Assembly: GCF_025753855.1 (NCBI RefSeq)
Contig: NZ_JAOWPT010000002.1
Coordinates: 992,001-1,056,000 of the forward strand
DNA from: Mesorhizobium sp. ZC-5
GTDB taxonomy: Bacteria; Pseudomonadota; Alphaproteobacteria; Rhizobiales; Rhizobiaceae
Reading direction: 5' to 3'
DNA length: 64,000 bases
Shown here: positions 1 through 64,000 of the stretch, piece by piece
How positions within the stretch are numbered: the stretch's first letter is position 1
Layout of the letters: each line of letters opens with the position of its first letter
Position numbers and translations under genes: made by a program
The notes under the pieces: generated by a model
Database searches by the model: none
What the model was told of the DNA's origin: nothing
What the model saw: only the letters and a program-made list of their open reading frames with translations

Positions 1-887
1 TGAGAGCTAAGGCGTTCGGTGCCGGCTGGGTCCTCGCCCTCTGCCAGGGGCCTTGGCCGGTGCACCAACGTTACCAGCACGAAGGAAATGATCATCAGGA
101 GATACCATGCGCCGAGTTTCTGGATCGATACCGGCGTCCAGCTTTCGTCCTGGCTGGGATAAATCCAGGCGCGCGACCACGTGCCGATGTTCTCGGCGAA
201 CCAGATGAACAACGCGATCAGCAGGAAACCGAGCAGCAACGGCATTTTGTGGCGGAAGCGGAAGACGCGGTAGTGTACCGTGGTGCGCAGATAGATGAAT
301 GCCGTTGCCACGAACAAGCCGTAGCGGATATCGATGACGAAATGATGAGCGAAGAAATTGACATAGACGGCGACGCACAGAAGGATCGTCACCCATAGAG
401 GCGGATAGTTCGAGTAGCGCATGTCGAAGATGCGGCTAATCCGGGCAAGATAGGAGCCTACGGCCGCATACATGAAGCCGGAGAAAAGTGGCACGCCGCC
501 GATGTGAAAGAGGCTCTCCTCCGGGTATATCCACGAGCCGGCCGAAGTTTTGAACAATTCCATCGCCGTGCCGACGACGTGGAAGATCAGTATGACCTTG
601 GCCTCCGACAATGTTTCAAGCCGGAACGCCAGCATGGCGATTTGGATCGCCAAAATCGCCAGGAACAGAAAATCATAGCGCGCTAAAGCGATGCCGTCGG
701 GCCACAGTAGTCTGGTCGCTATCATCAAGGCCAGGATGACGCCGCCGAACAGGCAGGCCCAGGCTTGCTTCAGCCCGAACACGAGGAATTCGATAAGCCC
801 GCCATACAGACCGCCAGCGGGTAGGCGATCGAGCACGCCATGCGCGGCTGCGTCGATGCGAGCTTCGAGAGAGGTAAATCGTCTCAA
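1..887 (-). CDS. DUF817 family membrane protein (3' end beyond window)
   Basis: The minus-strand frame is open from about 887 to the left edge with no stop, so at least 295 residues are coded and the C-terminus lies outside the window. The protein is rich in hydrophobic segments (for example around FGLKQAWACLFGGVI, then a long block ending LLLGFLLIALFIWFAENIG and LGAWYLLMIISFVLV) and reads as a DUF817 integral membrane protein of unknown function. There is no convincing ATG near the 5' end. The best start is the TTG at 887-885, which overlaps the stop of the upstream nucleotidase gene and suggests translational coupling; this start is inferred. The family call comes from the tryptophan-rich pattern (GTWSRAWIYPSQ) remembered from rhizobial members, and no function is claimed. 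Confidence 0.75.
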   Translation of the reverse strand, partial: MRRFTSLEARIDAAAHGVLDRLPAGGLYGGLIEFLVFGLKQAWACLFGGVILALMIATRLLWPDGIALARYDFLFLAILAIQIAMLAFRLETLSEAKVILIFHVVGTAMELFKTSAGSWIYPEESLFHIGGVPLFSGFMYAAVGSYLARISRIFDMRYSNYPPLWVTILLCVAVYVNFFAHHFVIDIRYGLFVATAFIYLRTTVHYRVFRFRHKMPLLLGFLLIALFIWFAENIGTWSRAWIYPSQDESWTPVSIQKLGAWYLLMIISFVLVTLVHRPRPLAEGEDPAGTERLSS

Positions 888-1594
888 ACGGTAGGAGCCT
901 TGACGATGCTCGTCAGGAAAGTCGCCAGATCGTCTGTGACGAAATCGACATCGTCGTCGAATTTCGGGTCGCGTTCCCAGATTTCCGAGAATGTCGGCTC
1001 GAAATTGCGTGGCACGATGAGCACGGTCGTCATGCCCAGCGCCTTGGGGACGCTGAGATTGCGCGCCAGGTCTTCGAACATCACCGCGTTCGGCCCGGTG
1101 ATGGCATGAAGCTCGGCGAATTTCTCATAGGTCTGGCGCGCCGGTTTCGGCGTCAGGCCGGCCGCGACAATATCGAAGATGTCGTCGAAATCATCGAGGA
1201 TGCCAAGCTGCCGCGCTGTGCGTTCGGCATGGCCACGGTCGCCATTGGTGAAGATGAACTTGCGGCCGGGCAATTGGCGGATCGCCACGCCGAGAACCGG
1301 ATCGGGCACCAGCCACGAATAATCGATATCGTGGACCTTCTCGAGAAAATCGTCCGGATCGATCTGATGGCGCTCCATCAGTCCATTCAGCGTGGTGCCG
1401 TACTCCAGATAGAGTTCCTTCTGCAGCTTGCGCGCCTCTTCGCGCGGCAATTGCAACAGCTCCGACACATATGACGTCATCTTCACATCGATCTGCGAGA
1501 ACAGGTTCGAGTGATGCGGATAAAGCGTATTGTCGAGATCGAATACCCAGTCGGTGACGTGGGCGAAGCGGTCCGGATTTGCGTGCTCGGTCAT
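884..1594 (-). CDS. HAD-superfamily pyrimidine 5'-nucleotidase
   Basis: This is a 236-residue cytoplasmic HAD hydrolase. Motif I is FDLDNTLYP (residues 18-26) with the two nucleophile/acid aspartates. Motif II is IFTNGD, followed by a lysine in the GLTPKP region and an acidic motif III/IV at MFEDLARNL. Family knowledge (SDT1/pyrimidine 5'-nucleotidase group) predicts dephosphorylation of UMP/CMP-type or small phosphorylated metabolites; the substrate cannot be read from sequence. It belongs to the conserved rhizobial neighbourhood with argB and engB, although here it is separated from argB by about 4 kb of other genes. The next gene downstream (DUF817) starts over its stop codon. Confidence 0.88.
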   Translation of the reverse strand: MTEHANPDRFAHVTDWVFDLDNTLYPHHSNLFSQIDVKMTSYVSELLQLPREEARKLQKELYLEYGTTLNGLMERHQIDPDDFLEKVHDIDYSWLVPDPVLGVAIRQLPGRKFIFTNGDRGHAERTARQLGILDDFDDIFDIVAAGLTPKPARQTYEKFAELHAITGPNAVMFEDLARNLSVPKALGMTTVLIVPRNFEPTFSEIWERDPKFDDDVDFVTDDLATFLTSIVKAPTV

Positions 1595-1756
1595 GGGCGT
1601 CTTATCGCATGGAACGGCGCTATGTGAACGGCCTTCCTTGCTGTTGTTCGTCGAGGCAGCTGTGGAAAACCGGAAGAAGATTCAAATTTTAACGGCCGCC
1701 GAAAGGAGACGTTCAAGGCTCTCGGCCATGTTCCGCGCGGGGCATGGGAGTAGCAG

Positions 1757-2497
1757 ATGATTCGTGTAATTCTAAAGTCTACCTTGGTCGCCCTCTTTGC
1801 AATTTTCGCATATTCTTCGGTCGCCGCGTCGATCGCCCCGACGCTTGGTGGGATGGTGGACGGCAATGCCTGGCTGATCCTTGCGATCGTCTTGCCGTGC
1901 AGCGCTTATACTTTCTTGCAGAAAGAGAAGCTGGCCAAAGCGCTGGGCGAACTGGAAACCACGCACGCCGAGCTTGCCACCACCCACAGGAAACTGGCGG
2001 AAAAGGCGCGCCGCGACGACATGACCGGCATGCTCAACCGCGAAAGTTTCTTCGCCGTGCTCGATGGCACGCGCCAGCATGCGAGTCGTGGCGCCTTGCT
2101 CATCATCGATGCCGACCATTTCAAGAGTATCAACGACAGTTACGGTCACCTGACCGGCGACAAGGCCCTTTTGGAAATCGCCGCCGCGATCCGTCGTGGT
2201 GTCCGCGCCGGCGACATACTGGGCCGCATCGGTGGCGAGGAATTCGCGGCGCTTCTGAGCGGCGCGACCGACGAAGAAGCGCTGCAGGTCGCCGAGCGGA
2301 TCAGGAAGGAAGTGGAGCAGATACGCTTCCGGCCGGACGAACGGACGGTGCCTTTGACCGTAAGCATCGGCGGGATCGACTGCGAAGCCGGCGCCACTGT
2401 TTCCGACCTGATGCGGGTCGCGGACCGGCGGCTCTACGAGGCCAAGCGGCGCGGCCGCAACCGGGCGGTGCTCGAACCCTTTCAGGCCGCGGCCTGA
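1757..2497 (+). CDS. Membrane-anchored diguanylate cyclase (GGDEF)
   Basis: This is a 246-residue enzyme predicted to make cyclic di-GMP from two GTP. Two hydrophobic segments (about residues 5-25 and 38-53) form a minimal membrane anchor. A short coiled linker (LGELETTHAELATTHRKLAEKAR) follows, then a full GGDEF domain from about residue 85. The active site is GGEEF at 159-163. The inhibitory I-site RxxD (R150-D153) sits exactly five residues before it, so feedback inhibition by the product is expected. A GGGAG ribosome binding site precedes the ATG. There is no separate sensory domain; input must come through the membrane segments or by partner contacts (inference). Confidence 0.93.
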   Translation: MIRVILKSTLVALFAIFAYSSVAASIAPTLGGMVDGNAWLILAIVLPCSAYTFLQKEKLAKALGELETTHAELATTHRKLAEKARRDDMTGMLNRESFFAVLDGTRQHASRGALLIIDADHFKSINDSYGHLTGDKALLEIAAAIRRGVRAGDILGRIGGEEFAALLSGATDEEALQVAERIRKEVEQIRFRPDERTVPLTVSIGGIDCEAGATVSDLMRVADRRLYEAKRRGRNRAVLEPFQAAA

Positions 2498-2644
2498 GCG
2501 CTATTCCCGGCGGATCGGTGCCCGGAACGGACATTGGCCCATCCAGCGTTGCCAACATGACCTTGCCATTCCCGCGTAGGTTCGCTTAAACGCGGCCTGG
2601 CGCCAGGCAGTTCGACGGGCGTCTTCAGCCGGACATCACCATTC

Positions 2645-3550
2645 ATGGAACTCTGGATCCCGATCACCGTTGCCGCTGCGTTTTTGCAGAACGTCCGGTC
2701 GGCGATGCAGAAGCATCTCAAGGCGGTGATGGGCACGACCGGTGCGACCTTCGTCCGCTTCGGCTTCGGTTTCCCGTTCGCGCTGTTCTTCGTCTGGATA
2801 CTCAACCAGGTGGTCGGCTACCAACTGCCCGCCCTCAATGCGGGTTTCTTCGTCTGGGCGGTGATCGGCGGTCTGGGCCAGATCGCCGCGACATTTCTCC
2901 TGGTTCATCTGTTCTCGTTTCGCAATTTCGCCGTCGGCACCGCCTATTCGCGCACCGAACCCGCTCAGGCCGCGCTCTTCGGCCTGCTGTTCCTGAGTGA
3001 AACGGTGACGCCCGGCGTCATCCTGGCGATCGTCGTCTCGATGTTCGGCGTGATGCTGATATCGGTTGCCCGCACCGAGTTCAGCTGGCGGGCGCTGCTG
3101 ACGTCCGTCGGCAGCCGCACCGCGCTGATCGGGCTGGCGTCGGGCACCTTGTTCGGCGTATCGGCGGTCGCCTATCGCGCCGCATCGCTGGCGCTCGGAG
3201 GGCCGAACTTCATGATGCAGGCCGCCGTCACCCTGGCCTTCGTCATTGTCTTCCAGACCGTCGTGATGGGTGCATGGATGCTGTGGAAGGACCGGGCCGA
3301 GATCGGCCGCATCGCCAAGGCTTGGAAGCCGTCCCTGCTGGTCGGCCTGGCCGGCGCCTGCGCGTCTTTTGGCTGGTTCATGGCGATGACCCTGCAACAG
3401 GCGGCAATCGTCAAATCGCTGGCGCAGATCGAGATGATCTTTACCTTCGCCTCGTCGGTGTTCTTCTTCCGCGAGCGCATTAACTGGTTGGAAACCATCG
3501 GCTGCATCTTGATCGTCGGCGGCATCCTCATCCTGCTGATTGTCAACTGA
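2645..3550 (+). CDS. EamA/DMT-family transporter
   Basis: This is a 301-residue polytopic membrane protein with about ten hydrophobic segments arranged as two EamA-like repeats (about residues 3-140 and 155-300), the usual size for drug/metabolite transporters. The first repeat ends with a glycine-rich helix (GVILAIVVSMFGVMLISV) and the second with ETIGCILIVGGILILLIVN. Such proteins export or import small metabolites across the inner membrane; the substrate is unknown. No clear Shine-Dalgarno precedes the ATG at 2645. It lies upstream of a Tat-signal peptide gene and a GMC oxidoreductase on the same strand, but with a gap of about 110 bases a shared operon is only possible. Confidence 0.88.
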   Translation: MELWIPITVAAAFLQNVRSAMQKHLKAVMGTTGATFVRFGFGFPFALFFVWILNQVVGYQLPALNAGFFVWAVIGGLGQIAATFLLVHLFSFRNFAVGTAYSRTEPAQAALFGLLFLSETVTPGVILAIVVSMFGVMLISVARTEFSWRALLTSVGSRTALIGLASGTLFGVSAVAYRAASLALGGPNFMMQAAVTLAFVIVFQTVVMGAWMLWKDRAEIGRIAKAWKPSLLVGLAGACASFGWFMAMTLQQAAIVKSLAQIEMIFTFASSVFFFRERINWLETIGCILIVGGILILLIVN

Positions 3551-3664
3551 CGGCAAACCAATCCGCGATACATGGCACGGATCTCGCTTCGAAGATTTCG
3601 GGGGAAGGGTGCGTGTGCCGAAATGAACCGGCGCGCAACGAACTGTTGCAAGAGGATCGCGATC

Positions 3665-3829
3665 ATGGCGGGCAAAACCGACACAAACCTTACCCGGCGA
3701 AGCTTCATTCAGGCATTGACGACCGTTTCGGTGCTGGCGCTCGTCGCCCGGCATCAGCTTGCCTCGGCTCCCGGCGACCAGATCGTCGAAATCGACGGTT
3801 GGATCCTCAGGCGGAGTGATCTGGCATGA
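3665..3829 (+). CDS. Small twin-arginine signal protein next to GMC oxidoreductase
   Basis: This 54-residue protein is almost entirely a Tat signal: LTRRSFIQAL at residues 8-17, then a hydrophobic stretch TTVSVLALVA, then about 20 polar residues (GDQIVEIDGWILRRSDLA). The start at 3665 is chosen because it has an AAGAGGA-type ribosome binding site and places the RR motif at the N-terminus; an upstream in-frame start at 3572 would bury it. Its stop overlaps the ATG of the GMC oxidoreductase by four bases (ATGA), so the two are translationally coupled. I infer that it is a Tat escort or tiny subunit that carries the signal-less oxidoreductase to the periplasm. It could also be the remnant of a gluconate dehydrogenase-type small subunit. 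Confidence 0.65.
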   Translation: MAGKTDTNLTRRSFIQALTTVSVLALVARHQLASAPGDQIVEIDGWILRRSDLA

Positions 3830-5265
3830 TTTTCGAGAACGTGACGGCGTTTCGCAATGCCGGTTTCAAACCGAAGGTCTGCATCGTCGGCTCGGGGCCG
3901 GCCGGCATCACCATCGCCCGCAAGCTCGGTTCCGCGGGCATCCCGGTAGTCGTCTTGGAAGCCGGCGGTGGCGACTGGAGCGAGGAATCGCAGGATTTCT
4001 ATCGCGGCACGACGATCGGTGATCCCTATTTCGATCTCGACATAACCCGCTTGAGGTATTTGGGCGGCTCCTCGAACCACTGGGCGGGTTGGTGCCGCGT
4101 GATGGACGCCCACGACTTTGCGGCGAAGCCGTGGGTTCCGGATACCGGTTGGCCGATTGGTCGTGGCGATATCGATCCTTATCTCGACGAAGTGCACGAT
4201 ATTCTTGATCTGGTTCAGTTCCGCCCTGATGTGCCGATTTCGGACGACATCCGATGGGTCCAACTGATCAAGAGCCCCGCCGTCCGCTTCGGGGAAAAAT
4301 TCCATGACGAGCTCGAAAAGAGTTCCAATATCGCGGTCGTCCTCAACACCTACGTGACTGAATTGGTCGGCGATGGCACGAAGATCACCGGCGCCCGGCT
4401 GTGGTCGGAAAACCAGGACGCCGGCACCATCGAGGCAGAGTACTACGTCCCCTGCACGGGCGGGCTCGAGAATTCGCGGCTTCTCCTGTGGTCGAACCAG
4501 CAGTCGAACGGCGGCGTGGTTCCGAATGCCGCAGCGTTGGGGCGCTATTGGATGGAGCATCCGCAGTTCGAAGGCGGCAACGCCATCCTTGCGGACTATG
4601 ACGAGTTCGAGACGGACGACAGCAAGGAAGTCTTCTTCTCGCCGTCGCCCGAGGCCATGGCACGCCGCCAGATCATGAACTTCGGCGTACGCCTGATCGA
4701 GATGCCCTACGGCGGCGTCAAGCAGTTGATCGCCAACCTTGCCTGCACCGCGCCGGATGCCGCCGAGTGGGTGGCGGAGAAGCTTGGCCAGAACCTGCGC
4801 TGCGCCGCGCAGCTTTATGTGGGCTGGGAACAGGCTCCAGTCGCATCCAATCATATCCAGCTTTCGACAACCGAAAAGGATCACGCGGGAATCCCGCGCC
4901 TCGAACTGCATTGGAAGAAGTCGGAACTGGAACACCGCACCTTGCTCGAAGGACTGCGGCTGTTCGGCGAAACTTTCGCCGCGAAAAATCTCGGCCGTGT
5001 CCGCATAGCCGATTGGGTCCTGAACGGCGACGACTATCCGACCGACCAGGAACTGGCCGGGCATCATCATATGGGCGGCACCCGCATGAACGACGATCCG
5101 CTGAAGGGTGTCGTCGACCGCAACTGCAAGGTCCACGGCATGGCGAACCTCTATGTCGGCGGTTCGTCGGTGTTCGCCACATCAGGCCAATGCAACCCGA
5201 CGACGACGATCACCGCGCTTGCCTGCCGACTGGGTGATCACCTGAGCCACAAGATCGTGGCTTGA
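3826..5265 (+). CDS. GMC-family FAD-dependent oxidoreductase
   Basis: This is a 479-residue glucose-methanol-choline type flavoprotein that oxidises an alcohol or sugar; the substrate is unknown. The N-terminal dinucleotide fold is visible as VGSGPAGITIARKLGSAG (residues 18-35), followed by an acidic strand end VVLEAGGG. The C-terminal GMC signature includes HHMGGTRM, with the catalytic histidine region, and FATSGQCNPTTTITALACRLGDHL. It lacks its own signal peptide but is coupled by a 4-base overlap to the small Tat-signal protein upstream. A perfect 9-bp stem-loop follows its stop codon. The length (shorter than about 530 aa choline dehydrogenases) fits the family of sugar/alcohol dehydrogenase large subunits. 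Confidence 0.9.
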   Translation: MIFENVTAFRNAGFKPKVCIVGSGPAGITIARKLGSAGIPVVVLEAGGGDWSEESQDFYRGTTIGDPYFDLDITRLRYLGGSSNHWAGWCRVMDAHDFAAKPWVPDTGWPIGRGDIDPYLDEVHDILDLVQFRPDVPISDDIRWVQLIKSPAVRFGEKFHDELEKSSNIAVVLNTYVTELVGDGTKITGARLWSENQDAGTIEAEYYVPCTGGLENSRLLLWSNQQSNGGVVPNAAALGRYWMEHPQFEGGNAILADYDEFETDDSKEVFFSPSPEAMARRQIMNFGVRLIEMPYGGVKQLIANLACTAPDAAEWVAEKLGQNLRCAAQLYVGWEQAPVASNHIQLSTTEKDHAGIPRLELHWKKSELEHRTLLEGLRLFGETFAAKNLGRVRIADWVLNGDDYPTDQELAGHHHMGGTRMNDDPLKGVVDRNCKVHGMANLYVGGSSVFATSGQCNPTTTITALACRLGDHLSHKIVA

Positions 5266-5274
5266 GGCCGAAAC

Positions 5275-5296
5275 GCGTAGCGGTCCGCCGCTACGC
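5275..5296. terminator. Stem-loop between convergent genes
   Basis: A perfect 9-bp inverted repeat, GCGTAGCGG (5275-5283) and CCGCTACGC (5288-5296), with a 4-base loop lies at the meeting point of the GMC gene (+) and the VOC gene (-). It overlaps the stop codon of the VOC gene. There is no T-run, so it may act as a transcription barrier for both genes rather than a classical intrinsic terminator. Confidence 0.5.
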
Positions 5297-5671
5297 CCGC
5301 GGTGTCGGTTCGAAAAGTTCGACCGCGTTGCCCGACGGGTCCTCGATCAGCATTTGCTTGCCGCCGCGGCCAAGCACGATCTCGCCGCGGAAACGGCAGC
5401 CGGCATGCTTCAGCTTCTTAGCCAGACCGGCAAGGTCCTCGACCTCGATCTGAATGCGGTTCCAGCCACCGGGTTGCGGTTCCCGCCCCGCGACCGCCTG
5501 TCCGGCACCGCCCGAACCGGGCTGATTGAGGAGCAGGCGCATGCCATCCTTCGACAATGCCGCGAAGCCCGGACCGGGCCGTATCTCGACAGTGAAGCCC
5601 AGCTTCTCCGTATAGAACGAGACCGCCGCGTCGATATCGTCGACGATGTAGCGTACACTCATGCGTGCCAT
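5291..5671 (-). CDS. VOC/glyoxalase-family protein
   Basis: This is a 126-residue protein with the paired beta-alpha-beta-beta-beta pattern of the vicinal oxygen chelate fold. It opens with VRYIVDDIDAAVSFYTEKLGF and ends with MLIEDPSGNAVELFEPT, the usual end of the second module with a metal-ligand glutamate. Members act as glyoxalases, dioxygenases or antibiotic-binding proteins; the reaction here cannot be told. The start at 5671 is chosen for its GGAGG ribosome binding site eight bases upstream. The gene is monocistronic, convergent with the GMC gene and downstream of argB on the same strand. Confidence 0.85.
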   Translation of the reverse strand: MARMSVRYIVDDIDAAVSFYTEKLGFTVEIRPGPGFAALSKDGMRLLLNQPGSGGAGQAVAGREPQPGGWNRIQIEVEDLAGLAKKLKHAGCRFRGEIVLGRGGKQMLIEDPSGNAVELFEPTPRA

Positions 5672-5753
5672 CGTTTGTCCTCCGAGACCAAGTCCCCGAT
5701 CGCCGCAACGTGCGATCAAAGCCCATCCGAAGAACGATGTCGAGCGCCAGCCC

Positions 5754-6650
5754 TCAGGGCACGATCAGTGTGCCGGCGCCGTGTTCGGTGAACAGTTCAA
5801 GCAGGACCGAATGCGGCGTCTTGCCGTTGAGGATGACGACGCCCTCGACGCCACGCTCGATCGCCTCGATGCAGGTCTCGACCTTGGGGATCATGCCGCC
5901 AGACACCGTGCCGTCGGCGATCAGCGCCTTGGCTTCGGCCACCGTCAGTTCGTCGATCAGCTTCTTGTTGCTGTCGAGCACGCCGGGCACGTCGGTCAGG
6001 AACAAAAGGCGCTTGGCCTTGACCGCGCCGGCGATGGCGCCGGCAAAGGTATCGGCGTTGATGTTGTAGGTATGGCCGTCGCGGCCGGGTGCGACCGGAG
6101 CCAGCACCGGAATCATTTCCGAGCGTGCGAGAAGATCGAGCAGGGTGCGGTCGACCTCGACCGGCTCGCCGACGAAACCGAGATCGAGGACGCGCTCGAT
6201 GTTGGAATCGGGATCCTTGACGGTCTTGTGCGCCTTTTCGGCGAAGACCATGTTGCCGTCCTTGCCGCAAAGGCCAATCGCCCATTCGCCCTCCGCATTG
6301 ATCAGCGCGACGATCTCCTTGTTGATCGAGCCGGCAAGAACCATCTCGACGATCTCGACGGTCTTTTCGTCGGTGACGCGCAGGCCGCCTTCGAAACGCG
6401 ATTCAATACCCATCCTGGCAAGCATGGCAGCGATCTGCGGCCCACCGCCATGCACGACGATCGGGTTGACGCCGGACTGCTTCAGAAGCGCGATGTCGCG
6501 GGCGAAGGCCTGTCCGAGTGCGGCGTCGCCCATGGCATGGCCGCCATATTTCACGACCACGGTCTTGTTCTCGTATCGCTGCATGTAAGGCAGCGCCCGG
6601 GAGAGCAGGGCGGCCTGCATTTCGGCGGTGGCGGCGATGTCCGTCGTCAT
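5754..6650 (-). CDS. argB: Acetylglutamate kinase
   Basis: ArgB phosphorylates N-acetyl-L-glutamate with ATP, the second step of arginine biosynthesis, in the cytoplasm. The 298-residue product has the amino acid kinase features: [10 protein letters not shown] (residues 32-41), [10 protein letters not shown] with the phosphate-binding glycines, the [17 protein letters not shown] segment, and [11 protein letters not shown]. Its length matches the family. The start at 6650 (MTTDIAAT) has an AGAGGT ribosome binding site; the longer open frame upstream overlaps the amidase end and is not supported. In many rhizobia argB follows engB directly; here the two are about 4.4 kb apart. Confidence 0.96.
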
Positions 6651-6721
6651 GGAAGACCTCTGTGGGAAGAATCGGCGGTTACTTAGCCGCAAAGATTGTG
6701 ACGGGCAAATGATAAGCGACG

Positions 6722-8218
6722 TCAGGCTGGCACTTGCAGCGGCGCTCGCCGCTCGTTCCAGCCGGAGAGCTTTTCCATCTGCGCGGCGAGAGAGAGCAGC
6801 GTCTCTTCGTCGCCGTGGCGGCCGGCCGCCTGAATGCCGAGCGGCAGACCTTCCGCCGTGACGTGGACGGGCAGGGCGATCGACGGCTGGCCGGAAACAT
6901 TCTGGATGGCCGGCCAGTGGGTGAACCAGAGGCTCTTGTCGATGAACTGGCCGAGCAGCGATTTCATCTTGAGAAGATGGGTCAGATGCAATCTGTCGAG
7001 CATGTTCTCGATGAAATCGTCGGCGCCGGCCGGGTCCATCGCACCGCATTTCAACGGCGGATGCGCGATCAGGGGCATCAGCACCGCGTCATAGGCGGCG
7101 GTATGGGCAAGCAACTGGCGCGATGCCATCTGCAGGCGTTCGAGTGCCGCATAAATGGCGCCACCCGATATGAGTTCGCCGAAGCGGCCGATGACACGCG
7201 TGGCGCGCTCCACGTCGCCACCGACAGGACGTCCGACGCGCTCGGCCTCATAACGCAGCGAACCGGCGACCGCCGAGGCCACGCAAGTGACGAAATCCAT
7301 CATGAAGTCGCGACCGATGAATGGCAGATCGATTTCCTCGACCGAATGGCCGCCTTCGCGCGCCAGGGCAATTGCGGTGTCGAGCGCCTTCAAAGTTTCG
7401 GCGGAAATGTCCAGGCCGAGCGGTGATTTGCGATAGACCGTGAGCTTGAGCTTGCCCGGATCGCGTGCCGCTGCGGCGGCAAAACTGCCTTGCGGCGGTC
7501 GCGCCGCGTAAGGCGCCAGGCTGTCCGGACCGTGGGTCAGGTCGAGCAGCAGTGCCGAATCCCGCACCGAGCGCGTCACTGCATGATTGACGACGAAACC
7601 ATACCAGGGCTCCGAAGCGAGTGGCGACATCGGAATGCGACCTCGCGAGGTTTTCAAGCCGACGAGCCCAGTGCAGGCGGCCGGCACGCGGATCGAGCCG
7701 CCGCCATCCGAGGCGTGCGCTACCGGTATGACGCCGGCCGCCACCAGCGCGGCTGCGCCGCCCGAGGAACCGCCGGTGACGTGTCCGGTATTCCACGGAT
7801 TGCGGGTAATGCCGAAGGCGGCGGATTCGGTGACCAGACGCAGCCCCTGTTCCGGCGAGGTGCTGGTGGCGATCGGGACCAGCCCGGCGGCGAGATAGCG
7901 TTCCATCAGCACGGAATCGAAATCTGTAACGAGAACGGGCACCCTGCTGCCGGAATGGATAGGCACCCCTTTCATGGCGATGCCGAGATCCTTGATTGCG
8001 AACGGCACGCCAGCCAGAGGCAACGCACGATCGATGCCGTCTGCCCGTTCCCGGGCTTGATCGAAAAGCTTTTCAGCGATGGCGTTGATATCGTGCGCCG
8101 TCTTCTCGGCTCGCGAAATGGCGGCATCGACAAGTTCCACCGGCGAAACGTCGCCCTTCTTCACCAGCCCGGCAAGGCCGGTTGCGTCCTGTTGCCAAAG
8201 AACTTTTTCGACCGACAT
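6722..8218 (-). CDS. Amidase (amidase signature family)
   Basis: This is a 498-residue amidase-signature hydrolase. The Ser-cisSer-Lys machinery is visible: the lysine in PFAIKDLG (about residue 74), the serine cluster [14 protein letters not shown] (about 152-165) and the nucleophile segment [21 protein letters not shown]. It shows the family fold of GatA but lies without gatC/gatB, so it is a stand-alone metabolic amidase releasing ammonia from an unknown amide rather than the tRNA enzyme. It diverges from the ECF sigma gene across 128 bases and ends 72 bases before the argB start, so argB may be read through from it. The inverted repeat CCGCCC/GGGCGG at 8227-8241 lies immediately upstream of its start. 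Confidence 0.9.
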
Positions 8219-8346
8219 ACTTTTCTCCGCCCTGAGGGCGGCAGCCTATCCGGACGGGTGTGGACACGCAACGCGGGTGGCAAGCCGCAACGCTCGCCCA
8301 TTTCATCAGTTGCAAATCGGCGGTGAAGCGCCCTAGGTTGGCTGCA

Positions 8347-8886
8347 ATGACGCCGCAGGATATCACCAAGCTGATCGTAAGGGTCTCGATGAAGGATCGG
8401 GCCGCTTTCGATATGCTGTACCGCCAGACCAGCGCGAAACTCTTTGGTGTCTGCCTTCGTGTCTTGAGCGATCGCGCAGAGGCGGAAGAGGCATTGCAGG
8501 AGGTTTTCGTCAAGATATGGACGAAGGCCGATCGTTTTGCGGTCTCCGATCTCAGCCCGATTTCCTGGCTGGTGGCGATTGCCCGCAATCATGCGATCGA
8601 TCGCGTCCGCGCGCGCCGTCAGCCGGCGTCCGACATAGATGCCGCGCTGGACATAGCCGATCCGGCGCCCGGTCCGGAAGCAATGGCCGTAGCGGGTGGT
8701 GAAAACGAGAGAATTTACCGCTGCCTCGATGAGCTCGAACAGGATCGGGCCGCAGCGGTTCGGGGTGCCTATCTCAAGGGCGAAAGTTATTCGGAATTGG
8801 CGGAGCGTCACGGTGTGCCGCTCAACACGATGCGTACCTGGCTGCGCCGCAGCCTGATGAAACTCAGGGAATGCCTGGAGCGATGA
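8347..8886 (+). CDS. ECF RNA polymerase sigma factor
   Basis: This is a 179-residue group IV sigma factor. Region 2 spans about residues 16-85 (FDMLYRQTSAKLFGVCLRVL ... ALQEVFVKIW ... SWLVAIARNHAIDRVRARR). Region 4 spans about 125-178, with the helix-turn-helix YSELAERHGVPLNTMRTWLRRSLMKLRECLE. The start at 8347 is chosen because it gives the standard N-terminus; the upstream in-frame start overlaps the amidase promoter region. The stop overlaps the anti-sigma ATG by four bases, the usual sigma/anti-sigma coupling. The fasciclin gene behind the pair has an ECF-type promoter and is the likely target. Confidence 0.94.
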   Translation: MTPQDITKLIVRVSMKDRAAFDMLYRQTSAKLFGVCLRVLSDRAEAEEALQEVFVKIWTKADRFAVSDLSPISWLVAIARNHAIDRVRARRQPASDIDAALDIADPAPGPEAMAVAGGENERIYRCLDELEQDRAAAVRGAYLKGESYSELAERHGVPLNTMRTWLRRSLMKLRECLER

Positions 8887-9602
8887 GCCTGGCGGAAGAC
8901 AACGGACCGGAACGTGGAGGCGACGAGATTCTCGCCGCCGAATACGTTGTCGGTGTCCTGCCGGCTGACGAACGGCAGGCCGCGAGCAGGCGCATCGACA
9001 GCGAGGCCGCTTTTGCGCGTCTCGTCGACCAGTGGGAAGTGCATCTGGCGCCGATGGCGAATGCATATCAACCAGTCGAGCCGCCGGCCACGGTGAAGCC
9101 GGCCATCGACAGGCGGCTTTTTACCGGAGGTGCAGGTGCTGTGGCGCCGACTGGCGGCTTGTGGGCGAGCCTCGCTTTCTGGCGCGGCCTCACCACCGCG
9201 GCGATTGCCGCGATGGTGATTTATGCCGCTGTCCCGTTCATCAATCCGCCCGCCGAAGCGCCGCAGATGCGATTGGTCGCCTCGCTTGCCGCCGACAACA
9301 GCGATGTAAAATACCTTGCTGTCTACGATGCGGCTCATGGCCAGGTATCCCTGTCGCATGTTTCCGGCGAGAGGGCATCCGACCGCGACTTCGAACTCTG
9401 GATGATCGAAGGCCAGAATCCGCCGGTCTCAATGGGCGTTGTCCCCGTGGGGGCAACGTCGCATATCGTGATCACTCCTGAAATCCGCGAGAAACTGGCA
9501 TCCGGCGCGGTGCTGGCGATCAGCCTCGAGCCGACCGGCGGTTCGCCGACCGGCCAGCCGACCGGGCCTGTTGTGGCGGCGGGCGATTTGAAAGATATCT
9601 GA
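8883..9602 (+). CDS. Anti-sigma factor, RskA-like
   Basis: This is a 239-residue single-pass membrane anti-sigma factor. The N-terminal cytosolic part (LAAEYVVGVLPADERQAASRRI, about residues 15-36) is the sigma-binding helix region typical of anti-sigma-K proteins. One hydrophobic helix follows at about 100-118 (GLTTAAIAAMVIYAAVPF), then a periplasmic RskA C-terminal domain with the characteristic DFELWMIEG and a glycine-proline-rich tail. No zinc-binding HxxxCxxC motif is present, so redox sensing through zinc is unlikely. It is translated directly after the sigma factor (ATGA overlap). Release of the sigma factor probably needs proteolysis (family knowledge); the signal is unknown. Confidence 0.88.
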   Translation: MSLAEDNGPERGGDEILAAEYVVGVLPADERQAASRRIDSEAAFARLVDQWEVHLAPMANAYQPVEPPATVKPAIDRRLFTGGAGAVAPTGGLWASLAFWRGLTTAAIAAMVIYAAVPFINPPAEAPQMRLVASLAADNSDVKYLAVYDAAHGQVSLSHVSGERASDRDFELWMIEGQNPPVSMGVVPVGATSHIVITPEIREKLASGAVLAISLEPTGGSPTGQPTGPVVAAGDLKDI

Positions 9603-9709
9603 TGGATAAGGGGGAAAAAAACGAATATATCGCCTGGAGAGTTTCAATAAATTTTCTTTTTGAAATTTTTCTGAAAGATTTTAAGGAAGAATAACGTTTT
9701 TGTGAGACT

Positions 9710-9737
9710 GGAAACTTTAAAAATACATCCTCGTAAC
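9710..9737 (+). promoter_or_regulatory. ECF-type promoter for the fasciclin gene
   Basis: GGAAAC (9710-9715) and CGTAAC (9732-9737) are separated by exactly 16 bases, the usual layout of ECF sigma promoters (a GGAA-type -35 and a CGTA-type -10). The site lies 45 bases before the fasciclin ATG in an AT-rich stretch (9603-9781) that contrasts with the GC-rich genes around it. The link to the adjacent sigma factor is inferred from position. Confidence 0.55.
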
Positions 9738-9781
9738 TCCTTGTGCCCCCTCAAGAAGGGAAATAACCAAGGAGTTTGACG

Positions 9782-10339
9782 ATGCGTAAATTCACTTCTT
9801 CGCTTTTTGCCGGCGCGCTCGCGCTTTCCGCATTCGCGACTGTTGCATATGCGGAAAACCCGATGGTCGGCGGCGCGGCGATGCCGGCTGACAAGAACAT
9901 CATCGAGAACGCCGTGAACTCGAAGGACCACACCACGCTGGTCGCCGCCGTCAAGGCCGCCGGCCTGGTCGAAACGCTGCAGGGCGCCGGGCCGTTCACC
10001 GTGTTCGCACCGACCAACGCGGCTTTCGAGGCGCTGCCCGCCGGCACTGTCGAGACGCTTCTGAAGCCGGAAAACAAGGATCAGCTCACCAAGATCCTGA
10101 CCTGTCACGTGGTGGGCGCCAAGGCGATGTCCGCCGACATCATGAAGATGGTGGACGACGACAAGGGCGCGCATCCGGTCAAGACCGTCGGCGGCTGCAC
10201 CTGGACCGCCAAATACGAAGGCGACAAGATCACGGTCGAAGACGAGAACGGCAACGTCGCCAATGTGACCATCGCCAATGTCGAGCAGTCGAACGGTGTC
10301 ATCCATGTGATCGACAAGGTGCTGTTGCCCAAGATGTGA
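9782..10339 (+). CDS. Secreted fasciclin (FAS1) domain protein
   Basis: This 185-residue exported protein has a Sec signal peptide (residues 1-24: MRKFTSSLFAGALALSAFAT then VAYA, with likely cleavage before ENPMVGG) and one FAS1 domain. The two FAS1 signature blocks are visible as GPFTVFAPTNAAFEALP (about residues 72-88) and the C-terminal SNGVIHVIDKVLLP. FAS1 proteins act in adhesion or envelope stress; no enzymatic activity is implied. The start at 9782 has a strong AAGGAG site seven bases upstream. Its position behind an ECF sigma/anti-sigma pair and an ECF-like promoter suggests that it is the main member of a small envelope-stress regulon. Confidence 0.92.
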   Translation: MRKFTSSLFAGALALSAFATVAYAENPMVGGAAMPADKNIIENAVNSKDHTTLVAAVKAAGLVETLQGAGPFTVFAPTNAAFEALPAGTVETLLKPENKDQLTKILTCHVVGAKAMSADIMKMVDDDKGAHPVKTVGGCTWTAKYEGDKITVEDENGNVANVTIANVEQSNGVIHVIDKVLLPKM

Positions 10340-10405
10340 GCCGTCTCAGGCTGAGATTGCGCCAACGTTCGCTCCCGTGAAACCTGGGTGCGATCACACA
10401 AGCGC

Positions 10406-10444
10406 CCCCGTACCCGCCATCAGCAAACCGTGGCGCGTACGGGG
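10406..10444. repeat. Long imperfect hairpin downstream of fasciclin gene
   Basis: CCCCGTAC-C-CGCCA (10406-10419) pairs with TGGCG-C-GTACGGGG (10431-10444): 13 pairs with one C/C mismatch and an 11-base loop. No T-run follows. It may end the fasciclin transcript or protect its 3' end; it could also be a protein-binding site for msrB control. Confidence 0.45.
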
Positions 10445-10539
10445 CGTAATTGCGTATGCAGAGAAGTGCTGCTCAATCGGAGTTGATTTCACCGTGAGCC
10501 GCGGGCCGGCTAAGGTGTCGGCCAAGGGAGAATGCCAGG

Positions 10540-11040
10540 ATGAAACGCCGTCAATTTCTGCTTGCAAGCGGGGCCGCTGTTGCGGTTCTCGCCATTTCGA
10601 CGGCCTTCCGCCACATGGGTGCGGTCGCGGAGGCGGAGGAAGAGGTCTTCGAAGTGACCAAGACGGACGCCGAATGGCGCGCCACCCTGTCCGAGCCGCA
10701 GTTCGCGGTGCTGCGCCAGGAAGACACCGAACGCCCCGGCACCAGCCCGCTGCTCGATGAAAAGCGCAAGGGCACCTTCCATTGCGCCGGCTGTGATCTT
10801 GCCGTCTATCCGTCGGAAACGAAATACGAGTCCGGCACCGGCTGGCCGAGCTTCTGGGATTCGCTGCCCGACGCCATCGGCACCAAGCAGGACAATTCGC
10901 TGTTCATGACACGCGTCGAATGCCATTGCCGCCGCTGCGGTGGGCATTTCGGACACATTTTCGACGATGGTCCGCAGCCCACCGGCAAGCGCCATTGCCT
11001 GAACGGCCTGGCGCTGACCTTCAAGCCGGCGACCGCTTAG
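10540..11040 (+). CDS. msrB: Exported peptide-methionine (R)-S-oxide reductase
   Basis: MsrB reduces methionine-R-sulfoxide in oxidised proteins. The 166-residue product carries a twin-arginine-like signal at its N-terminus (MKRRQFLLASGAAVAVLAIS), so it probably works in the periplasm rather than the cytosol. The zinc site is complete (C82 and C85 in CAGC; C130 and C133 in CRRC). The resolving/catalytic motif RHCLNG places the catalytic cysteine at 153. GWPSFW is the usual substrate-binding segment. It converges with engB. Reductant supply is unknown because no MsrP/Q or thioredoxin-like partner lies nearby. Confidence 0.93.
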   Translation: MKRRQFLLASGAAVAVLAISTAFRHMGAVAEAEEEVFEVTKTDAEWRATLSEPQFAVLRQEDTERPGTSPLLDEKRKGTFHCAGCDLAVYPSETKYESGTGWPSFWDSLPDAIGTKQDNSLFMTRVECHCRRCGGHFGHIFDDGPQPTGKRHCLNGLALTFKPATA

Positions 11041-11073
11041 CGGACTTTCCGCATTTGGACGGTGGTCTTCTTC

Positions 11074-11748
11074 TCAGCCGCCGCGCGCGGCGAGCACGAT
11101 GGCGTCGCGAAGCTCGTCCATGCCGTCGCTCTTTTCCGACGAGGTGGCAATAACGCCGGGAAAGGCCGCTGGACGCTTCTTGATCTTGGCGAGGGTGTCC
11201 TCGATCAGCCGCGGTACGCCCGCGGCCTTGATCTTGTCGGTCTTGGTCAGCACGATCTGATAGGAGACGGCGGCCTTGTCGAGCAGGGCGAGCACCTCAT
11301 CGTCGTTTTTCTTGATGCCGTGGCGCGCATCGATCAGCACATAGACACGTTTCAGCGTCACCCGGCCCTTCAGATAGTCGAAGACGAGTTTCGTCCACTC
11401 GTCGACCTTTTCTTTCGGAGCCGTCGCATAGCCGTAGCCCGGCATGTCGACCATGGCCATTGGCGGCAGGTCGCCATCGGTGCCGGTATAGCCGTCGGGA
11501 ACGAAGTAGTTGAGCTCCTGGGTGCGCCCCGGCGTGTTCGAGGTTCGGGCGAGGCCTTTCTGGCCGACCAGAGCGTTGATCAGCGACGACTTGCCGACAT
11601 TCGAGCGGCCGGCGAACGCGATCTCCGGCGGCCCTTCGGGCGGCAGGAACTTCATTGCCGGCACGCCTCGGATGAAGATCCAGGTCCGGGTGAACAATGC
11701 GGGGTCCAATTGCTCGGAACGTCCCGCTGCTTTGTCGATTTCGCTCAC
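11074..11748 (-). CDS. engB: Ribosome-biogenesis GTPase EngB/YsxC/YihA
   Basis: This is a 224-residue GTPase needed for 50S subunit assembly. The G-motifs are all present: G1 [15 protein letters not shown]2 near [13 protein letters not shown]3 VDMPGYGYA, and G4 LTKTDK. It opens [13 protein letters not shown] and ends close to the 3' end of msrB. It belongs to the conserved rpmH-rnpA-yidC-engB-argB string of rhizobia; here an acetyltransferase gene sits between yidC and engB. Confidence 0.95.
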
Positions 11749-11834
11749 TCTGCCCGCCCAGCCTTGCCGATGTCCGTTCCGCGGATGGCATCGGCATTCC
11801 GCGCCACCTTGTCAACCGGCGAGTTGCTGGCGGG

Positions 11835-12485
11835 TCAGGCGGCAGCCTCCAGGCGGGTGATGTCCGCGCCGCGGATCGCGTCGAGATTGCGGGTGATCTT
11901 GTCCACCGGCCAGTTCCACCAGGCGATATCCAGCAGCCGCTGCACGGTGTGCCGGTCGAACCGCGTCTTCACCACCTTGCCGGGGTTGCCGGCGAAGATA
12001 GCATAGGGCGGCACGTCGTGGGTGACGACACATTTGGCGCCGACCACGGCTCCGTCACCGATCGTCACGCCGGGCATGACGACAGCCTCCATGCCGATCC
12101 AGACGTCGTTGCCGACGATCGTGTCGCCGCGGTTCTCCGCTTCCCAGGTCCTGACGTCGAAGCCCTTTTCCCAGCCATGGCCGAAAATGTTGAACGGGTA
12201 GGTCGAAAACCCGGACATCGCATGATTGGCGCCGTTCATGATGAACCGTGCCCCTTCCGCGATGGCACAGAACCGCCCGATGATCAGCCGGTCGCCGATG
12301 AACGGATAATGGTGCAGCACGCATTTCTCGGCGAAGCGGTCCGGTCCGTCGGGATCGTCGTAATAAGTGAAGTCGCCGATCTCGATGTTGGGAGCGGTAA
12401 CGAGCGATTTCAGGAAGCCGACGCGCGGATGCATCGGGATGGGATGCTTGATTGAGGGATTGGGACCCTGGTCGTGTTCGGTCAT
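11835..12485 (-). CDS. Vat/CatB-type hexapeptide-repeat O-acetyltransferase
   Basis: This 216-residue protein is of the xenobiotic acyltransferase group (left-handed beta-helix, trimeric, acetyl-CoA dependent). The typical blocks are present: IGDFTYYDDP, GRFCAIAEGARFIMNGANH with the catalytic histidine, STYPFNIFG, NDVWIGMEAVVMPGVTIGDGAVVGAKCVVTHDVPPYAIFAGNPGKVVKTRF. Relatives acetylate streptogramin A or chloramphenicol, but chromosomal copies in environmental bacteria often have unknown substrates, so a resistance role is not claimed. The start at 12485 gives the family length; an upstream in-frame start at 12548 adds 21 unlike residues. It lies between the yidC terminator and engB. Confidence 0.87.
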   Translation of the reverse strand: MTEHDQGPNPSIKHPIPMHPRVGFLKSLVTAPNIEIGDFTYYDDPDGPDRFAEKCVLHHYPFIGDRLIIGRFCAIAEGARFIMNGANHAMSGFSTYPFNIFGHGWEKGFDVRTWEAENRGDTIVGNDVWIGMEAVVMPGVTIGDGAVVGAKCVVTHDVPPYAIFAGNPGKVVKTRFDRHTVQRLLDIAWWNWPVDKITRNLDAIRGADITRLEAAA

Positions 12486-12634
12486 GGCAAGTTCCGTTGT
12501 GAGAAAGGTTCGCAAATTGAAATGCGATCCGCTCTGGTGCGTCGACACCCGATGGAACGGATCTTGCTTAGATGACCATCGAAAACTCCTGTTGGATGAA
12601 TGGGTTATAGAATCCCAAACCGGTAGCGTCCATG

Positions 12635-12664
12635 AAAAAAGCCCCGGACTTGCCGGGGCCTTTT
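12635..12664 (-). terminator. Intrinsic terminator of rpmH-rnpA-yidC
   Basis: On the minus strand GGCCCCGGC-AAG-TCCGGGGC is followed by six T residues (12640-12635). It lies directly behind the yidC stop and before the acetyltransferase gene, so it closes the rpmH-rnpA-yidC transcript. Confidence 0.85.
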
Positions 12665-12678
12665 CGATGCTGCCCGGC

Positions 12679-14508
12679 CTATTCCGCCGGACTGGGTTTC
12701 TTCTTGAACAGCCCGACCAGGTTGTCCCAGAGCTCGATCTTGGCGCCCTGGCGCTTCATGATGACGCCCTGCTGCAGGATCGACAGGAAGTTGTTCCACG
12801 CCCAGTAGATGACGAGGCCGGCCGGGAAGCTGCCCATCATCACGGTGAACACCACGGGCATCCAGTTGAAGATCATCGCCTGCGTCGGATCCGGCGGCGC
12901 CGGGTTCATGCGCATCTGCAGGAACATGGTGAGGCCCATGACCAGCGCCCAGACGCCGAGATGCGGCAGGAAGGCCGGTGGCGTGAACGGCAGCAGTCCG
13001 AACAGGTTGAACAGTGAGGTCGGATCAGGCGCGGCAAGGTCCTGGATCCAGCCGAAGAACGGCGCGTGCCGCATCTCGATGGTGACGTAGAGCACCTTGT
13101 AAAGCGCGAAGAACACAGGGATCTGGATCAGGATCGGCCAGCAGCCCGCCAGCGGATTGATCTTCTCCTTCTTGTAGAGCTCCATCATCGCCTGTTGCTG
13201 CTTCATCTTGTCGTCCGCGTATTTTTCGCGGATTTCCAGCATGGCCGGCTGCACCATCTTCATGTTCGCCATGGATTTGTAGGACTTGTTGGCGAGCGGG
13301 AAGAAGATGCCCTTGACGATGACGGTGGTCGCCAGGATGGCGAGGCCGAAATTGCCGAGGAAGCGATAGAGCGTATCGATCAGCCAGAACATCGGCTTGG
13401 TGATGAAATAGAACCAGCCCCAGTCGATCAAAAGGTCGAACTGGCGGATGTTGCGCTCGGACTCGTACGCCTGGATCTTGGCGACTTCCTTGGCGCCGGC
13501 AAAAACCAATGTCTCGACTGTCGAGGACTGACCGGGCGCCACCGTGATCGGATCGCTCAGATAGTCGGATTGGTAGCGAGGCCGGCCGTCCTGGAAGTAG
13601 GCATAGCGCGGCTGGAATTCCTGCTGCCCGGAAGGCACCAGCGCGACCGCCCAATATTTGTCGGTGATGCCGAGCCAACCGTCTTTCGATTTGCCAGGCG
13701 TGATCTGCTTGTCCTCCTCGACTTCCGAGTAGTCGACCTCCTTCAGACCTTCCTCGCCGGTGACACCGATCAGGCCCTCGTGCAGGACATAGGTGCTGGC
13801 GTGCGTCGGCTTGTCGAAACGGGTCACGCGGCCATAATTGGACAGCGAGACAGGCTCGCCTCCGTCATTGGTCACCGTATCGGAAATGGTGAACATGTAA
13901 TTGTTGTCGATGGCGATGCTGCGCCTGAAGGTCAGGCCCTTGTCGTTGGTGAAGACCAGCGTCACCGGGGTCGAGGGCGTCAGGGTCTGGTTGCCTTCGA
14001 CGGTCCACACGGTATCCGGGCCCGGCACCGCGCCGGTCGCTTCACTGCCGACAAAGCCGATTTCGGCATACTGCCCGTTTGGCAGCGCCGATGGACTGAG
14101 CAATTCGATTGTCGGTGAATCGTCATCCACCGTCAGATGGTAATCCTTCAGCCGCACGTCATCGATGCGGGCGCCGGTGAGGTTGATCGAGCCGGAAAGG
14201 CTGGGTGTGTCGATCTTGATGCGGGCGGTGGCGTTGATCGCCGACTCACGGTCCAGCGCAAGGGCGCCGTCGGTGCCGGGCACGCTTGCGCCGGGAACAG
14301 CGCCGGGCGTCGTTGCCCCGGGCAGCGCCACTCCCTCGCCAGGCGTGGCAGGAGCTGCCGCTTTCTTCTCCGCTTCCACCCGCTCGGCTTCGATGCGCGC
14401 GGCTTCGCGCTGCGTCTCGATGCGCGGATTCATGTAGAAGACCTGCCAAAGCGTTAGGATCAGCACGGAAAGCGCAATGGTGATGAAGAAATTGCGGTTG
14501 TTTTCCAT
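12679..14508 (-). CDS. yidC: Membrane protein insertase YidC/OxaI
   Basis: This 609-residue YidC has the Gram-negative layout: an N-terminal membrane segment (NNRNFFITIALSVLILTLWQ), a proline/alanine-rich linker (about residues 45-85), a large periplasmic domain (about 90-350) and the conserved C-terminal insertase core with five membrane helices (from WFYFITKPMFWLIDTLYRF to LSILQQGVIMKRQ). The core includes the cytosolic loop MKMVQPAMLEIREKYADD. It inserts and folds inner-membrane proteins with or without SecYEG. It follows rnpA by nine bases and is the last gene before a strong terminator. Confidence 0.97.
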   Translation of the reverse strand: MENNRNFFITIALSVLILTLWQVFYMNPRIETQREAARIEAERVEAEKKAAAPATPGEGVALPGATTPGAVPGASVPGTDGALALDRESAINATARIKIDTPSLSGSINLTGARIDDVRLKDYHLTVDDDSPTIELLSPSALPNGQYAEIGFVGSEATGAVPGPDTVWTVEGNQTLTPSTPVTLVFTNDKGLTFRRSIAIDNNYMFTISDTVTNDGGEPVSLSNYGRVTRFDKPTHASTYVLHEGLIGVTGEEGLKEVDYSEVEEDKQITPGKSKDGWLGITDKYWAVALVPSGQQEFQPRYAYFQDGRPRYQSDYLSDPITVAPGQSSTVETLVFAGAKEVAKIQAYESERNIRQFDLLIDWGWFYFITKPMFWLIDTLYRFLGNFGLAILATTVIVKGIFFPLANKSYKSMANMKMVQPAMLEIREKYADDKMKQQQAMMELYKKEKINPLAGCWPILIQIPVFFALYKVLYVTIEMRHAPFFGWIQDLAAPDPTSLFNLFGLLPFTPPAFLPHLGVWALVMGLTMFLQMRMNPAPPDPTQAMIFNWMPVVFTVMMGSFPAGLVIYWAWNNFLSILQQGVIMKRQGAKIELWDNLVGLFKKKPSPAE

Positions 14509-14517
14509 AAAGTCGTC

Positions 14518-14871
14518 CTAACGCGTTCCGCGAATTCGTCGTGAGAGTTCGGACGTCAACATTCCGAAAGGGGCGGTCAGGATCTCCGGCCGTCCGACGA
14601 TGACATAATCATTGCCCGGTGCCATGTCACCTGCGGCATGGAGACGGACGGCTTCCCTGAGCCGGCGTTTGATGCGGTTGCGCTGCACGGCATTGCCGGC
14701 TTTCCTGGTGACGGTGAAGCCGACACGCGGCTGCCCGTCATCATTGCGGTCCATCACTTCCAACAGGAAAAGCCGCCCGCGGCGCTTTTCACCACGCCGG
14801 ACGGCCAGGAACTCCGCGCGTTTGCGAAGCCTTTGTGGAGCAACGCTCCCGGGCTTGCCGGTTTCCGGCAA
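14518..14871 (-). CDS. rnpA: Ribonuclease P protein component
   Basis: RnpA is the protein subunit of RNase P, which matures tRNA 5' ends. The characteristic RNR motif is present in [17 protein letters not shown], preceded by FTVTRKAGN and [20 protein letters not shown]. The start is uncertain. The open frame extends upstream across rpmH, but the TTG at 14871 gives a family-like 117-residue protein 16 bases after the rpmH stop, with a purine-rich AGCGGAAG upstream. rpmH-rnpA linkage is nearly universal in bacteria. Confidence 0.92.
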
Positions 14872-14887
14872 GGTTTTACGCTTCCGC

Positions 14888-15022
14888 TCAGGCGGACAGC
14901 CGCTTGCGGCCGCGGTTGCGGCGTGCGGCGACCACTCCGCGACCACCCTTGGTGGCCATGCGCGCACGGAAACCGTGCCGGCGCTTGCGGACGAGCTTTG
15001 AGGGTTGATAGGTGCGCTTCAT
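14888..15022 (-). CDS. rpmH: 50S ribosomal protein L34
   Basis: This 44-residue L34 reads [18 protein letters not shown], then [20 protein letters not shown] and a basic end RKRLSA. It matches the universal L34 pattern in length and composition. It is the first gene of the rpmH-rnpA-yidC operon. A promoter matching the housekeeping consensus lies about 120 bases upstream. Confidence 0.97.
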
Positions 15023-15141
15023 TTGTTTTGATACCGCGGCGTGCGGCCCTTCTTGGTACTGTCGCTATGAACAGGAGCTGTGCCGGGCATGGCGTGGCGC
15101 AATCGAAACTGCGCCGGACCGACGGCCCGAGCGTGAGCGGG

Positions 15142-15170
15142 CTTATAGAAAGAAGGTTTGGGGAAGTCAA
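15142..15170 (-). promoter_or_regulatory. Housekeeping promoter of rpmH operon
   Basis: On the minus strand TTGACT (15170-15165) and TATAAG (15147-15142) are separated by 17 bases. Transcription would start near 15135, giving a leader of about 110 bases before rpmH. The rest of the 15023-15423 gap holds no gene I can support. Confidence 0.7.
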
Positions 15171-15423
15171 TTCCCGGCTGCGAAGCAGTGGCCGGGGCTG
15201 GATGAAGCAACCGTAGCCTTTCGGCCGGCGGATCGACAGGCGATACTGTGCATCGTCTGCCCTGCTCGCGTCACGCAAGGGTGAGCGAATTGTGTCGGAC
15301 GGTCAAAACCCGGTGAGAGCCTGGCTAAAGCACTTGCCGCGGCAACTCCCATGGGGTCATTTGATCGGAAAAGCGGGTGTGTCATCGACCGATGGCGATA
15401 TCCCGTCCGTTGGGGCGGAAATA

Positions 15424-16224
15424 ATGACCAAGGGCGCGGTTCCGGCCGCAACGACCGATCGTGACCAGGATGGAGCGCCGAAATCTCCTCTCTGGCGTTT
15501 TGCGCCCATCGTCCTGGTCATGGCCTGCCTGCTGCTCGGCTATGCCATGGGCTGGCATCATTATCTGACACTCGGCTATCTCGGCAAAAGCCAGGACATG
15601 CTGAAAGCCTTCGTGGCGGAGCACCCGGTGCTGGCGCCGCTCGGTTTCGTGGCCTGTTACACGTTCGTGGTCGCGGCGTCGTTTCCGGCGGCTTCCGTGC
15701 TTACGATTTTCGGCGGCTTCCTGTTCGGTTGGGCGCTGGGCGCCGTGCTCGCGGTGATTTCCGCCACCTGTGGTGCGACGCTGTTGTTTCTTGCCGCCCG
15801 CACCGCTGTCGGTGGCTATCTCAAGCGCCGTCTGGGTGGCGTTTCGGCCCGTCTCGCCGATGGTTTCGAGAAGGATGCGTTCAGCTTCCTGCTTGTGCTC
15901 CGACTTGCCCCCTTCATCCCATTCGTCGTCGTCAACGTAGCGCCGGCGCTCTTCCACGTGCGGCTGCGCACATTCGTCGCGGCAACGGCGATCGGCATCA
16001 TCCCGGGGGCGATCGCCTACGCCTGGCTGGGTGAGGGGGTCGACAGCGTGCTCGCTGCGGCCAAGGCAGCCGGTCGTTATGCCACCGTGAAGGATCTGGT
16101 GACACCGCAGATCACCATCGCCTTTGTCGCGCTTGCGCTTGTGGCGCTGATCGCCGCCGTCGTAAAGAAGCGCTGGAAACGCGGCCATTGTGCCGATGTC
16201 GCGGACAGGGACAGTTCTTCATAG
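15424..16224 (+). CDS. TVP38/TMEM64 (DedA-like) membrane protein
   Basis: This is a 266-residue inner-membrane protein with about six hydrophobic segments. The SNARE-associated/TVP38 core is visible as FVACYTFVVAASFPAASVLTIFGG-FLFGWALG (split here) and FLLVLRLAPFIPFVVVNVAPALFHV, the segment with the conserved arginine and proline pair. Relatives are implicated in lipid scrambling or cation handling. The start at 15424 (MTKGAVP) follows GGCGGA; an in-frame GTG at 15292 would add 44 residues without family support. It lies 22 bases before a MerA-like flavoprotein, a frequent pairing. Confidence 0.86.
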   Translation: MTKGAVPAATTDRDQDGAPKSPLWRFAPIVLVMACLLLGYAMGWHHYLTLGYLGKSQDMLKAFVAEHPVLAPLGFVACYTFVVAASFPAASVLTIFGGFLFGWALGAVLAVISATCGATLLFLAARTAVGGYLKRRLGGVSARLADGFEKDAFSFLLVLRLAPFIPFVVVNVAPALFHVRLRTFVAATAIGIIPGAIAYAWLGEGVDSVLAAAKAAGRYATVKDLVTPQITIAFVALALVALIAAVVKKRWKRGHCADVADRDSSS

Positions 16225-16246
16225 CCCCGTTTTCAGAAAGTAACTG

Positions 16247-17674
16247 ATGGCGAAGCTCCTTACGCCCGACATCTGCGTTATCGGCGCCGGATCCGGCGGC
16301 TTGTCTGTCGCGGCGGCGGCCGCCGCGTTCGGCGTACCGGTCGTGCTGATCGAGAAGGGCAAGATGGGCGGCGACTGCCTGAACTATGGCTGCGTGCCTT
16401 CAAAGGCCATGCTTGCCGCGGCCAGGCACGCCCATGCGTTGAGGCACGGCGCGCAGTTCGGCATCGCCGATGTCGAGCCGGACATCGATTTCAGCAAGGT
16501 CAACCAGCACATCCAAGCCGTCGTTTCGGCGATTGCTCCCAACGATTCCGTCGAGCGGTTCACCGCACTCGGTGTCCAGGTGATCAAGGCGGAAGCCAGG
16601 TTCAAGGACGCGCGCACGGTGGTTGCGGGCGATGTCGAAATCCGCGCCCGGCGCTTCGTTATCGCAACTGGCTCATCTCCAGCCATACCGCCCATACCGG
16701 GCCTCGACGGCATCGGTTACCTGACCAACGAAACCTTGTTCGAACAAACCAGCAGGCCAAGACATCTGGTTGTCATTGGCGGAGGCCCGGTCGGCCTGGA
16801 GATGGCGCAGGCGCATCGGCGGCTGGGTTCCGCCGTGACCGTGATCGAGGCCGCTGCGGCGCTCGGCAAGCATGATCCCGAAATGGTGGCGATCGTGGTG
16901 AAGGAGCTTCGCGCCGAGGGCGTGGAGATCCACGAAGAAACACTGGTGAAAAGCGTCGAACGCCGCGGCAGGTCGGGGGTTCGCGTTCACATCGAAAGCC
17001 GTGCCGGCGCGGAGATCGTCGACGGCACGCATCTGCTGGTCGCCACCGGCCGCACCGGCAATGTCGCCGGGCTGGACCTTAAGAAGGCCGGCATCGCCTG
17101 CGACCGTCAAGGTATCAAGGTAACGGCAAAGCTGAGGACGACCAACCGCCGCGTCTACGCCGTCGGCGACGTGACCGGCTCGCTGCAGTTCACACACGTT
17201 GCCGGCTACCACGCCGGCCTGGTCGTCCGTGCGCTGCTGTTCCGCCTGCCGGCGCGTGAGAATCGCCAGATCATCCCGCGGGTGACCTTTACCGATCCCG
17301 AACTTGCCGACGTCGGCCTCGGCGAGGCCGAGGCAGCGACAAAACACGGCGCCATCCGCATCCTGCGCTGGCCTTACGCCGAGAACGACCGGGCCCAGGC
17401 CGAGCGCCGGACGGAAGGCCATGTGAAGCTGGTGGCGGGCAAGCGCGGAAGGATACTCGGCGTCTCCATTGTCGGTGCCAATGCCGGCGAGATGATCAAC
17501 ATGTGGGCACTGGCGCTCACCAAGGACATGACAGTTAAGGATGTGGCGGCCTACGTGCCGCCCTATCCGACCATGGGCGAAATTGGCAGACGCGCCGCAA
17601 TCACCTATTTTATGGAAGCAACCCGCAAGCCGCTGGTTCGCCGGGTGGTTCGCTGGCTGCGCGTTTTCGGCTAG
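16247..17674 (+). CDS. MerA-like pyridine nucleotide-disulfide oxidoreductase
   Basis: This is a 475-residue class I flavoprotein disulfide reductase. The FAD fold starts ICVIGAGSGGLSVAAAAAAFG. The redox-active pair is in GGDCLNYGCVPSKAML (C44/C49 by count). The NAD(P) fold is VVIGGGPVGLEMAQAHRRLG, the second FAD motif is RVYAVGDVTG, and the dimer-interface domain ends near YPTMGEIGRRAAITYF. It lacks the MerA C-terminal cysteine pair, and no lipoyl enzyme genes are nearby, so neither mercuric reductase nor Lpd can be asserted. It is likely co-transcribed with the TVP38 gene and possibly with the histidine kinase 49 bases downstream. Confidence 0.9.
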   Translation: MAKLLTPDICVIGAGSGGLSVAAAAAAFGVPVVLIEKGKMGGDCLNYGCVPSKAMLAAARHAHALRHGAQFGIADVEPDIDFSKVNQHIQAVVSAIAPNDSVERFTALGVQVIKAEARFKDARTVVAGDVEIRARRFVIATGSSPAIPPIPGLDGIGYLTNETLFEQTSRPRHLVVIGGGPVGLEMAQAHRRLGSAVTVIEAAAALGKHDPEMVAIVVKELRAEGVEIHEETLVKSVERRGRSGVRVHIESRAGAEIVDGTHLLVATGRTGNVAGLDLKKAGIACDRQGIKVTAKLRTTNRRVYAVGDVTGSLQFTHVAGYHAGLVVRALLFRLPARENRQIIPRVTFTDPELADVGLGEAEAATKHGAIRILRWPYAENDRAQAERRTEGHVKLVAGKRGRILGVSIVGANAGEMINMWALALTKDMTVKDVAAYVPPYPTMGEIGRRAAITYFMEATRKPLVRRVVRWLRVFG

Positions 17675-17723
17675 CAACAGCCGCGGCTGTGGATTGGCGA
17701 AAGATTTGGCCCGAGATCATGCA

Positions 17724-19214
17724 ATGACCGATCAACTTGCGCCGGCTGCGGGAAAGGCGAGCGACAGCGACCGGCGCGTGGTGCCGTTGTCGCGCGGGCT
17801 CTCGACCAAGTTGCTGCTGCTGACGATCCTGTTCGTGCTGCTTGCCGAAGTGCTGATCTTCATTCCATCGATCGCTAATTTCCGGCTGCGCTGGCTGGAG
17901 GAGCGACTGGGTACCGCTGCGACGGTGAGCGCGGTACTGATGCAAGGCAACCCGGCTAGCCTGCCGCGCGCGGCGCAGGACGATGTTCTGATGTCTCTCG
18001 GGGTGAAGGCGGTGGCTGTGCGCGACGGCGACATTTCCCGGCTGCTCGTCGTTGCCGACATGCCGCTGCATGTCGATGAACACATCGATCTCGCCCACGC
18101 CGGACCGCTGAGGGCGATGATGGGTGCGCTGGATACCGCCCTGTTCGGAGGCGGCCGCATGTTGCGCGTCTTCGGCAAGGTCGGCGACAGCGCCAAGGAA
18201 TTCGAGGTGATCATCCCCGACAAGAAGCTGCGCGGCGCGATGCTGATCTATTCCCGCAATGTGGCGCTCCTGTCGCTGCTGATCTCACTGATCACCGCGG
18301 CGCTGGTGTTCCTGGCGATCAACTGGATCATGATCCGCCCGGTGCGCGACATGACGCGTTCGATGCTGGCTTTTTCCGAAGCACCCGACGATCCGGGCAG
18401 GATCATCCGGCCGGAAGACCGCAGTGACGAGATCGGCGTCGCCGAACGCGAACTCGCCGACATGCAGACGCGGCTGCAGAAGACCCTGGCCGAGCAGAAG
18501 CATCTCGCCGACCTCGGGCTCGCCGTTTCCAAGATCAATCACGACATGCGCAACGTCCTGGCCTCGGCGCAATTGATGTCCGACCGGCTCGCCATGGTGA
18601 AGGATCCTTCGGTGCAGTCGTTTGCGCCCAAGCTGGTGCGCACGCTGGACCGTGCCGTCGCCTATACGGAGGGCGTTCTTGCCTATGGCAGGACGCAGGA
18701 GGCCGCGCCGGTTCGCCGCCGCCTGCGTCTGCGGCAACTGGTCGACGAAGTGCACGGGCTGCTTGGATACGATCCGGATGGCAGCATCGAGTTCGAAAAT
18801 GGCGTCGACCCGGGCTTCGAGATCGATGCCGATTCCGACCAGCTGTTTCGCGTGCTGACCAATCTCTGCCGAAACGCCATCGAGGCGATGGCGGCCGACC
18901 GCGAGGCAGCCCTTGTCCGCCGGCTTGCCGTGTCGGCCGAGCGTACCGGCAGCGTTTGCCGCATCCTGGTCAGCGACACCGGGCCGGGCCTGCCGCAGAA
19001 GGCGCGTGAAAACCTGTTTGCCGCCTTTCGTGGTTCGGCACGAAGCGGCGGCACCGGGTTGGGACTGGCAATTGCCCATGAACTGGTGCGTGCGCACGGT
19101 GGTTCGCTGGAACTGGTGGAGAGCATCGGCGGCCGCACCGTGTTCGCCATAACCATTCCCGATCAGCCCGTGCGGCTCGACGAGGCGCGGACGGTATTGC
19201 GTCGCCCCGCCTAG
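17724..19214 (+). CDS. Orphan membrane sensor histidine kinase
   Basis: This 496-residue kinase has two membrane segments (about residues 30-50 and 178-200) bracketing a periplasmic sensor of about 125 residues. A HAMP-like linker (MIRPVRDMTRSMLAFSEAPDDPGR) follows, then a dimerisation helix with the phospho-acceptor histidine in KINHDMRNVLASAQLM, and a HATPase domain: N-box NLCRNAIEAM, G1 SDTGPGLP, G2 GGTGLGLAIAHELV. The start at 17724 is preferred because the upstream frame overlaps the end of the flavoprotein gene. No response regulator is encoded nearby, so its partner lies elsewhere. Confidence 0.92.
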   Translation: MTDQLAPAAGKASDSDRRVVPLSRGLSTKLLLLTILFVLLAEVLIFIPSIANFRLRWLEERLGTAATVSAVLMQGNPASLPRAAQDDVLMSLGVKAVAVRDGDISRLLVVADMPLHVDEHIDLAHAGPLRAMMGALDTALFGGGRMLRVFGKVGDSAKEFEVIIPDKKLRGAMLIYSRNVALLSLLISLITAALVFLAINWIMIRPVRDMTRSMLAFSEAPDDPGRIIRPEDRSDEIGVAERELADMQTRLQKTLAEQKHLADLGLAVSKINHDMRNVLASAQLMSDRLAMVKDPSVQSFAPKLVRTLDRAVAYTEGVLAYGRTQEAAPVRRRLRLRQLVDEVHGLLGYDPDGSIEFENGVDPGFEIDADSDQLFRVLTNLCRNAIEAMAADREAALVRRLAVSAERTGSVCRILVSDTGPGLPQKARENLFAAFRGSARSGGTGLGLAIAHELVRAHGGSLELVESIGGRTVFAITIPDQPVRLDEARTVLRRPA

Positions 19215-19404
19215 ACAGCGGCGTCGGACATTGCATAGGCCGGCTGCGGACGAGTTTGGTTGCGGATATGGACGCGTTTCTTTGCCGCAAAAGTTTTCGG
19301 TTCAGGCAGCTTGCTTTTCGAACCGTCAATCGCTAGGTAGCACCTCACATTCGCGGCCGGGTCGAAAGACCGGCATGCGAGGGCTGTAATGTATGGCCCG
19401 TTGC

Positions 19405-19481
19405 GCGCCCGTAGCTCAGCTGGATAGAGCACCAGACTACGAATCTGGGGGTCAGGAGTTCGAATCTCTTCGGGCGCGCCA
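19405..19481 (+). tRNA. tRNA-Arg (anticodon ACG)
   Basis: A 77-base cloverleaf is complete: acceptor GCGCCCG pairs with CGGGCGC, the D-arm contains AGCTCAGCTGGATAGAGC, and the anticodon stem CCAGA/TCTGG encloses the loop CTACGAA with anticodon ACG at 19439-19441. The T-arm contains GTTCGAATC, and the discriminator G with an encoded CCA follows. The A34 wobble base is presumably deaminated to inosine. Downstream (19482-19775) no integrase gene and no repeat of the tRNA 3' end was found. Confidence 0.97.
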
Positions 19482-19775
19482 TTTATTTCAAGGACTTAGC
19501 AGGGCACCGCAGACTAAAAGGCGAACTAGACTAGCCTGCGAATTAGTCCGCGGAGTTTCCCGCTCTCACCTTCCGCCAGAAGTCGTCATTGACTGCTTCC
19601 GCACCAACTCCCGCCAAGGATAGGCGCGATATCGCGTTCGCTATTCGCCAGACGCGTGACCAAGGGTCTCGGGTAAGCTTTGCAACCAGTGCATGGCTCA
19701 CATGCACCAATCCCTCTCCCTGAAAGCTCAAGGAATCGCCATATATGCTGCAACGCACAATTAGAGGATAATGCG

Positions 19776-19937
19776 ATGAGCAGGATGATCCGCAATCTCG
19801 GTATCGGCGAGTTCTTCAACATGATGGGCAGCGCGATCAACACCGCGGCGGCCGTCGAGGCTGGTCGCCAGCCGCGTCCGCGCGATCTGCACCGGCTTGG
19901 CATTGATCCAAGGTGGCTCAACCGCGCCAGATCCTGA
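19776..19937 (+). CDS. Small protein, DUF1127-like
   Basis: This 53-residue protein (MSRMIRNLGIGEFFNMMGSA at the N-terminus, ending near LHRLGIDPRWLNRARS) follows an AGAGGA ribosome binding site. The C-terminal pattern of a basic region then LxRLGIDP loosely resembles the small alphaproteobacterial DUF1127 proteins that bind RNA or act in phosphate and stress control. The similarity is by eye only and the function is unknown. It stands alone between tRNA-Arg and the oxalate cassette. Confidence 0.55.
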   Translation: MSRMIRNLGIGEFFNMMGSAINTAAAVEAGRQPRPRDLHRLGIDPRWLNRARS

Positions 19938-20004
19938 AGCGGTCGAAGCAAGAAACCCACTGAACGAAGCGCCCGGAGCGAAGGCCCGGGCGTGCTCGGG
20001 GATT

Positions 20005-20886
20005 TCAGGCGGTGACGAGCAGTGCTTCACGCATCGTCGCCCCGACCAGATGCGGACGCTCAGCTATGATGACGCCCGCCGCCTGAAGCGCGCGTATCTT
20101 GCTCTCCGCGTCACCGGCCAGGTTTTGCGCGATGGCGCCTGCATGCCCCATGCGATGTTCGATCGGCGCATAACGGCCGACGATGAGCGCGACCACCGGA
20201 ATTTTAGGCTTCACGGCCGCCACGAAATCCGCCAGTTCCTCTTCGTCCGAACCGCCGATCTCGCCAATGGCGATGACGCCGCGCGTGTCTCGATCCGCCA
20301 GGAAAAGTTCCAGGCATCGGCGCATTCCCAGACCATGGATGGCGTCGCCGCCGATGCCGACGGTGGTCGACTGGCCAAGGCCGGCGTCGCTCACCTGGGC
20401 AATCACCTCGCTGGTCAGCGACGCCGAGCGCGACATGATGCCGATGCTGCCGCTACGGGCCTGGCCGGTCGTCATCACACCGATCTTGCACACTTCGGGC
20501 GCTAGAATCCCTTGCGAGTTCGGCCCGACCAGAATGGTCAAACTTTGCTTCAGGGCATCGCGCACGCGGATCATATCCCGTACCGGAACGCGCTCCGTCA
20601 GCGCCACGACCAGCGGCATGCCCGCCTCGATCGCCTCGATCATGGCCGCCGCCGCATTGCCCGGCGGCACGAACACCATGCTGGCATTCGCGCCGGTTTC
20701 GGCCATCGCTTCGGCCACCGTGCCAAAGATCGGCAGGTTCAAATGACGGGTGCCGGCCTTGCCCGGAGTAACGCCACCGACAATGCGCGTGCCATATTCG
20801 AGCATCGCGGCGGAATAGTGCGTCCCGGCCCAGCCGGTCATGCCCTGGCAGATCACCCGTGTATCGTGGTCGACGAGAATGGTCAT
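20005..20886 (-). CDS. SucD-like CoA ligase alpha subunit (oxalate cassette)
   Basis: This 293-residue protein has the layout of the succinyl-CoA synthetase alpha subunit: an N-terminal CoA-binding fold (VICQGMTGWAGTHYSAAMLEYG, then GGVTPGKAGTRHLNLPIFGTV), GPNSQGILAPEVCKIGVM, and the phosphohistidine H248 in HRMGHAGAI. All catalytic elements appear intact. It follows its beta partner with a 4-base overlap. Its position in a regulon with oxc and frc, rather than next to mdh/sucAB, indicates a paralogue with another acid substrate, for example oxalate, formate or malate (MtkB type). The substrate is inference. Confidence 0.85.
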   Translation of the reverse strand: MTILVDHDTRVICQGMTGWAGTHYSAAMLEYGTRIVGGVTPGKAGTRHLNLPIFGTVAEAMAETGANASMVFVPPGNAAAAMIEAIEAGMPLVVALTERVPVRDMIRVRDALKQSLTILVGPNSQGILAPEVCKIGVMTTGQARSGSIGIMSRSASLTSEVIAQVSDAGLGQSTTVGIGGDAIHGLGMRRCLELFLADRDTRGVIAIGEIGGSDEEELADFVAAVKPKIPVVALIVGRYAPIEHRMGHAGAIAQNLAGDAESKIRALQAAGVIIAERPHLVGATMREALLVTA

Positions 20887-22064
20887 GGCTGGCCTTCTCC
20901 GGATTGTGCGGCGCTAACGGCACGAGTCACCGCAGTCCACATGTCGGGGCAGTCGATCACCTTGCAGCCGAAGTTGGCGAAACGGAACCGTGCGTATTCG
21001 GCGTTGTTGCCTGCCAGGCGCACCACGATGGGTAATGTCCGCTTGTTTCTGCGCATGGCGATGCCGAGGCCATCGGCGATCGTGTCGCAAGGCTGCATGC
21101 CGCCACCGTGAACATTCACGAGGACAGACCGTACCGCCGGATTGTCGAGCAGCAGGGCAAAACCATGCGCCACGTCGAGGCTCGTGGCGGTGGTGCGGAT
21201 ATCCATGAAATTGGCTGGTCTGCCATTGGCGACGCGCACCATGTCGAGCGTCGCCAGGCCCAGTCCCGCGCCGTTCGCCACCAACCCGATATCGCCATCC
21301 AGCGCGACATAGTTGAGGTTGCGGTTCTGTACCGCGATCTCGATCGCGTCGCTTTCTGACGGCTCCCGCAACGCCAGCAATTCCGGCTGCCGGAATAGAG
21401 CGTTATCGTCGATGGTGATCTTGGCGTCGACGGCCACGAAATCTCCCGGCGCGGTGACAGCCAGGGGATTGATCTCGATCAGCGTGGCATCGAGTTCCAA
21501 AAAAGCTTGCCGCAGCCTTTCGAGAAGCGCGACGAACGATGGTATCAGGCCGTTGGCAAGACCGAGCCTCGCGCCGAGCCCCGCAGCTGCGGATCTGTCG
21601 AACGAACGCTCGGTGCCGAGGGGGAGTTGCTCGAACCGGGCTTGCCCGCTCAGAACGCGCCGCTCGATATCGTCTCCCCCCTCCGCCGCGGCGAGAGCGA
21701 CGATTTCGGCAGTCGAAGGCGCGACGAACAGTGAAAGATAGAGGCTTTGCTGTGGCCTGACGGCGGCCTCGACCAAGACCCTGCTGACAAGATGGCCGGT
21801 TGGCGCGGTCTGTTCCGTTGCGAGACGCCGACCAAGCAAATCGCCTGCCGCGGCCATTACCTCTTCCGGTGAGGAGACGATACGTACGCCGCCGGCGCGG
21901 CCCCGCGCGCCGGCCTGGATTTGCGCCTTGACCGCAAACCCGGTCGCCTTGAGGTTGCCGGCAATATCCCGTGCCTCCTCCTTCGTGGAAGCGACTTGTC
22001 CCTCGGGCACGTTTACGCCGCGCGGCGACAACAGCATCTTGGACTGGAACTCGTGCAGGTTCAC
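20883..22064 (-). CDS. SucC-like CoA ligase beta subunit (oxalate cassette)
   Basis: This is a 393-residue ATP-grasp beta subunit. It starts at a GTG (NLHEFQSKMLLSPRGVNVPEG) with a GGAGG site and contains AVKAQIQAGARGRAGGVRI, the ATP-binding segment. It also has LIEINPLAV and DAKITIDDNALFRQPE in the metal site, and ends in the CoA-ligase domain (GLGLATLDMV, NVHGGGMQPCDTIADGL). In true SucC the corresponding glycine motif is GGIVRCD; here the M-Q replacement suggests altered acid specificity. It is transcribed with the SucD-like gene from a TTGACA-N17-CATTAT promoter overlapped by operator 1. Confidence 0.85.
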   Translation of the reverse strand: MNLHEFQSKMLLSPRGVNVPEGQVASTKEEARDIAGNLKATGFAVKAQIQAGARGRAGGVRIVSSPEEVMAAAGDLLGRRLATEQTAPTGHLVSRVLVEAAVRPQQSLYLSLFVAPSTAEIVALAAAEGGDDIERRVLSGQARFEQLPLGTERSFDRSAAAGLGARLGLANGLIPSFVALLERLRQAFLELDATLIEINPLAVTAPGDFVAVDAKITIDDNALFRQPELLALREPSESDAIEIAVQNRNLNYVALDGDIGLVANGAGLGLATLDMVRVANGRPANFMDIRTTATSLDVAHGFALLLDNPAVRSVLVNVHGGGMQPCDTIADGLGIAMRRNKRTLPIVVRLAGNNAEYARFRFANFGCKVIDCPDMWTAVTRAVSAAQSGEGQP

Positions 22065-22137
22065 GCTCGCCTCCTCCTGCCGTCGAAGCGAGGAAATCGA
22101 GCCTCAGGCTGACTTCACCGCCTCCTTTGGATCATTC

Positions 22138-22154
22138 TGGCATACATAATGCCA
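22138..22154. promoter_or_regulatory. Operator 1, TGGCAT-N5-ATGCCA
   Basis: TGGCATACATAATGCCA is a perfect 6+6 palindrome with a 5-base spacer, 74 bases upstream of the SucC-like start. It covers the -10 hexamer of the promoter reading toward that gene. It is one of five matching sites in the 20-32 kb cassette. Confidence 0.8.
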
Positions 22155-22174
22155 ATACCGCTCGAAACTGTCAA
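22146..22174 (-). promoter_or_regulatory. Promoter of the sucC/sucD-like operon
   Basis: On the minus strand TTGACA (22174-22169) and CATTAT (22151-22146) are 17 bases apart. The -10 lies inside operator 1, so binding there should block RNA polymerase. Confidence 0.7.
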
Positions 22175-22233
22175 TCGCTTCGCCGGCATGCGACCGGCGC
22201 GGCCCGCCTCGATGAGGGGAGCTACAAACAGGC

Positions 22234-22266
22234 AAAGCCGGACGGCATTTCTGCCGTCCGGCTTTT
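22234..22266 (-). terminator. Terminator of the oxc-frc operon
   Basis: A 14-bp perfect hairpin, AAAGCCGGACGGCA (22234-22247) with its complement at 22252-22265 and a 4-base loop, lies 18 bases after the frc stop. Short T-runs flank both sides, so it can work in either direction. Confidence 0.82.
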
Positions 22267-22283
22267 CGGGTTGGCCATCAAAA

Positions 22284-23558
22284 CTACTCAGCGGCGATCT
22301 GCTTGGGGACGCCGAGAGCTCCGGAAGCGTTCAATTCGGCAATCCCCTGGTCGTCATAACCGAGGACCTGGCTGAGTATTTCCTCGGTGTGCTCTCCGAG
22401 CAGCGGCGAACGTTTCACCTCCGAAGGGCTGTCCGACAGCTTGATCGGATTGCCTACGGAAAGATATTTTCCCCGTGCCGGATGGTCGACCTCGACCACC
22501 GTCCCGGTGGCGCGCAGAGATTGATCCTCGGCGAGTTCCTTCATGGAGAGGATCGGGCCTACCGGAATATCGACGGCGTTGCAGATCTCCATCACCTCGA
22601 ACTTGGTCTTGGTCATCGTCCATTGTTCGATGCGCGCGAAGATCGCGTTCAGCTTTGGCAGGCGGGCCGGCGGCGTCGCGTAGTCCGGGTCGGTTTTCCA
22701 GGTCGGCTCACCGATGATGTCGCAGATTTTCTCCCACACCGGCGCCTGCGTGATGAAATATATGTAGGCGTCAGGATCCTGCTCCCAACCATTGCATTTC
22801 AGGATGCGCCCGGGTTGGCCGCCGCCTGAATCGTTACCGGCACGTGGGACCGCCTCGCCGAAGGGAACCCCTTCGCCGAACTGGCTATATTCCTTCAGCG
22901 GTCCGTGCGCGAGGCGCTGCTGGTCGCGCAGTTTGACGCGTGCGAGGTTCAACACGCCGTCCTGCATGGCACAGGTGACACGCTGGCCCCGGCCGGAATG
23001 GGTACGCTGATAAAGTGCGGTGACGATGCCGAGCGCGAGATGCAGCCCGGTGCCGGAATCGCCGATCTGCGCGCCGGTGACCAAGGGCGGGCCGTCGCGG
23101 AAGCCGGTGGTTGATGCCGCGCCGCCGGTGCATTGCGCGACATTCTCATAGACTTTGCAGTCCTCATAGGGTCCGGGACCGAAGCCTTTGATCGAAGCAA
23201 CGATCATCTTGGGGTTCAGCTTGTTGATCGTTTCCCACGGAAAGCCCATGCGATCGAGAACCCCTGGCCCGAAATTCTCGACCAGTACGTCGCACTCCTT
23301 GATGAGCCGCTCGAGAACTTCCTTGCCTTTGGGGTTCTTGGTGTCGAGCGTAACCGAGCGTTTGTTGTGGTTCAGCATGGTGAAATAGAGGCTGTCCACC
23401 TTCGGAATGTCCTGCAATTGCCCGCGCGTGATGTCGCCGGTTCCGGGTCGTTCGATCTTGATCACGTCGGCGCCGAACCAGGCGAGCAATTGCGTGCAGG
23501 TCGGCCCCGATTGCACATGAGTGAAGTCGAGAATCTTGACGCCTTCGAGCGCTTTCAT
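22284..23558 (-). CDS. frc: Formyl-CoA:oxalate CoA-transferase
   Basis: Frc moves CoA from formyl-CoA to oxalate, giving oxalyl-CoA and formate. The 424-residue class III CoA-transferase closely follows the known Oxalobacter enzyme: [33 protein letters not shown] (split here), [33 protein letters not shown], and the catalytic aspartate D167 in [14 protein letters not shown] glycine-rich loop [11 protein letters not shown] closes over the active site. The ATG at 23558 is chosen because GGGGAG lies seven bases upstream; the ATG two codons earlier is too close to it. It follows oxc by 12 bases. Confidence 0.93.
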
Positions 23559-23570
23559 GGGCATGCTCCC

Positions 23571-25307
23571 CTATTTCTTTTTCAGTGCGCTTTGCGGATT
23601 GAGATTGCCGATGCGGCCGCTTTCACTGCCGGCGGTCGGGTCGATCACCGCATTGATCAAGGTCGGCTTGCGGCTGTCCATGGCCGCGTTGACGGCGCGC
23701 TTTAGCTCGTCCGGCGAGGTCGCATTGACACCAACGCCGCCGAAGGCCTCCATCATGCGGTCATAACGCGCATCCTTGACGAAGACAGTCGTGGCTGGAT
23801 CCGCGCCCGCATTGTTGACGTCGGTACCGCGATAGATGCCGTTGTTGTTGAAGACGACGATGCAGACCGGCAAATCGTAGCGGCAGATTGTTTCCACCTC
23901 CATGCCGGAGAAGCCGAAGGCAGAATCGCCTTCGACCGCGAGCACCGGCTTGCCGGTCTCGATCGCGGCGGCGATGGCATAGCCCATGCCGATGCCCATG
24001 ACGCCCCAGGTGCCGACGTCGAGACGCTTGCGCGGCTGATACATGTCGATGACGCCGCGCGCGAGATCGAGCGTGTTGGCGCCTTCATTGATGAGGATGG
24101 CGTCGGGCCGTTCGGCTATGATCGTGCGCAGCACACCGAGCGCGCCGTGGTAATCCATCGGCACGTTGTTGTTCATAAGGCGTGGCGCCATCTTGGCGAC
24201 GTTCTCTTCGCGCTTTTTCGCGACCGCGTCGGTCCAGTCCGCCGGCGGCGCCGGCCATGCGCCGTCGATGCCGGCGACCAGGGCCGCCACGCAGGAGCCG
24301 ATGTCGCCGACCACGGGCGCGACGATCTCGACATTCGAGTCCATCTCCTTGGGCTCGATGTCGATCTGGACGAACTTCTTCGGAGCGTCGCCCCAGTTCT
24401 TGCCCTTGCCATGCGAGAGCAGCCAGTTGAGCCTCGCGCCGATCAGCATGACGACGTCCGAATCCTTCAGCACAGTCGAGCGCGCTGCTCCAGCGCATTG
24501 CGGATGCGTGTCCGGCAACAGGCCCTTGGCCATGCTCATCGGCAAGAACGGAATGCCGCTCTTTTCGACAAGCTGGCGGATCGCGTCGTCTGCCTGTGCA
24601 TAGGCAGCGCCCTTGCCGAGGATGATGAGCGGCCGCTTGGCATCTTTCAGGACGTCAAGAGCGCGCTTGACAGCGGCTGGAGCAGGAAGCTGGGCGGGCG
24701 CTGCATCGATAACCTTGACGAGCGATTTCGCTCCGGCTTCCGCGTCCATCACCTGACCGAAGAGTTTGGCAGGCAGATCGAGATAGACACCGCCCGGACG
24801 TCCCGACACGGCGGCGCGGATCGCGCGCGCCAGACCGATGCCGATGTCCTGTGCATGCAAGACACGGAATGCCGCCTTGCAGAGTGGCTTTGCAACCGCC
24901 AGCTGATCCATCTCCTCGTAATCGCCCTGCTGCAGGTCGACGATCTCCCGCTCGGAGGAGCCGGAGATCAGGATCATCGGAAAACAGTTGGTGGTGGCGT
25001 GGGCGAGTGCCGTCAGGCCGTTCAGGAAACCGGGCGCCGAGACAGTTAGGCAGATGCCGGGCTTCTGCGTGAGATAGCCGGCGATCGAGGCGGCATAGCC
25101 GGCATTCTGCTCGTGGCGGAAGGAAAGCACACGAATGCCAGCCGCCTGCGCCATGCGGCCGAAATCCGTGATCGGAATACCGGGCACGCCATAGATAGTG
25201 TCAAGGCCATTGAGCTTCAGCGCATCGATGATGAGGTGAAAGCCGTCCGTCAGTTCCGGCTCTGCGCCAGCTTGATTTGCATCTAGGCTTTGTACCATCG
25301 CGGACAT
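23571..25307 (-). CDS. oxc: Oxalyl-CoA decarboxylase
   Basis: Oxc is a thiamine-diphosphate enzyme that decarboxylates oxalyl-CoA to formyl-CoA. The 578-residue protein matches the known family along its length: [20 protein letters not shown], the ThDP-activating glutamate in [57 protein letters not shown], and the ThDP/Mg motif [24 protein letters not shown] ... FNNNGIYRG, split by the usual spacing. The C-terminus [16 protein letters not shown] holds the mobile CoA-closing segment. The ATG at 25307 has a GGGAG site seven bases upstream. With frc it forms the classical two-enzyme oxalate cycle. Confidence 0.95.
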
Positions 25308-25440
25308 TCCGCTTCTCCCAATTCTTCGCGGTATCGATTTTTCGGCTCTCATTCCTGGAGCGCGGATGGCGGTCTATTGCACCCGGACAACCCCACTTCT
25401 CAGATCGGAGCAATCCCCGTGGATGTCGACAGCGCGTCCG

Positions 25441-25500
25441 TCACCCCAGCGTGGCGTCGTCGGCTGCCAACCCAATGCGTACAGCTTCTGCGACGACCAT
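25441..25500 (-). CDS. Possible 19-residue leader peptide upstream of oxc
   Basis: A short frame reading MVVAEAVRIGLAADDATLG begins at 25500 behind a strong GGGAGGAG ribosome binding site (spacing five bases) and stops at 25441. It lies in the transcribed leader between operator 2 and oxc. A translated leader could influence oxc expression, or it may be a relic of a lost gene start. It is too short for any family call. Confidence 0.35.
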   Translation of the reverse strand: MVVAEAVRIGLAADDATLG

Positions 25501-25598
25501 TGTGGTCTCCTCCCTGAACCTTCTCCGCGTCTGATGAAGGTTCACTCAACGAAAAATGCCCAACCGCTTTCAGCAGGTCGCGGCATCTTTCTCAGCAC

Positions 25599-25615
25599 TG
25601 GCATAATAAATGCCA
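25599..25615. promoter_or_regulatory. Operator 2, TGGCAT-N5-ATGCCA
   Basis: TGGCATAATAAATGCCA is a perfect 6+6 palindrome in the oxc/tctC divergent region, about 290 bases upstream of the oxc ATG. It is the second of five sites of the presumed GntR/FCD regulator. Confidence 0.8.
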
Positions 25616-25687
25616 AAAGTCAAACATACGAAATCGACCAAAAACTGGGCTTGATTCGCGGCTGATGTCTGTTACAGTCCGTCGTCT

Positions 25688-25704
25688 TGGCATTTAGTAT
25701 ACCA
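25688..25704. promoter_or_regulatory. Operator 3, TGGCAT-N5-ATACCA
   Basis: TGGCATTTAGTATACCA lies 126 bases upstream of the tctC-like ATG and 89 bases from operator 2, centre to centre. One half-site carries the ATRCCA variant. The two sites probably serve the two divergent promoters separately or allow looping. Confidence 0.78.
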
Positions 25705-25829
25705 AGAACCGAGGAGGAAATTTAGCCCCGTGGAGAGTCGGGCTTTGAGCAACGGGAGGCACGACTAACAGCGGCACGGAAAAAACAACGGGCGGCCGTG
25801 GCCAATCAGCAACCTGGGAGGAAGCTATC

Positions 25830-26825
25830 ATGAAACTTGCAAGGACGTTGGCAACGGCGCTTACAACGGTGGCTATTTTTGGTTTTGCAGCGGCAGGGCC
25901 GGCCTTGGCCGAATGGAAACCCAGCAAGACAATCGAATTTATTGTTCCCGCCGGTACAGGCGGCGGCGCCGATCAGATGGCGCGAATGATCCAGGGCATT
26001 ATCCAGAAGCATGGGCTTGCCGATCAGTCCATGGTGGTCATCAACAAGTCCGGCGGCGCCGGCGCCGAAGGCTTCATGGACGTGAAGGAATCGGACGGCA
26101 ACGAACACAAGATCATCATCACCTTGTCGAACCTCTTCACCACGCCGCTCGCGACAGGCGTGCCCTTCAGCTGGAAGGATCTCACGCCGGTCGCCATGCT
26201 GGCGCTCGACAATTTCGTCCTCTGGGTGAACGCGGATTCGCCTTACAAGACGGCGCAGGACTATGTGGGTGCCATCAAGGCCGGCGCCGACAACCAGTTC
26301 AAGATGGGCGGAACGGGCTCCAAGCAGGAGGATCAGATCGTCACGGTCGCGCTGGAACAGGTGACCGGCAAGAAATTCACCTACGTGCCCTTCAAGGGCG
26401 GCGGTGATGTCGCCAAGCAGCTCGTCGGCGGCCATATCGACTCTTCCGTCAACAACCCGATCGAGCAGGTCTCCTTCTGGCAGGCCGGCAACACGCGCGC
26501 ACTCTGCGTGTTCGCAGCCGAGCGCATGGAGACGCAGGGCGCGGCGAAATGGGGCGATGTTCCGACCTGCAAGGAGGCCGGTGTCGATACCGAGTACCAG
26601 ATGCTGCGCGGCATATTCACGTCGCCGGGCGTGAGCCAGGAGGCGGTCGACTACTACGTCGCGCTGTTCCAGAAGGTGCGGGAGACACCCGAGTGGAAGG
26701 ACTTCATGGCCAAAGGCGCCTTTTCACAGTCCTTCATGTCCGGTGACGAATTCAAGGCGTGGGTGGCGAATGCCGAGACTCAGCACAAGGATCTGATGAC
26801 CAAGGCGGGGTTCCTCGCCGAGTGA
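25830..26825 (+). CDS. TTT (TctC/Bug) substrate-binding protein, oxalate cassette
   Basis: This 331-residue periplasmic protein has a Sec signal peptide (about residues 1-28, ending PALAEW). The Bug-family binding fold shows a first loop IEFIVPAGTGGGADQMARMI and a second GGTGSKQEDQIVTVALEQVTG; these two loops bind the carboxylate groups of organic acids in the family. It is the first gene of a tctCBA set transcribed away from oxc. The context makes oxalate the prime ligand candidate, but no TTT receptor for oxalate is assumed known here. A stable hairpin follows its stop and may set its higher expression over tctBA. Confidence 0.9.
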   Translation: MKLARTLATALTTVAIFGFAAAGPALAEWKPSKTIEFIVPAGTGGGADQMARMIQGIIQKHGLADQSMVVINKSGGAGAEGFMDVKESDGNEHKIIITLSNLFTTPLATGVPFSWKDLTPVAMLALDNFVLWVNADSPYKTAQDYVGAIKAGADNQFKMGGTGSKQEDQIVTVALEQVTGKKFTYVPFKGGGDVAKQLVGGHIDSSVNNPIEQVSFWQAGNTRALCVFAAERMETQGAAKWGDVPTCKEAGVDTEYQMLRGIFTSPGVSQEAVDYYVALFQKVRETPEWKDFMAKGAFSQSFMSGDEFKAWVANAETQHKDLMTKAGFLAE

Positions 26826-26830
26826 CCCTC

Positions 26831-26863
26831 AGTGGCATCCGGGGCCCGGCTCCGGATGCCACT
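26831..26863 (+). repeat. Intercistronic hairpin tctC/tctB
   Basis: AGTGGCATCCGG (26831-26842) and CCGGATGCCACT (26852-26863) form a perfect 12-bp stem with a 9-base loop between the binding-protein gene and the membrane-subunit genes. Such stems usually stabilise the upstream mRNA and lower read-through. Confidence 0.7.
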
Positions 26864-26898
26864 TCCCTTTGCAACAAATTCATGAAAGCGAGATCATC

Positions 26899-27429
26899 AT
26901 GGCACCCGAACATGATGTGATGCCTGAGGCTGTGCCTGGCGAAGACCAGTCCACCGTCACCACCAGGGTCATGGAATTAGTGGTTGCGGCCGTCCTCATG
27001 GTGCTTGCCGGCGTCGTTATGCTCGACAGCGTGCGCGTCGGCATCGGCTGGGCGTTCGACGGTCCGGAGGCAGGCTATTTCCCCTTCTATATCGGTCTCA
27101 TCATGTTCCTGGCGAGCGCGGTGACATTCGGGGTCAACCTGATAGGGCGCAATGCCGATACGTCCAATTTCGTGGAGCGTTCTGCCCTCCGGCTGGTGAT
27201 CAAAGTTCTGGTGCCTACCGTTGTCTATGCAGGAGTGATGTATTTCCTCGGCATCTACGTCGCCTCCGCGATCTATATCTGTTTCTTCATGATGTGGCTG
27301 GGCAAGTATTCGATCCGCAAGGCCGCGCCCGTCGCGATCGTGATTCCCCTCATTCTCTTCTGGCTGTTCGAAATCGCGTTCCTGATCCCGCTACCCAAGG
27401 GACCGCTGGAAGCAGCGTTCGGTTACTGA
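26899..27429 (+). CDS. TTT small membrane subunit (TctB-like)
   Basis: This is a 176-residue membrane protein with four hydrophobic helices (about residues 25-45, 62-82, 103-125 and 145-165), the standard TctB layout. It contains the family segment GPEAGYFPFYIGLIMFLAS, where the G-x-FP motif of TctB proteins is recognisable. The start at 26899 gives the usual cytosolic N-terminus; an in-frame start at 26869 lies close to the upstream hairpin. It pairs with the TctA-like permease 40 bases downstream. Confidence 0.86.
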   Translation: MAPEHDVMPEAVPGEDQSTVTTRVMELVVAAVLMVLAGVVMLDSVRVGIGWAFDGPEAGYFPFYIGLIMFLASAVTFGVNLIGRNADTSNFVERSALRLVIKVLVPTVVYAGVMYFLGIYVASAIYICFFMMWLGKYSIRKAAPVAIVIPLILFWLFEIAFLIPLPKGPLEAAFGY

Positions 27430-27469
27430 GGTTCAAGACTCCTAGGCCAATTTCGAGGACGAAATCCCC

Positions 27470-28996
27470 ATGGATGCACTGCTTTCGCTCATTCACGGCT
27501 TTGGCGTTCTCGCCGACCCTATGAATATCGTCTATATGTGCGTTGGCGTCGTGCTCGGCGTGCTGATCGGCGTGTTGCCGGGACTTGGCGGTGCAAACGG
27601 CATTGCCATCCTTCTGCCGCTCACCTTCTCGATGTCGCCCACCGCGGCGATCATCATGCTATCCTCGATCTACTGGGGCGCGCTGTTCGGTGGCGCGATC
27701 ACCTCGGTCCTCTTCAACATTCCGGGGGAGCCGTGGTCGGTAGCCACCACCTTCGATGGACACCCCATGGCGCAGCAAGGCAAGGCCGACCAGGCGCTGA
27801 CCGCCGCCTTTACCTCATCTTTCATCGGCGCGCTGCTTGCCGTTGCGGTCATCACCTTCCTCGCACCGGTGGTAGCGGGTTTCGCGCTGCGTTTCGGACC
27901 TGCCGAGTTCTTCGCCGTGCAACTTCTTACATTCTGCAGTTTCGTCGGCATGGGTCGCGAGTCGCCATTCAAGGTGCTGGCCGCCATGATGCTCGGGTTT
28001 GCGCTCGCGGCTGTGGGAATGGACTCGGTCACCGGACAACTGCGCATGACCTTCGGCACGGTCGAACTCATGCGCGGCTTCGACTTCCTGATTGCCGTCA
28101 TCGGCCTCTTCGGCATCGGCGAGATACTGCTCACCATGGAGGAGGGGCTGTCGTTCCGGGGCAAGAGCACGAAGATCACGCTGCGCTCGGTGATGAATAC
28201 CTGGGTTCGCTTGCCGCGCTTCTGGATCACCTATCTCCGTTCGGCGGCCGTGGGCTGTTGGCTTGGCATTACTCCGGGTGGCGCAACGCCGGCTTCGTTC
28301 ATGAGCTACGGTCTCGCCCAACGCTTCTCGAAGAATCGCGCCGGCTTTGGCAAGGGCGAGATCGAGGGCGTGGTTGCGCCGGAAACGGCCGCACATGCGG
28401 CTGGCACAAGTGCGCTGCTGCCGATGCTGACGCTCGGCATCCCCGGCTCGCCCACGGCGGCGGTCATGCTCGGCGGTCTGCTTATCTGGGGTCTGCAGCC
28501 AGGCCCCATGCTCTTCATCGAGCAAAAGGACTTCGTATGGGGTCTCATCGCCTCGATGTATCTTTCCAATGTGGTCGGCTTCCTGATCGTCTTGACCACT
28601 GTGCCCCTCTGGGCGTCGATCCTGCGTATTCCCTTCTCGATCATCGCACCGATCATCATCGTGCTCTGCTGCATCGGCGCCTACACCGTCCACAACGCCT
28701 TCCTCGATGTCGTCATCATGCTGTTCTTCGGCGTCGTCGGCTACGTGTTCAAGAAGCTTCATTACCCGCTGGCTCCGCTGGTTTTAGCGCTCGTACTGGG
28801 TGACATGGCGGAAAGCTCGTTCCGGCAATCAATGCTTCTGTCGCAAGGGAACATTTCCATCTTCTGGTCCAACTGGCTCGTGGGCTCGATCTGCGCATTG
28901 GCGATGGTCATGCTCTTCTGGCCGCTGATCGCGTTCTTCATTGACAAGGCGCGCAACGGCAAGCTCGGAACGCATGGCGAGACGGGGAGAGTGTAA
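27470..28996 (+). CDS. TTT large permease (TctA-like), oxalate cassette
   Basis: This is a 508-residue polytopic permease with about 11-12 membrane helices. The conserved TctA blocks are visible: VGVVLGVLIGVLPGLGGANG, then the loop NIPGEPWSVATTFDGHPMAQQGKA, and in the second half GITPGGATPASFMSYGLAQRFSK with MLTLGIPGSPTAAVMLGGL. It would import the acid captured by the binding protein, driven by the ion gradient (family knowledge). It is the last gene of the tctCBA set; the acyl-CoA synthetase follows after 348 bases with its own promoter. Confidence 0.92.
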   Translation: MDALLSLIHGFGVLADPMNIVYMCVGVVLGVLIGVLPGLGGANGIAILLPLTFSMSPTAAIIMLSSIYWGALFGGAITSVLFNIPGEPWSVATTFDGHPMAQQGKADQALTAAFTSSFIGALLAVAVITFLAPVVAGFALRFGPAEFFAVQLLTFCSFVGMGRESPFKVLAAMMLGFALAAVGMDSVTGQLRMTFGTVELMRGFDFLIAVIGLFGIGEILLTMEEGLSFRGKSTKITLRSVMNTWVRLPRFWITYLRSAAVGCWLGITPGGATPASFMSYGLAQRFSKNRAGFGKGEIEGVVAPETAAHAAGTSALLPMLTLGIPGSPTAAVMLGGLLIWGLQPGPMLFIEQKDFVWGLIASMYLSNVVGFLIVLTTVPLWASILRIPFSIIAPIIIVLCCIGAYTVHNAFLDVVIMLFFGVVGYVFKKLHYPLAPLVLALVLGDMAESSFRQSMLLSQGNISIFWSNWLVGSICALAMVMLFWPLIAFFIDKARNGKLGTHGETGRV

Positions 28997-29217
28997 CTGT
29001 GGAATTCGGCTCCTCGGCCTCCTGGGCAGATCGGCTGGAGATCTGGGCGTCGAGATCATGCCGCTCGCGGCGGCGTCGACCGGCGGCCGCGGAAATTGCA
29101 TTAGCCGGACCGAAGCTCCGGTGGCGTAAGGGTGGTTGCGTCGGAAGCATTGTTCCGCTCTGAACTTGCCGCGAAAGGCGAAATTTCGGAAGGGTGATCG
29201 AGTACTCCTTTCCTTGG

Positions 29218-29246
29218 TTGACAACGATTGCCCTGGTATACAAAAT
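29218..29246 (+). promoter_or_regulatory. Promoter of the acyl-CoA synthetase gene
   Basis: TTGACA (29218-29223) is followed after 17 bases by CAAAAT (29241-29246). The -10 lies inside operator 4. The rest of the 28997-29344 gap shows no other gene. Confidence 0.6.
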
Positions 29247-29250
29247 GCCA
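29234..29250. promoter_or_regulatory. Operator 4, TGGTAT-N5-ATGCCA
   Basis: TGGTATACAAAATGCCA overlaps the -10 region of the acyl-CoA synthetase promoter, 95 bases before the ATG. It is the fourth of five sites. Confidence 0.8.
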
Positions 29251-29344
29251 ATGCCGGCATAAGCGGGATCCGAAACAGAACCGCCCGGGGAGCCTATGCG
29301 AGACCGCTGCCATAGAAGGGCGCGTGACATTCATGGAGGAAGAC

Positions 29345-31471
29345 ATGCTGGACAGAACGGCCGCCCGCAACGTGCTGGACAAGGTGAAGGCGGAAGGACG
29401 CCAGGCGCTCACCGCGCCGGAAGGCAAGGTGCTCTGCGATGTCTATGGCATAAAGGTTCCGAAGGAAGGTGTCGCCGGCAACGCTGAAGAGGCAGCCAAG
29501 CTGGCCTCAGGCATGGGCTTTCCGGTGGTCATGAAGATCGTCTCTCCGGACATCCTTCACAAGACCGAGGCGGGCGGCGTCATTGTCGGCGTCAAATCGG
29601 CCGAGGATGCGCAGGCCGCCTACGAGAAGATCATTGCCAGCGCGAAGTCCTACAAGGCCGACGCCAACATCACCGGCGTGCAGGTCCAGCAGATGCTGAC
29701 CGGCGGCCAGGAAGTCATCATCGGCGCCGTAACCGACGGTTCCTTCGGCAAGCTCGTCGCTTTCGGCCTGGGTGGCGTTCTCGTCGAAGTCCTGAAGGAT
29801 GTGACCTTCCGCCTCGCCCCGGTCACGGAGGAGGAGGCGCTCTCGATGCTTGACGGCATCCAGGCGGCCGAGATGCTGAAGGGCGTGCGCGGCGGCGATC
29901 CGGTCGACCGCGCCGCGCTCGCCGATATGATCGTGCGCGTTTCGCAGCTTGTGAACGATTATCCGGAGATCTCCGAGCTCGATCTCAATCCGGTCTTCGC
30001 CACCAAGGATGGTGCGATCGCCGCGGATGTCCGCATCGTGGTCGACTACAACCAGCCCGCGCCGCGCCCGCGTCCAAGCCAGGAAGACATCGTCACCGCG
30101 ATGAATCGCATCATGAAGCCGAAGGCCGTTGCCGTCATCGGCGCCTCCGCAGAGGACGGCAAGATCGGCAATTCCGTGATGAAGAACCTCATCAATGGCG
30201 GCTACAAGGGCGAAATTTATCCGATTCACCCGAAGGCCGACGAAATCCTCGGCTACAAGGCCTATCGCAGCGTCAAGGACGTGCCCGGCACAATCGACAC
30301 GGCAATCTTCGCCATTCCGGCCAAGTTCGTCGCCGGCGCGCTCACTGAATGCGGCGAGAAAGGTATTCCAGGCGCGGTGCTGATCCCGTCCGGCTTTGCG
30401 GAAGCCGGCGCGCCGGAACTGCAGGAAGAGATCGTCAAGATCGGTCAGAAATACAACGTCCGCCTGATGGGGCCGAACATCTACGGCTTCTACTACACGC
30501 CCGCCAATCTGTGCGCCACCTTCTGCACGGCCTATGACGTGAAGGGGTCTGCAGCGCTCTCCTCGCAGTCGGGCGGCATCGGCATGGCCATCATCGGCTT
30601 CTCCCGTTCGGCAAAGATGGGCGTTTCGGCAATCGTCGGTCTCGGCAACAAGTCGGACATTGACGAGGACGACCTACTCGCCTTCTTCGAGCAGGACGAC
30701 AACACCAGCATCATCGCCCAGCACTGCGAGGACCTGAAGGACGGTCGCGCCTTTGCTGAAGCGGCCAAGCGGGTGTCCAAGAAGAAGCCTGTCGTCGTCC
30801 TGAAGGCGGGTCGTACGTCGGCTGGCGCGAAGGCGGCGTCGTCCCATACCGGGGCGCTGGCGGGCAACGACAAGATCTATGAGGATGTCCTGAAGCAGTC
30901 CGGTGTCATCCGTGCCCGCTCGCTGCGGCAATTGCTCGAATTTGCACGCGGAATACCGGTGCTGCCGACTCCCAAGGGCGAGAATGTCGTCATCATTACC
31001 GGTGCGGGTGGGTCGGGCGTGCTGCTGTCGGATTCTTGCGTGGACAACGGGCTGAACCTGATGGCAATGCCGTCCGATCTCGATGCTGCTTTCCGCAAAT
31101 TCATTCCGCCCTTTGGCGCAGCGGGCAACCCTGTGGACATCACCGGTGGTGAACCGCCGCAAACCTACAAAAACACCGTGAAGCTGGGACTTGAGGACGA
31201 GCGCATCCACGCCCTCATCCTTGGCTATTGGCACACGATCGTGACGCCGCCGATGGTTTTTGCGAAACTGATGGTCGAGGTGAAGGAAGAGATGGCAGCC
31301 AAGGGTATCGAAAAGCCGATGGTTGCCTCGCTCGCCGGTGACGTCGAGGTCGAGGAAGCCGCGGAATATCTTTACCAGCATGGCATCCCGGCCTATGCCT
31401 ATTCGACGGAGCTTCCCGTCGAAGTGCTGGGCGCGAAATACAAATGGGCGCGAGGCGCAGGCCTCCTGTAA
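29345..31471 (+). CDS. ADP-forming acyl-CoA synthetase, ATP-grasp first (oxalate cassette)
   Basis: This 708-residue protein joins the two subunits of an ADP-forming CoA ligase in one chain, with the ATP-grasp part first (about residues 1-235: KVLCDVYGIKVPKEG, GFPVVMKIVSPDILHKTEAGGV, LDLNPVF). The CoA-binding fold follows (about 255-360: AVIGASAEDGKIGNSVMKNL), then the ligase domain with the phosphohistidine H501 in SHTGALAG. The start at 29345 has GGAGGA four bases upstream. Relatives include acetate-CoA and pimeloyl-CoA ligases of this superfamily. In this cassette it could activate oxalate or formate directly to the CoA ester; the substrate is inferred from context only. Confidence 0.9.
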   Translation: MLDRTAARNVLDKVKAEGRQALTAPEGKVLCDVYGIKVPKEGVAGNAEEAAKLASGMGFPVVMKIVSPDILHKTEAGGVIVGVKSAEDAQAAYEKIIASAKSYKADANITGVQVQQMLTGGQEVIIGAVTDGSFGKLVAFGLGGVLVEVLKDVTFRLAPVTEEEALSMLDGIQAAEMLKGVRGGDPVDRAALADMIVRVSQLVNDYPEISELDLNPVFATKDGAIAADVRIVVDYNQPAPRPRPSQEDIVTAMNRIMKPKAVAVIGASAEDGKIGNSVMKNLINGGYKGEIYPIHPKADEILGYKAYRSVKDVPGTIDTAIFAIPAKFVAGALTECGEKGIPGAVLIPSGFAEAGAPELQEEIVKIGQKYNVRLMGPNIYGFYYTPANLCATFCTAYDVKGSAALSSQSGGIGMAIIGFSRSAKMGVSAIVGLGNKSDIDEDDLLAFFEQDDNTSIIAQHCEDLKDGRAFAEAAKRVSKKKPVVVLKAGRTSAGAKAASSHTGALAGNDKIYEDVLKQSGVIRARSLRQLLEFARGIPVLPTPKGENVVIITGAGGSGVLLSDSCVDNGLNLMAMPSDLDAAFRKFIPPFGAAGNPVDITGGEPPQTYKNTVKLGLEDERIHALILGYWHTIVTPPMVFAKLMVEVKEEMAAKGIEKPMVASLAGDVEVEEAAEYLYQHGIPAYAYSTELPVEVLGAKYKWARGAGLL

Positions 31472-31699
31472 CCCATAGGGTAACGAGGAGGCCCGAAGCG
31501 CGATTTGCTGAACGGTGAAGCGTTTCGGCTCCCTCCGTAAAACGCAAGAATGGAGCCCGGCCGGTCCACCATCAGCGGCCGGACTTGAGATATGTATCCG
31601 GAAGCTCGGGCGCTGCGTTTTCCGCGGATGTGAGTTCATGGACCCGGAACTCTTCCCGAACGGCAACGTTGGGCCAAAGAACTAGGGCGCTTACTGGAA

Positions 31700-31728
31700 T
31701 TGGCCGGGAAGTTTTTGTATGGCATTGT
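31700..31728 (+). promoter_or_regulatory. Promoter of the GntR/FCD regulator gene
   Basis: TTGGCC (31700-31705) and CATTGT (31723-31728) are 17 bases apart. The -10 lies at the same place within operator 5 as in the sucC-like promoter with operator 1. This also argues against translation starting upstream of about 31735. Confidence 0.55.
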
Positions 31729-31736
31729 TCATACCA
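31720..31736. promoter_or_regulatory. Operator 5, TGGCAT-N5-ATACCA (autoregulatory)
   Basis: TGGCATTGTTCATACCA overlaps the -10 of the regulator's own promoter, 21 bases before the chosen TTG start. It suggests negative autoregulation. Confidence 0.78.
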
Positions 31737-31756
31737 ACTACGGAAGGCAACTTGTT

Positions 31757-32491
31757 TTGAGCCCAAGAACCCAGGCACGCTGGCCGCAACCAAATGCGGA
31801 AACTCCTGAGCTTGTCTTGGAGCCGTTCGCAGCGGAGCCGAACTTCAAGACCCGTATCTACGAGACGCTGAAACACGCGATCACGAATATGGACATCTAC
31901 GGGATATCCGAAGACACCTGGCTTGATGAACGCCAGCTTGCGGAGCGACTAGGCGTCAGCCGCACGCCGATCCGCGAGGCGATCGCCATGCTGGAACAGC
32001 AAGGGTTCGTGAAGTCGATCCCCCGGCGGGGCATCATCGTCTTGCGCAAGACAAAACGCGAAGTGATCGAGATGATCCAGGTCTGGGCGGCGCTGGAAGC
32101 GATGGCGGCACGGCTGATTTCGAGCAACGCGAGCCGTCGTGATATCGACGGCCTCAGGGCCATTTTCGACAAGTTCAATGACGGCCACAAGCCGGCGGAT
32201 TATCTGGGCGAATATTCGGACGCCAACATCCAGTTCCACCAAGCCCTAATTCAGATGACCGGGTCGAAAATTCTGGCGGAAATGACCGAGAACATTCTGC
32301 TTCACGTCCGCGGGATCCGAAAAATCACGATAGGCCGTGACGATCGCGCCTCCCGGTCGATCAAAGATCATCTAGCGATTATTGATGCGCTGGAAAAGCG
32401 CGATACCGAAGCTGCCGAAAAGCTGTGCCGGGATCATACGCTCGGTCTGGCCGCCTATGTTGAAAAGCACAGCGAAGGCATTTGGACCTAG
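31757..32491 (+). CDS. GntR-family (FCD) regulator of the oxalate cassette
   Basis: This 244-residue regulator has an N-terminal winged helix-turn-helix (LDERQLAERLGVSRTPIREAIAMLEQQGF, then the wing SIPRRGIIVL). An all-helical FCD effector domain follows, with the metal-site pattern DANIQFHQALIQMTG, then DHLAIIDALEKRD and a late histidine in CRDHTLG. The TTG start at 31757 is chosen because GGAAGG lies nine bases upstream and because operator 5 and the promoter occupy the longer in-frame extension. It is the obvious binder of the five palindromes. The effector is probably oxalate or a CoA-pathway intermediate (inference). Confidence 0.88.
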   Translation: MSPRTQARWPQPNAETPELVLEPFAAEPNFKTRIYETLKHAITNMDIYGISEDTWLDERQLAERLGVSRTPIREAIAMLEQQGFVKSIPRRGIIVLRKTKREVIEMIQVWAALEAMAARLISSNASRRDIDGLRAIFDKFNDGHKPADYLGEYSDANIQFHQALIQMTGSKILAEMTENILLHVRGIRKITIGRDDRASRSIKDHLAIIDALEKRDTEAAEKLCRDHTLGLAAYVEKHSEGIWT

Positions 32492-32608
32492 CATTACAGT
32501 TGCGGGGTCAGCGATTTGCGGCATAAGCGCGATGGTGTGACCGGCGTGCTGCCGAACTCCATCCGGGGCGACGGTGCTGCGCGCGAGCCACAACGCGGAG
32601 CGGCCGGA

Positions 32609-33454
32609 TCAGGACTCGGGGAAGCCACCCAGTTCGAGCAGGCGGTTGCGGTCTTCGAGATCGATGTTGATGTCGAAGACGACGCCATCAGTGCGGTAGA
32701 CCAACTGCGCCAAGCAGATGACCTCCTTATGCGTGTTCTGGAAGATGCGGCGGACCCGCACAACCGGGTCGTGCACGCGGATGCCCAACTCGGCAGCTTC
32801 CTGCGGCATGGACGATACCACGCGAAATGTTTGGCGGACGTTGGCGAGGCCGCTTTCCTTGGTGTCGTAGAGCAGGGTGCTGATGAGTTCGCTGGCCCAG
32901 AGCTTCTCGGGAATGAAATTATAAATGTCCGTCGCGACGAAATACTCGCCCACGGTGAACGGTGCGCCGTTGCGGGAAAAAATCCGCTTCATGTAGCGAT
33001 AGCTGTCGAGCGGCCCACCATCCTCCGGCACGATGCGCAGTTCGCCTTGAGCCGGCCGCGAGGCGACGACCCGGAAACTGAGTTCGCCCCCGCGTTGCGA
33101 CGGCGAGCGGGTGAGAAGGTAAGGCACCGTTCCCGTCGTCTCCGGTTTGGCGGTCACGAAAGTACCGCGCCCGCGTTCGGCGCTGATCAGTCCTTCCGTT
33201 TCAAGCCCGGCCAATGCATGCCTCACGGTCATCGGTGACACGCCGAAGGCTGCCACCAACTGCTTGAGCGTCGGGAGCCTGTCGCCGATGTTCCAGGTGT
33301 CGTCGGCGATCTGCCGGCGGATGATCGCCGCAAGCTGGACGTAATAGGGCGTCCCGTCTTCCCGAAGCGTCTGTTTCTGTTCGTCAGCAAGCGGCAATGG
33401 CAGGGCTTTCTCAAACGTCTCTTTGCTTTCGTTATTGCATTCCCTTGAGAGCAT
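32609..33454 (-). CDS. GntR-family (HutC/UTRA) regulator of the ABC operon
   Basis: This 281-residue regulator has a winged helix at about residues 40-105 (YYVQLAAIIRRQIADDTW, LVAAFGVSPMTVRHALAGLETEGLISAERGRGTFV) and a C-terminal UTRA ligand domain (SYRYMKRIFSRNGAPFTVGEYF ... VVRVRRIFQNTHKEVICLAQLVYRTDGVV, split here). HutC-type regulators sense small metabolites such as sugar phosphates or amino acid derivatives. The gene diverges from the 33.6-41.2 kb operon across 171 bases that contain a 22-bp palindrome, so it probably represses that operon and itself. No clear Shine-Dalgarno precedes the chosen ATG. Confidence 0.88.
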   Translation of the reverse strand: MLSRECNNESKETFEKALPLPLADEQKQTLREDGTPYYVQLAAIIRRQIADDTWNIGDRLPTLKQLVAAFGVSPMTVRHALAGLETEGLISAERGRGTFVTAKPETTGTVPYLLTRSPSQRGGELSFRVVASRPAQGELRIVPEDGGPLDSYRYMKRIFSRNGAPFTVGEYFVATDIYNFIPEKLWASELISTLLYDTKESGLANVRQTFRVVSSMPQEAAELGIRVHDPVVRVRRIFQNTHKEVICLAQLVYRTDGVVFDINIDLEDRNRLLELGGFPES

Positions 33455-33510
33455 GCAATGGCCACGAACGCGTCCAAAATGGACAAAATTTGTTTGTGGT
33501 CATACCAGCA

Positions 33511-33532
33511 TAGTGATAAAGTGCTATCATTA
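33511..33532. promoter_or_regulatory. Palindromic operator candidate in the divergent region
   Basis: TAGTGATA (33511-33518), six bases, then TATCATTA (33525-33532) form an 8+8 palindrome with one purine-transition mismatch. It lies between the UTRA regulator and its divergent ABC operon and is the best operator candidate there. Confidence 0.55.
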
Positions 33533-33625
33533 AATCACAATCGGGTCTATTCGATTGAGAGGGGGAGAGACCAGGTTACGGCGCGGTGAGTGATCGCGCT
33601 ACAGATTCAGGCTGGGAGGGCCGAG

Positions 33626-35137
33626 ATGACCAAGTGGACCGCAGGATCGGCATTTTTAGTTGCAATGGCGCTGGGGCTCGCCTCGGCGTCGGCGCAGGGG
33701 AGCGGTACGTTCAAGTATGCCGAGCAGGTAAAGCTCATCACCATGGACCCGCAGCAGCAGAGCGGCAGCGGCGTTCCCTATTTGCGGCCGGTCTACGAAT
33801 CGCTGTTCGAGAGAGGTCCCGACGGCAAGCCCGTGCCGCTGCTGGCGGCCGGCTATGAGGTCGACGGGCTCAATGTCACGATCAAGCTGCGCCAGGGCGT
33901 AACCTTCAGCAATGGCGAGGCGTTCAACGCCGAGGTCGCAGCCGCCAACATCAACCGCGGCGTCAAGCTCGCCATCATCGAAGGCCTGAAGACCGTCGCC
34001 AGCGCCGAGGCCGTCGACGAGTTCACTCTCCGGATCAAGCTCAAGGAGCCTGACCCGGCCATCATCGACAGTCTTTGCCACACAGGCGGCATGATGCTTG
34101 CGCCGGCGGCGATCGCCGACCCCGCACTGGACCGCAATCCGATCGGCACCGGGCCCTACGTCTACGACAAGGCCGCGTCACGCGAAGGCGAAGTCCGCAT
34201 CTACACGCCGAATCCGACCTACTGGGACAAGGATAAGATCGGGCTCGCCCGCTACGAGGTGTGGGAGCTTCCCGACGACACCGCCCGCCTGAACGCGCTG
34301 AAGACCGGCCAGATCGACGCCGGCAACTGGCTGGCAAACCCGCAGTCGGCGATCATCGACCGCACGCCTGGGCTGAAGCTCATCCGTGGCACCGGCGGCT
34401 TGAACTATCATGTGATCCTTTCCGATCGGGAAGGCACGGTCGTTCCCGCCTTTGCGGATCTCAATGTGCGCAAGGCGATGGCGCACGCCATCGATCGCGA
34501 AGCCTTCGGCAAGGCGGTCCAGTTCGGTCTCGCCGAGAAATCGTTCCAGCCTTATGGGAAGGATGACTGGGCCTATGATCCGGCGCTCGAGGGCATCTAC
34601 GAGTTCAACCTCGACAAGGCCCGTGAACTGATGGCGCAGTCGAAGTTCCCCGACGGCTTCACCTTCGACATGCCGTCCATCCCGATCTACCAGTCGCGTC
34701 TGGAGGCGCTGGCCGGGTTCTTCAAGGAAATCGGCATCACCATGAACATCGTGCCGCAGGAGCCGGGCACGCTCGCCCGTATCAGCCGCACGACGAACTT
34801 CCCGGCCACCAACCTCGTCTGGGCGACCAATACCGATCCGAAGTTCCTGGCGCTCCGCTACATCTACGCGGATGCGGCCTATAATCCCTTCAAGGCAAAG
34901 CCAACCGAGGAATTGCTGGCACTTGCGCAGCAAGGGCTGGAGTCGGTGGATACGGAGGTGCGCGGTCCCATCTACAAGAAGATGGCGGCCCGGCTCGCAG
35001 AGGATGCGTTCCTGATCTTCGTTACCAACACACCGATCCTGATCGGCGTCAGCGAGAAGACCGCGAACAATCCGACCGTAGTCTATCGCTTCGGCGAGGA
35101 CTCGATCAATCTGCGTGGCCTGAAGGCCAACGACTGA
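33626..35137 (+). CDS. Dpp-type ABC substrate-binding protein, cassette 2
   Basis: This 503-residue family 5 extracellular binding protein has a signal peptide (about residues 1-24, ending ASASAQ). It shows the usual SBP_bac_5 landmarks: YLRPVYESLFERGPDGKPVPLLA, VTIKLRQGVTFSNGEAFNAEVAAANINR (split between strands), NPIGTGPYVYD, NPTYWDKDK and DLNVRKAMAHAIDREAFGKAV. The family binds peptides, nickel complexes, oligosaccharides or opines; the ligand here is unknown. The start at 33626 has GGGAGGGCCGAG upstream. It heads an operon with two permease domains, two ATPase domains, a hydrolase and a CoA transferase, so the ligand is probably a carbon source rather than a plain peptide. Confidence 0.93.
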   Translation: MTKWTAGSAFLVAMALGLASASAQGSGTFKYAEQVKLITMDPQQQSGSGVPYLRPVYESLFERGPDGKPVPLLAAGYEVDGLNVTIKLRQGVTFSNGEAFNAEVAAANINRGVKLAIIEGLKTVASAEAVDEFTLRIKLKEPDPAIIDSLCHTGGMMLAPAAIADPALDRNPIGTGPYVYDKAASREGEVRIYTPNPTYWDKDKIGLARYEVWELPDDTARLNALKTGQIDAGNWLANPQSAIIDRTPGLKLIRGTGGLNYHVILSDREGTVVPAFADLNVRKAMAHAIDREAFGKAVQFGLAEKSFQPYGKDDWAYDPALEGIYEFNLDKARELMAQSKFPDGFTFDMPSIPIYQSRLEALAGFFKEIGITMNIVPQEPGTLARISRTTNFPATNLVWATNTDPKFLALRYIYADAAYNPFKAKPTEELLALAQQGLESVDTEVRGPIYKKMAARLAEDAFLIFVTNTPILIGVSEKTANNPTVVYRFGEDSINLRGLKAND

Positions 35138-35149
35138 TACCCGGTCCCC

Positions 35150-36094
35150 ATGCTTCGGCTCATCTTCCAGCGGCTTCTCGCCCTGGTGCCTTTGCTGTTC
35201 ATCGTTTCGGTGCTGACGTTCTCGTTCACGTCTCTGCTGCCGAGTGATCCTGTCGACCTCATCATCGGCGACACGGGCACGCAGGAGCAGTACGAAATTG
35301 TGCGCGAGCGGCTTGGCATGAACGAGCCTGTCGTCGTCCGCTATTTCCAATGGCTGGGCAGGGCGGTGCAGGGGGATCTCGGCACGTCCTTCTTCAACAG
35401 CGTGAGCGTCACGGGAGCCGTCATGCAGCGGCTGCCGGTCACGCTCTCGTTGACGGCCGTTTCGGCGCTCATCGCGATCGTCGTCGGCATCGCCGCCGGC
35501 ATAGCGGCGGCACTGCGGCCCCGGTCCTGGGTCGACCGCTTCGCGACCCTGGGCGCCACCTTCGGCCAGGCCGTGCCAAACTTCTGGTTCGGACTGATCC
35601 TGGTCGCCTTTTTCGCGGTCAACCTGCGCTGGTTCCCGGCCACGGGCCTCACGCCGATTTCGGCGTCGCCGTGGGAATGGCTGCGCAGTGTCACCCTTCC
35701 GGCGGTGGCGCTCGGCCTTTCCGCCAGCGCAGCCATTGCCCGTCAGGTCCGTTCCGCCATGGTTGGCGTGCTCCAGCAGGACTATATCCGCGCGGCCCGC
35801 GCCCAGGGCCTTCCGGCGCGGCGCGTGCTCTTCAGGCATGCCCTGACCAACGCCATGGTGCCGGTGGTCGCGGTGCTCTCCTTCCAGATCACGGTGCTTC
35901 TCGGCGGTTCGCTGATCGTGGAACAGGTCTTCGCCATCAACGGGCTCGGCACGCTTGCGATCACGGCGGTCCGGCAGCAGGACATCCCCATGATCCAGGG
36001 CCTTGTGCTCGTCATGGTCGCGCTCGTCGTCATCGTTCAGCTTGCCACCGACGTCATGTATGGCCTGCTCAATCCAAAGGCACGACCCTCGTGA
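35150..36094 (+). CDS. ABC permease, DppB-like, cassette 2
   Basis: This 314-residue inner-membrane permease has six predicted helices. It starts LRLIFQRLLALVPLLFIVSVLTF, shows the DppB periplasmic segment RLGMNEPVVVRYFQWLGRAVQGDLG, and has the EAA loop RQVRSAMVGVLQQDYIRAARAQGL, which contacts the ATPases. It ends YGLLNPKARPS. Its stop overlaps the GTG start of the next gene by four bases (GTGA). Confidence 0.94.
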   Translation: MLRLIFQRLLALVPLLFIVSVLTFSFTSLLPSDPVDLIIGDTGTQEQYEIVRERLGMNEPVVVRYFQWLGRAVQGDLGTSFFNSVSVTGAVMQRLPVTLSLTAVSALIAIVVGIAAGIAAALRPRSWVDRFATLGATFGQAVPNFWFGLILVAFFAVNLRWFPATGLTPISASPWEWLRSVTLPAVALGLSASAAIARQVRSAMVGVLQQDYIRAARAQGLPARRVLFRHALTNAMVPVVAVLSFQITVLLGGSLIVEQVFAINGLGTLAITAVRQQDIPMIQGLVLVMVALVVIVQLATDVMYGLLNPKARPS

Positions 36095-38016
36095 CTGTTC
36101 AATCCGCCAAGGAATTCAAAACCGCGCGGCGTCCCCGCAGGCGGCTGAGCGCATCGCTCGTGATCACGGTCATTGCCACCTCCGTGCTGGTACTACTCGC
36201 CATCCTCGCCATTTTCGCGGACTGGATCGCGCCGTACGACCCTTTGAAGCAGAACCTGATCGAAGCCTTGCAGTCGCCGTCCGCCGCGCATTGGCTCGGC
36301 ACCGACGATCTCGGCCGCGATGTGCTCTCCCGTCTGATCCACGGCTGCCGCATCGCCGTCATCGCCGCCGCCGAAGCGACTACAATCGCCGTACTGCTGG
36401 GCGTCCCGATTGGCCTGTTCATCGGCTATCGCGGGGGGTGGTGGGACTGGGTTGTCATGCGCACCGTCGAGGCGATTGTCTCTATCCCCGGCATCATGGT
36501 GGCGATCGTCATTATCGCCATACTTGGCGCGGGCCTGCACAAGGCGATGATCGCGCTGGGCATTCTGTACTCGACATCGTTCCTGCGCCTCGCGCGTGGC
36601 GTGGTTCTGGCTGAGCGCGAGGAAGTCTATGTGCGGTCGGCGCGTGTCATCGGCGCTTCCGACGGCCGTATCCTGCTGCGCCACATATTCCCCAACATCG
36701 CGCCGCCGTTGATCGTGCAGGTCACGCTGACGGTGGGCGCGGTGCTGTTGTCGGAGGCCGGGCTCAGCTTCATCGGCCTCGGCGTCCAGCCGCCCGACGC
36801 GAGCTGGGGCACGATGCTCAACACGGCCGCGGCTTTCATGGACCTGAACTGGTTTCTGGCCATCCCGCCCGGCATTGCCATCATCGTCACCGTGCTGTCA
36901 GTCAATCTGCTGGGCGACGTCATTCGCGATGCGGTTGGACGCGGAATCGTGGTCGGGGTCAAGCCGCAAACACCCGCGGCACGTTTCGAGACCTTCGCTT
37001 CCGTCGCCGCGGACAGTCCATTGCCGCCGAGACGCGAGGACGAGGTGCTGCGTGTGGAAGGCCTGCAGGTGATGGTCTCCTCGCGCGAAGGGAACGAGGT
37101 TCCCATCATCACCGACCTGTCGCTCGCTATCGCGAAGGGTGAGACGCTTGGACTGGTAGGCGAATCGGGAAGCGGCAAGACCCTGACAGGGCTTGCGATC
37201 CTCGGCCTGATGGGTGCGGGGGTGCGCACGACGCATGGCTCCATCACGCTGAACGGCAGGGAACTCAGTTCTCTCACGGAGAAGCAGATGGAGAAGGTGC
37301 GCGGCAACGAGGTGGCCATGGTCTTCCAGGACCCGACGACAAGCCTCAATCCCGCCTTCACCGTGGGCAGCCAGATCGCCGAGGTTCTGCTGACCAAGAA
37401 AGGTGTTTCGAAAAAGGAGGCATGGGAGCGCGTGGTCGAACTGATCCATCGCGTCGGCATTCCCCGGCCGGAGGAGCGCGCACGCGCCTATCCGCACGAG
37501 CTTTCAGGCGGCATGGCCCAGCGTGTGGCCATCGCCCGCGCTTTGAGCTGCAACCCTTCGCTCCTGATTGCCGACGAGCCGACCACGGCGCTCGACGTGA
37601 CCGTGCAGCAGGAGATTCTCGACCTCTTCCGCGACCTTCAGGAGGAGTTCGGCATGGCGATGCTGTTCGTCACGCACGATCTGGCCGTGGCTGCCGACGT
37701 CTGTGACCGGATCAGCGTCATGTATGCGGGCGAGATGGTGGAGATGGCGCCGGTCGATGCACTTTTTGCCAACCCGCGCCATCCCTACACGCGCGGCCTG
37801 CTGCGGGCGATGCCGCATGCGTCGGACCGCAATCCGCCGCTGCCGACCATTCGCGGCAACGTTCCCCGGCCAGGCTTCTGGCCGGCCGGATGCCGCTTCT
37901 CCAACCGTTGCGATTTCAGGATCGCGGCCTGCGATACGCGCGTCCCGCTCGTCGGAACCGACCGCCTCGCCCGCTGCGTCCGGGCCGGCGAACTCGCCAT
38001 GGAAGTCGCGTCATGA
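36091..38016 (+). CDS. ABC permease-ATPase fusion (DppC-DppD type)
   Basis: This 641-residue protein is a natural fusion. Residues 1-290 form a DppC-type permease with GTDDLGRDVLSRLIHGCRIA near the N-terminus and the EAA loop RSARVIGASDGRILLRHIF. A linker of about 25 residues follows. From about residue 316 there is a complete ATPase: Walker A GESGSGKT (about 356), Q-loop MVFQDPTTSLNP, signature LSGGMAQRVAIARAL (about 470), Walker B LLIADEP (about 490) and switch histidine FVTHD. The C-terminal cysteine cluster (CRFSNRC, later C residues) is the oligopeptide-ATPase tail. It starts at a GTG overlapping the previous stop. Such fusions are known in this family. Confidence 0.93.
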   Translation: MTVQSAKEFKTARRPRRRLSASLVITVIATSVLVLLAILAIFADWIAPYDPLKQNLIEALQSPSAAHWLGTDDLGRDVLSRLIHGCRIAVIAAAEATTIAVLLGVPIGLFIGYRGGWWDWVVMRTVEAIVSIPGIMVAIVIIAILGAGLHKAMIALGILYSTSFLRLARGVVLAEREEVYVRSARVIGASDGRILLRHIFPNIAPPLIVQVTLTVGAVLLSEAGLSFIGLGVQPPDASWGTMLNTAAAFMDLNWFLAIPPGIAIIVTVLSVNLLGDVIRDAVGRGIVVGVKPQTPAARFETFASVAADSPLPPRREDEVLRVEGLQVMVSSREGNEVPIITDLSLAIAKGETLGLVGESGSGKTLTGLAILGLMGAGVRTTHGSITLNGRELSSLTEKQMEKVRGNEVAMVFQDPTTSLNPAFTVGSQIAEVLLTKKGVSKKEAWERVVELIHRVGIPRPEERARAYPHELSGGMAQRVAIARALSCNPSLLIADEPTTALDVTVQQEILDLFRDLQEEFGMAMLFVTHDLAVAADVCDRISVMYAGEMVEMAPVDALFANPRHPYTRGLLRAMPHASDRNPPLPTIRGNVPRPGFWPAGCRFSNRCDFRIAACDTRVPLVGTDRLARCVRAGELAMEVAS

Positions 38017-39032
38017 GCGAAAACATCCTCCTTGAGATCAATGATCTGTGGGTCACCTATTGGAGGCGTTCGCTTCTCGGCCTGAAGGGCAAGCCGTTCC
38101 ACGCGGTCAAGGGGGCGAACCTGTCGATCCGTCCGGGCGAAACGCTGGGTCTGGTGGGAGAGTCCGGCTCGGGCAAGTCGTCGATTGCCAACACCGTGCT
38201 CGGCTTGGTTCCGGCCACCAGCGGCTCGATCCGCTTCGGCGACGTCGAACTTACGTCGATGAGGACGCACTATCCCCCAGCGGTGCGAAACCAGATCCAG
38301 GCGGTCTTCCAGGATCCCTATTCCTCGCTCAACCCGTCGATGACCGTCGAGGACATCGTCACCGAGCCGCTTCGGGTGCACACCGGCATGAACCGGAGCG
38401 AGCGGCGGACGCGGGCGGTCGAACTCCTCGAACTGGTGTCGCTGTCCGAGGAGCACCTCGGCCGGCATCCGCATCAGTTCTCCGGCGGCCAGCGGCAACG
38501 CATCGCCATCGCCTCGGCGCTGGCGCTGGAGCCGAAGCTGATCGTGCTTGACGAGCCGGTGAGCGCGCTGGACGTATCGACCCAGAACCAGATCATCAAC
38601 CTGCTCTACGAACGCCGTGACGCGCTCGGCATAGCCTATCTGCTGATCGCCCACGATCTCGCGCTGGTCCATCACATCTCGGATCGGATCGCGGTCATGT
38701 ATCTGGGCCATATCGTTGAAGAAGGACCGTCGGACCGCGTCTACAAGGCGCCGGCCCACCCTTACACAAAGGCGTTGCTGGATGCGGTGCCGCTGCTCGA
38801 TCCCGAGGCGCAACGCAGGCGGCGCGCCGCCCGCAAGTCCGCGCCTGCGATCGATGCGCCGCGCGTGTCGACCACCGGCTGTCCCTACCAGAACCGCTGC
38901 CCGAGCGTGATGCCGCGCTGCCAGGACGCGATGCCGCCCGCCTATCCCGTCAACGGCGGCGGCACGGCGAGCTGTTTCCTGTTCGATGGCGGCGCCGTCC
39001 GGCACGCACCTGCGATCGGGGAGACGGCATGA
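38013..39032 (+). CDS. ABC ATPase, DppF-like, cassette 2
   Basis: This 339-residue ATPase subunit is complete: Walker A GESGSGKSS (about residues 47-55), Q-loop AVFQDPYSSLNPS, signature FSGGQRQRIAIASAL, Walker B LIVLDEPVSALD and H-loop LIAHD. The C-terminal oligopeptide-transporter tail carries cysteines (CPYQNRCPSVMPRCQD). The ATG overlaps the stop of the fusion gene (ATGA). With the fusion's ATPase half it forms the heterodimeric motor. Confidence 0.94.
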   Translation: MSENILLEINDLWVTYWRRSLLGLKGKPFHAVKGANLSIRPGETLGLVGESGSGKSSIANTVLGLVPATSGSIRFGDVELTSMRTHYPPAVRNQIQAVFQDPYSSLNPSMTVEDIVTEPLRVHTGMNRSERRTRAVELLELVSLSEEHLGRHPHQFSGGQRQRIAIASALALEPKLIVLDEPVSALDVSTQNQIINLLYERRDALGIAYLLIAHDLALVHHISDRIAVMYLGHIVEEGPSDRVYKAPAHPYTKALLDAVPLLDPEAQRRRRAARKSAPAIDAPRVSTTGCPYQNRCPSVMPRCQDAMPPAYPVNGGGTASCFLFDGGAVRHAPAIGETA

Positions 39033-39988
39033 GATATCCTGCCTATCAGCCAGACATCGCAGCAACAGCCGTGGCCGAGGATGGCAATGTTCTGGCGGGC
39101 CATCCCTCCGTCGGCGCGCGAGCGCTCGTTTGCCGCTGGCCGCAGGACCGCGCACCGGAGGGGGTGGCGGTGTTCTGCCATGGCCTAGGCTCCAACGGTC
39201 GAGAATATGCCGCGCTGTCGGCGCACTGGGCCGCGCATGGCTATCTGGTGATACATCCGACTTTCCGCGATGCGATCGGCATCGTCGCGCGGGAGGAGCG
39301 CCAGCTCGGGCTTGATCCAGACGCCGACCTGTCGGCGTGGACCGGCCTGCCGGCGATCCGGGCTCGCCTGCACGAAATACTCCACTCGCCGGAACGGTGG
39401 CTGGAGCGCGTGGCGGTCGTTCATGCAGTGATGGACGCGCTTCCGGCGATATTCGATGCCACGTGCGGCAGGCCGAAGGGAACGATCCCTAGCGCCATCG
39501 CGGGCCATTCATTCGGCGCCTACACGGCACAGCTTCTCGCCGGCGCCGAAATCGACATGCCCGATGATCCGGCCCGCCAGTTTGGCGACGAACGGTTCAA
39601 GGCGGCGGTGCTGCTCAGCGCCCAGGGGCGCGACCAGCAGGGTCTTAGCGACGGCTCGTGGGACGCGATGACTGGTCCGGCGCTGACCGTGACCGGCACC
39701 CTTGACCGGGGCGCCAAGGGTGGCGACTGGCATTGGAAGTCGGAGCCCTTCGAGTTGGCGCCTGTGGGCGGAAAATATCTCGCGGTGCTTGAAGACGGCG
39801 ACCACTATCTCGGCGGCTTCACCGACTGCGATGCGCAGCGGCACGTGCCTGTCCAACAGCAGGCGGTGAAGCAAATCACGCTCGCCTTCCTCGACGCCCA
39901 TCTGCGCGACCGCAAGGCGGCGCGCGACTGGCTCGGGTCGATCGACAATGAAGTCGGCGATTGCCGCCTCCTGTTCAAACGCAAGTAG
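39029..39988 (+). CDS. Alpha/beta hydrolase (dienelactone hydrolase-like)
   Basis: This is a 319-residue serine hydrolase with no signal peptide. The oxyanion/early strand region is VFCHGLGSNGREYAALSAHWAAHGYLVI-HP (split here). The nucleophile elbow is AGHSFGAYTAQLL. A likely acid follows in TGTLDRG, and the catalytic histidine is in LEDGDHYLGGF. It overlaps the ATPase stop by four bases, so it is part of the transport operon and probably hydrolyses an imported ester or lactone in the cytoplasm (inference). It resembles predicted dienelactone hydrolases and platelet-activating-factor-type esterases. Confidence 0.85.
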   Translation: MRYPAYQPDIAATAVAEDGNVLAGHPSVGARALVCRWPQDRAPEGVAVFCHGLGSNGREYAALSAHWAAHGYLVIHPTFRDAIGIVAREERQLGLDPDADLSAWTGLPAIRARLHEILHSPERWLERVAVVHAVMDALPAIFDATCGRPKGTIPSAIAGHSFGAYTAQLLAGAEIDMPDDPARQFGDERFKAAVLLSAQGRDQQGLSDGSWDAMTGPALTVTGTLDRGAKGGDWHWKSEPFELAPVGGKYLAVLEDGDHYLGGFTDCDAQRHVPVQQQAVKQITLAFLDAHLRDRKAARDWLGSIDNEVGDCRLLFKRK

Positions 39989-39998
39989 GACCAGCCTG

Positions 39999-41201
39999 AT
40001 GTTCCAACCTCTCGCCGGCATTCGTGTCATCGACCTCACACAGGTGCTTGCCGGTCCGTACGCCGCCTATCAGCTTGGTCTCATGGGTGCGGAGGTGCTC
40101 AAGATCGAAACGCCCGGCACAGGCGACTGGTCGCGCACGAACGGCGTGTTGCCCGAGCTGAATGCCGAAGGCATGGGGCTGGCCTACCTGACCCAGAACG
40201 CCAACAAGAAATCGGTCACGCTGAACCTCAAGTCCGAAGAAGGTCTCGCCATCATGAAGCGCCTGATCAAAGGCGCGGACGTCTTCATCGAGAATTTCCG
40301 ACCCGGCGCGGTCGCCAGGCTCGGCCTGCCCTTCGAGGTGGTGCACGAGATCAACTCCCGGATCGTCTATTGCTCGATCTCTGCATTCGGGCAGGATGGA
40401 GAACTGAGCCATCGTCCCGCCTACGACCATGTCATCCAGGGCATGAGTGGCATCATGAAGACCACCGGCACGCTCGACACGGGTCCGCAGAAGGTCGGAG
40501 CGCCTTACGTCGACTACGCCACCGGCCTCAATGCAGCCTTTGCCATCGTCTCCGCCCTGCACGAGACGAAGCGAACCGGCAAAGCCGTCCATCTCGACGT
40601 GGCGATGCTGGACACCTCGATGTTGCTGATGGCGTCGCTCGTCACCAGCCATTTGACCGGTGGCTGGTCGCCGCAACCTTCCGGCAACGAGGCCTGGAGC
40701 CAGAGCCCGTCGTCCGGCGCCTTCGAGACCAAGGACGGGTTGCTAATGGTGGCCGCCAACAATGACAAACAATTCCGGGCGCTCTGCGTCGGGCTGGGGC
40801 GAGCCGATATCCTGGAAGATGAGCGATGGAGCAATCCGGGATCGCGCCGTGAGAACGCTGGCGCACTTAGGACGGAGCTCGTGAGTATCTTCCGCTCCGG
40901 CAGCGCGCTGAAATGGGAAGAGACACTCGACGCCGCCGGCGTTCCCGCCGCGAAGGTGCGATCGCTGGACGAGACGCTGGCGGAGAGCCACGCGCGCACC
41001 CGCGCTTTCACCCAGACCTTGCAATGGGGCCGTGAGCCGCGCGATATCCACCTGCCGACGCTGGGCTTCAAGGTTGATCGCGAGGTGATCGCGCCGGGTA
41101 TCGCTCCGCCGGAACTCGGGGCTGATACCCATGCCGTTCTGACGGAGCTTGGCTACAGCGAAGAGGATCTCTGCCGTCTGACTGCTGAGGCCATCATCTA
41201 A
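39999..41201 (+). CDS. CaiB/BaiF-family (class III) CoA-transferase, cassette 2
   Basis: This is a 400-residue class III CoA-transferase. It starts FQPLAGIRVIDLTQVLAGPYAAYQ, followed by GAEVLKIETPGTGDWSR and FIENFRPGAVARLGL. The catalytic aspartate is expected in GAPYVDYATGLNAAFAIVSAL. It transfers CoA between carboxylic acids. It lacks the Frc-specific CSGGAA-type loop and glycine-rich GGGQPG loop seen in the frc product of cassette 1, so the substrates differ. It is the last gene of the operon and converges with the tctA-like gene of cassette 3. The preceding hydrolase could supply the acid that it activates. Confidence 0.9.
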   Translation: MFQPLAGIRVIDLTQVLAGPYAAYQLGLMGAEVLKIETPGTGDWSRTNGVLPELNAEGMGLAYLTQNANKKSVTLNLKSEEGLAIMKRLIKGADVFIENFRPGAVARLGLPFEVVHEINSRIVYCSISAFGQDGELSHRPAYDHVIQGMSGIMKTTGTLDTGPQKVGAPYVDYATGLNAAFAIVSALHETKRTGKAVHLDVAMLDTSMLLMASLVTSHLTGGWSPQPSGNEAWSQSPSSGAFETKDGLLMVAANNDKQFRALCVGLGRADILEDERWSNPGSRRENAGALRTELVSIFRSGSALKWEETLDAAGVPAAKVRSLDETLAESHARTRAFTQTLQWGREPRDIHLPTLGFKVDREVIAPGIAPPELGADTHAVLTELGYSEEDLCRLTAEAII

Positions 41202-41259
41202 TCTTCGCCGCCGGCGACGCGCCAGTAAGGCTGGATCCGTTTGCGCTTTATGGCCTCTA

Positions 41260-42765
41260 TCAGGCCTCCTCGCCGAAGGCCGCTCGGCGGCCACGACGGA
41301 TCTGCGGCAATAGAACGACCAGACACATCACAGCCGCAATGGATAGCATCGCGATCGAGAGTGGGCTCTGGTAAAAGATGGCCAGATCGCCATTCGACAG
41401 GAGAAGCGCCCGACGAAAGTGTTCCTCCATCAACGGCCCCAGGATGAAGCCAAGTAGCAGTGGCGCCGCTTCGGCGCGCATGCGCCAGAACAGGCAACCT
41501 ACCAGCGTGAATCCGGCGGCGAAGTATATCGGCAGCACACGGTTCTCTATGCTGTAGAGGCCGACACAGCATACCGCGAGTATGATCGGGTAGAGTATCC
41601 AGTAGTTTACGCGGATCAGCCGGACCCATAACGGAATGAGCGGCAGGTTCAGCACCACCAGCATCGCGTTGCCGATCCACATCGACGCGATCAGGCCCCA
41701 GAAGATTTCCGGGTTCGAGACCATGACGTAAGGTCCGGGTGCGATATTGTGCACCATCAGCGCACCGATCATCAGGGCCATCACACCGTTGCTGGGAATG
41801 CCCAGGGTCAGCATCGGGATGAAGGAGGTTTGGGCCCCGGCATTGTTCGCGGCCTCAGGTCCGGCAAGCCCCGCCACGGCGCCATGTCCGAATTCCTCGG
41901 GTCGCCTCGACACGCGCTTTTCGATTGCGTAGGCCGCGAAGGACGAGATCATGGCGCCACCGCCGGGCAGCAGGCCAAGCACCGATCCGACCGCCGTGCC
42001 CCTCACCACTGGAAGTGCGGCCTCCTTGAACTCCTTTCCGGTCATCCAGAGATTGCCGAATGATGGTGCGGTCACCTCGCGGGCCTGGTCATTGCGGATG
42101 TTGGCCACGATATCGGTGAATGCGAAAAGGCCCATGGCCACCGCAACGAATTCGATTCCTTCGGTCAGGGCGAAGGAGCCGAAGGTGAAGCGGTAAGTTC
42201 CGCTGTTCACGTCGCCGCCGACAAGACCGAGAATCAGCCCGGTCAGGACCATTGCCACGCCTTTGATGAACGAACCGTGGGCAAGCAGCGTCGCCGCGGT
42301 CAGCCCCAGTACCATCATGGCGAAATACTCGACCGGTCCAAACAGGAAGGCCACCTCCGCCAGCACTGGCGAGAACGCCGCAATCAGCACCGTGGCGACT
42401 GTGCCGGCAAAAAATGATCCCAACGCCGCTATGGCGAGGGCGGAACCGGCGCGTCCCTTACGCGCCATCTGGTGCCCGTCGAGGCAGGACACGACCGCCG
42501 ACGATTCGCCCGGCAGATTGACGAGGATGGCGGTGGTCGAGCCGCCATATTGCGCGCCATAGTAGATCCCGGAGATCATGATCAGGCCGGAGACCGGCTC
42601 CAGCGAATAGGTAAGGGGCAGCAGCATGGCAATCGTGGCCAGCGGGCCGAGGCCAGGCAGGATGCCGATGGCGGTTCCGACCAGCACGCCGATGAAGCAG
42701 AAAGTCAGATTGGTGAGCGAGAGCGCCGCTTCGAAACCGACGTCAAGATTGTGCAGGAATTCCAT
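41260..42765 (-). CDS. TTT large permease (TctA-like), cassette 3
   Basis: This 501-residue permease has about 11-12 helices. The conserved blocks are VGTAIGILPGLGPLATIAMLLPLTY, NLPGESSAVVSCLDGHQMARKGRAG, GLLPGGGAMISSFAAYAIEKRVSR and MLTLGIPSNGVMALMIGALM. It clearly belongs to TctA but differs throughout from the 27.5 kb paralogue, so the two transporters are not a recent duplication. It is the last gene of a tctC-tctB-tctA set and follows tctB after four bases, probably by translational coupling. Confidence 0.93.
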   Translation of the reverse strand: MEFLHNLDVGFEAALSLTNLTFCFIGVLVGTAIGILPGLGPLATIAMLLPLTYSLEPVSGLIMISGIYYGAQYGGSTTAILVNLPGESSAVVSCLDGHQMARKGRAGSALAIAALGSFFAGTVATVLIAAFSPVLAEVAFLFGPVEYFAMMVLGLTAATLLAHGSFIKGVAMVLTGLILGLVGGDVNSGTYRFTFGSFALTEGIEFVAVAMGLFAFTDIVANIRNDQAREVTAPSFGNLWMTGKEFKEAALPVVRGTAVGSVLGLLPGGGAMISSFAAYAIEKRVSRRPEEFGHGAVAGLAGPEAANNAGAQTSFIPMLTLGIPSNGVMALMIGALMVHNIAPGPYVMVSNPEIFWGLIASMWIGNAMLVVLNLPLIPLWVRLIRVNYWILYPIILAVCCVGLYSIENRVLPIYFAAGFTLVGCLFWRMRAEAAPLLLGFILGPLMEEHFRRALLLSNGDLAIFYQSPLSIAMLSIAAVMCLVVLLPQIRRGRRAAFGEEA

Positions 42766-42769
42766 CTGG

Positions 42770-43222
42770 TCAGACCGCGATCATCGGCACCGCGATGCCG
42801 AGGAAATGGACGAAGACCACGTAGCAGAAGGCGAGCAACCCCGCGCTCAGCACAGCCGCCCGCTTCCAGGTAAAATGCTCGGACGCCCACAGCGCAACGA
42901 CAACCTGCGCCGGGATGGCCGCAACGAGACCCACCGACAGCAGGAGGAACGCGAACACCAGAAGCGATGCCGTGATCAGGATCGCCGGCCCTAGCGGCAG
43001 GCTCTTGGCCTTTTCACCACTTCCCAGCAAGCCTTTGGTCAGGATCACCAGCCCGAGGATTGCCAATATGATTCCCAGGATCAGCGGGAACATTCCGGGG
43101 CCCATCTCGGCAATTGTGCCTAGCCGGTACTGCAGCGACAGCCCCGCTGTAAGCCCTCCGAATAGTGTGAAAAATAAACCGGCCTCGACATCAGCCTGCT
43201 TGTCCAGTTTGAAAATCACCTT
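42770..43222 (-). CDS. TTT small membrane subunit (TctB-like), cassette 3
   Basis: This 150-residue membrane protein has four predicted helices. The TctB signature region GPGMFPLILGIILAILGLVIL (family G-x-FP motif) follows the first helix. I chose the GTG at 43222 because GAGG lies eight bases upstream; in-frame ATGs at 43240 and 43261 have no ribosome binding site. It lies between tctC and tctA of the same set. Confidence 0.82.
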   Translation of the reverse strand, partial: KVIFKLDKQADVEAGLFFTLFGGLTAGLSLQYRLGTIAEMGPGMFPLILGIILAILGLVILTKGLLGSGEKAKSLPLGPAILITASLLVFAFLLLSVGLVAAIPAQVVVALWASEHFTWKRAAVLSAGLLAFCYVVFVHFLGIAVPMIAV

Positions 43223-43262
43223 ACCGACCTCACCTCGCATCCACTGGAATAGCCTGCACAAG

Positions 43263-43295
43263 CCGGCATCGAATGCGCAAGTCGCTCGATGCCGG
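43263..43295 (-). repeat. Intercistronic hairpin tctC/tctB, cassette 3
   Basis: CCGGCATCGA (43263-43272) and TCGATGCCGG (43286-43295) form a perfect 10-bp stem with a 13-base loop after the binding-protein gene. It is placed like the hairpin of the cassette 1 transporter and probably has the same mRNA-stabilising role. Confidence 0.65.
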
Positions 43296-43310
43296 TCTAC
43301 TATCGGAAAC

Positions 43311-44288
43311 TCACTCAGGCTTCAGTCCGATGCTCTCGATGATGGTCTTGCTGGTCGCCATCTCCTTTGCCAGGTAGTCCTTTGCTTCGGCCGATGTGCT
43401 TGCGATTGCCTCGATGTTCTGGCCAGCAAGCCTGTCCTTGACCTCCTGCTCCGCAAAGATTTCCGTGAGTGCGCTGTTGAGCTTGTCTGTGACCGCGGCC
43501 GGCGTGCCTTCGGGGCCGATGAGTGCCAGCCAGTTCTGATATTCGAACCCCGGAATGGTCGCGGCAATCGGCGGGATCTTCTCGGTTCCCATCGGCTCGG
43601 TGCCGGTGTGGGCGAAGAACTTCATCTTTCCGGCCTCGACGAACGGACGTACGGTCTCGTAACCGGAAAACACCATGTCGACGAACCCGCCCGCCACATT
43701 GTTCAGGCTTTCTCCGGCTCCTTTGAACGGAATTTCGCGGATCTGGATACCAGCGCTCTTGTTGAGGAGGCCAAGCGCGAGCTGGGCACCAGCGCCACGC
43801 CCCGAGGTGCCGGCGGTCAGCTTGCCTGGATTGGCCTTGGCATATTCAACAAGTTCCTTCACGTCCTTGAACGGCAGGTCGCTGCGAACACCCAGCACGA
43901 AGGGATAAGCGGTCAGAATCGAAACCGGGGTCAAGGCCTCCGTTTGATAAGGCAGATTGGCATAGAGGAAGGGGTTGTTGGCGATGGCTCCGGTCACGAC
44001 CAGCAGCGTCTGGCCGTCAGGCGCGGAATTCGCGAGCAATGCCGTGCCTATGACGGAGTTGCTGCCCGGATGGTTCTCTTTGATGATCGGCTGGCCAAGC
44101 TTCTGCGCCAGCTTGTCCGAGAAGACTGCGGCGACAGCATCCGTCCCGCCCCCCGGAGCATATGGAATGATGAACTTGATCGGTTTCGTCGGATAGTCCG
44201 CGCTCTGCGCAATGGCGGTTCCGATCGACACGGCAGAAGCCACGACCAGGGTCGCGGCCAGCGTCAAGGTGCGGATAATCTGTCCCAT
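43311..44288 (-). CDS. TTT (TctC/Bug) substrate-binding protein, cassette 3
   Basis: This 325-residue periplasmic protein has a signal peptide (about residues 1-28, ending TAIAQS). It has the Bug binding loops IKFIIPYAPGGGTDAVAAVF and GTSGRGAGAQLALGLLN, and the family's KENHPGSNSVIGTALLANSAPDGQTLL (split here). A GGGAGGAG ribosome binding site precedes the ATG. It is transcribed divergently from the LacI regulator, with a perfect 14-bp palindrome in between. The ligand is an organic acid of unknown identity, presumably the substrate of the acyl-CoA synthetase at 45.7 kb. Confidence 0.92.
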   Translation of the reverse strand: MGQIIRTLTLAATLVVASAVSIGTAIAQSADYPTKPIKFIIPYAPGGGTDAVAAVFSDKLAQKLGQPIIKENHPGSNSVIGTALLANSAPDGQTLLVVTGAIANNPFLYANLPYQTEALTPVSILTAYPFVLGVRSDLPFKDVKELVEYAKANPGKLTAGTSGRGAGAQLALGLLNKSAGIQIREIPFKGAGESLNNVAGGFVDMVFSGYETVRPFVEAGKMKFFAHTGTEPMGTEKIPPIAATIPGFEYQNWLALIGPEGTPAAVTDKLNSALTEIFAEQEVKDRLAGQNIEAIASTSAEAKDYLAKEMATSKTIIESIGLKPE

Positions 44289-44432
44289 TCACTCCTCCCA
44301 GCTTATGGACGTGCGTTATTTCTGCGGGCCAAGCGGCAAGGCCACACGCCGATGGCGTGATGGATGCCGCCGCAGCCTCCCTCATGCTCATCACGGCATC
44401 GCAACGAGCAGCCAGGAGACACTAGCGAACTG

Positions 44433-44446
44433 AGACAACGTTGTCT
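44433..44446. promoter_or_regulatory. LacI-type operator, copy 1
   Basis: AGACAACGTTGTCT is a perfect 14-bp palindrome with the central CG typical of LacI/GalR operators. It lies between the divergent tctC and lacI-type genes and has an identical copy at 45676. Confidence 0.82.
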
Positions 44447-44526
44447 ATGCTATTTCGGTACGCTATGTTACGTCATACTGCGGAACGGCGCAGGCCATTT
44501 CGGCCGGAACGGCCTACGCCCACAGC

Positions 44527-45639
44527 ATGGATAATAAATTGAGCAAAGCGACGGAAGAGAAAGACACGAAGAACGCCACGCTGGTCGACGTGGCAAAGAC
44601 AGCGGGGGTTTCCGTCAGTACGGCTGCACGCGTCCTGCGCAATTCCGGCTATCCAGTCGATCAGAAGCTCAAGGAGAGAGTCAATGCGGCGGCGAAAGCC
44701 GTTGGCTACGTACCCAACCTGGTGGCGAGGCGGCTGCGCGGCGGCAAACAAGGCGTGGTCGGCCTCGTCATCGGCGACATGCTCGACTCGCATTACGGCA
44801 TCATCGCGGAAAGCGTGACGAAACGGGCGGAAACCGCACACTCCACCTTTGCCATCGTCTGCAACATGCAGCGCGACCCGCTGCTCGAAATCAAATATCT
44901 GCGTAAGCTGCTCGAGTATCGGGTGGACGGCATCATACTCGCCGGCGGCGGCTTCGACCAATGGACGCATCGCGACGCATTGGCCGAGACCGTGGACGAA
45001 CTGAACCGGGCAGGCACGATTGTCGCGTCCCTTATGCCCAGGAACATCGAAGTGCCTGTTTTCTCAGCAGATAATGAGGCGATCGGGATAACCAAGGCGA
45101 ATTTCATCGTACAGAACGGACACACCAAGATCGGCATCCTGCTTGGCCCGGCGCGCAACGACATGACCAAGCAGCGAATGCAGGCGATGACAAGCCACCT
45201 GTCGGGCTACATGGTGGACTACGCGATTGCCAACATCGATTCGACCCCGGAGGCCGGGGCGCTCGGGGCCGCCGAAATGTTGGCCCGCAATCCGGATTTC
45301 AGTGCGTTGATCTGCGGATCCGATGCAATCGCCTTCGGAGCGATAAGCTACCTTCGCGGCGAAGGGATCGATATCCCGGGCCGGATCTCCGTCATGGGAC
45401 TGGGCAACACGCGGCTTGCCACACTGTGTACGCCGGCGCTGACGACGGTCGAAATGAACTTCGATCGCGCAGGCAGCGCAGCCCTGGATTTCATTACGTC
45501 CCACGACGCCTCGGCCGTCAGCATGCCGGGAGAAGTCATCTCTCATTCGTTGGTCGTCCGTGATTCCTTCGCCCGGCTCAACGGCCCGGCGGAGCCGGGC
45601 GCTGAAGATACCCAGCACGTGGGCGTCACGATTTCCTGA
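44527..45639 (+). CDS. LacI-family regulator, cassette 3
   Basis: This 370-residue LacI/GalR-type repressor has an N-terminal helix-turn-helix at about residues 18-40 (ATLVDVAKTAGVSVSTAARVL), a hinge helix NLVARRLRGG, and a periplasmic-binding-like effector domain from about residue 77 (VGLVIGDMLDSHYGIIAESV) to the end. A short polar extension precedes the HTH. The effector is likely the acid imported by the adjacent TTT system or its CoA ester (inference). It probably binds the two identical palindromes upstream of tctC/itself and of the acyl-CoA synthetase operon. Confidence 0.92.
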   Translation: MDNKLSKATEEKDTKNATLVDVAKTAGVSVSTAARVLRNSGYPVDQKLKERVNAAAKAVGYVPNLVARRLRGGKQGVVGLVIGDMLDSHYGIIAESVTKRAETAHSTFAIVCNMQRDPLLEIKYLRKLLEYRVDGIILAGGGFDQWTHRDALAETVDELNRAGTIVASLMPRNIEVPVFSADNEAIGITKANFIVQNGHTKIGILLGPARNDMTKQRMQAMTSHLSGYMVDYAIANIDSTPEAGALGAAEMLARNPDFSALICGSDAIAFGAISYLRGEGIDIPGRISVMGLGNTRLATLCTPALTTVEMNFDRAGSAALDFITSHDASAVSMPGEVISHSLVVRDSFARLNGPAEPGAEDTQHVGVTIS

Positions 45640-45675
45640 ATTCTTGACAGTCCCGAATTCCCGGGCTAATTGACA

Positions 45676-45689
45676 AGACAACGTTGTCT
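45676..45689. promoter_or_regulatory. LacI-type operator, copy 2
   Basis: AGACAACGTTGTCT, identical to the copy at 44433, lies 21 bases before the ATG of the acyl-CoA synthetase gene. Confidence 0.82.
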
Positions 45690-45709
45690 ATATCGGTATT
45701 CCATCGGAA

Positions 45710-47860
45710 ATGTCTTTGAAATCCTCCCTTGCGGACGCACCTGCGGCGAACGATACGCTGTCTTCTCCGAAGTCGATCGCGGTCGCGGGAGCCTCCGATA
45801 TCGAAGGAGGCAACTACTACGGCGCTCGGGTGCTGGCCAATCTCGTCGAAGGTGGAACAAGGGCGACGATCTATCCGATCAATCCAAGATTGGCAGGTTC
45901 CAGGCTATACGATCTGCCGGTCTATGCATCTCTTTCCGATCTGCCTTCGCCACCGGACATGGTGTTCGTGGTGATACCCATCAAATTCGTCATCCCCACA
46001 CTGGAAGAAGCTGCTGAATTGGGTGTGGCCACGAGTGTCGTGGTGACGGCCGAAGGCGGCAGCGAACGCGAGCGGGGCAGGTTTCGCGACCGGATTTCCG
46101 AAATCGGTCGAACATCCGGGATGAGGGTCATCGGGCCGAATTCGATGGGGCTCATGAATGGCACGCTCAGTCTGAACGGGAGCTTCGCGTCGGGCACGAT
46201 CGGCGGGCGTGTTCCACCCGGCAACATCGCATGCCTCTCCCAGAGCGGCGCGACACTCTCTGCCATGTTGCAGTGGTTCGGCGACTCCAAGGTCGGCTTC
46301 TCGTGGCTGATCAGCACCGGCGATGAGAGCGCGACGGGAATCGAGCAGCTCATGCAGGCGATGGTCGACGATGCGGAAGTCCGATCGATCATGCTGTTCC
46401 TGGAAGGGATCGGTGATGGTGCCGCCTTCCGTCGGGCGGCGCTGGCGGCCAGGATGGCGGGCAAACCTGTGACGATGCTGCAGGTCGGCAAGTCCGAAAA
46501 GGGGCGCGAGGCCGTCAAATCTCACACCGGGCGCGTGGCCGGAACACGCGAAGTCTTCGCCGCGATTGCACACGAGACCGGCATCATCGAAACCGAGAGT
46601 TTTGTCGAATTTTTCGGAACAGCGCGGACGATGGCGCAGCGCCCCCGGCGACCGGGCGCCCTGCCCCGCAACCGGCGGGCCGCGGTTGTGTCGGTTTCCG
46701 GCGGCGCCGCCTCGCTCAGCGCCGATCAGATCTATTCGCTCGGCTGGGAGTTGCCCGAGTTCTCGCCATCAATGGTCGCGGCTATCGCCGATGCCACGGG
46801 ACAGGCAGGCGTCCGCAATCCCGCCGATATCGGCGGTACCTGGCGAAACCCGGAGAAGATGACGCACGCGATCCGCGCGATCGCCAAGGACGACGGCATC
46901 GACACGATCTTCCTTTCGATGGGTGCCGGAGGCGTCTTCGCGGAAGGCGTCGCGCAGGCAATCGTGAAAGCCGCCAAGGCAATCACGCAAGATGTGTTCG
47001 TGGCCTGGGTGGGCATGTCGGATATTGTCAGGAAAATCTTCGACGACGCCGACATTCCGGCATTCGCCGACTTTCCGCTGGCGGTGCGCGCCGCCGAAGC
47101 CTGCGCGACATTCAGTGAGAGCCAGGCGGACCTGACGGAGGCAGCGGTGCTGCTGCAGGTCTTGTCCGAGATGCCGACGCAGCCGCCGGCGGCGCCAATA
47201 GCCGAACCATCGATCTGGACCGTAGCCGAAGCGCTTGGCGACCTGCGCAAGGCCGGCCTGCCCTGTGCAGCTTTCGATGTCGTGGACGAGCTTGATCCAA
47301 AAGAGGTCGCTGCGCGCGCCGCGAAGATCGGCTTTCCGGTCGCGCTGAAGCTTAGTTCGCCCGATTTGAATCACAAGTCCGACGACGGCGGCGTGGCCAT
47401 CCGTCTGGCCGACGGGCCAGCCGTCGAGGCTGCTGTCGAGACATTCAAGGCGATCGCCTCGCGCAAGAGGCTGACCGACACTTCCGCTCTGGTCCAGAAG
47501 ATGGAACATGGCGTCGAGCTCCTTGTCGGGATCAAGCGCGACCCGTCCTTCGGTCTGGTCTTAGTTGTCGGACTTGGCGGCACGCTCGCCGAGTTACACA
47601 GCGAGGTCGCCGCGACGGTCTTGCCGACCACGCCCTTCATGCTGCGCAACCTCTTGTCGCGAAACAGCCGGCTGAACATGCTTCTCGATGGCTATCGGGG
47701 CCAGCCCGCCGCAGACCGCGAAGCGCTGGTATCGTTCCTTGCGGATTTCGCCCGCTGGGCGCTCGGCAAGGGCGAGGCACTGCAGGAGGTCGATCTGAAC
47801 CCCGTCATGGTATCCGGCGGGAAGATATCGATCGTCGACGCACGGGCCATATGGAACTGA
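45710..47860 (+). CDS. ADP-forming acyl-CoA synthetase, cassette 3
   Basis: This 716-residue single-chain CoA ligase has the usual domain order: CoA-binding fold first (AVAGASDIEGGNYYGARVLANLV, about residues 24-46), ligase domain with the phosphohistidine H272 in KSHTGRVAG, and a C-terminal ATP-grasp part (AGLPCAAFDVVDE, GFPVALKLSSPDLNHKSDDGGV, LQEVDLNPVMV). The order is opposite to the 29.3 kb synthetase. It should activate the acid imported by the TTT system at the cost of ATP to ADP, feeding the thiolase-like and hydratase steps encoded next. The start is set by the operator upstream; no strong ribosome binding site is visible. Confidence 0.91.
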   Translation: MSLKSSLADAPAANDTLSSPKSIAVAGASDIEGGNYYGARVLANLVEGGTRATIYPINPRLAGSRLYDLPVYASLSDLPSPPDMVFVVIPIKFVIPTLEEAAELGVATSVVVTAEGGSERERGRFRDRISEIGRTSGMRVIGPNSMGLMNGTLSLNGSFASGTIGGRVPPGNIACLSQSGATLSAMLQWFGDSKVGFSWLISTGDESATGIEQLMQAMVDDAEVRSIMLFLEGIGDGAAFRRAALAARMAGKPVTMLQVGKSEKGREAVKSHTGRVAGTREVFAAIAHETGIIETESFVEFFGTARTMAQRPRRPGALPRNRRAAVVSVSGGAASLSADQIYSLGWELPEFSPSMVAAIADATGQAGVRNPADIGGTWRNPEKMTHAIRAIAKDDGIDTIFLSMGAGGVFAEGVAQAIVKAAKAITQDVFVAWVGMSDIVRKIFDDADIPAFADFPLAVRAAEACATFSESQADLTEAAVLLQVLSEMPTQPPAAPIAEPSIWTVAEALGDLRKAGLPCAAFDVVDELDPKEVAARAAKIGFPVALKLSSPDLNHKSDDGGVAIRLADGPAVEAAVETFKAIASRKRLTDTSALVQKMEHGVELLVGIKRDPSFGLVLVVGLGGTLAELHSEVAATVLPTTPFMLRNLLSRNSRLNMLLDGYRGQPAADREALVSFLADFARWALGKGEALQEVDLNPVMVSGGKISIVDARAIWN

Positions 47861-47890
47861 AAGCAAGCAAGGACACGGGGAGAACAGCCA

Positions 47891-49033
47891 GTGCTCGGCG
47901 GAAAGTATCAAGCCTGCATTACAGGGGTCGGCAACACCGAATATCGCAAGAAGATAGACCGTCCTGCCGAAGTGCTGGCGATCGAGGCAGCGCTGGCAGC
48001 GGCCGCAGATGCCGGGATCGATCCCAGGCAGATCGATGGGATAATTCCCTATCCGGGTCATATCGGTGATGACGTCATCCAGGCCGAGCTTGGCTTAAAT
48101 CCGCGTTTTCGCGTTACCATCGACATGGGCGGTTGCGGCGCGGTTTCGGCTCTCCGGGTCGCCTCGTTGGCGGTGCTGAGTGGAGCAGCCAATCACGTGC
48201 TGCTCTTCCGTGGCCTCAAGGGCAGTTCCGGTGTACGCAAGGCCGACCGTCCTTCCTTCCTGCCCGGACAGCCTTTCCGTCGCCACCTTGAATACGTGCA
48301 CGGAATGAATACGCCGGCTCAGCGCTATGCGGTGTTGTGTCAGCGCTACAAGCACGAATACGGCCTCGACCGTCGCACCCTCGGCGAAATCGCGCTTGCA
48401 GCGCGCACCCACGCCAATCTCAACCCGAATGCCCAGATGCATGGGCGTGACCTGACGATGGAAGACTACCTCGCAGGCCGCATGATCGCCGATCCATACA
48501 CGCTCTTTGATTGTTGCCTGGAAACCGATGGAGCCAGTGCCGTCATCGTCTCCGCCCGCAACGAGACGCGTGATGTCCGTATCCTTTCGGTTGCCGAAGC
48601 GCAGGGAATTTCCCCCGACGATACGTCCAACCGCGACCCTTTTCTGGACATCGGCCTTACGCAGGCAGCCGATCGCGTCTGGAACGATCTCGGCATGGGG
48701 CCTGACGATATGGACGCGGCGATGATCTACGACTGCTTTACCTTCGAGGTTTTGCATCAGATCGAGGAAGCGGGCTTCGCCAGGCATGGCGAGGCTGCCG
48801 CATTGATTGCCGATGGAGGCATCCGGCTGGGTGGAAAGCTGCCAATCAACACCCATGGCGGGATGTTGTCCGAGGCGCATCAGGCCGGCCTCAACCATGT
48901 CGTCGAGGCCGTCCGCCAATTGCGTGGGGAATGCGGCGCGCGCCAGGTCGAGAACGCCCGCCTCATCGCAGTGACCGGTTGGGGACAACTTGGTGACGGA
49001 AGCTTCGCCGTTCTGGGAGGACACAATGTTTGA
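47891..49033 (+). CDS. Thiolase-like (SCP-x/Ltp type) protein
   Basis: This 380-residue thiolase-superfamily protein starts at a GTG. It lacks the classical CASG thiolase motif; the equivalent region reads DMGGCGAVSALRVASLAVLSGAA with a single cysteine. The late motifs are YDCFTFEVLHQIEEAG, NTHGGMLSEAHQAGLNHVVEAV and the C-terminal GQLGDGSFAVL. This pattern is that of the lipid-transfer-protein thiolases, some of which (Ltp2) work as retro-aldolases together with a DUF35 partner. It overlaps the DUF35 gene by eight bases, which supports a complex. Confidence 0.88.
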   Translation: MLGGKYQACITGVGNTEYRKKIDRPAEVLAIEAALAAAADAGIDPRQIDGIIPYPGHIGDDVIQAELGLNPRFRVTIDMGGCGAVSALRVASLAVLSGAANHVLLFRGLKGSSGVRKADRPSFLPGQPFRRHLEYVHGMNTPAQRYAVLCQRYKHEYGLDRRTLGEIALAARTHANLNPNAQMHGRDLTMEDYLAGRMIADPYTLFDCCLETDGASAVIVSARNETRDVRILSVAEAQGISPDDTSNRDPFLDIGLTQAADRVWNDLGMGPDDMDAAMIYDCFTFEVLHQIEEAGFARHGEAAALIADGGIRLGGKLPINTHGGMLSEAHQAGLNHVVEAVRQLRGECGARQVENARLIAVTGWGQLGDGSFAVLGGHNV

Positions 49034-49460
49034 TCTCGACCAGATTCCGGTGCCGGACCTCAGCGATCCGAATTTCGTTCCGTTCTGGGAGGGAACCCGC
49101 GAACACAAGCTGAAGATCCAGAGATGCAGCGACTGTGGAACCTATCGTTGGCCGCCGCGCATCGCCTGTCGAAGCTGCCGGTCGACCAATGTCGAATGGG
49201 TGGCCGTCGAACCGCGGGGAACGCTTTACACCTACACGGTCGTTGGTCGCCCAACGGCGAAGGGGTTCTCTTCCGTGCCCTATGCCGTCGGCTTCGTTGC
49301 GCTCGACGAGGTGCCGCATGTGCGGATCATCGGCAATATCGTCGATATCGATCCGTCGGCGGTGAAAATCGGTATGGCGCTTGAGGGACGGTTCGTGACT
49401 GCCGGACCGGACGAGGAAATGACGCTCATTCACTGGTCACCGGCTGATAACGGCGCCTGA
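49026..49460 (+). CDS. Zn-ribbon OB-fold (DUF35) partner protein
   Basis: This 144-residue protein has an N-terminal rubredoxin-like zinc ribbon with four cysteines (CSDCG about residues 36-40; CRSCRS about 50-55) and a C-terminal OB fold (GTLYTYTVVGRPTAKGFSSVPYAVGFVALDE, split by strand). DUF35 proteins form complexes with thiolase-like or hydratase-like enzymes and help acyl-CoA binding (family knowledge). The ATG at 49026 lies within the end of the thiolase-like gene, so the two proteins are made together. Confidence 0.9.
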   Translation: MFDLDQIPVPDLSDPNFVPFWEGTREHKLKIQRCSDCGTYRWPPRIACRSCRSTNVEWVAVEPRGTLYTYTVVGRPTAKGFSSVPYAVGFVALDEVPHVRIIGNIVDIDPSAVKIGMALEGRFVTAGPDEEMTLIHWSPADNGA

Positions 49461-49490
49461 CGGGTTCGATTGCCGAGGGAGAGGAAAGAG

Positions 49491-50270
49491 ATGGACGGGT
49501 TGCTCTACAGCAAGGTCGAGGATCGGGGACGTATCCGGATCGTGACCATCAACCGGCCGGAAGTGGCAAACGCGCTCAACCGTGAAGCGAGCCACGAACT
49601 CGAAGCGGTGTGGAACGATTTTGCCGCCAACGACGATCTCTGGGTGGGCATTGTAACAGGCGAAGGCGACCGTGCCTTCTCGGCAGGGAACGACCTCAAG
49701 GCTCAGGCAGCCGGCAAGCGCGGCCCGCGTCCGCACACCGGCTTCGGCGGGCTGGCGATGCGCTGCGACTTGACCAAGCCGGTCATTGCCGCGGTGAACG
49801 GCCTGGCCCTCGGCGGAGGGTTCGAACTGGCACTGGCGTGCGACCTGATCATCGCCTCCGAAAACGCCTATTTCGGTCTGCCGGAAGGCAAGGTCGGCAT
49901 GATGGCCGCCGGTGGCGGCGTACAGCGCCTGCCTCGCGTCATTCCCCAGAAGGAGGCGCTCGGCATTATCCTGACCGGCCGCCGCGTGACGGCGGAGGAG
50001 GGACGCAGGCTCGGCTTTGTCAACGAGGTGGTTCCGACATCGAAGGCGCTCGACGCGGCTCTGGCCTGGGCGAACCAAATTCTCGAACTGGCTCCGGTAG
50101 CAGTCCGCGCTGCCAAGGAGGCGGTCTATGCTTCCTTGGACAAGCCAACACTCGAAGACGCCATCAGGGCGACCTATCCGATCCATTCGACCCTGAGCAG
50201 CACCGAAGACTTCATAGAGGGTCCAAGAGCCTTTGCCGAAAAGCGCAAGCCAGTCTGGAAGAACCGCTAG
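49491..50270 (+). CDS. Enoyl-CoA hydratase/isomerase family protein
   Basis: This is a 259-residue crotonase-fold enzyme. It has RIVTINRPEVANALNREASHEL, the oxyanion-hole segment GDRAFSAGNDLKAQAAG, and the second block NGLALGGGFELALACDLIIASENAYFGLPEGKVGMMAAGGGVQRLPR (split between helices). The position corresponding to catalytic Glu-144 lies near GLALGGG and the other near PEGKVGM, so hydratase activity is plausible. The start at 49491 has GAGAGGAAAGAG upstream. It is the last gene of the LacI-controlled operon. A hydratase followed by a retro-aldolase or thiolase would shorten the CoA-activated acid. Confidence 0.9.
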   Translation: MDGLLYSKVEDRGRIRIVTINRPEVANALNREASHELEAVWNDFAANDDLWVGIVTGEGDRAFSAGNDLKAQAAGKRGPRPHTGFGGLAMRCDLTKPVIAAVNGLALGGGFELALACDLIIASENAYFGLPEGKVGMMAAGGGVQRLPRVIPQKEALGIILTGRRVTAEEGRRLGFVNEVVPTSKALDAALAWANQILELAPVAVRAAKEAVYASLDKPTLEDAIRATYPIHSTLSSTEDFIEGPRAFAEKRKPVWKNR

Positions 50271-50280
50271 CGTAGTCAGC

Positions 50281-50532
50281 GGCACCCACAATGCCGGTTG
50301 AACCGCACCGGGAGCCGCAGGTCATGCAAAGCTCGATCGCCAGATCCGAATACCGCGCCTGATCGCCCGGCGTCAGGCCGCATGGCGCTGACCTAAATCG
50401 GCTACGCCTACCTCAAACCAGATCGTCAGACCTCCACGACGGCGAAGAGCCTCGTTGTACTCCGCCGAGCTCGTCACCCGGTAGCACCGTTGGGAGACAC
50501 ATGGCGGCGTGCGTCATGAACTTGTGCGTCAT
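50281..50532 (-). pseudogene. Decayed IS5-family transposase N-terminal fragment
   Basis: On the minus strand a frame beginning at 50532 (MTHKFMTHAAM) shifts to another frame that reads YRVTSSAEYNEALRRRGGL and TIWF (about 50485-50410). After stop codons a third frame reads ARYSDLAIELCMT (about 50362-50325). These three pieces, in order, match the start of IS5-type transposases (HKF..., YRV-NW-EYN-LRRRG-LT-W, YSDLAIE-CL). The rest of the gene is missing and no terminal repeats were found. The remainder of the 50271-50886 gap holds operator A and a promoter-like TTGACA at 50692. Confidence 0.65.
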
Positions 50533-50673
50533 TCGGGGCAATCCTGTCCGGCGTCCCCGCAACCTCAGTACTTCGTCTGAAGGGCTTTGATCAGGTTTGA
50601 TAGCGAGCCTAGCTTTCGCCCGGCGCTAGTCCCGTGAGGCTGAGCTTTCAACGCTTGTCAGCAAAAATCTCAA

Positions 50674-50689
50674 ATATTGTCGACAATAT
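50674..50689. promoter_or_regulatory. Operator box A, ATATTGTCGACAATAT
   Basis: This is a perfect 16-bp palindrome 198 bases upstream of the binding-protein gene of cassette 4, with a TTGACA hexamer three bases downstream. It differs by one base from box B at 62914 and fits the FadR-type GntR pattern of TTGT/ACAA half-sites. Confidence 0.75.
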
Positions 50690-50886
50690 CGTTGACATTG
50701 AGGTGACGACTTCTGTAGCTTCTGGAATGTAGGTGCCAGTCGACAAAGCTTCGAAGTGTGGACCGCGCCGATGCAGACGACGCCGTTGATTGATGATGCG
50801 GCGAACGAATCGGCAGTCTTCGGACCGCCGTGCTTCAGGAAGATCCCCGCAAAGGGGACACTGCGTACCAAAATGGGAGAACTTAC

Positions 50887-52446
50887 ATGCTCAGAAAGCT
50901 GACCCTTGCGGTCGTCATGTCGGCAGGCCTGTCGATGCCCGCCCTTGCGGAGACCCTCAAATGGGGTTCTTCGCGCGACATCTATTCGCTCGACCCGTAT
51001 TCCTATGGGGACAGCTACACACTGTCCTTCCTCAACCACGTCTATGAAGGCCTCGTCCGCTACGACGCCAATCTGAAGATCGAGCCGGCGCTGGCGACGT
51101 CCTGGGAAACGGTATCCGACACGATTTGGCGGTTCCATTTGCGCGAGGGCGTAAAGTTCCACAACGGCGCGGACTTCACCGCGGATGACGTGATCGCCTC
51201 GCTTACCCGTGTCAGCGATCCGGTTTCTCCGCTGCGCGGCAACCTTCCGGCCTACAAGGCCGCGAAGAAGGTCGATGATTACACCATCGACATCGAGTTG
51301 GTCGGTCCCTATCCGCTGCTGCTCAACGACCTGACGAACATTCACATCTTCGACCTGACCTGGCTGACTGACAACAATTCGCTGAAGCCGACCGACGTCG
51401 GCGCCAAGATCGAGGGCTATGCGACCTACAACGCCAACGGCACCGGGCCGTTCACGGTGGAAAGCCGCGTCCCCGACACCAAGACGGTGCTGGTCAAGAA
51501 CCCCGGTTGGTGGGATGCATCGAAATCCAACATAGACCGCATCGAGTTCACGCCGATCACCTCGGCGGCGACGCGTGTCGCAGCACTTCTGTCCGGCGAG
51601 ATCAACTTTACCGAGAATGCGCCGTCCCAGGACTTGCCGCGGCTCGCCGCGGTGCCTGAACTCAAGGTGATGCAACGCACCGACCTGCGAACGGTCATGA
51701 TCGGATTCAACCGCAAGCCGAAGCTGGCGTCTGGCGCCGACAACAAGTTCAACGACCTGCGTGTGCGTCAGGCTGTGGCACATGCGCTGGATCGCGATCT
51801 CATCCAGCAGCGCGTCATGCGCGGAAAGTCGAGGACGGCAGGCGCGATCATCGCACCTGAGATCCCAGGCTACACGGAGGCGCTGGATGCCGTGCTTCCC
51901 TACGATCCGGAACTGCCCAAGAAGCTGCTCGCGGAAGCCGGCGCCAGCGATCTGCCCTTCACGCTCGTCTGCACCAACGATGCCTATGTGAGCGAGGAGG
52001 AGCTGTGCCAGGGCTTGGTCAACATGCTGAGCCGCGCCGGCTTCAAGCCGCAGTTGGATATCGCGCCGTCCGCTGCGCAGGCGCCCAAGCGCACCGGCGG
52101 CCTTGCCGACGTCTACCTGATCGGCTGGGCGAATGAGCCGATGCTCGACAGCTACTCGATCCTCCTCCAGATGATAAAGACCAAGACCGACAAGGCCGGC
52201 GTCTTCAACTGGGGCGGCTGGAGCTATCCGGAGATCGATAAGCTGATCGAAGAGGCGTCGACCGAGATGGACAGAACGAAGCGTCTCGAATTGCAGACCA
52301 AGGCGCTAGAGATGGCGAAAGATGATATCATCATGTTGCCGTTGCACCAGCAGCCGATGGCCTGGGTGATGAGCGACAAGATCGATGGAATCGCGCAGCT
52401 CGCCGACAACAAGGTGCGGCACTGGCTGACCCATTTCGCGCAGTAA
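50887..52446 (+). CDS. Dpp-type ABC substrate-binding protein, cassette 4
   Basis: This 519-residue SBP_bac_5 protein has a signal peptide (about residues 1-21, ending MPALAE) and the mature start TLKWGSSRDIYSLDPYSYG. It has FLNHVYEGLVRYDANLKIEPALA, VKFHNGADFTADDV, NGTGPFTVESRVPD, and the basic helix RVRQAVAHALDRDLIQQRVM. It is highly similar along its whole length to the incomplete gene at 62981, including ANGTGPF and IAPEI-GY blocks. It heads an operon with permeases, two amidohydrolases and two ATPases, so a cyclic amide or N-heterocycle ligand is suspected. Confidence 0.93.
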   Translation: MLRKLTLAVVMSAGLSMPALAETLKWGSSRDIYSLDPYSYGDSYTLSFLNHVYEGLVRYDANLKIEPALATSWETVSDTIWRFHLREGVKFHNGADFTADDVIASLTRVSDPVSPLRGNLPAYKAAKKVDDYTIDIELVGPYPLLLNDLTNIHIFDLTWLTDNNSLKPTDVGAKIEGYATYNANGTGPFTVESRVPDTKTVLVKNPGWWDASKSNIDRIEFTPITSAATRVAALLSGEINFTENAPSQDLPRLAAVPELKVMQRTDLRTVMIGFNRKPKLASGADNKFNDLRVRQAVAHALDRDLIQQRVMRGKSRTAGAIIAPEIPGYTEALDAVLPYDPELPKKLLAEAGASDLPFTLVCTNDAYVSEEELCQGLVNMLSRAGFKPQLDIAPSAAQAPKRTGGLADVYLIGWANEPMLDSYSILLQMIKTKTDKAGVFNWGGWSYPEIDKLIEEASTEMDRTKRLELQTKALEMAKDDIIMLPLHQQPMAWVMSDKIDGIAQLADNKVRHWLTHFAQ

Positions 52447-52506
52447 ACACCTCCGTGGAGCAAGCGCGGCAAGCGCTCCGGCTCCATTCATCCTGCAGGG
52501 GTTCAC

Positions 52507-53475
52507 ATGCTGGTCTTCACTATAAGCCGCATCGCCAACGCCATCATGGTCATGCTCGCCGTGGCCATGCTCGCGTTCCTGATCTTCCGCCTTGCGGGAG
52601 ATCCGGTCGAACTGATGGCCAATGAACAGATGACACAGGAGGATCGCGACAATTTGCGCGAGCGGCTCGGCCTCAATGACAGCACCGCGACGCAGTTCGT
52701 GCGGTTTGTCGCCAGTGCCGCGCAGGGCGATTTCGGCATCTCCTACCGGAATGGCCAGGACGTGCTGACGCTGATTGGCGAGCGCTTCCCGGCAACACTG
52801 GAACTGGTGCTCGTAGCCACGCTGATCTCATTGATATTCGGCATACCGTTGGGCGTGCTCACGGCGATCAAACGCGGCAAGTGGTACACGGAGTCGCTGC
52901 AATTCCTGTCTATTGTTGGAGTCTCGCTGCCGAGCTTCGTGGTCGGCATCCTGCTCATCCTGGTATTCTCAGTCATCCTGGGTTGGCTGCCAGCCTTTGG
53001 TCGCGGTGAGGTCGTCCAGATCGGCTGGTGGTCGACAGGCCTGTTGACGCCATCCGGCCGCGCAGCCCTGCTTCTGCCTGCCGTGGCGCTTTCGCTCTAT
53101 CAGATCACCCTCATCATGCGCCTCGTTCGCGCCGAGATGCTGGAAGTGCTGCGCTCCGACTATGTGAAGTTCGCGCGTGCAAGAGGCATACCGCGCTGGC
53201 GCATCTATTTCCGTCACGCGCTGAGAAACTGCTTGATGCCGGTGGTGACGATGACAGCGATGAATGTCGGCTCGCTGATCGCCTTCGCCCTCATCACCGA
53301 GACCGTCTTCCAGTGGCCAGGCATGGGCATGCTGTTCATCCAGGCGGTCACCTTCCTGGATATCCCGGTGATGGCGGCGTACCTCTGCATCATCTCCTTC
53401 ATTTTCGTCGCGCTGAACACGCTGGTCGATATCACCTACGCGGTGATCGATCCGCGCCTGCGCAACGCGCACTGA
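52507..53475 (+). CDS. ABC permease, DppB-like, cassette 4
   Basis: This 322-residue permease has six helices. It starts LVFTISRIANAIMVMLAVAMLAFLIFRLAGDP, and its EAA loop reads RLVRAEMLEVLRSDYVKFARARGIPRWRIYFRHAL (split at the loop turn). It ends DITYAVIDPRLRN, the classic DppB end. It is the inner-membrane partner of the next gene. Confidence 0.94.
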   Translation: MLVFTISRIANAIMVMLAVAMLAFLIFRLAGDPVELMANEQMTQEDRDNLRERLGLNDSTATQFVRFVASAAQGDFGISYRNGQDVLTLIGERFPATLELVLVATLISLIFGIPLGVLTAIKRGKWYTESLQFLSIVGVSLPSFVVGILLILVFSVILGWLPAFGRGEVVQIGWWSTGLLTPSGRAALLLPAVALSLYQITLIMRLVRAEMLEVLRSDYVKFARARGIPRWRIYFRHALRNCLMPVVTMTAMNVGSLIAFALITETVFQWPGMGMLFIQAVTFLDIPVMAAYLCIISFIFVALNTLVDITYAVIDPRLRNAH

Positions 53476-53493
53476 CCACGGAAGGGCGCCTCG

Positions 53494-54444
53494 ATGACGA
53501 GCGATACTTCAAAGCCGGGCGCGATACCGCCCCCAACCATGCTGCAGCGCGTGCGCGACAGCGATATCTGGTGGTCGTTCACGCACAGCAAGTCGGCGAT
53601 GTTCGCCGCTACGGTTTTGGCCGTGCTGATCCTGGCGGCCGTCTTCGCGCCCTTCATTGCGCCGCAAGACCCCTATGACGCGGCGCAACTCGACATGTGG
53701 AAGGCGGAGCTGCCGCCGGTCTGGCAGGAGGGCGGCGAGTGGCCGTTCTTGCTCGGCACTGACACGCAAGGCCGCGACCTGCTGTCGGCGATCCTCTACG
53801 GCACCCGCATATCGATCGTGATCGGCCTCGCCTCGGTTGCGCTGTCGCTGCTGATCGGCATGACTGCCGGGCTGGTCGCCGGCTTCTTCGGTGGCATGAT
53901 CGACAACATTCTGATGCGCATCGGCGACATCACTCTGTCGATCCCGACAATCCTGATAGCCATTCTCGTCTCGACCGTTGTGCGACAGCTGCTGCCCGCC
54001 GACCTGCGCGAGATCGGCGCTTCGGCTGTCCTCATCTTCGCGATTTCGCTGTCGTCGTGGGTGCAATATGCGCGCACTGTGCGAGCGCAGACCATTGTTG
54101 AGCGCAACAAGGAATATGTTCAGGCGGCCCGCCTGCTGAAGGTGCCCGCCCGCCGCATCCTAGCGCACCATATCCTGCCCAACACGCTGACGCCGGTGCT
54201 GGTCGCCGCAACGCTGAATTTCGGCATGGCGATCCTCACCGAGGCGACGCTATCATTCCTTGGCATTGGCATGCCGCCGGGACAGCCGTCACTGGGAACT
54301 CTGATCCGTATCGGCAACCAGTTCCTGTTCTCGGGCTCGTGGTGGATCGTCCTCTTTCCGGTGATCCAGCTCTGCCTGCTCGTCGTCGTCGTCAATCTCC
54401 TGGGTGACTGGCTGCGCGACGTACTCAATCCGAAACTGAGGTAA
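53494..54444 (+). CDS. ABC permease, DppC-like, cassette 4
   Basis: This 316-residue permease shows the DppC segment LLGTDTQGRDLLSAILYGTRISI after the first helix and the EAA loop EYVQAARLLKVPARRILAHHILPN. It ends LGDWLRDVLNPKLR. Unlike its counterpart in cassette 2 it is not fused to an ATPase; the two cytoplasmic ATPase genes follow after two amidohydrolase genes. Confidence 0.94.
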   Translation: MTSDTSKPGAIPPPTMLQRVRDSDIWWSFTHSKSAMFAATVLAVLILAAVFAPFIAPQDPYDAAQLDMWKAELPPVWQEGGEWPFLLGTDTQGRDLLSAILYGTRISIVIGLASVALSLLIGMTAGLVAGFFGGMIDNILMRIGDITLSIPTILIAILVSTVVRQLLPADLREIGASAVLIFAISLSSWVQYARTVRAQTIVERNKEYVQAARLLKVPARRILAHHILPNTLTPVLVAATLNFGMAILTEATLSFLGIGMPPGQPSLGTLIRIGNQFLFSGSWWIVLFPVIQLCLLVVVVNLLGDWLRDVLNPKLR

Positions 54445-54446
54445 GC

Positions 54447-55640
54447 ATGACCGACCTATTGCTCCGCGACGTCCGGCCCTATGGAGGCGCGGCAAGCGAC
54501 CTGCTGATCCGCGACGGGCGGATTGCCGGGATCGGACATTTCGATCCGGACGCCGGCATGCCGGTCGAGAACGGCGGCGGCGCCATTGCCATTCCTGGCC
54601 TCATCGATGCGCACACCCACCTCGACAAGACGACCTGGGGCATGCCTTGGCACGAGAACAACCGGCGCGCGGTGTTGCGTGATCGCATCGACTTCGAGCG
54701 TGAGAACCGGCTTGCCATCGGCATCGACCCGCACCGCCAGTCGATGCGCCACGCGATCGGGCTTGCAGCCCACGGGGCAACCCATATCCGCAGCCATGTC
54801 GACATCGACCCGGTTCATGGCCTTTCCATCGTCGAGGGCGTGATGGAGACGCGGGAAAAGCTGAAGGGGATCATCGACATCGAGATCGTCGCCTTCCCCC
54901 AGTCCGGGGTCATGGTGATGCCTGGCACGCTGGAACTACTCGACGAGGCGCTGAGCAAAGGCTGCGAGGTTCTTGGCGGCATCGACCCGTGCGGCATCGA
55001 CCGCGACCCCAAGGGTCAACTCGACGCCATCTTCGCGCTGGCGGTAAAACACCAGCGACCGATTGACATCCATCTGCATGAGACAGGCGACCTCGGCGCC
55101 TTCACGATGGAGCTGATGTTCGAGCGCATCCGGGCGAATGGCATGCAGGGCAAGGTCGCCATCAGTCATGCTTTCGCGCTCGGCATGAATGACTATCTGC
55201 GCGTCGGCCAGCTCATCGAGCAGATCGCCGACCTAGACGTGGCGATCGTCACGACGGGTGCGCCATCCGCGACCGTGCCGTCGATCATGCGGCTGAAGCA
55301 GGCCGGCGTGCGCGTCGGCGCAGGCTGCGACGGCATTCGCGACACCTGGGGGCCCTGGGGCCAGCCCGACATGCTCGACCGCGCCAAGATCGTCGGCATG
55401 AAGAATGGCCTGCGGTCCGACAATGAGCTTGAGCACCTGCTCCATATCGTCTCGCAAGGCGGCGCGGACGTCATGCGCATCGACGGCTACGGCCTCGCCG
55501 AAGGCTGCAACGCAGACCTGACGTTGCTGACCGGCGAGACGCTGGCTCATGCCGTCGTCGATGTCGCGCCGCGTCCGCTGGTCGTCAAAGGGGGGCGCGT
55601 CACGGCGCGCGCCGGCGTTCCAGTGGTGGACATGCCATGA
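54447..55640 (+). CDS. Cytosine deaminase-like amidohydrolase
   Basis: This 397-residue metal-dependent amidohydrolase has the canonical HxH in IPGLIDAHTHLDKTTWG (about residues 48-64), THIRSHVDIDPVHGLSIVEG, a histidine pair in DIHLHETGD, AISHAFALG, and the acidic motif GAGCDGIRDTWGPWG. This is the cytosine deaminase/AtzC branch, whose members deaminate or dealkylate N-heterocycles. It starts two bases after the permease stop with GAGGTAAGC as ribosome binding site, and overlaps the next amidohydrolase by four bases. Confidence 0.9.
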   Translation: MTDLLLRDVRPYGGAASDLLIRDGRIAGIGHFDPDAGMPVENGGGAIAIPGLIDAHTHLDKTTWGMPWHENNRRAVLRDRIDFERENRLAIGIDPHRQSMRHAIGLAAHGATHIRSHVDIDPVHGLSIVEGVMETREKLKGIIDIEIVAFPQSGVMVMPGTLELLDEALSKGCEVLGGIDPCGIDRDPKGQLDAIFALAVKHQRPIDIHLHETGDLGAFTMELMFERIRANGMQGKVAISHAFALGMNDYLRVGQLIEQIADLDVAIVTTGAPSATVPSIMRLKQAGVRVGAGCDGIRDTWGPWGQPDMLDRAKIVGMKNGLRSDNELEHLLHIVSQGGADVMRIDGYGLAEGCNADLTLLTGETLAHAVVDVAPRPLVVKGGRVTARAGVPVVDMP

Positions 55641-57133
55641 CCCGCCAAACACTGGACACGCTTGAACTCGGCAAGCGCCCGGAAGGGCGCACGCTGATCA
55701 CCGCCGCATGGGTGCTCGGTCATCGCGATGGCGGCCACCGGCTTGTTCCCGATGGCGAAGTCGTCATTGACGGCGGCGAAGTGGTGTTCGTCGGCAGCGG
55801 TTTTGCCGGCGAGGTAGCGCGCCGGATCGACTTCGGCAATGCGCTGGTCAGTCCAGGGTTGATCGACCTCGATGCGCTGTCGGATCTCGACACCACGATC
55901 CTCAGCATCGACAATCATCCCGGCTGGGCCAAGGGCCGGGTGTGGCCGCGTTCCTATGTCGAGGCCGGCCCTTACGAAATGTATTCGCAGGAAGAGCTGG
56001 CGCTGCAGAAGCGCTTTGCCTTCGGCCAGCTCCTGCTGAATGGCATCACGACGGCCGCGCCCATTGCCTCGCTGTTCTACCGCCAGTGGGGCGAAACGGT
56101 CGCCGAATTCGATGCCGCGGCGGATGCCGCCGGCGAAATGGGCTTGCGGGTCTACCTCAGCCCTGCCTACCGCTCCGGCGGTATGGTGCTGGAAGCGCCT
56201 GGCCGGATGGAGCCGGTGTTCGACGAGCAACGCGGACTGGAAGGGTTGCGGGACGCCGTTGACTACATCGGCCGCCAGACGGGCCGCTACGGCGATCTGG
56301 TGCGCGGCCTGCTGGCGCCGGATCGCGTCGAGACCTGCACCGAGGAACTGCTGCGCCAGACCCAGGCGGCGGCGGGCGATCTCGGTTGCAAAATTCGCCT
56401 CCACATGGCGCAGGGCTCGATGGAGGTCGAGACCGTGCGCAAGCTGCATGATACGACTGCTCCCGTCTGGCTGGCGCGTGCTGGCCTGCTCGACGACCGG
56501 CTGATCGCGCCGCACGCCACCAACGCCACCGACGAAGACCTCGATCTCTATGCCGCCAACGGCGTCTCGATCGTCCATTGTCCGCTGGTTTCGGCGCGGA
56601 GCGGCAGCACGCTGAATTCGTTCTCGAAGTGCCGGGAGCGTGGCATCAACATCGCAATGGGCACGGACACCACGCCCGCCGACATGCTGATGAATCTGCT
56701 GGTTGGCCTGATTGCGTGCCGCATCAACGATCGCGCACCTGACCGCGTTAGGTGCGCCGACCTGTATGATGCTGCCACACTTGGTGGCGCCCAAGCGCTC
56801 GGGCGCGACGACCTCGGCCGGCTGATCGCAGGCGCGCGCGCCGACATCGCGGTGTTCAGTCTTGACGACCCGATCATGGCCCCGGGTGTCGATCCGATCA
56901 CCACGCTGGTCACCGGTGGGTCGGGCAAGGTCACGCAGGCCGTCTTCGTGGACGGGCGGCTGTCCATGCGCTTCGGCGAGGTCGCCGGGATCGACATGAA
57001 GGCTGCACGCCAACGCGCACAACGCCAGTTCGAAGGCCTCGTTGCGAAATACCCGGATCGTAGCTGGGGTCATCCGCCGGTGTCCAAATTGTTCCCGCCA
57101 AGCTATCCAGTCGAGGTCAAAGCTGATGGCTGA
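55637..57133 (+). CDS. Amidohydrolase-like protein with altered metal motif
   Basis: This 498-residue protein has the TrzN/AtzB-type amidohydrolase scaffold, but the first-strand HxH is replaced by PGLIDLDALSDLDTTI. Other metal-site elements remain: a histidine in IRLHMAQGSMEVE, one in LIAPHATNATDEDLD, and an aspartate in AMGTDTTPADM. The C-terminal composite sheet is present (ADIAVFSLDDPIMAP ... KVTQAVFVDGRL). It may be a mononuclear or non-catalytic family variant. It lies between cytosine deaminase-like and ATPase genes with overlaps on both sides, so it is fully embedded in the operon. The activity is unknown. Confidence 0.85.
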   Translation: MTRQTLDTLELGKRPEGRTLITAAWVLGHRDGGHRLVPDGEVVIDGGEVVFVGSGFAGEVARRIDFGNALVSPGLIDLDALSDLDTTILSIDNHPGWAKGRVWPRSYVEAGPYEMYSQEELALQKRFAFGQLLLNGITTAAPIASLFYRQWGETVAEFDAAADAAGEMGLRVYLSPAYRSGGMVLEAPGRMEPVFDEQRGLEGLRDAVDYIGRQTGRYGDLVRGLLAPDRVETCTEELLRQTQAAAGDLGCKIRLHMAQGSMEVETVRKLHDTTAPVWLARAGLLDDRLIAPHATNATDEDLDLYAANGVSIVHCPLVSARSGSTLNSFSKCRERGINIAMGTDTTPADMLMNLLVGLIACRINDRAPDRVRCADLYDAATLGGAQALGRDDLGRLIAGARADIAVFSLDDPIMAPGVDPITTLVTGGSGKVTQAVFVDGRLSMRFGEVAGIDMKAARQRAQRQFEGLVAKYPDRSWGHPPVSKLFPPSYPVEVKADG

Positions 57134-58109
57134 AATCGAGAAACCCGTGCTTGAGGTGCATAACCTCAGGGTTGAGTTCCCGGGTCGCCGAGCCGTTGCC
57201 ACGGTGCTTTCCGATATAAGCCTGTCGATACGGCCGGGCGAAATTCTTGGGGTTGTCGGCGAGTCCGGCGCCGGCAAGTCGATGACCGGGCTGGCAATCC
57301 AGGGCCTGCTCGAACAGCCGGGGCGCATCGCCGAGGGCGAGATATGGCTTGCCGGTCGTCGTATCGACAATCTCGACGACCGCTCCATGGAGAAGATTCG
57401 CGGCCGTGAGATCGGCGCCATCTTTCAGGACCCGTTGACCTCGCTCAATCCGCTCTTCACGGTCGGCGCGCAGCTGACCGAAACGATACGGCAGCATCTC
57501 ACCTTAAAGAAGGGCGAGGCGAGGGCGCGCGCAATTTCCCTGCTGAACGATGTCGGTATTCCCTCGCCCGAGGAACGCTTCGATCAGTATCCGCATCAGT
57601 TCTCCGGCGGCATGCGCCAACGCGTGGTCATCGCCTTGGCGCTCGCGGCGTCACCCAGGCTGATCATCGCTGACGAACCCACCACCGCCCTCGATGTCTC
57701 GATCCAGGCCCAGATCACGTCATTGCTGCGCCGCCTGTGCAAGGAGAAGCAGACCGCTGTGATGCTGGTCACGCACGACATGGGCGTCATTGCCGAGACG
57801 GCTGACCGGATTGCCGTGATGTATGCCGGCCGCCTTGTCGAGATCGGGCCGGTGGACCAGGTGCTGAGCGCACCCACGCATCCTTACACACGCGGGCTCA
57901 TGGCTTCGATACCGGCGCTTGGCGCGCGCGTCCAGCGGCTGAACCAGATCGATGGCTCGATGCCACGGCTCGATGCCATCCCGGCAGGCTGCGCATTCAA
58001 TCCACGCTGCAACGAGGCCGGGCCGCGTTGCACGCGAGAGCGACCGGTTCTGCTGGCGGCGGGCGCGGCCGCCAGCGCCTGCTGGCTGAATGCGGGAGGA
58101 ACGGCATGA
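57126..58109 (+). CDS. ABC ATPase, DppD-like, cassette 4
   Basis: This is a 327-residue ATPase: Walker A GESGAGKSM (about residues 43-51), Q-loop AIFQDPLTSLNPL, signature FSGGMRQRVVIALAL, Walker B LIIADEPTTALD, H-loop LVTHD. The C-terminal cysteine cluster (CAFNPRCNEAGPRCTRE) is typical of oligopeptide ATPases. The ATG at 57126 overlaps the end of the amidohydrolase gene by eight bases. Confidence 0.94.
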   Translation: MAEIEKPVLEVHNLRVEFPGRRAVATVLSDISLSIRPGEILGVVGESGAGKSMTGLAIQGLLEQPGRIAEGEIWLAGRRIDNLDDRSMEKIRGREIGAIFQDPLTSLNPLFTVGAQLTETIRQHLTLKKGEARARAISLLNDVGIPSPEERFDQYPHQFSGGMRQRVVIALALAASPRLIIADEPTTALDVSIQAQITSLLRRLCKEKQTAVMLVTHDMGVIAETADRIAVMYAGRLVEIGPVDQVLSAPTHPYTRGLMASIPALGARVQRLNQIDGSMPRLDAIPAGCAFNPRCNEAGPRCTRERPVLLAAGAAASACWLNAGGTA

Positions 58110-59086
58110 CCGTCATGTCAATTCAGAAGATGCCGGCACTCAGCGTCGACCGACTCGTCAAGACATTCGACGTATCGGCGCCGTGGCTCAATCGGCTGAT
58201 CGAACGCAAGCCCCGACAGGTTCTGCAGGCTGTCAACGACATCACGTTCCACGTGCCGATGGGCGGATGCCTGAGCCTGGTCGGGGAAAGCGGCTGCGGC
58301 AAGTCCACCGTCGCCCGCCTGGTAACCGGGCTCTACAAGCCCGACACCGGCGACATTCGCTTCGCCCCTGGCCAGGACGGCAAGCCGTTGTCCGCGCAGA
58401 TGATCTTCCAGGACCCGTATGCGTCGCTCAATCCACGCTGGCGCGTGAAGAACATCATCGCCGAGCCGCTGCGCGAGTTGAAGCTGCGAAACTCCAAGGC
58501 CGAGATCACCGAGCGGGTCGAGGAATTGCTCAAGACGGTCGGCCTGTCAGCTTCGGATGGCGAGAAGTTCCCGCATGAATTCTCCGGCGGGCAGCGGCAG
58601 CGAATCTCCATCGCGCGCGCCTTGGCGGGAGAACCGCGCTTCCTGGTGTGCGACGAGCCAACCTCAGCGCTGGATGTGTCGGTGCAGGCCCAGGTGCTCA
58701 ATCTGATGCGGCGGCTGCAGGATGAATTCGGACTGACCTATCTGTTCATCAGCCATGACTTGAGCGTGGTCAGGCACATGTCCGATCGCATAGCGGTCAT
58801 GTATCTCGGTCGCATCGTCGAGGAAGGCGACACCGAGGATCTGTTCGCCAAGCCGCGCCACCCCTACACGCAATTGCTGCTCGAGACGATTCCGAACGTC
58901 AAGCATCCGCATCGTGATCGCGTCGTCGCCGGGGGAGAGGTGCCGAGCCCGCTCAAGCCGCCGTCAGGCTGCCCGTTTCATCCAAGATGCCCGATCGCCA
59001 CCGCGCGCTGTTCGGAGGAGATCCCGCCAGTACGCACGCTCGCGAGCGGAACGCGTGTCGCCTGTCACTTCGTAACGGAGCAATGA
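58106..59086 (+). CDS. ABC ATPase, DppF-like, cassette 4
   Basis: This is a 326-residue ATPase: Walker A GESGCGKST, Q-loop MIFQDPYASLNPR, signature FSGGQRQRISIARAL, Walker B LVCDEPTSALD, H-loop FISHD, and a C-terminal CPFHPRCPIATARC cluster. Its ATG overlaps the DppD stop (ATGA). It is the last gene of the plus-strand run and converges with the GntR gene at 59103. Confidence 0.94.
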   Translation: MTVMSIQKMPALSVDRLVKTFDVSAPWLNRLIERKPRQVLQAVNDITFHVPMGGCLSLVGESGCGKSTVARLVTGLYKPDTGDIRFAPGQDGKPLSAQMIFQDPYASLNPRWRVKNIIAEPLRELKLRNSKAEITERVEELLKTVGLSASDGEKFPHEFSGGQRQRISIARALAGEPRFLVCDEPTSALDVSVQAQVLNLMRRLQDEFGLTYLFISHDLSVVRHMSDRIAVMYLGRIVEEGDTEDLFAKPRHPYTQLLLETIPNVKHPHRDRVVAGGEVPSPLKPPSGCPFHPRCPIATARCSEEIPPVRTLASGTRVACHFVTEQ

Positions 59087-59102
59087 CTATGTCGGGGCGG
59101 TA

Positions 59103-59780
59103 TCACGCCAAGGCGGCCTTCAGGTCGTGCGACATGTCGCGGACCTCCCTCAGATCCAGTTCGGACTCCACATGCTCGAGATGATGTTGCATCAGCCGCG
59201 AAGCCTTTTCGATATCGCCGGCGGTGATAGCCTCAACGATTTCGTCATGTTCGTCCGGCCCGCAGTTGAAGCGCGCCGTGTTGCGATAGACTGCGGTGAT
59301 CAGCGACGTGCGCGAGATCAGGTCGCGCATCATGCCGAAGAGGAAGTCCGAGCCGGAGAGTTCGGCAAGCAAGAGGTGGAAGCCGCCGGACAGCTTTATG
59401 ATGTCGGTGGTCGCGTCATTCGCGTTCGCCACCCTCTCGCGTGCGACATGGCTGCGCAGCCGTGCGATGTCGGCATTCGACATCGACTTGCCGATGCGCT
59501 CGACAACGCAGCGCTCGACCGAGCGGCGCACGAAGAATACGTCCCGGGCCTCGTCGACCGACGGCTGGCACACGAATGCGCCGCGATTCGGAACGATCGT
59601 CACCAGGCCCTCACGCTCCAAAGCTGTGAGCGCCTGGCGAATCCGAGCGCGGCTGACCTCGAAGATCTCGGCCATCTGGCCTTCCTTGAGCTGGACGCCC
59701 GGCCGCAGCCTGCGCTCGGCGATCGAGAGCCATACCTTTTCAACGATCTGCTGGATCGAGATGCCTGCTTGTTCGACCAT
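59103..59780 (-). CDS. GntR-family (FCD) regulator of cassette 4
   Basis: This 225-residue regulator has the winged helix FEVSRARIRQALTALEREGL with the wing IVPNRGAFVCQPS, and an FCD domain with metal-site histidines in GGFHLLLAELSGS, DEHDEIVEAITAGD and MQHHLEHVE. The ATG at 59780 is preferred for its AGGGACAAG site; a GTG at 59819 would add 13 residues. It diverges from the flavin reductase gene and is the likely binder of boxes A, B and C. The FadR-type operator pattern fits this family. Confidence 0.88.
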   Translation of the reverse strand: MVEQAGISIQQIVEKVWLSIAERRLRPGVQLKEGQMAEIFEVSRARIRQALTALEREGLVTIVPNRGAFVCQPSVDEARDVFFVRRSVERCVVERIGKSMSNADIARLRSHVARERVANANDATTDIIKLSGGFHLLLAELSGSDFLFGMMRDLISRTSLITAVYRNTARFNCGPDEHDEIVEAITAGDIEKASRLMQHHLEHVESELDLREVRDMSHDLKAALA

Positions 59781-59861
59781 GCTCTTGTCCCTGCCACCGC
59801 GACGGACAATCGCCGCCACCCACTAAAAGTCAACTCCAGGCCGCTCAACATCAGCTCAGTT

Positions 59862-59891
59862 TGCCGACAATCTCGGCGAATATTGTAGGCA
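59862..59891. promoter_or_regulatory. Operator candidate C (inverted ATTGT half-sites)
   Basis: TGCCgACAAT (59862-59871) and ATTGTaGGCA (59882-59891) form a palindrome with a 10-base spacer between the GntR gene and the flavin reductase gene. It uses the same ACAAT/ATTGT half-sites as boxes A and B but in a wider layout. Confidence 0.45.
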
Positions 59892-59920
59892 TCCTGATGA
59901 ATTTTCAAGCAGAGGATACA

Positions 59921-60556
59921 ATGGAATTTGATTTCACAGCGCTGGAGGCGGAGAGCCGCTATCGCCTGCTGACCAATTTCGTCGGCCCGCGCCCGATCGC
60001 GCTTGTCACGACCCGCTCCACGACCGGGCGTAGCAACGCAGCGCCGATGAGTTTCTTCAACGTGTTCTCACACGAGCCACCGATCGTCGTGCTCGGCATC
60101 CAGCCTCGGCTCTCCGGCGAGGAAAAGGACACTGTCGTCAATATCCGCCGGACTGGCGAGTTCGCTGTGAACATGGTCGACATGGCGCTGTCGCAACAGA
60201 TGCTCGTCTGTGGTCTCGCCTTCGACAGCGATGTTGACGAACTCGAAATAGCCAAGTTGCCGACTGCGCGGTGCAGCCAGATCGATGTCGATCACGTCAC
60301 CAGCTCGCCTTGCACCTTCGAGTGCCGCGTAGAACGGCTGATCGAGTATCCGCGCCGGGTGCTGGTGCTGGGAGAAGTCGTTCACATGCACGTGCGCCGC
60401 GACTGCCTCGATGCGGACGGCCGCTACGTCGATGCGCACGCTTACCAACCGATCGCACGTCTTCACGCCGACAACTACATCACCTCCGATCGCCAGTTCG
60501 TGCTCAAGGCACCCGCGATCGCCGATGTCCTTAAGGCATCGGAAAATATGGAATAG
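59921..60556 (+). CDS. Flavin reductase-like (FMN-binding split barrel) protein
   Basis: This 211-residue protein has the split-barrel flavin-binding pattern: RLLTNFVGPRPIALVTTRSTTGRSNAAPMSFFNVFSHEPPIVVLGIQ (split here), the TGEFAVNMVD block, and the late VVHMHVRRDCLDADGRYVDAHAYQPIARL. Relatives reduce FMN for a monooxygenase or act as stand-alone flavoproteins; no monooxygenase gene is present in the window. The ATG at 59921 has AGAGGA upstream. It leads a pair with the racemase gene (12-base gap). Confidence 0.87.
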   Translation: MEFDFTALEAESRYRLLTNFVGPRPIALVTTRSTTGRSNAAPMSFFNVFSHEPPIVVLGIQPRLSGEEKDTVVNIRRTGEFAVNMVDMALSQQMLVCGLAFDSDVDELEIAKLPTARCSQIDVDHVTSSPCTFECRVERLIEYPRRVLVLGEVVHMHVRRDCLDADGRYVDAHAYQPIARLHADNYITSDRQFVLKAPAIADVLKASENME

Positions 60557-60568
60557 GGATCATCCAGA

Positions 60569-61309
60569 GTGCATATTCGTCTCATCAATCCAAACTCGAC
60601 GGCTTCGATGACGGCACAGGCGCTCGAAAGCGCGTTGCGCGTCGCCAGTGCCGGAACTCGCGTAACAGCCGTCAATCCGATCGGAACGCCGGTCAGCATC
60701 GAAGGCTATGCCGACGAAGCGATGGCCGTGCCGGCCATGCTTTTGGAAATACGGGCGGGCGAGGCGCAAGGCGTCGACGCCTATGTCATCGCCTGCTTCG
60801 ACGATCCCGGTCTCCACGCAGCCCGGGAAGTGGCGAAGGGTCCCGTGATCGGCATCTGCCAGGCGGCCGTGCAGGTGGCGATGACCATCAGCCGCCGCTT
60901 TTCGGTGGTAACCACGCTGCCGCGCTCCGTGCCTATCATAGAGGACATCGTGGAAGCCTACGGCGCGGGCAATCATTGTCGCGCCGTGCGTGCCATCGAC
61001 CTGCCGGTGCTTGGCCTGGAAGAGGATCCGGAAACGGCGGAGCGCCTGCTGCTCGACATGATCCAGCGCGCCAAGATCGAGGATCAGGCGGAAGCGATCA
61101 TTCTGGGCTGCGCGGGCATGTCGAAGCTGTGCGAGCGGCTGTCCGCCGCGACCGGCGTGCTCGTGATCGATGGCGTCACCGCCGCACTGAAGATTGCGGA
61201 AGCGCTGGTCGGCGCCGGCTACGCTACTTCGAAGGTCAGCGCCTACGACTATCCGCGCCAGAAGGGGGCACCCGACGCGAACGTCGAGCGCTTGCGGGTC
61301 AGCGGCTAG
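60569..61309 (+). CDS. Asp/Glu/hydantoin racemase family protein
   Basis: This 246-residue cofactor-independent racemase starts at a GTG. The two catalytic cysteines are C76 (ACFDDPGLHAAR) and C181 (LGCAGMSKLCE), and INPNST at the N-terminus is the usual first-strand motif. It could racemise hydantoins, allantoin or amino acids, or act as a maleate-isomerase-like enzyme. Its neighbours (amidohydrolases) favour a cyclic amide such as a hydantoin (inference). It converges with the third amidohydrolase gene. Confidence 0.87.
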   Translation: MHIRLINPNSTASMTAQALESALRVASAGTRVTAVNPIGTPVSIEGYADEAMAVPAMLLEIRAGEAQGVDAYVIACFDDPGLHAAREVAKGPVIGICQAAVQVAMTISRRFSVVTTLPRSVPIIEDIVEAYGAGNHCRAVRAIDLPVLGLEEDPETAERLLLDMIQRAKIEDQAEAIILGCAGMSKLCERLSAATGVLVIDGVTAALKIAEALVGAGYATSKVSAYDYPRQKGAPDANVERLRVSG

Positions 61310-61315
61310 GGCATA

Positions 61316-62788
61316 TCAGACCGGTGGGGCAGGCGGCACCACCGGCTCGCGGAAGGTCCGGCTAATCTGGCCCCAGCCCGGGTCGTGCATATGGGCCTTC
61401 AGGCCGGCGCGGTCGGCCATTGCCCGCGCTTCGCGTTCGCCGAACTCGAGCGCCTGTTCGACGTCGGTCGTCAGCACCTTGCCGGCTTCCATCAGGATCT
61501 TACCGTCGACGATGACAGTATCGACGTCGCTGCCCAGCACCTGATGGACGAGGCGGTGGACAACCATCCAGTTGGGCACCAGGTGGGGCTGGCGCATGTT
61601 GATGATGGCGATGTCGGCCTTCTTGCCGGTCTCCAGCGAGCCGATCTCGTGATCCATGCCAAGCGCCTTGGCGGCGTCGATGGTGATCATCTCGAACACC
61701 TTGCCGGGAGGCAGCAAATAGCGGTCATGGTTGTGCAGCAGATGCTGCGTGAACTGGGCAAGGCGCGCCGTCTGCAGGAGATCGAAATGACGGCTGGGGG
61801 AGACGCCGTCGGTGGTGATCGCCACCGGTACTCCCTTCGACATCATGTCGAGGATCGGCGTGGACCGACCGGGCGGGGCGTGAGTGACGTAGGTGCCGGT
61901 CTCGGCCAGGATGTCGACCTCCTCGTGCGAGATTCCCCAGCAATGTTGCAGGTGTATGTCGGGTCCGAGCAGCGCATTCTCCTTGTCCTGAAACGCCATG
62001 CGGATCTGGCCCGCGAAAGCGTCCGAATGGATGCGCACGCCCCATTTGCGCGCCGTCTCGCGCACGCGCCGGGCCTGCATGCGGTCGTTCTCGGTCAGAT
62101 TGACCGCCAGGTCGGGCGTCGTCGGATTGGAGGGATCGAGCGACGGCACGATGGTGAAGGGCGTGAGGAACACATTGATGCGTCCATCTGCGCTGCCGTT
62201 GATCGCCTCGATCGTCGCTTCGGCGCCCTCGATCATCTCCTCGAAAGTGACGTCGTGGCGCACCGGCTGGCCGGTTTCCCAGCGGGTGACCCGATGCGGC
62301 CAAGGCAAGCCCGCTGGCCCGACGCAGATGATCTCCCGCAGCCCGATCTCGCCATAGGCCTTCGCATGGTTGATCGCGAAGACGGGGTCGTCGCTACGCG
62401 GCATGGACGAGATGATGCTGACGCCCGTCGTCACGCCGGCACGTAGCCGCTCCAGGCCGCCGACCAGCCCGTCAGCGTACCAATAGTCTCGGGTGGCGTA
62501 GTGGTAGTACATTGGCGTGACGATGCGCATCCACAGGGAATTGGTGTCGGTCGCGATGCTGCGGATCAGCGCGTGACCGGCATGGCCATGCGCGTCGATC
62601 AGGCCGGGGATGATGAGCTTGCCGCGGCAGTCGACAATCTTCTTGCGTTGGTGCCTGGGTTCGAGGTCGCTGGCGGAGCCGATGTCGACAATCCTGTCGC
62701 CCGAAATGGCAATCGCACCGTCCTCGATGATACGCCGCTCGGCATCGACAGTCACGATGGTTCCATGGAGTAGCAGCAGATCGTCCAA
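61316..62788 (-). CDS. Amidohydrolase (TrzN/AtzB/chlorohydrolase type)
   Basis: This 490-residue metal-dependent hydrolase has an intact canonical metal site: HxH in IPGLIDAHGHAGHALIRS, a histidine in VRIHSDAFAG, one in HLQHCWGISHEEVD, and the aspartate in AITTDGVSPSRH. The C-terminal end shows KADIAIINMRQPHLVPNW and VDTVIVDGKIL. It is the TrzN/AtzB/guanine-deaminase-like branch acting on N-heterocycles. The TTG at 62788 is chosen for its GGAGAA site eight bases upstream; an ATG at 62833 has none. It diverges from the second binding-protein gene across the region with box B. Confidence 0.88.
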   Translation of the reverse strand: MDDLLLLHGTIVTVDAERRIIEDGAIAISGDRIVDIGSASDLEPRHQRKKIVDCRGKLIIPGLIDAHGHAGHALIRSIATDTNSLWMRIVTPMYYHYATRDYWYADGLVGGLERLRAGVTTGVSIISSMPRSDDPVFAINHAKAYGEIGLREIICVGPAGLPWPHRVTRWETGQPVRHDVTFEEMIEGAEATIEAINGSADGRINVFLTPFTIVPSLDPSNPTTPDLAVNLTENDRMQARRVRETARKWGVRIHSDAFAGQIRMAFQDKENALLGPDIHLQHCWGISHEEVDILAETGTYVTHAPPGRSTPILDMMSKGVPVAITTDGVSPSRHFDLLQTARLAQFTQHLLHNHDRYLLPPGKVFEMITIDAAKALGMDHEIGSLETGKKADIAIINMRQPHLVPNWMVVHRLVHQVLGSDVDTVIVDGKILMEAGKVLTTDVEQALEFGEREARAMADRAGLKAHMHDPGWGQISRTFREPVVPPAPPV

Positions 62789-62906
62789 GCGATTTTCTCC
62801 ATTCGAGTCAATCTGTTGAGCTGCGATCCGCATCGCCCAGAGCAATGAGCGTCCGGTGGCGGATCAAGGCGCGCACAACAATTTGCTATCGATATGAGCA
62901 ATTTGC

Positions 62907-62929
62907 GTCAACAATATTGTTGACAATAT
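62907..62929. promoter_or_regulatory. Operator box B (overlapping palindromes)
   Basis: GTCAACAATATTGTTGAC (62907-62924) is a perfect 18-bp palindrome. Overlapping it, ATATTGTTGACAATAT (62914-62929) matches box A at 15 of 16 bases. A TTGACA hexamer lies at 62921-62926, and the palindrome ATGATCGATCAT follows at 62928-62939. The site lies between the divergent amidohydrolase and binding-protein genes. Confidence 0.78.
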
Positions 62930-62980
62930 GATCGATCATCATGATGTTGAAAAAGCAGAGATAGGATATTGGGAGGTTAC

Positions 62981-64000
62981 ATGTCTCGCTTGAAACGGAT
63001 TGTTCTCGGTGCGACGGCGGCGATCGCGCTTACCGTGCCAGCCAGCGCGGAGACCCTGCGATGGGGCAGCCGTGCCGACATCTATTCGCTCGACCCGGAC
63101 TCGGTCGCCTCGACATCCAATCTCGCCTTCCTCAATCACATCTATGAGGGGTTGGTCCGCTACGACGCGAACTTCAAGATCGAGCCGGCGCTGGCAACCG
63201 AGTGGAAGCTGATCGATAACAAGATCTGGCGCTTCACCCTGCGTAAAGGCGTCAAGTTCCACAACGGGGCGGACTTCACCGCCGACGATGTGGTTGCCTC
63301 GCTCGCTCGCGTCAGCGATCCCACCTCGCCGCTGCGGGGAAACATTCCGCTCTATGTGAGCAGCAAGAAGGTCGACGACTATACCGTCGATGTAGAAGTG
63401 TCGGCGCCTACGTCGCTCTTCCTCAACGACATGACGAATATCTTCATGTTCAACGCGAAATGGCTGAAGGACAACAACACCGAAAAGCCGACCGACGTTG
63501 CGACGAAGGCTGAGGGCTACGCGACCCATAACACGAACGGCACAGGCCCATTCAAGCTGGAAAGCCGCATGCCGGACAGCAAGACCGTTCTGGTCGTCAA
63601 CGATGGCTGGTGGGACGAGAAGAAGCACAATATCGACCGCATCGAATATCTGCCGATCGCCTCGCCGGCGACCCGCGTGGCGGCGCTGCTGTCGGGTGAA
63701 GTCGATCTGGTCGATTCCGCGCCGATCCAGGATCTTCCCCGTCTCGAATCCTCGCCGGATATCGTCGTCAAGAAGCGTGCCGAACTGCGGACCGTCTTCA
63801 TCGGGTTCAACCGCAAGGAGAAGCTCGAGGATGGGCGCGACAACCCCTTCAACGATGTTCGCGTCCGCCAGGCGATCGAGGCAGCCATCGACCGCGACTT
63901 GATCAACAAGAAGGTCATGCGCGGACTGGCCCGTCCGTCCGGCTCGCTGATCGCTCCGGAAATCGCCGGCTATGCGAAGGCGCTCGACACCTTCAGTCCA
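62981..64000 (+). CDS. Dpp-type ABC substrate-binding protein, second copy (cut by window end)
   Basis: The first 340 codons of a family 5 binding protein are present; the 3' end lies outside. It has a signal peptide (about residues 1-23, ending TVPASAE) and a GGGAGG site upstream. It is a close paralogue of the protein at 50887: ETLRWGSRADIYSLDP, FLNHIYEGLVRYDAN, VKFHNGADFTADDVVASLARVSDP (split here), NGTGPFKLESRMPD, and IAPEIAGYAKALD align without large gaps. It probably starts another transporter operon to the right, under the same GntR/FCD control. Confidence 0.92.
   Translation, partial: MSRLKRIVLGATAAIALTVPASAETLRWGSRADIYSLDPDSVASTSNLAFLNHIYEGLVRYDANFKIEPALATEWKLIDNKIWRFTLRKGVKFHNGADFTADDVVASLARVSDPTSPLRGNIPLYVSSKKVDDYTVDVEVSAPTSLFLNDMTNIFMFNAKWLKDNNTEKPTDVATKAEGYATHNTNGTGPFKLESRMPDSKTVLVVNDGWWDEKKHNIDRIEYLPIASPATRVAALLSGEVDLVDSAPIQDLPRLESSPDIVVKKRAELRTVFIGFNRKEKLEDGRDNPFNDVRVRQAIEAAIDRDLINKKVMRGLARPSGSLIAPEIAGYAKALDTFSP

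Follow-up and report, generated by a model that had tools for sequence, protein, structure and literature searches.

A 17-bp palindrome as the putative operator of a GntR/FCD regulator in an oxalate gene cassette of Mesorhizobium sp. ZC-5

Genes and palindromes of the cassette

The 64-kb stretch of the Mesorhizobium sp. ZC-5 genome that we analysed (the window) carries a cassette of oxalate genes with a GntR/FCD regulator gene and, adjoining it, a gene for a GntR/UTRA regulator:

20005..20886, minus strand: SucD-like CoA ligase alpha (NCBIfam succinate--CoA ligase alpha models: one narrowly passes its cut-off, another narrowly misses it)
20883..22064, minus strand: SucC-like CoA ligase beta (NCBIfam succinate--CoA ligase beta models: one narrowly passes its cut-off, another narrowly misses it)
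22284..23564, minus strand: frc, formyl-CoA:oxalate CoA-transferase (TIGR03253, 737 bits, cut-off 504)
23571..25352, minus strand: oxc, oxalyl-CoA decarboxylase (TIGR03254, 1031 bits, cut-off 739)
25830..26825, plus strand: tctC, substrate-binding protein of a tripartite tricarboxylate transporter (Pfam TctC)
26869..27429, plus strand: tctB (Pfam TctB)
27470..28996, plus strand: tctA (Pfam TctA)
29333..31471, plus strand, start at 29333 or 29345: acs, ADP-forming acyl-CoA synthetase (Pfam ATP-grasp_5, CoA_binding, Succ_CoA_lig and Ligase_CoA_2)
31757..32491, plus strand: gntR, GntR/FCD regulator, the proposed binder of the five sites below (Pfam GntR and FCD)
32609-33454: GntR/UTRA regulator

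With both TIGR03254 and TIGR03253 matched above cut-off, the oxc and frc pair that defines the oxalate catabolic pathway is present. Homologues of acs with 69-96% identity adjoin gntR or oxc/frc in many relatives. The 31757-32491 product has the domains of the FadR/FCD subfamily (Pfam GntR 47.4 bits, cut-off 27; FCD 91.4, cut-off 24.3) and falls below cut-off with the NCBIfam NanR model (71.1 bits vs 260) and with the model of the phosphonate regulator PhnR, TIGR03338 (108.3 bits vs 271.5). The start codon of gntR is backed by an ATG, GTG or TTG at the same place in relatives.

The preliminary description had reported five exact copies of a 17-bp palindrome, TGGYAT-N5-ATRCCA, one in front of every transcription unit of the cassette, and had noticed none elsewhere in the window. 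Our motif scan agrees on all counts: the five copies are there, one before each unit, with no further exact copy in the 64 kb.

22138..22154, unstranded: putative operator TGGCATACATAATGCCA, before the sucCD-like operon, exact match
25599..25615, unstranded: putative operator TGGCATAATAAATGCCA, before oxc-frc (minus strand), exact match
25688..25704, unstranded: putative operator TGGCATTTAGTATACCA, before tctCBA (plus strand), exact match
29234..29250, unstranded: putative operator TGGTATACAAAATGCCA, before acs, exact match
31720..31736, unstranded: putative operator TGGCATTGTTCATACCA, before the regulator's own gene, exact match

Base composition alone predicts about 0.001 exact copies in 9.6 kb and 0.7 per genome. 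Inverted half-site pairs in the window have the 5-bp spacer only, none being found with spacers of 0-4 or 6-12. With up to two mismatches allowed, the window holds 13 matches, where shuffled sequences average 4.2 (sd 2.05) and reach 10 at most; the one-mismatch copies at 23975 (inside oxc), 32804 (inside the UTRA regulator gene) and 40448 were not counted as sites. The motif might have proved common across the genome, and it is not: the 6.34 Mb contain seven exact copies, five of them in the cassette, and the reversed pattern has one. At up to one mismatch there are 47 copies vs 13 for the reversed pattern. The sixth exact copy precedes unlinked formate dehydrogenase genes by about 65 bp, while the seventh (C7:206321) overlaps a 145-aa frame, was rejected as a member and is probably due to chance. 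Inspection of 15 of the 40 one-mismatch genome sites added no accepted regulon member; all 15 overlap mechanically called open frames of 90 aa or more, though two of them (L067 and L072) could alternatively be placed upstream of a gene.

Measured to inferred starts, the sites stand 73 bp from sucC, 246 from oxc, 125 from tctC and 20 from gntR; for acs the distance is 82 or 94 bp depending on the start used (about 85 from an intermediate position). The region's two best promoter-like matches have their -10 box inside an operator: TGGCATACATAATGCCA covers that of TTGACA-17-CATTAT (minus strand, 22174-22146) and TGGTATACAAAATGCCA that of TTGACA-17-CAAAAT (29218-29246). Just upstream of TGGCATTTAGTATACCA there is a weak promoter-like pair, TTGATT-16-TACAGT; no convincing sigma-70 promoter was found beside TGGCATAATAAATGCCA, nor one adjoining the formate dehydrogenase operator. 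Counted together, the region's promoter-like matches do not exceed chance expectation (6 vs 3.5, sd 2.1).

The site in relatives

In aligned upstream regions (3 to 8 relatives each) the operators stand out as conserved. All 17 bases of TGGCATAATAAATGCCA are identical in three aligned relatives (alignment A2); the place of TGGCATTTAGTATACCA is not lined up in that alignment, and exact sites were found there by scan in G476, G609 and G470. Two of these genomes, G476 and G470, carry one-mismatch copies at the TGGCATACATAATGCCA position. Upstream of acs, the TTGACA and most bases of TGGTATACAAAATGCCA are invariant in seven sequences (alignment A3), and 11 of the 17 positions of TGGCATTGTTCATACCA are invariant in nine, the most conserved part of the aligned noncoding region (alignment A4).

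We extended the comparison to loci bearing GntR/FCD regulator homologues, 96 in all, drawn as sets of 32, 52 and 12. They contain 104 exact sites, none inside a matched gene, and 81 of these lie no more than 450 bp upstream of a cassette-type gene (tblastn matches). The gene most often found among the nearest downstream genes is gntR (44 of 104). The first 84 loci have 83 exact sites vs none in each of five Markov simulations, and 83 inverted pairs with spacer 5 vs six for all other spacers from 0 to 12 together. The motif is kept near gntR, oxc, frc, acs or tct in several families; this conservation, and the rarity of the site in the genome, support the oxalate regulon proposed in the preliminary description.

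The association has its gaps. An exact site is absent from 45 of the 96 loci (12/32, 29/52 and 4/12), some of which end at contig ends, and from all eight Burkholderiales loci examined (L126-L129, L137, L140, L151, L167), four of which carry a one-mismatch copy. In plain counts, uncorrected for kinship, the order-wide median is 4 exact sites in 103 regulator-bearing genomes, 6 in the 42 of them with a close regulator, and 1 in the 293 genomes without the regulator, 47 of which have at least three. Two sampled congeners without the regulator have 0 and 2; some own-family genomes with it have only 1-3, and G368 has no exact site genome-wide, yet its regulator is 67% identical. Among 28 loci with a distant regulator we found no exact palindrome, three direct repeats and two ten-bp cores. 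Of 19 genomes that have at least five sites but lack a close regulator, 18 have nothing nearer than distant FCD homologues (best E 4e-35, profile); in six such genomes listed fully the sites are mostly scattered, and those of G217 are mostly repeats of one sequence.

The form of the site also varies. In many relatives the sites include a third half-site, in step with a 7-bp period, which the window's five lack: across the 84 related loci, TGG or CCA stands in the centre of 51 of 83 sites, and the full ten-bp core TGGYATRCCA occurs in 50 copies within such sites, against none of the five in the window. The direct-repeat form TGGYAT-N-TGGYAT was not found in the ZC-5 genome. These patterns support an addition to the earlier reading, namely that the 17-bp palindrome would be one form of an operator made of half-sites at a 7-bp period. 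Operators of the FadR subfamily are described as TKGT/ACMA boxes with 2-3 nt between GT and AC and, in many cases, a further half-site at 7-12 nt from the centre (Suvorova et al. 2015, PMC4494728). In many relatives the core TGGYATRCCA falls in the 2-nt class of that description (PMC4494728), whereas the five sites of the window differ from it in keeping two outer half-sites without a full central one.

Sites also occur beyond the cassette type of gene. In G387 and G315 they precede a homologue (63% and 57% identical) of the same NuoE/NuoF-type formate dehydrogenase subunit, and in G294 a subunit with the same domain layout; elsewhere they lie before an oxalate/formate antiporter. In one relative, L104, a site stands 28 bp in front of glyoxylate carboligase. 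As a second addition to the earlier reading, these positions support a predicted regulon that reaches outside the cassette to formate dehydrogenase.

The proposed circuit and its alternatives

On the strength of the sites, their positions, the promoter overlap, the conservation and the co-occurrence with the regulator, we consider it very probable that the FCD-type GntR protein 31757-32491, most likely an autoregulated repressor, has the five palindromes as its operators. That this protein binds them, that it represses and what induces it are inferred from the sequences, and the proposed autoregulation follows from the position of the site before gntR. Without substrate, the repressor would occupy the sites, two of them clearly over the -10 box of a promoter-like match, and would keep silent the genes for transport (tctCBA), for activation (sucCD-like, acs and frc) and for decarboxylation (oxc), as well as its own. 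The sixth copy would place the unlinked formate dehydrogenase genes, which would burn the product of the oxalate pathway, under the same control. Release of the repressor would follow when a pathway carboxylate (oxalate, oxalyl-CoA or glyoxylate) occupies the FCD domain.

Single copies of the motif are often chance, since 268 of 397 genomes of the order have at least one. That the five together are a chance cluster or a repeated element is, however, barely credible: their spacer letters are not the same, and matching positions are occupied in relatives. The window scan, genome counts, spacer test, simulations and relatives led us to reject it. There is only a slim prospect that another regulator binds the sites, such as the GntR/UTRA protein encoded next to gntR (32609-33454) or an FCD paralogue at an unlinked locus. 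The UTRA gene is adjacent, some relatives have two or three regulator paralogues, and a half-site could be common to paralogues; against this, the sites accompany the FCD regulator in other families, gntR is their commonest nearest downstream gene, and the UTRA gene as tblastn query has no match listed in the 96 loci.

It is improbable, though less so, that the FCD protein is an activator, or activator and repressor in one. The tctC operator adjoins a weak promoter-like pair, the oxc and formate dehydrogenase sites are beside no clear promoter, and activator function is reported for GlcC of the FadR subfamily (PMC11323563). However, at acs and sucC, with the clearest promoter-like matches, a protein bound over the -10 box would block RNA polymerase; with two of the five operators placed so, repression is favoured. 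A more serious possibility, still unlikely, is that the inducer and purpose of the system concern a neighbouring metabolite (glyoxylate or glycolate) rather than external oxalate, the oxalate genes being one branch. This would suit the glyoxylate carboligase site of L104, and in Bradyrhizobium diazoefficiens the frc, gcl and (in one of two fractions) oxc proteins are described as more abundant in, or restricted to, arabinose-grown cells (PMC5996035). The conserved core nevertheless points to oxalate: frc and oxc, by equivalog matches, and the oxalate/formate antiporter.

Known regulators and the reach of the regulon

The regulator of the window resembles E. coli NanR, the GntR/FCD sialic acid repressor, in being of FCD type with GGTAT-type half-sites (PMC8012715). 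NanR is reported to have operators in three operons, where it blocks transcription and is weakened by its carboxylate effector (PMC8012715); it binds direct GGTATA repeats, whereas in the window the half-sites are inverted and separated by 5 bp. Arg59, Arg69 and Arg73 of NanR are reported to make base contacts (PMC8012715). R59, R69 and R73 are invariant in 31 homologues of our regulator and may correspond to these residues, by matching of the HTH motifs rather than by alignment. A second likeness, by description and not by sequence, is to GlcR of Paracoccus denitrificans, a FadR-subfamily repressor of a two-carbon acid pathway that is released by its substrate glycolate; GlcR differs in controlling glycolate oxidase genes and is said to cluster with GlcC, PdhR and LldR (PMC11323563). 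The word "oxalate" is absent from the main text of the FadR-subfamily operator study (PMC4494728). Searching the openly licensed literature by title or abstract start, we found no paper on a GntR-type regulator of oxc/frc.

The oxc and frc genes are well known. Plants and soils are rich in oxalate, and the bacteria that consume it are important for carbon in the rhizosphere and for symbionts. We lean, by a modest margin, towards a broader view in which one regulator, without a name in the literature searched, would control bacterial oxalate use as a whole in Alphaproteobacteria. Its targets would span uptake by the tripartite transporter and the oxalate/formate antiporter, ADP-forming CoA ligases of two kinds, CoA transfer, decarboxylation and the oxidation of formate, with glyoxylate assimilation and NADPH supply added in some lineages. 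Its operator would be modular, with half-sites spaced at a 7-bp period and facing either way, of which the central one could be lost and the outer pair retained. The putative operator offers a regulon that is concrete and open to test, with some members predicted beyond the cassette; it also points to the ADP-forming CoA ligases as candidate oxalate-activating enzymes.

Putative operators of the window and genome

A pattern scan recovered all five copies of the palindrome TGGYAT-N5-ATRCCA, the proposed operator of the GntR/FCD regulator encoded at 31757-32491, that the preliminary description had reported, and these are the only exact matches in the whole 64 kb, as it had observed. Base composition alone predicts about 0.001 exact sites per 9.6 kb. 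We agree with the gene identities given there (sucCD-like, frc, oxc, tctCBA, the ADP-forming acyl-CoA synthetase acs and the regulator gene gntR), and also with the placing of a site in front of every transcription unit of the cassette: given inferred start codons, all five sites are intergenic.

Exact sites of the window, the gene that each precedes and the distance to its inferred start codon
22138, site in front of sucC, 73 bp
25599, site in front of oxc, 246 bp
25688, site in front of tctC, 125 bp
29234, site in front of acs, 82 or 94 bp (recomputed for two possible starts)
31720, site in front of gntR, 20 bp

A one-mismatch copy at 23975-23991 lies within oxc, and similar matches are seen inside oxc of two loci from relatives (L123 and L148); because such copies recur there, this one probably reflects protein constraint.

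A genome-wide scan, proposed earlier as a check on how common the motif is, found seven exact copies in 6.34 Mb, five of them in the cassette. The sixth (C1:632792-632808, on another stretch of the genome) precedes a NuoE/NuoF-type subunit gene, whose inferred start is about 65 bp away; the next gene encodes a formate dehydrogenase alpha subunit (TIGR01591, 710 bits, cut-off 666). Because the Frc/Oxc cycle yields formate, control from this site would close the pathway. The seventh copy is within a 145-aa frame. Fifteen of the 40 one-mismatch genome copies were sampled: every one shares sequence with a mechanical frame of 90 aa or more, and two might sit upstream of a gene.

Regulator and sites in relatives

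Of 397 genomes from the order, this one counted, 104 encode a regulator homologue (E <= 1e-40). Across the other 396, in a comparison that ignores kinship, the 103 genomes with the regulator have a median of 4 exact sites (at least 3 in 70, none in 5), against a median of 1 in the 293 without it (at least 3 in 47, none in 124). For the 42 of the 103 whose regulator is close (56% or more) the median is 6, with at least 3 sites in 40 and none in 1.

We scanned 96 loci with regulator homologues: 32 stretches from the order, 52 public-genome loci (part of 80 named loci from one scan of public genomes) and 12 own-family stretches. At least one exact site is present in 20, 23 and 8 of these, respectively, and missing from 45 of the 96; the named loci bearing sites include Bradyrhizobium, Bosea, Ancylobacter, Rhodopseudomonas and Methylorubrum. 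The 28 of the 80 named loci with distant GntR homologues hold no exact palindrome, three direct repeats and two ten-bp cores. None of the 104 exact sites lies inside a matched gene, taking tblastn edges as gene edges. On the same edges, and with low-identity paralogues counted as matches, a cassette-type match starts within 450 bp downstream of 81 sites, most often gntR or acs; 23 sites have none. In the 84 order and public-genome loci the inverted pattern with a spacer of 5 occurs 83 times, all other inverted spacers from 0 to 12 together six times and the reversed pattern not at all; five Markov simulations of these loci gave 0 sites each versus the 83 real ones.

In G476, a syntenic genome of the same family, exact sites occupy the corresponding oxc, tctC, acs and gntR places, and the sucC site carries one mismatch. 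Upstream-region alignments with selected relatives (three for oxc-tctC, six for acs, eight for gntR) have the oxc, acs and gntR operators as their best conserved noncoding blocks, together with the TTGACA box at acs; the tctC operators were left unaligned by the aligner in the three-relative alignment. None of the eight Burkholderiales loci examined has an exact site, and four have a one-mismatch copy. Upstream of gntR in three of this order's loci (L126, L137 and L140) TGATAT/TTGTAT-like repeats were seen by eye, perhaps a diverged operator.

The centre is TGG or CCA in 51 of the 83 sites, giving a third half-site at a 7-bp period, and such operators mostly form the core TGGYATRCCA. Outside these palindromes, the 84 loci hold 13 more direct repeats (TGGYAT-N-TGGYAT) and another 26 cores. 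Among the 32 sites lacking a TGG/CCA centre, 24 keep the half-site G or C, against 14 by chance (p ~0.0003, in a test devised after seeing the data). The window's five sites are of the form retaining the outer half-site pair only. A passage of PMC4494728 describes FadR-subfamily operators as a core with extra half-sites, and the relatives' cores and third half-sites agree with that form; the arrangement also recalls the repeated GGTATA of NanR in a passage of PMC8012715.

The regulator is uncommon within its own family, occurring in 18 of 395 genomes, this one counted. Ten family genomes that encode it carry 1 to 7 exact sites each; G368, a genome from the order-wide comparison, encodes the regulator and contains no exact site. 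The regulator was not found in two sampled congeners, whose exact sites number 0 and 2, and is present at 76-86% identity in nine genomes of six other genera. This distribution points to movement or frequent loss of the cassette. In G052, which has six exact sites, the regulator homologue (L042, G052:C32:21708-22430) contains two in-frame TGA codons.

Candidate regulon, mode of action and inducer

Nine relatives have 64 exact sites, 31 of which were covered as loci. Among these 31, genes downstream of a site include a formate dehydrogenase subunit homologue (L093, L102), sucC-type genes (L089, L090, L103, L109, L110), glyoxylate carboligase (L104) and an oxalate/formate antiporter (TIGR04259; L112). 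In L086 and L115 the transhydrogenase gene pntA is roughly 380-540 bp away from a site. The antiporter gene is also downstream of a site in L051, L064, L117 and L215, and L085 has sites in the region between acs and a gene that shares the domain layout of the formate dehydrogenase subunit. For several sites no target gene was recognised, and some fall in coding-like frames. An isochorismatase-type hydrolase, which might release oxalate from an amide, is downstream of an exact site in two relatives (L164 9017-9553, L113 1680-2219). Both kinds of ADP-forming CoA ligase in the cassette (acs, 29333-31471; the SucCD-like pair, 20005-22064) are preceded by a putative operator and recur in many related loci; one of the two may be an oxalate-CoA ligase priming the Frc/Oxc cycle.

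The best two promoter-like matches, one at sucC (TTGACA-17-CATTAT) and one at acs (TTGACA-17-CAAAAT), both have the -10 box within the operator, which favours repression as the predicted action of the bound regulator; counted together, the region's promoter-like matches do not exceed the number expected from shuffled sequence. Residues N157, H161, H205 and H227, which from FCD structures we take to be the likely metal and ligand site, are invariant in 31 regulator homologues, which makes a small carboxylate, such as oxalate, the probable inducer.
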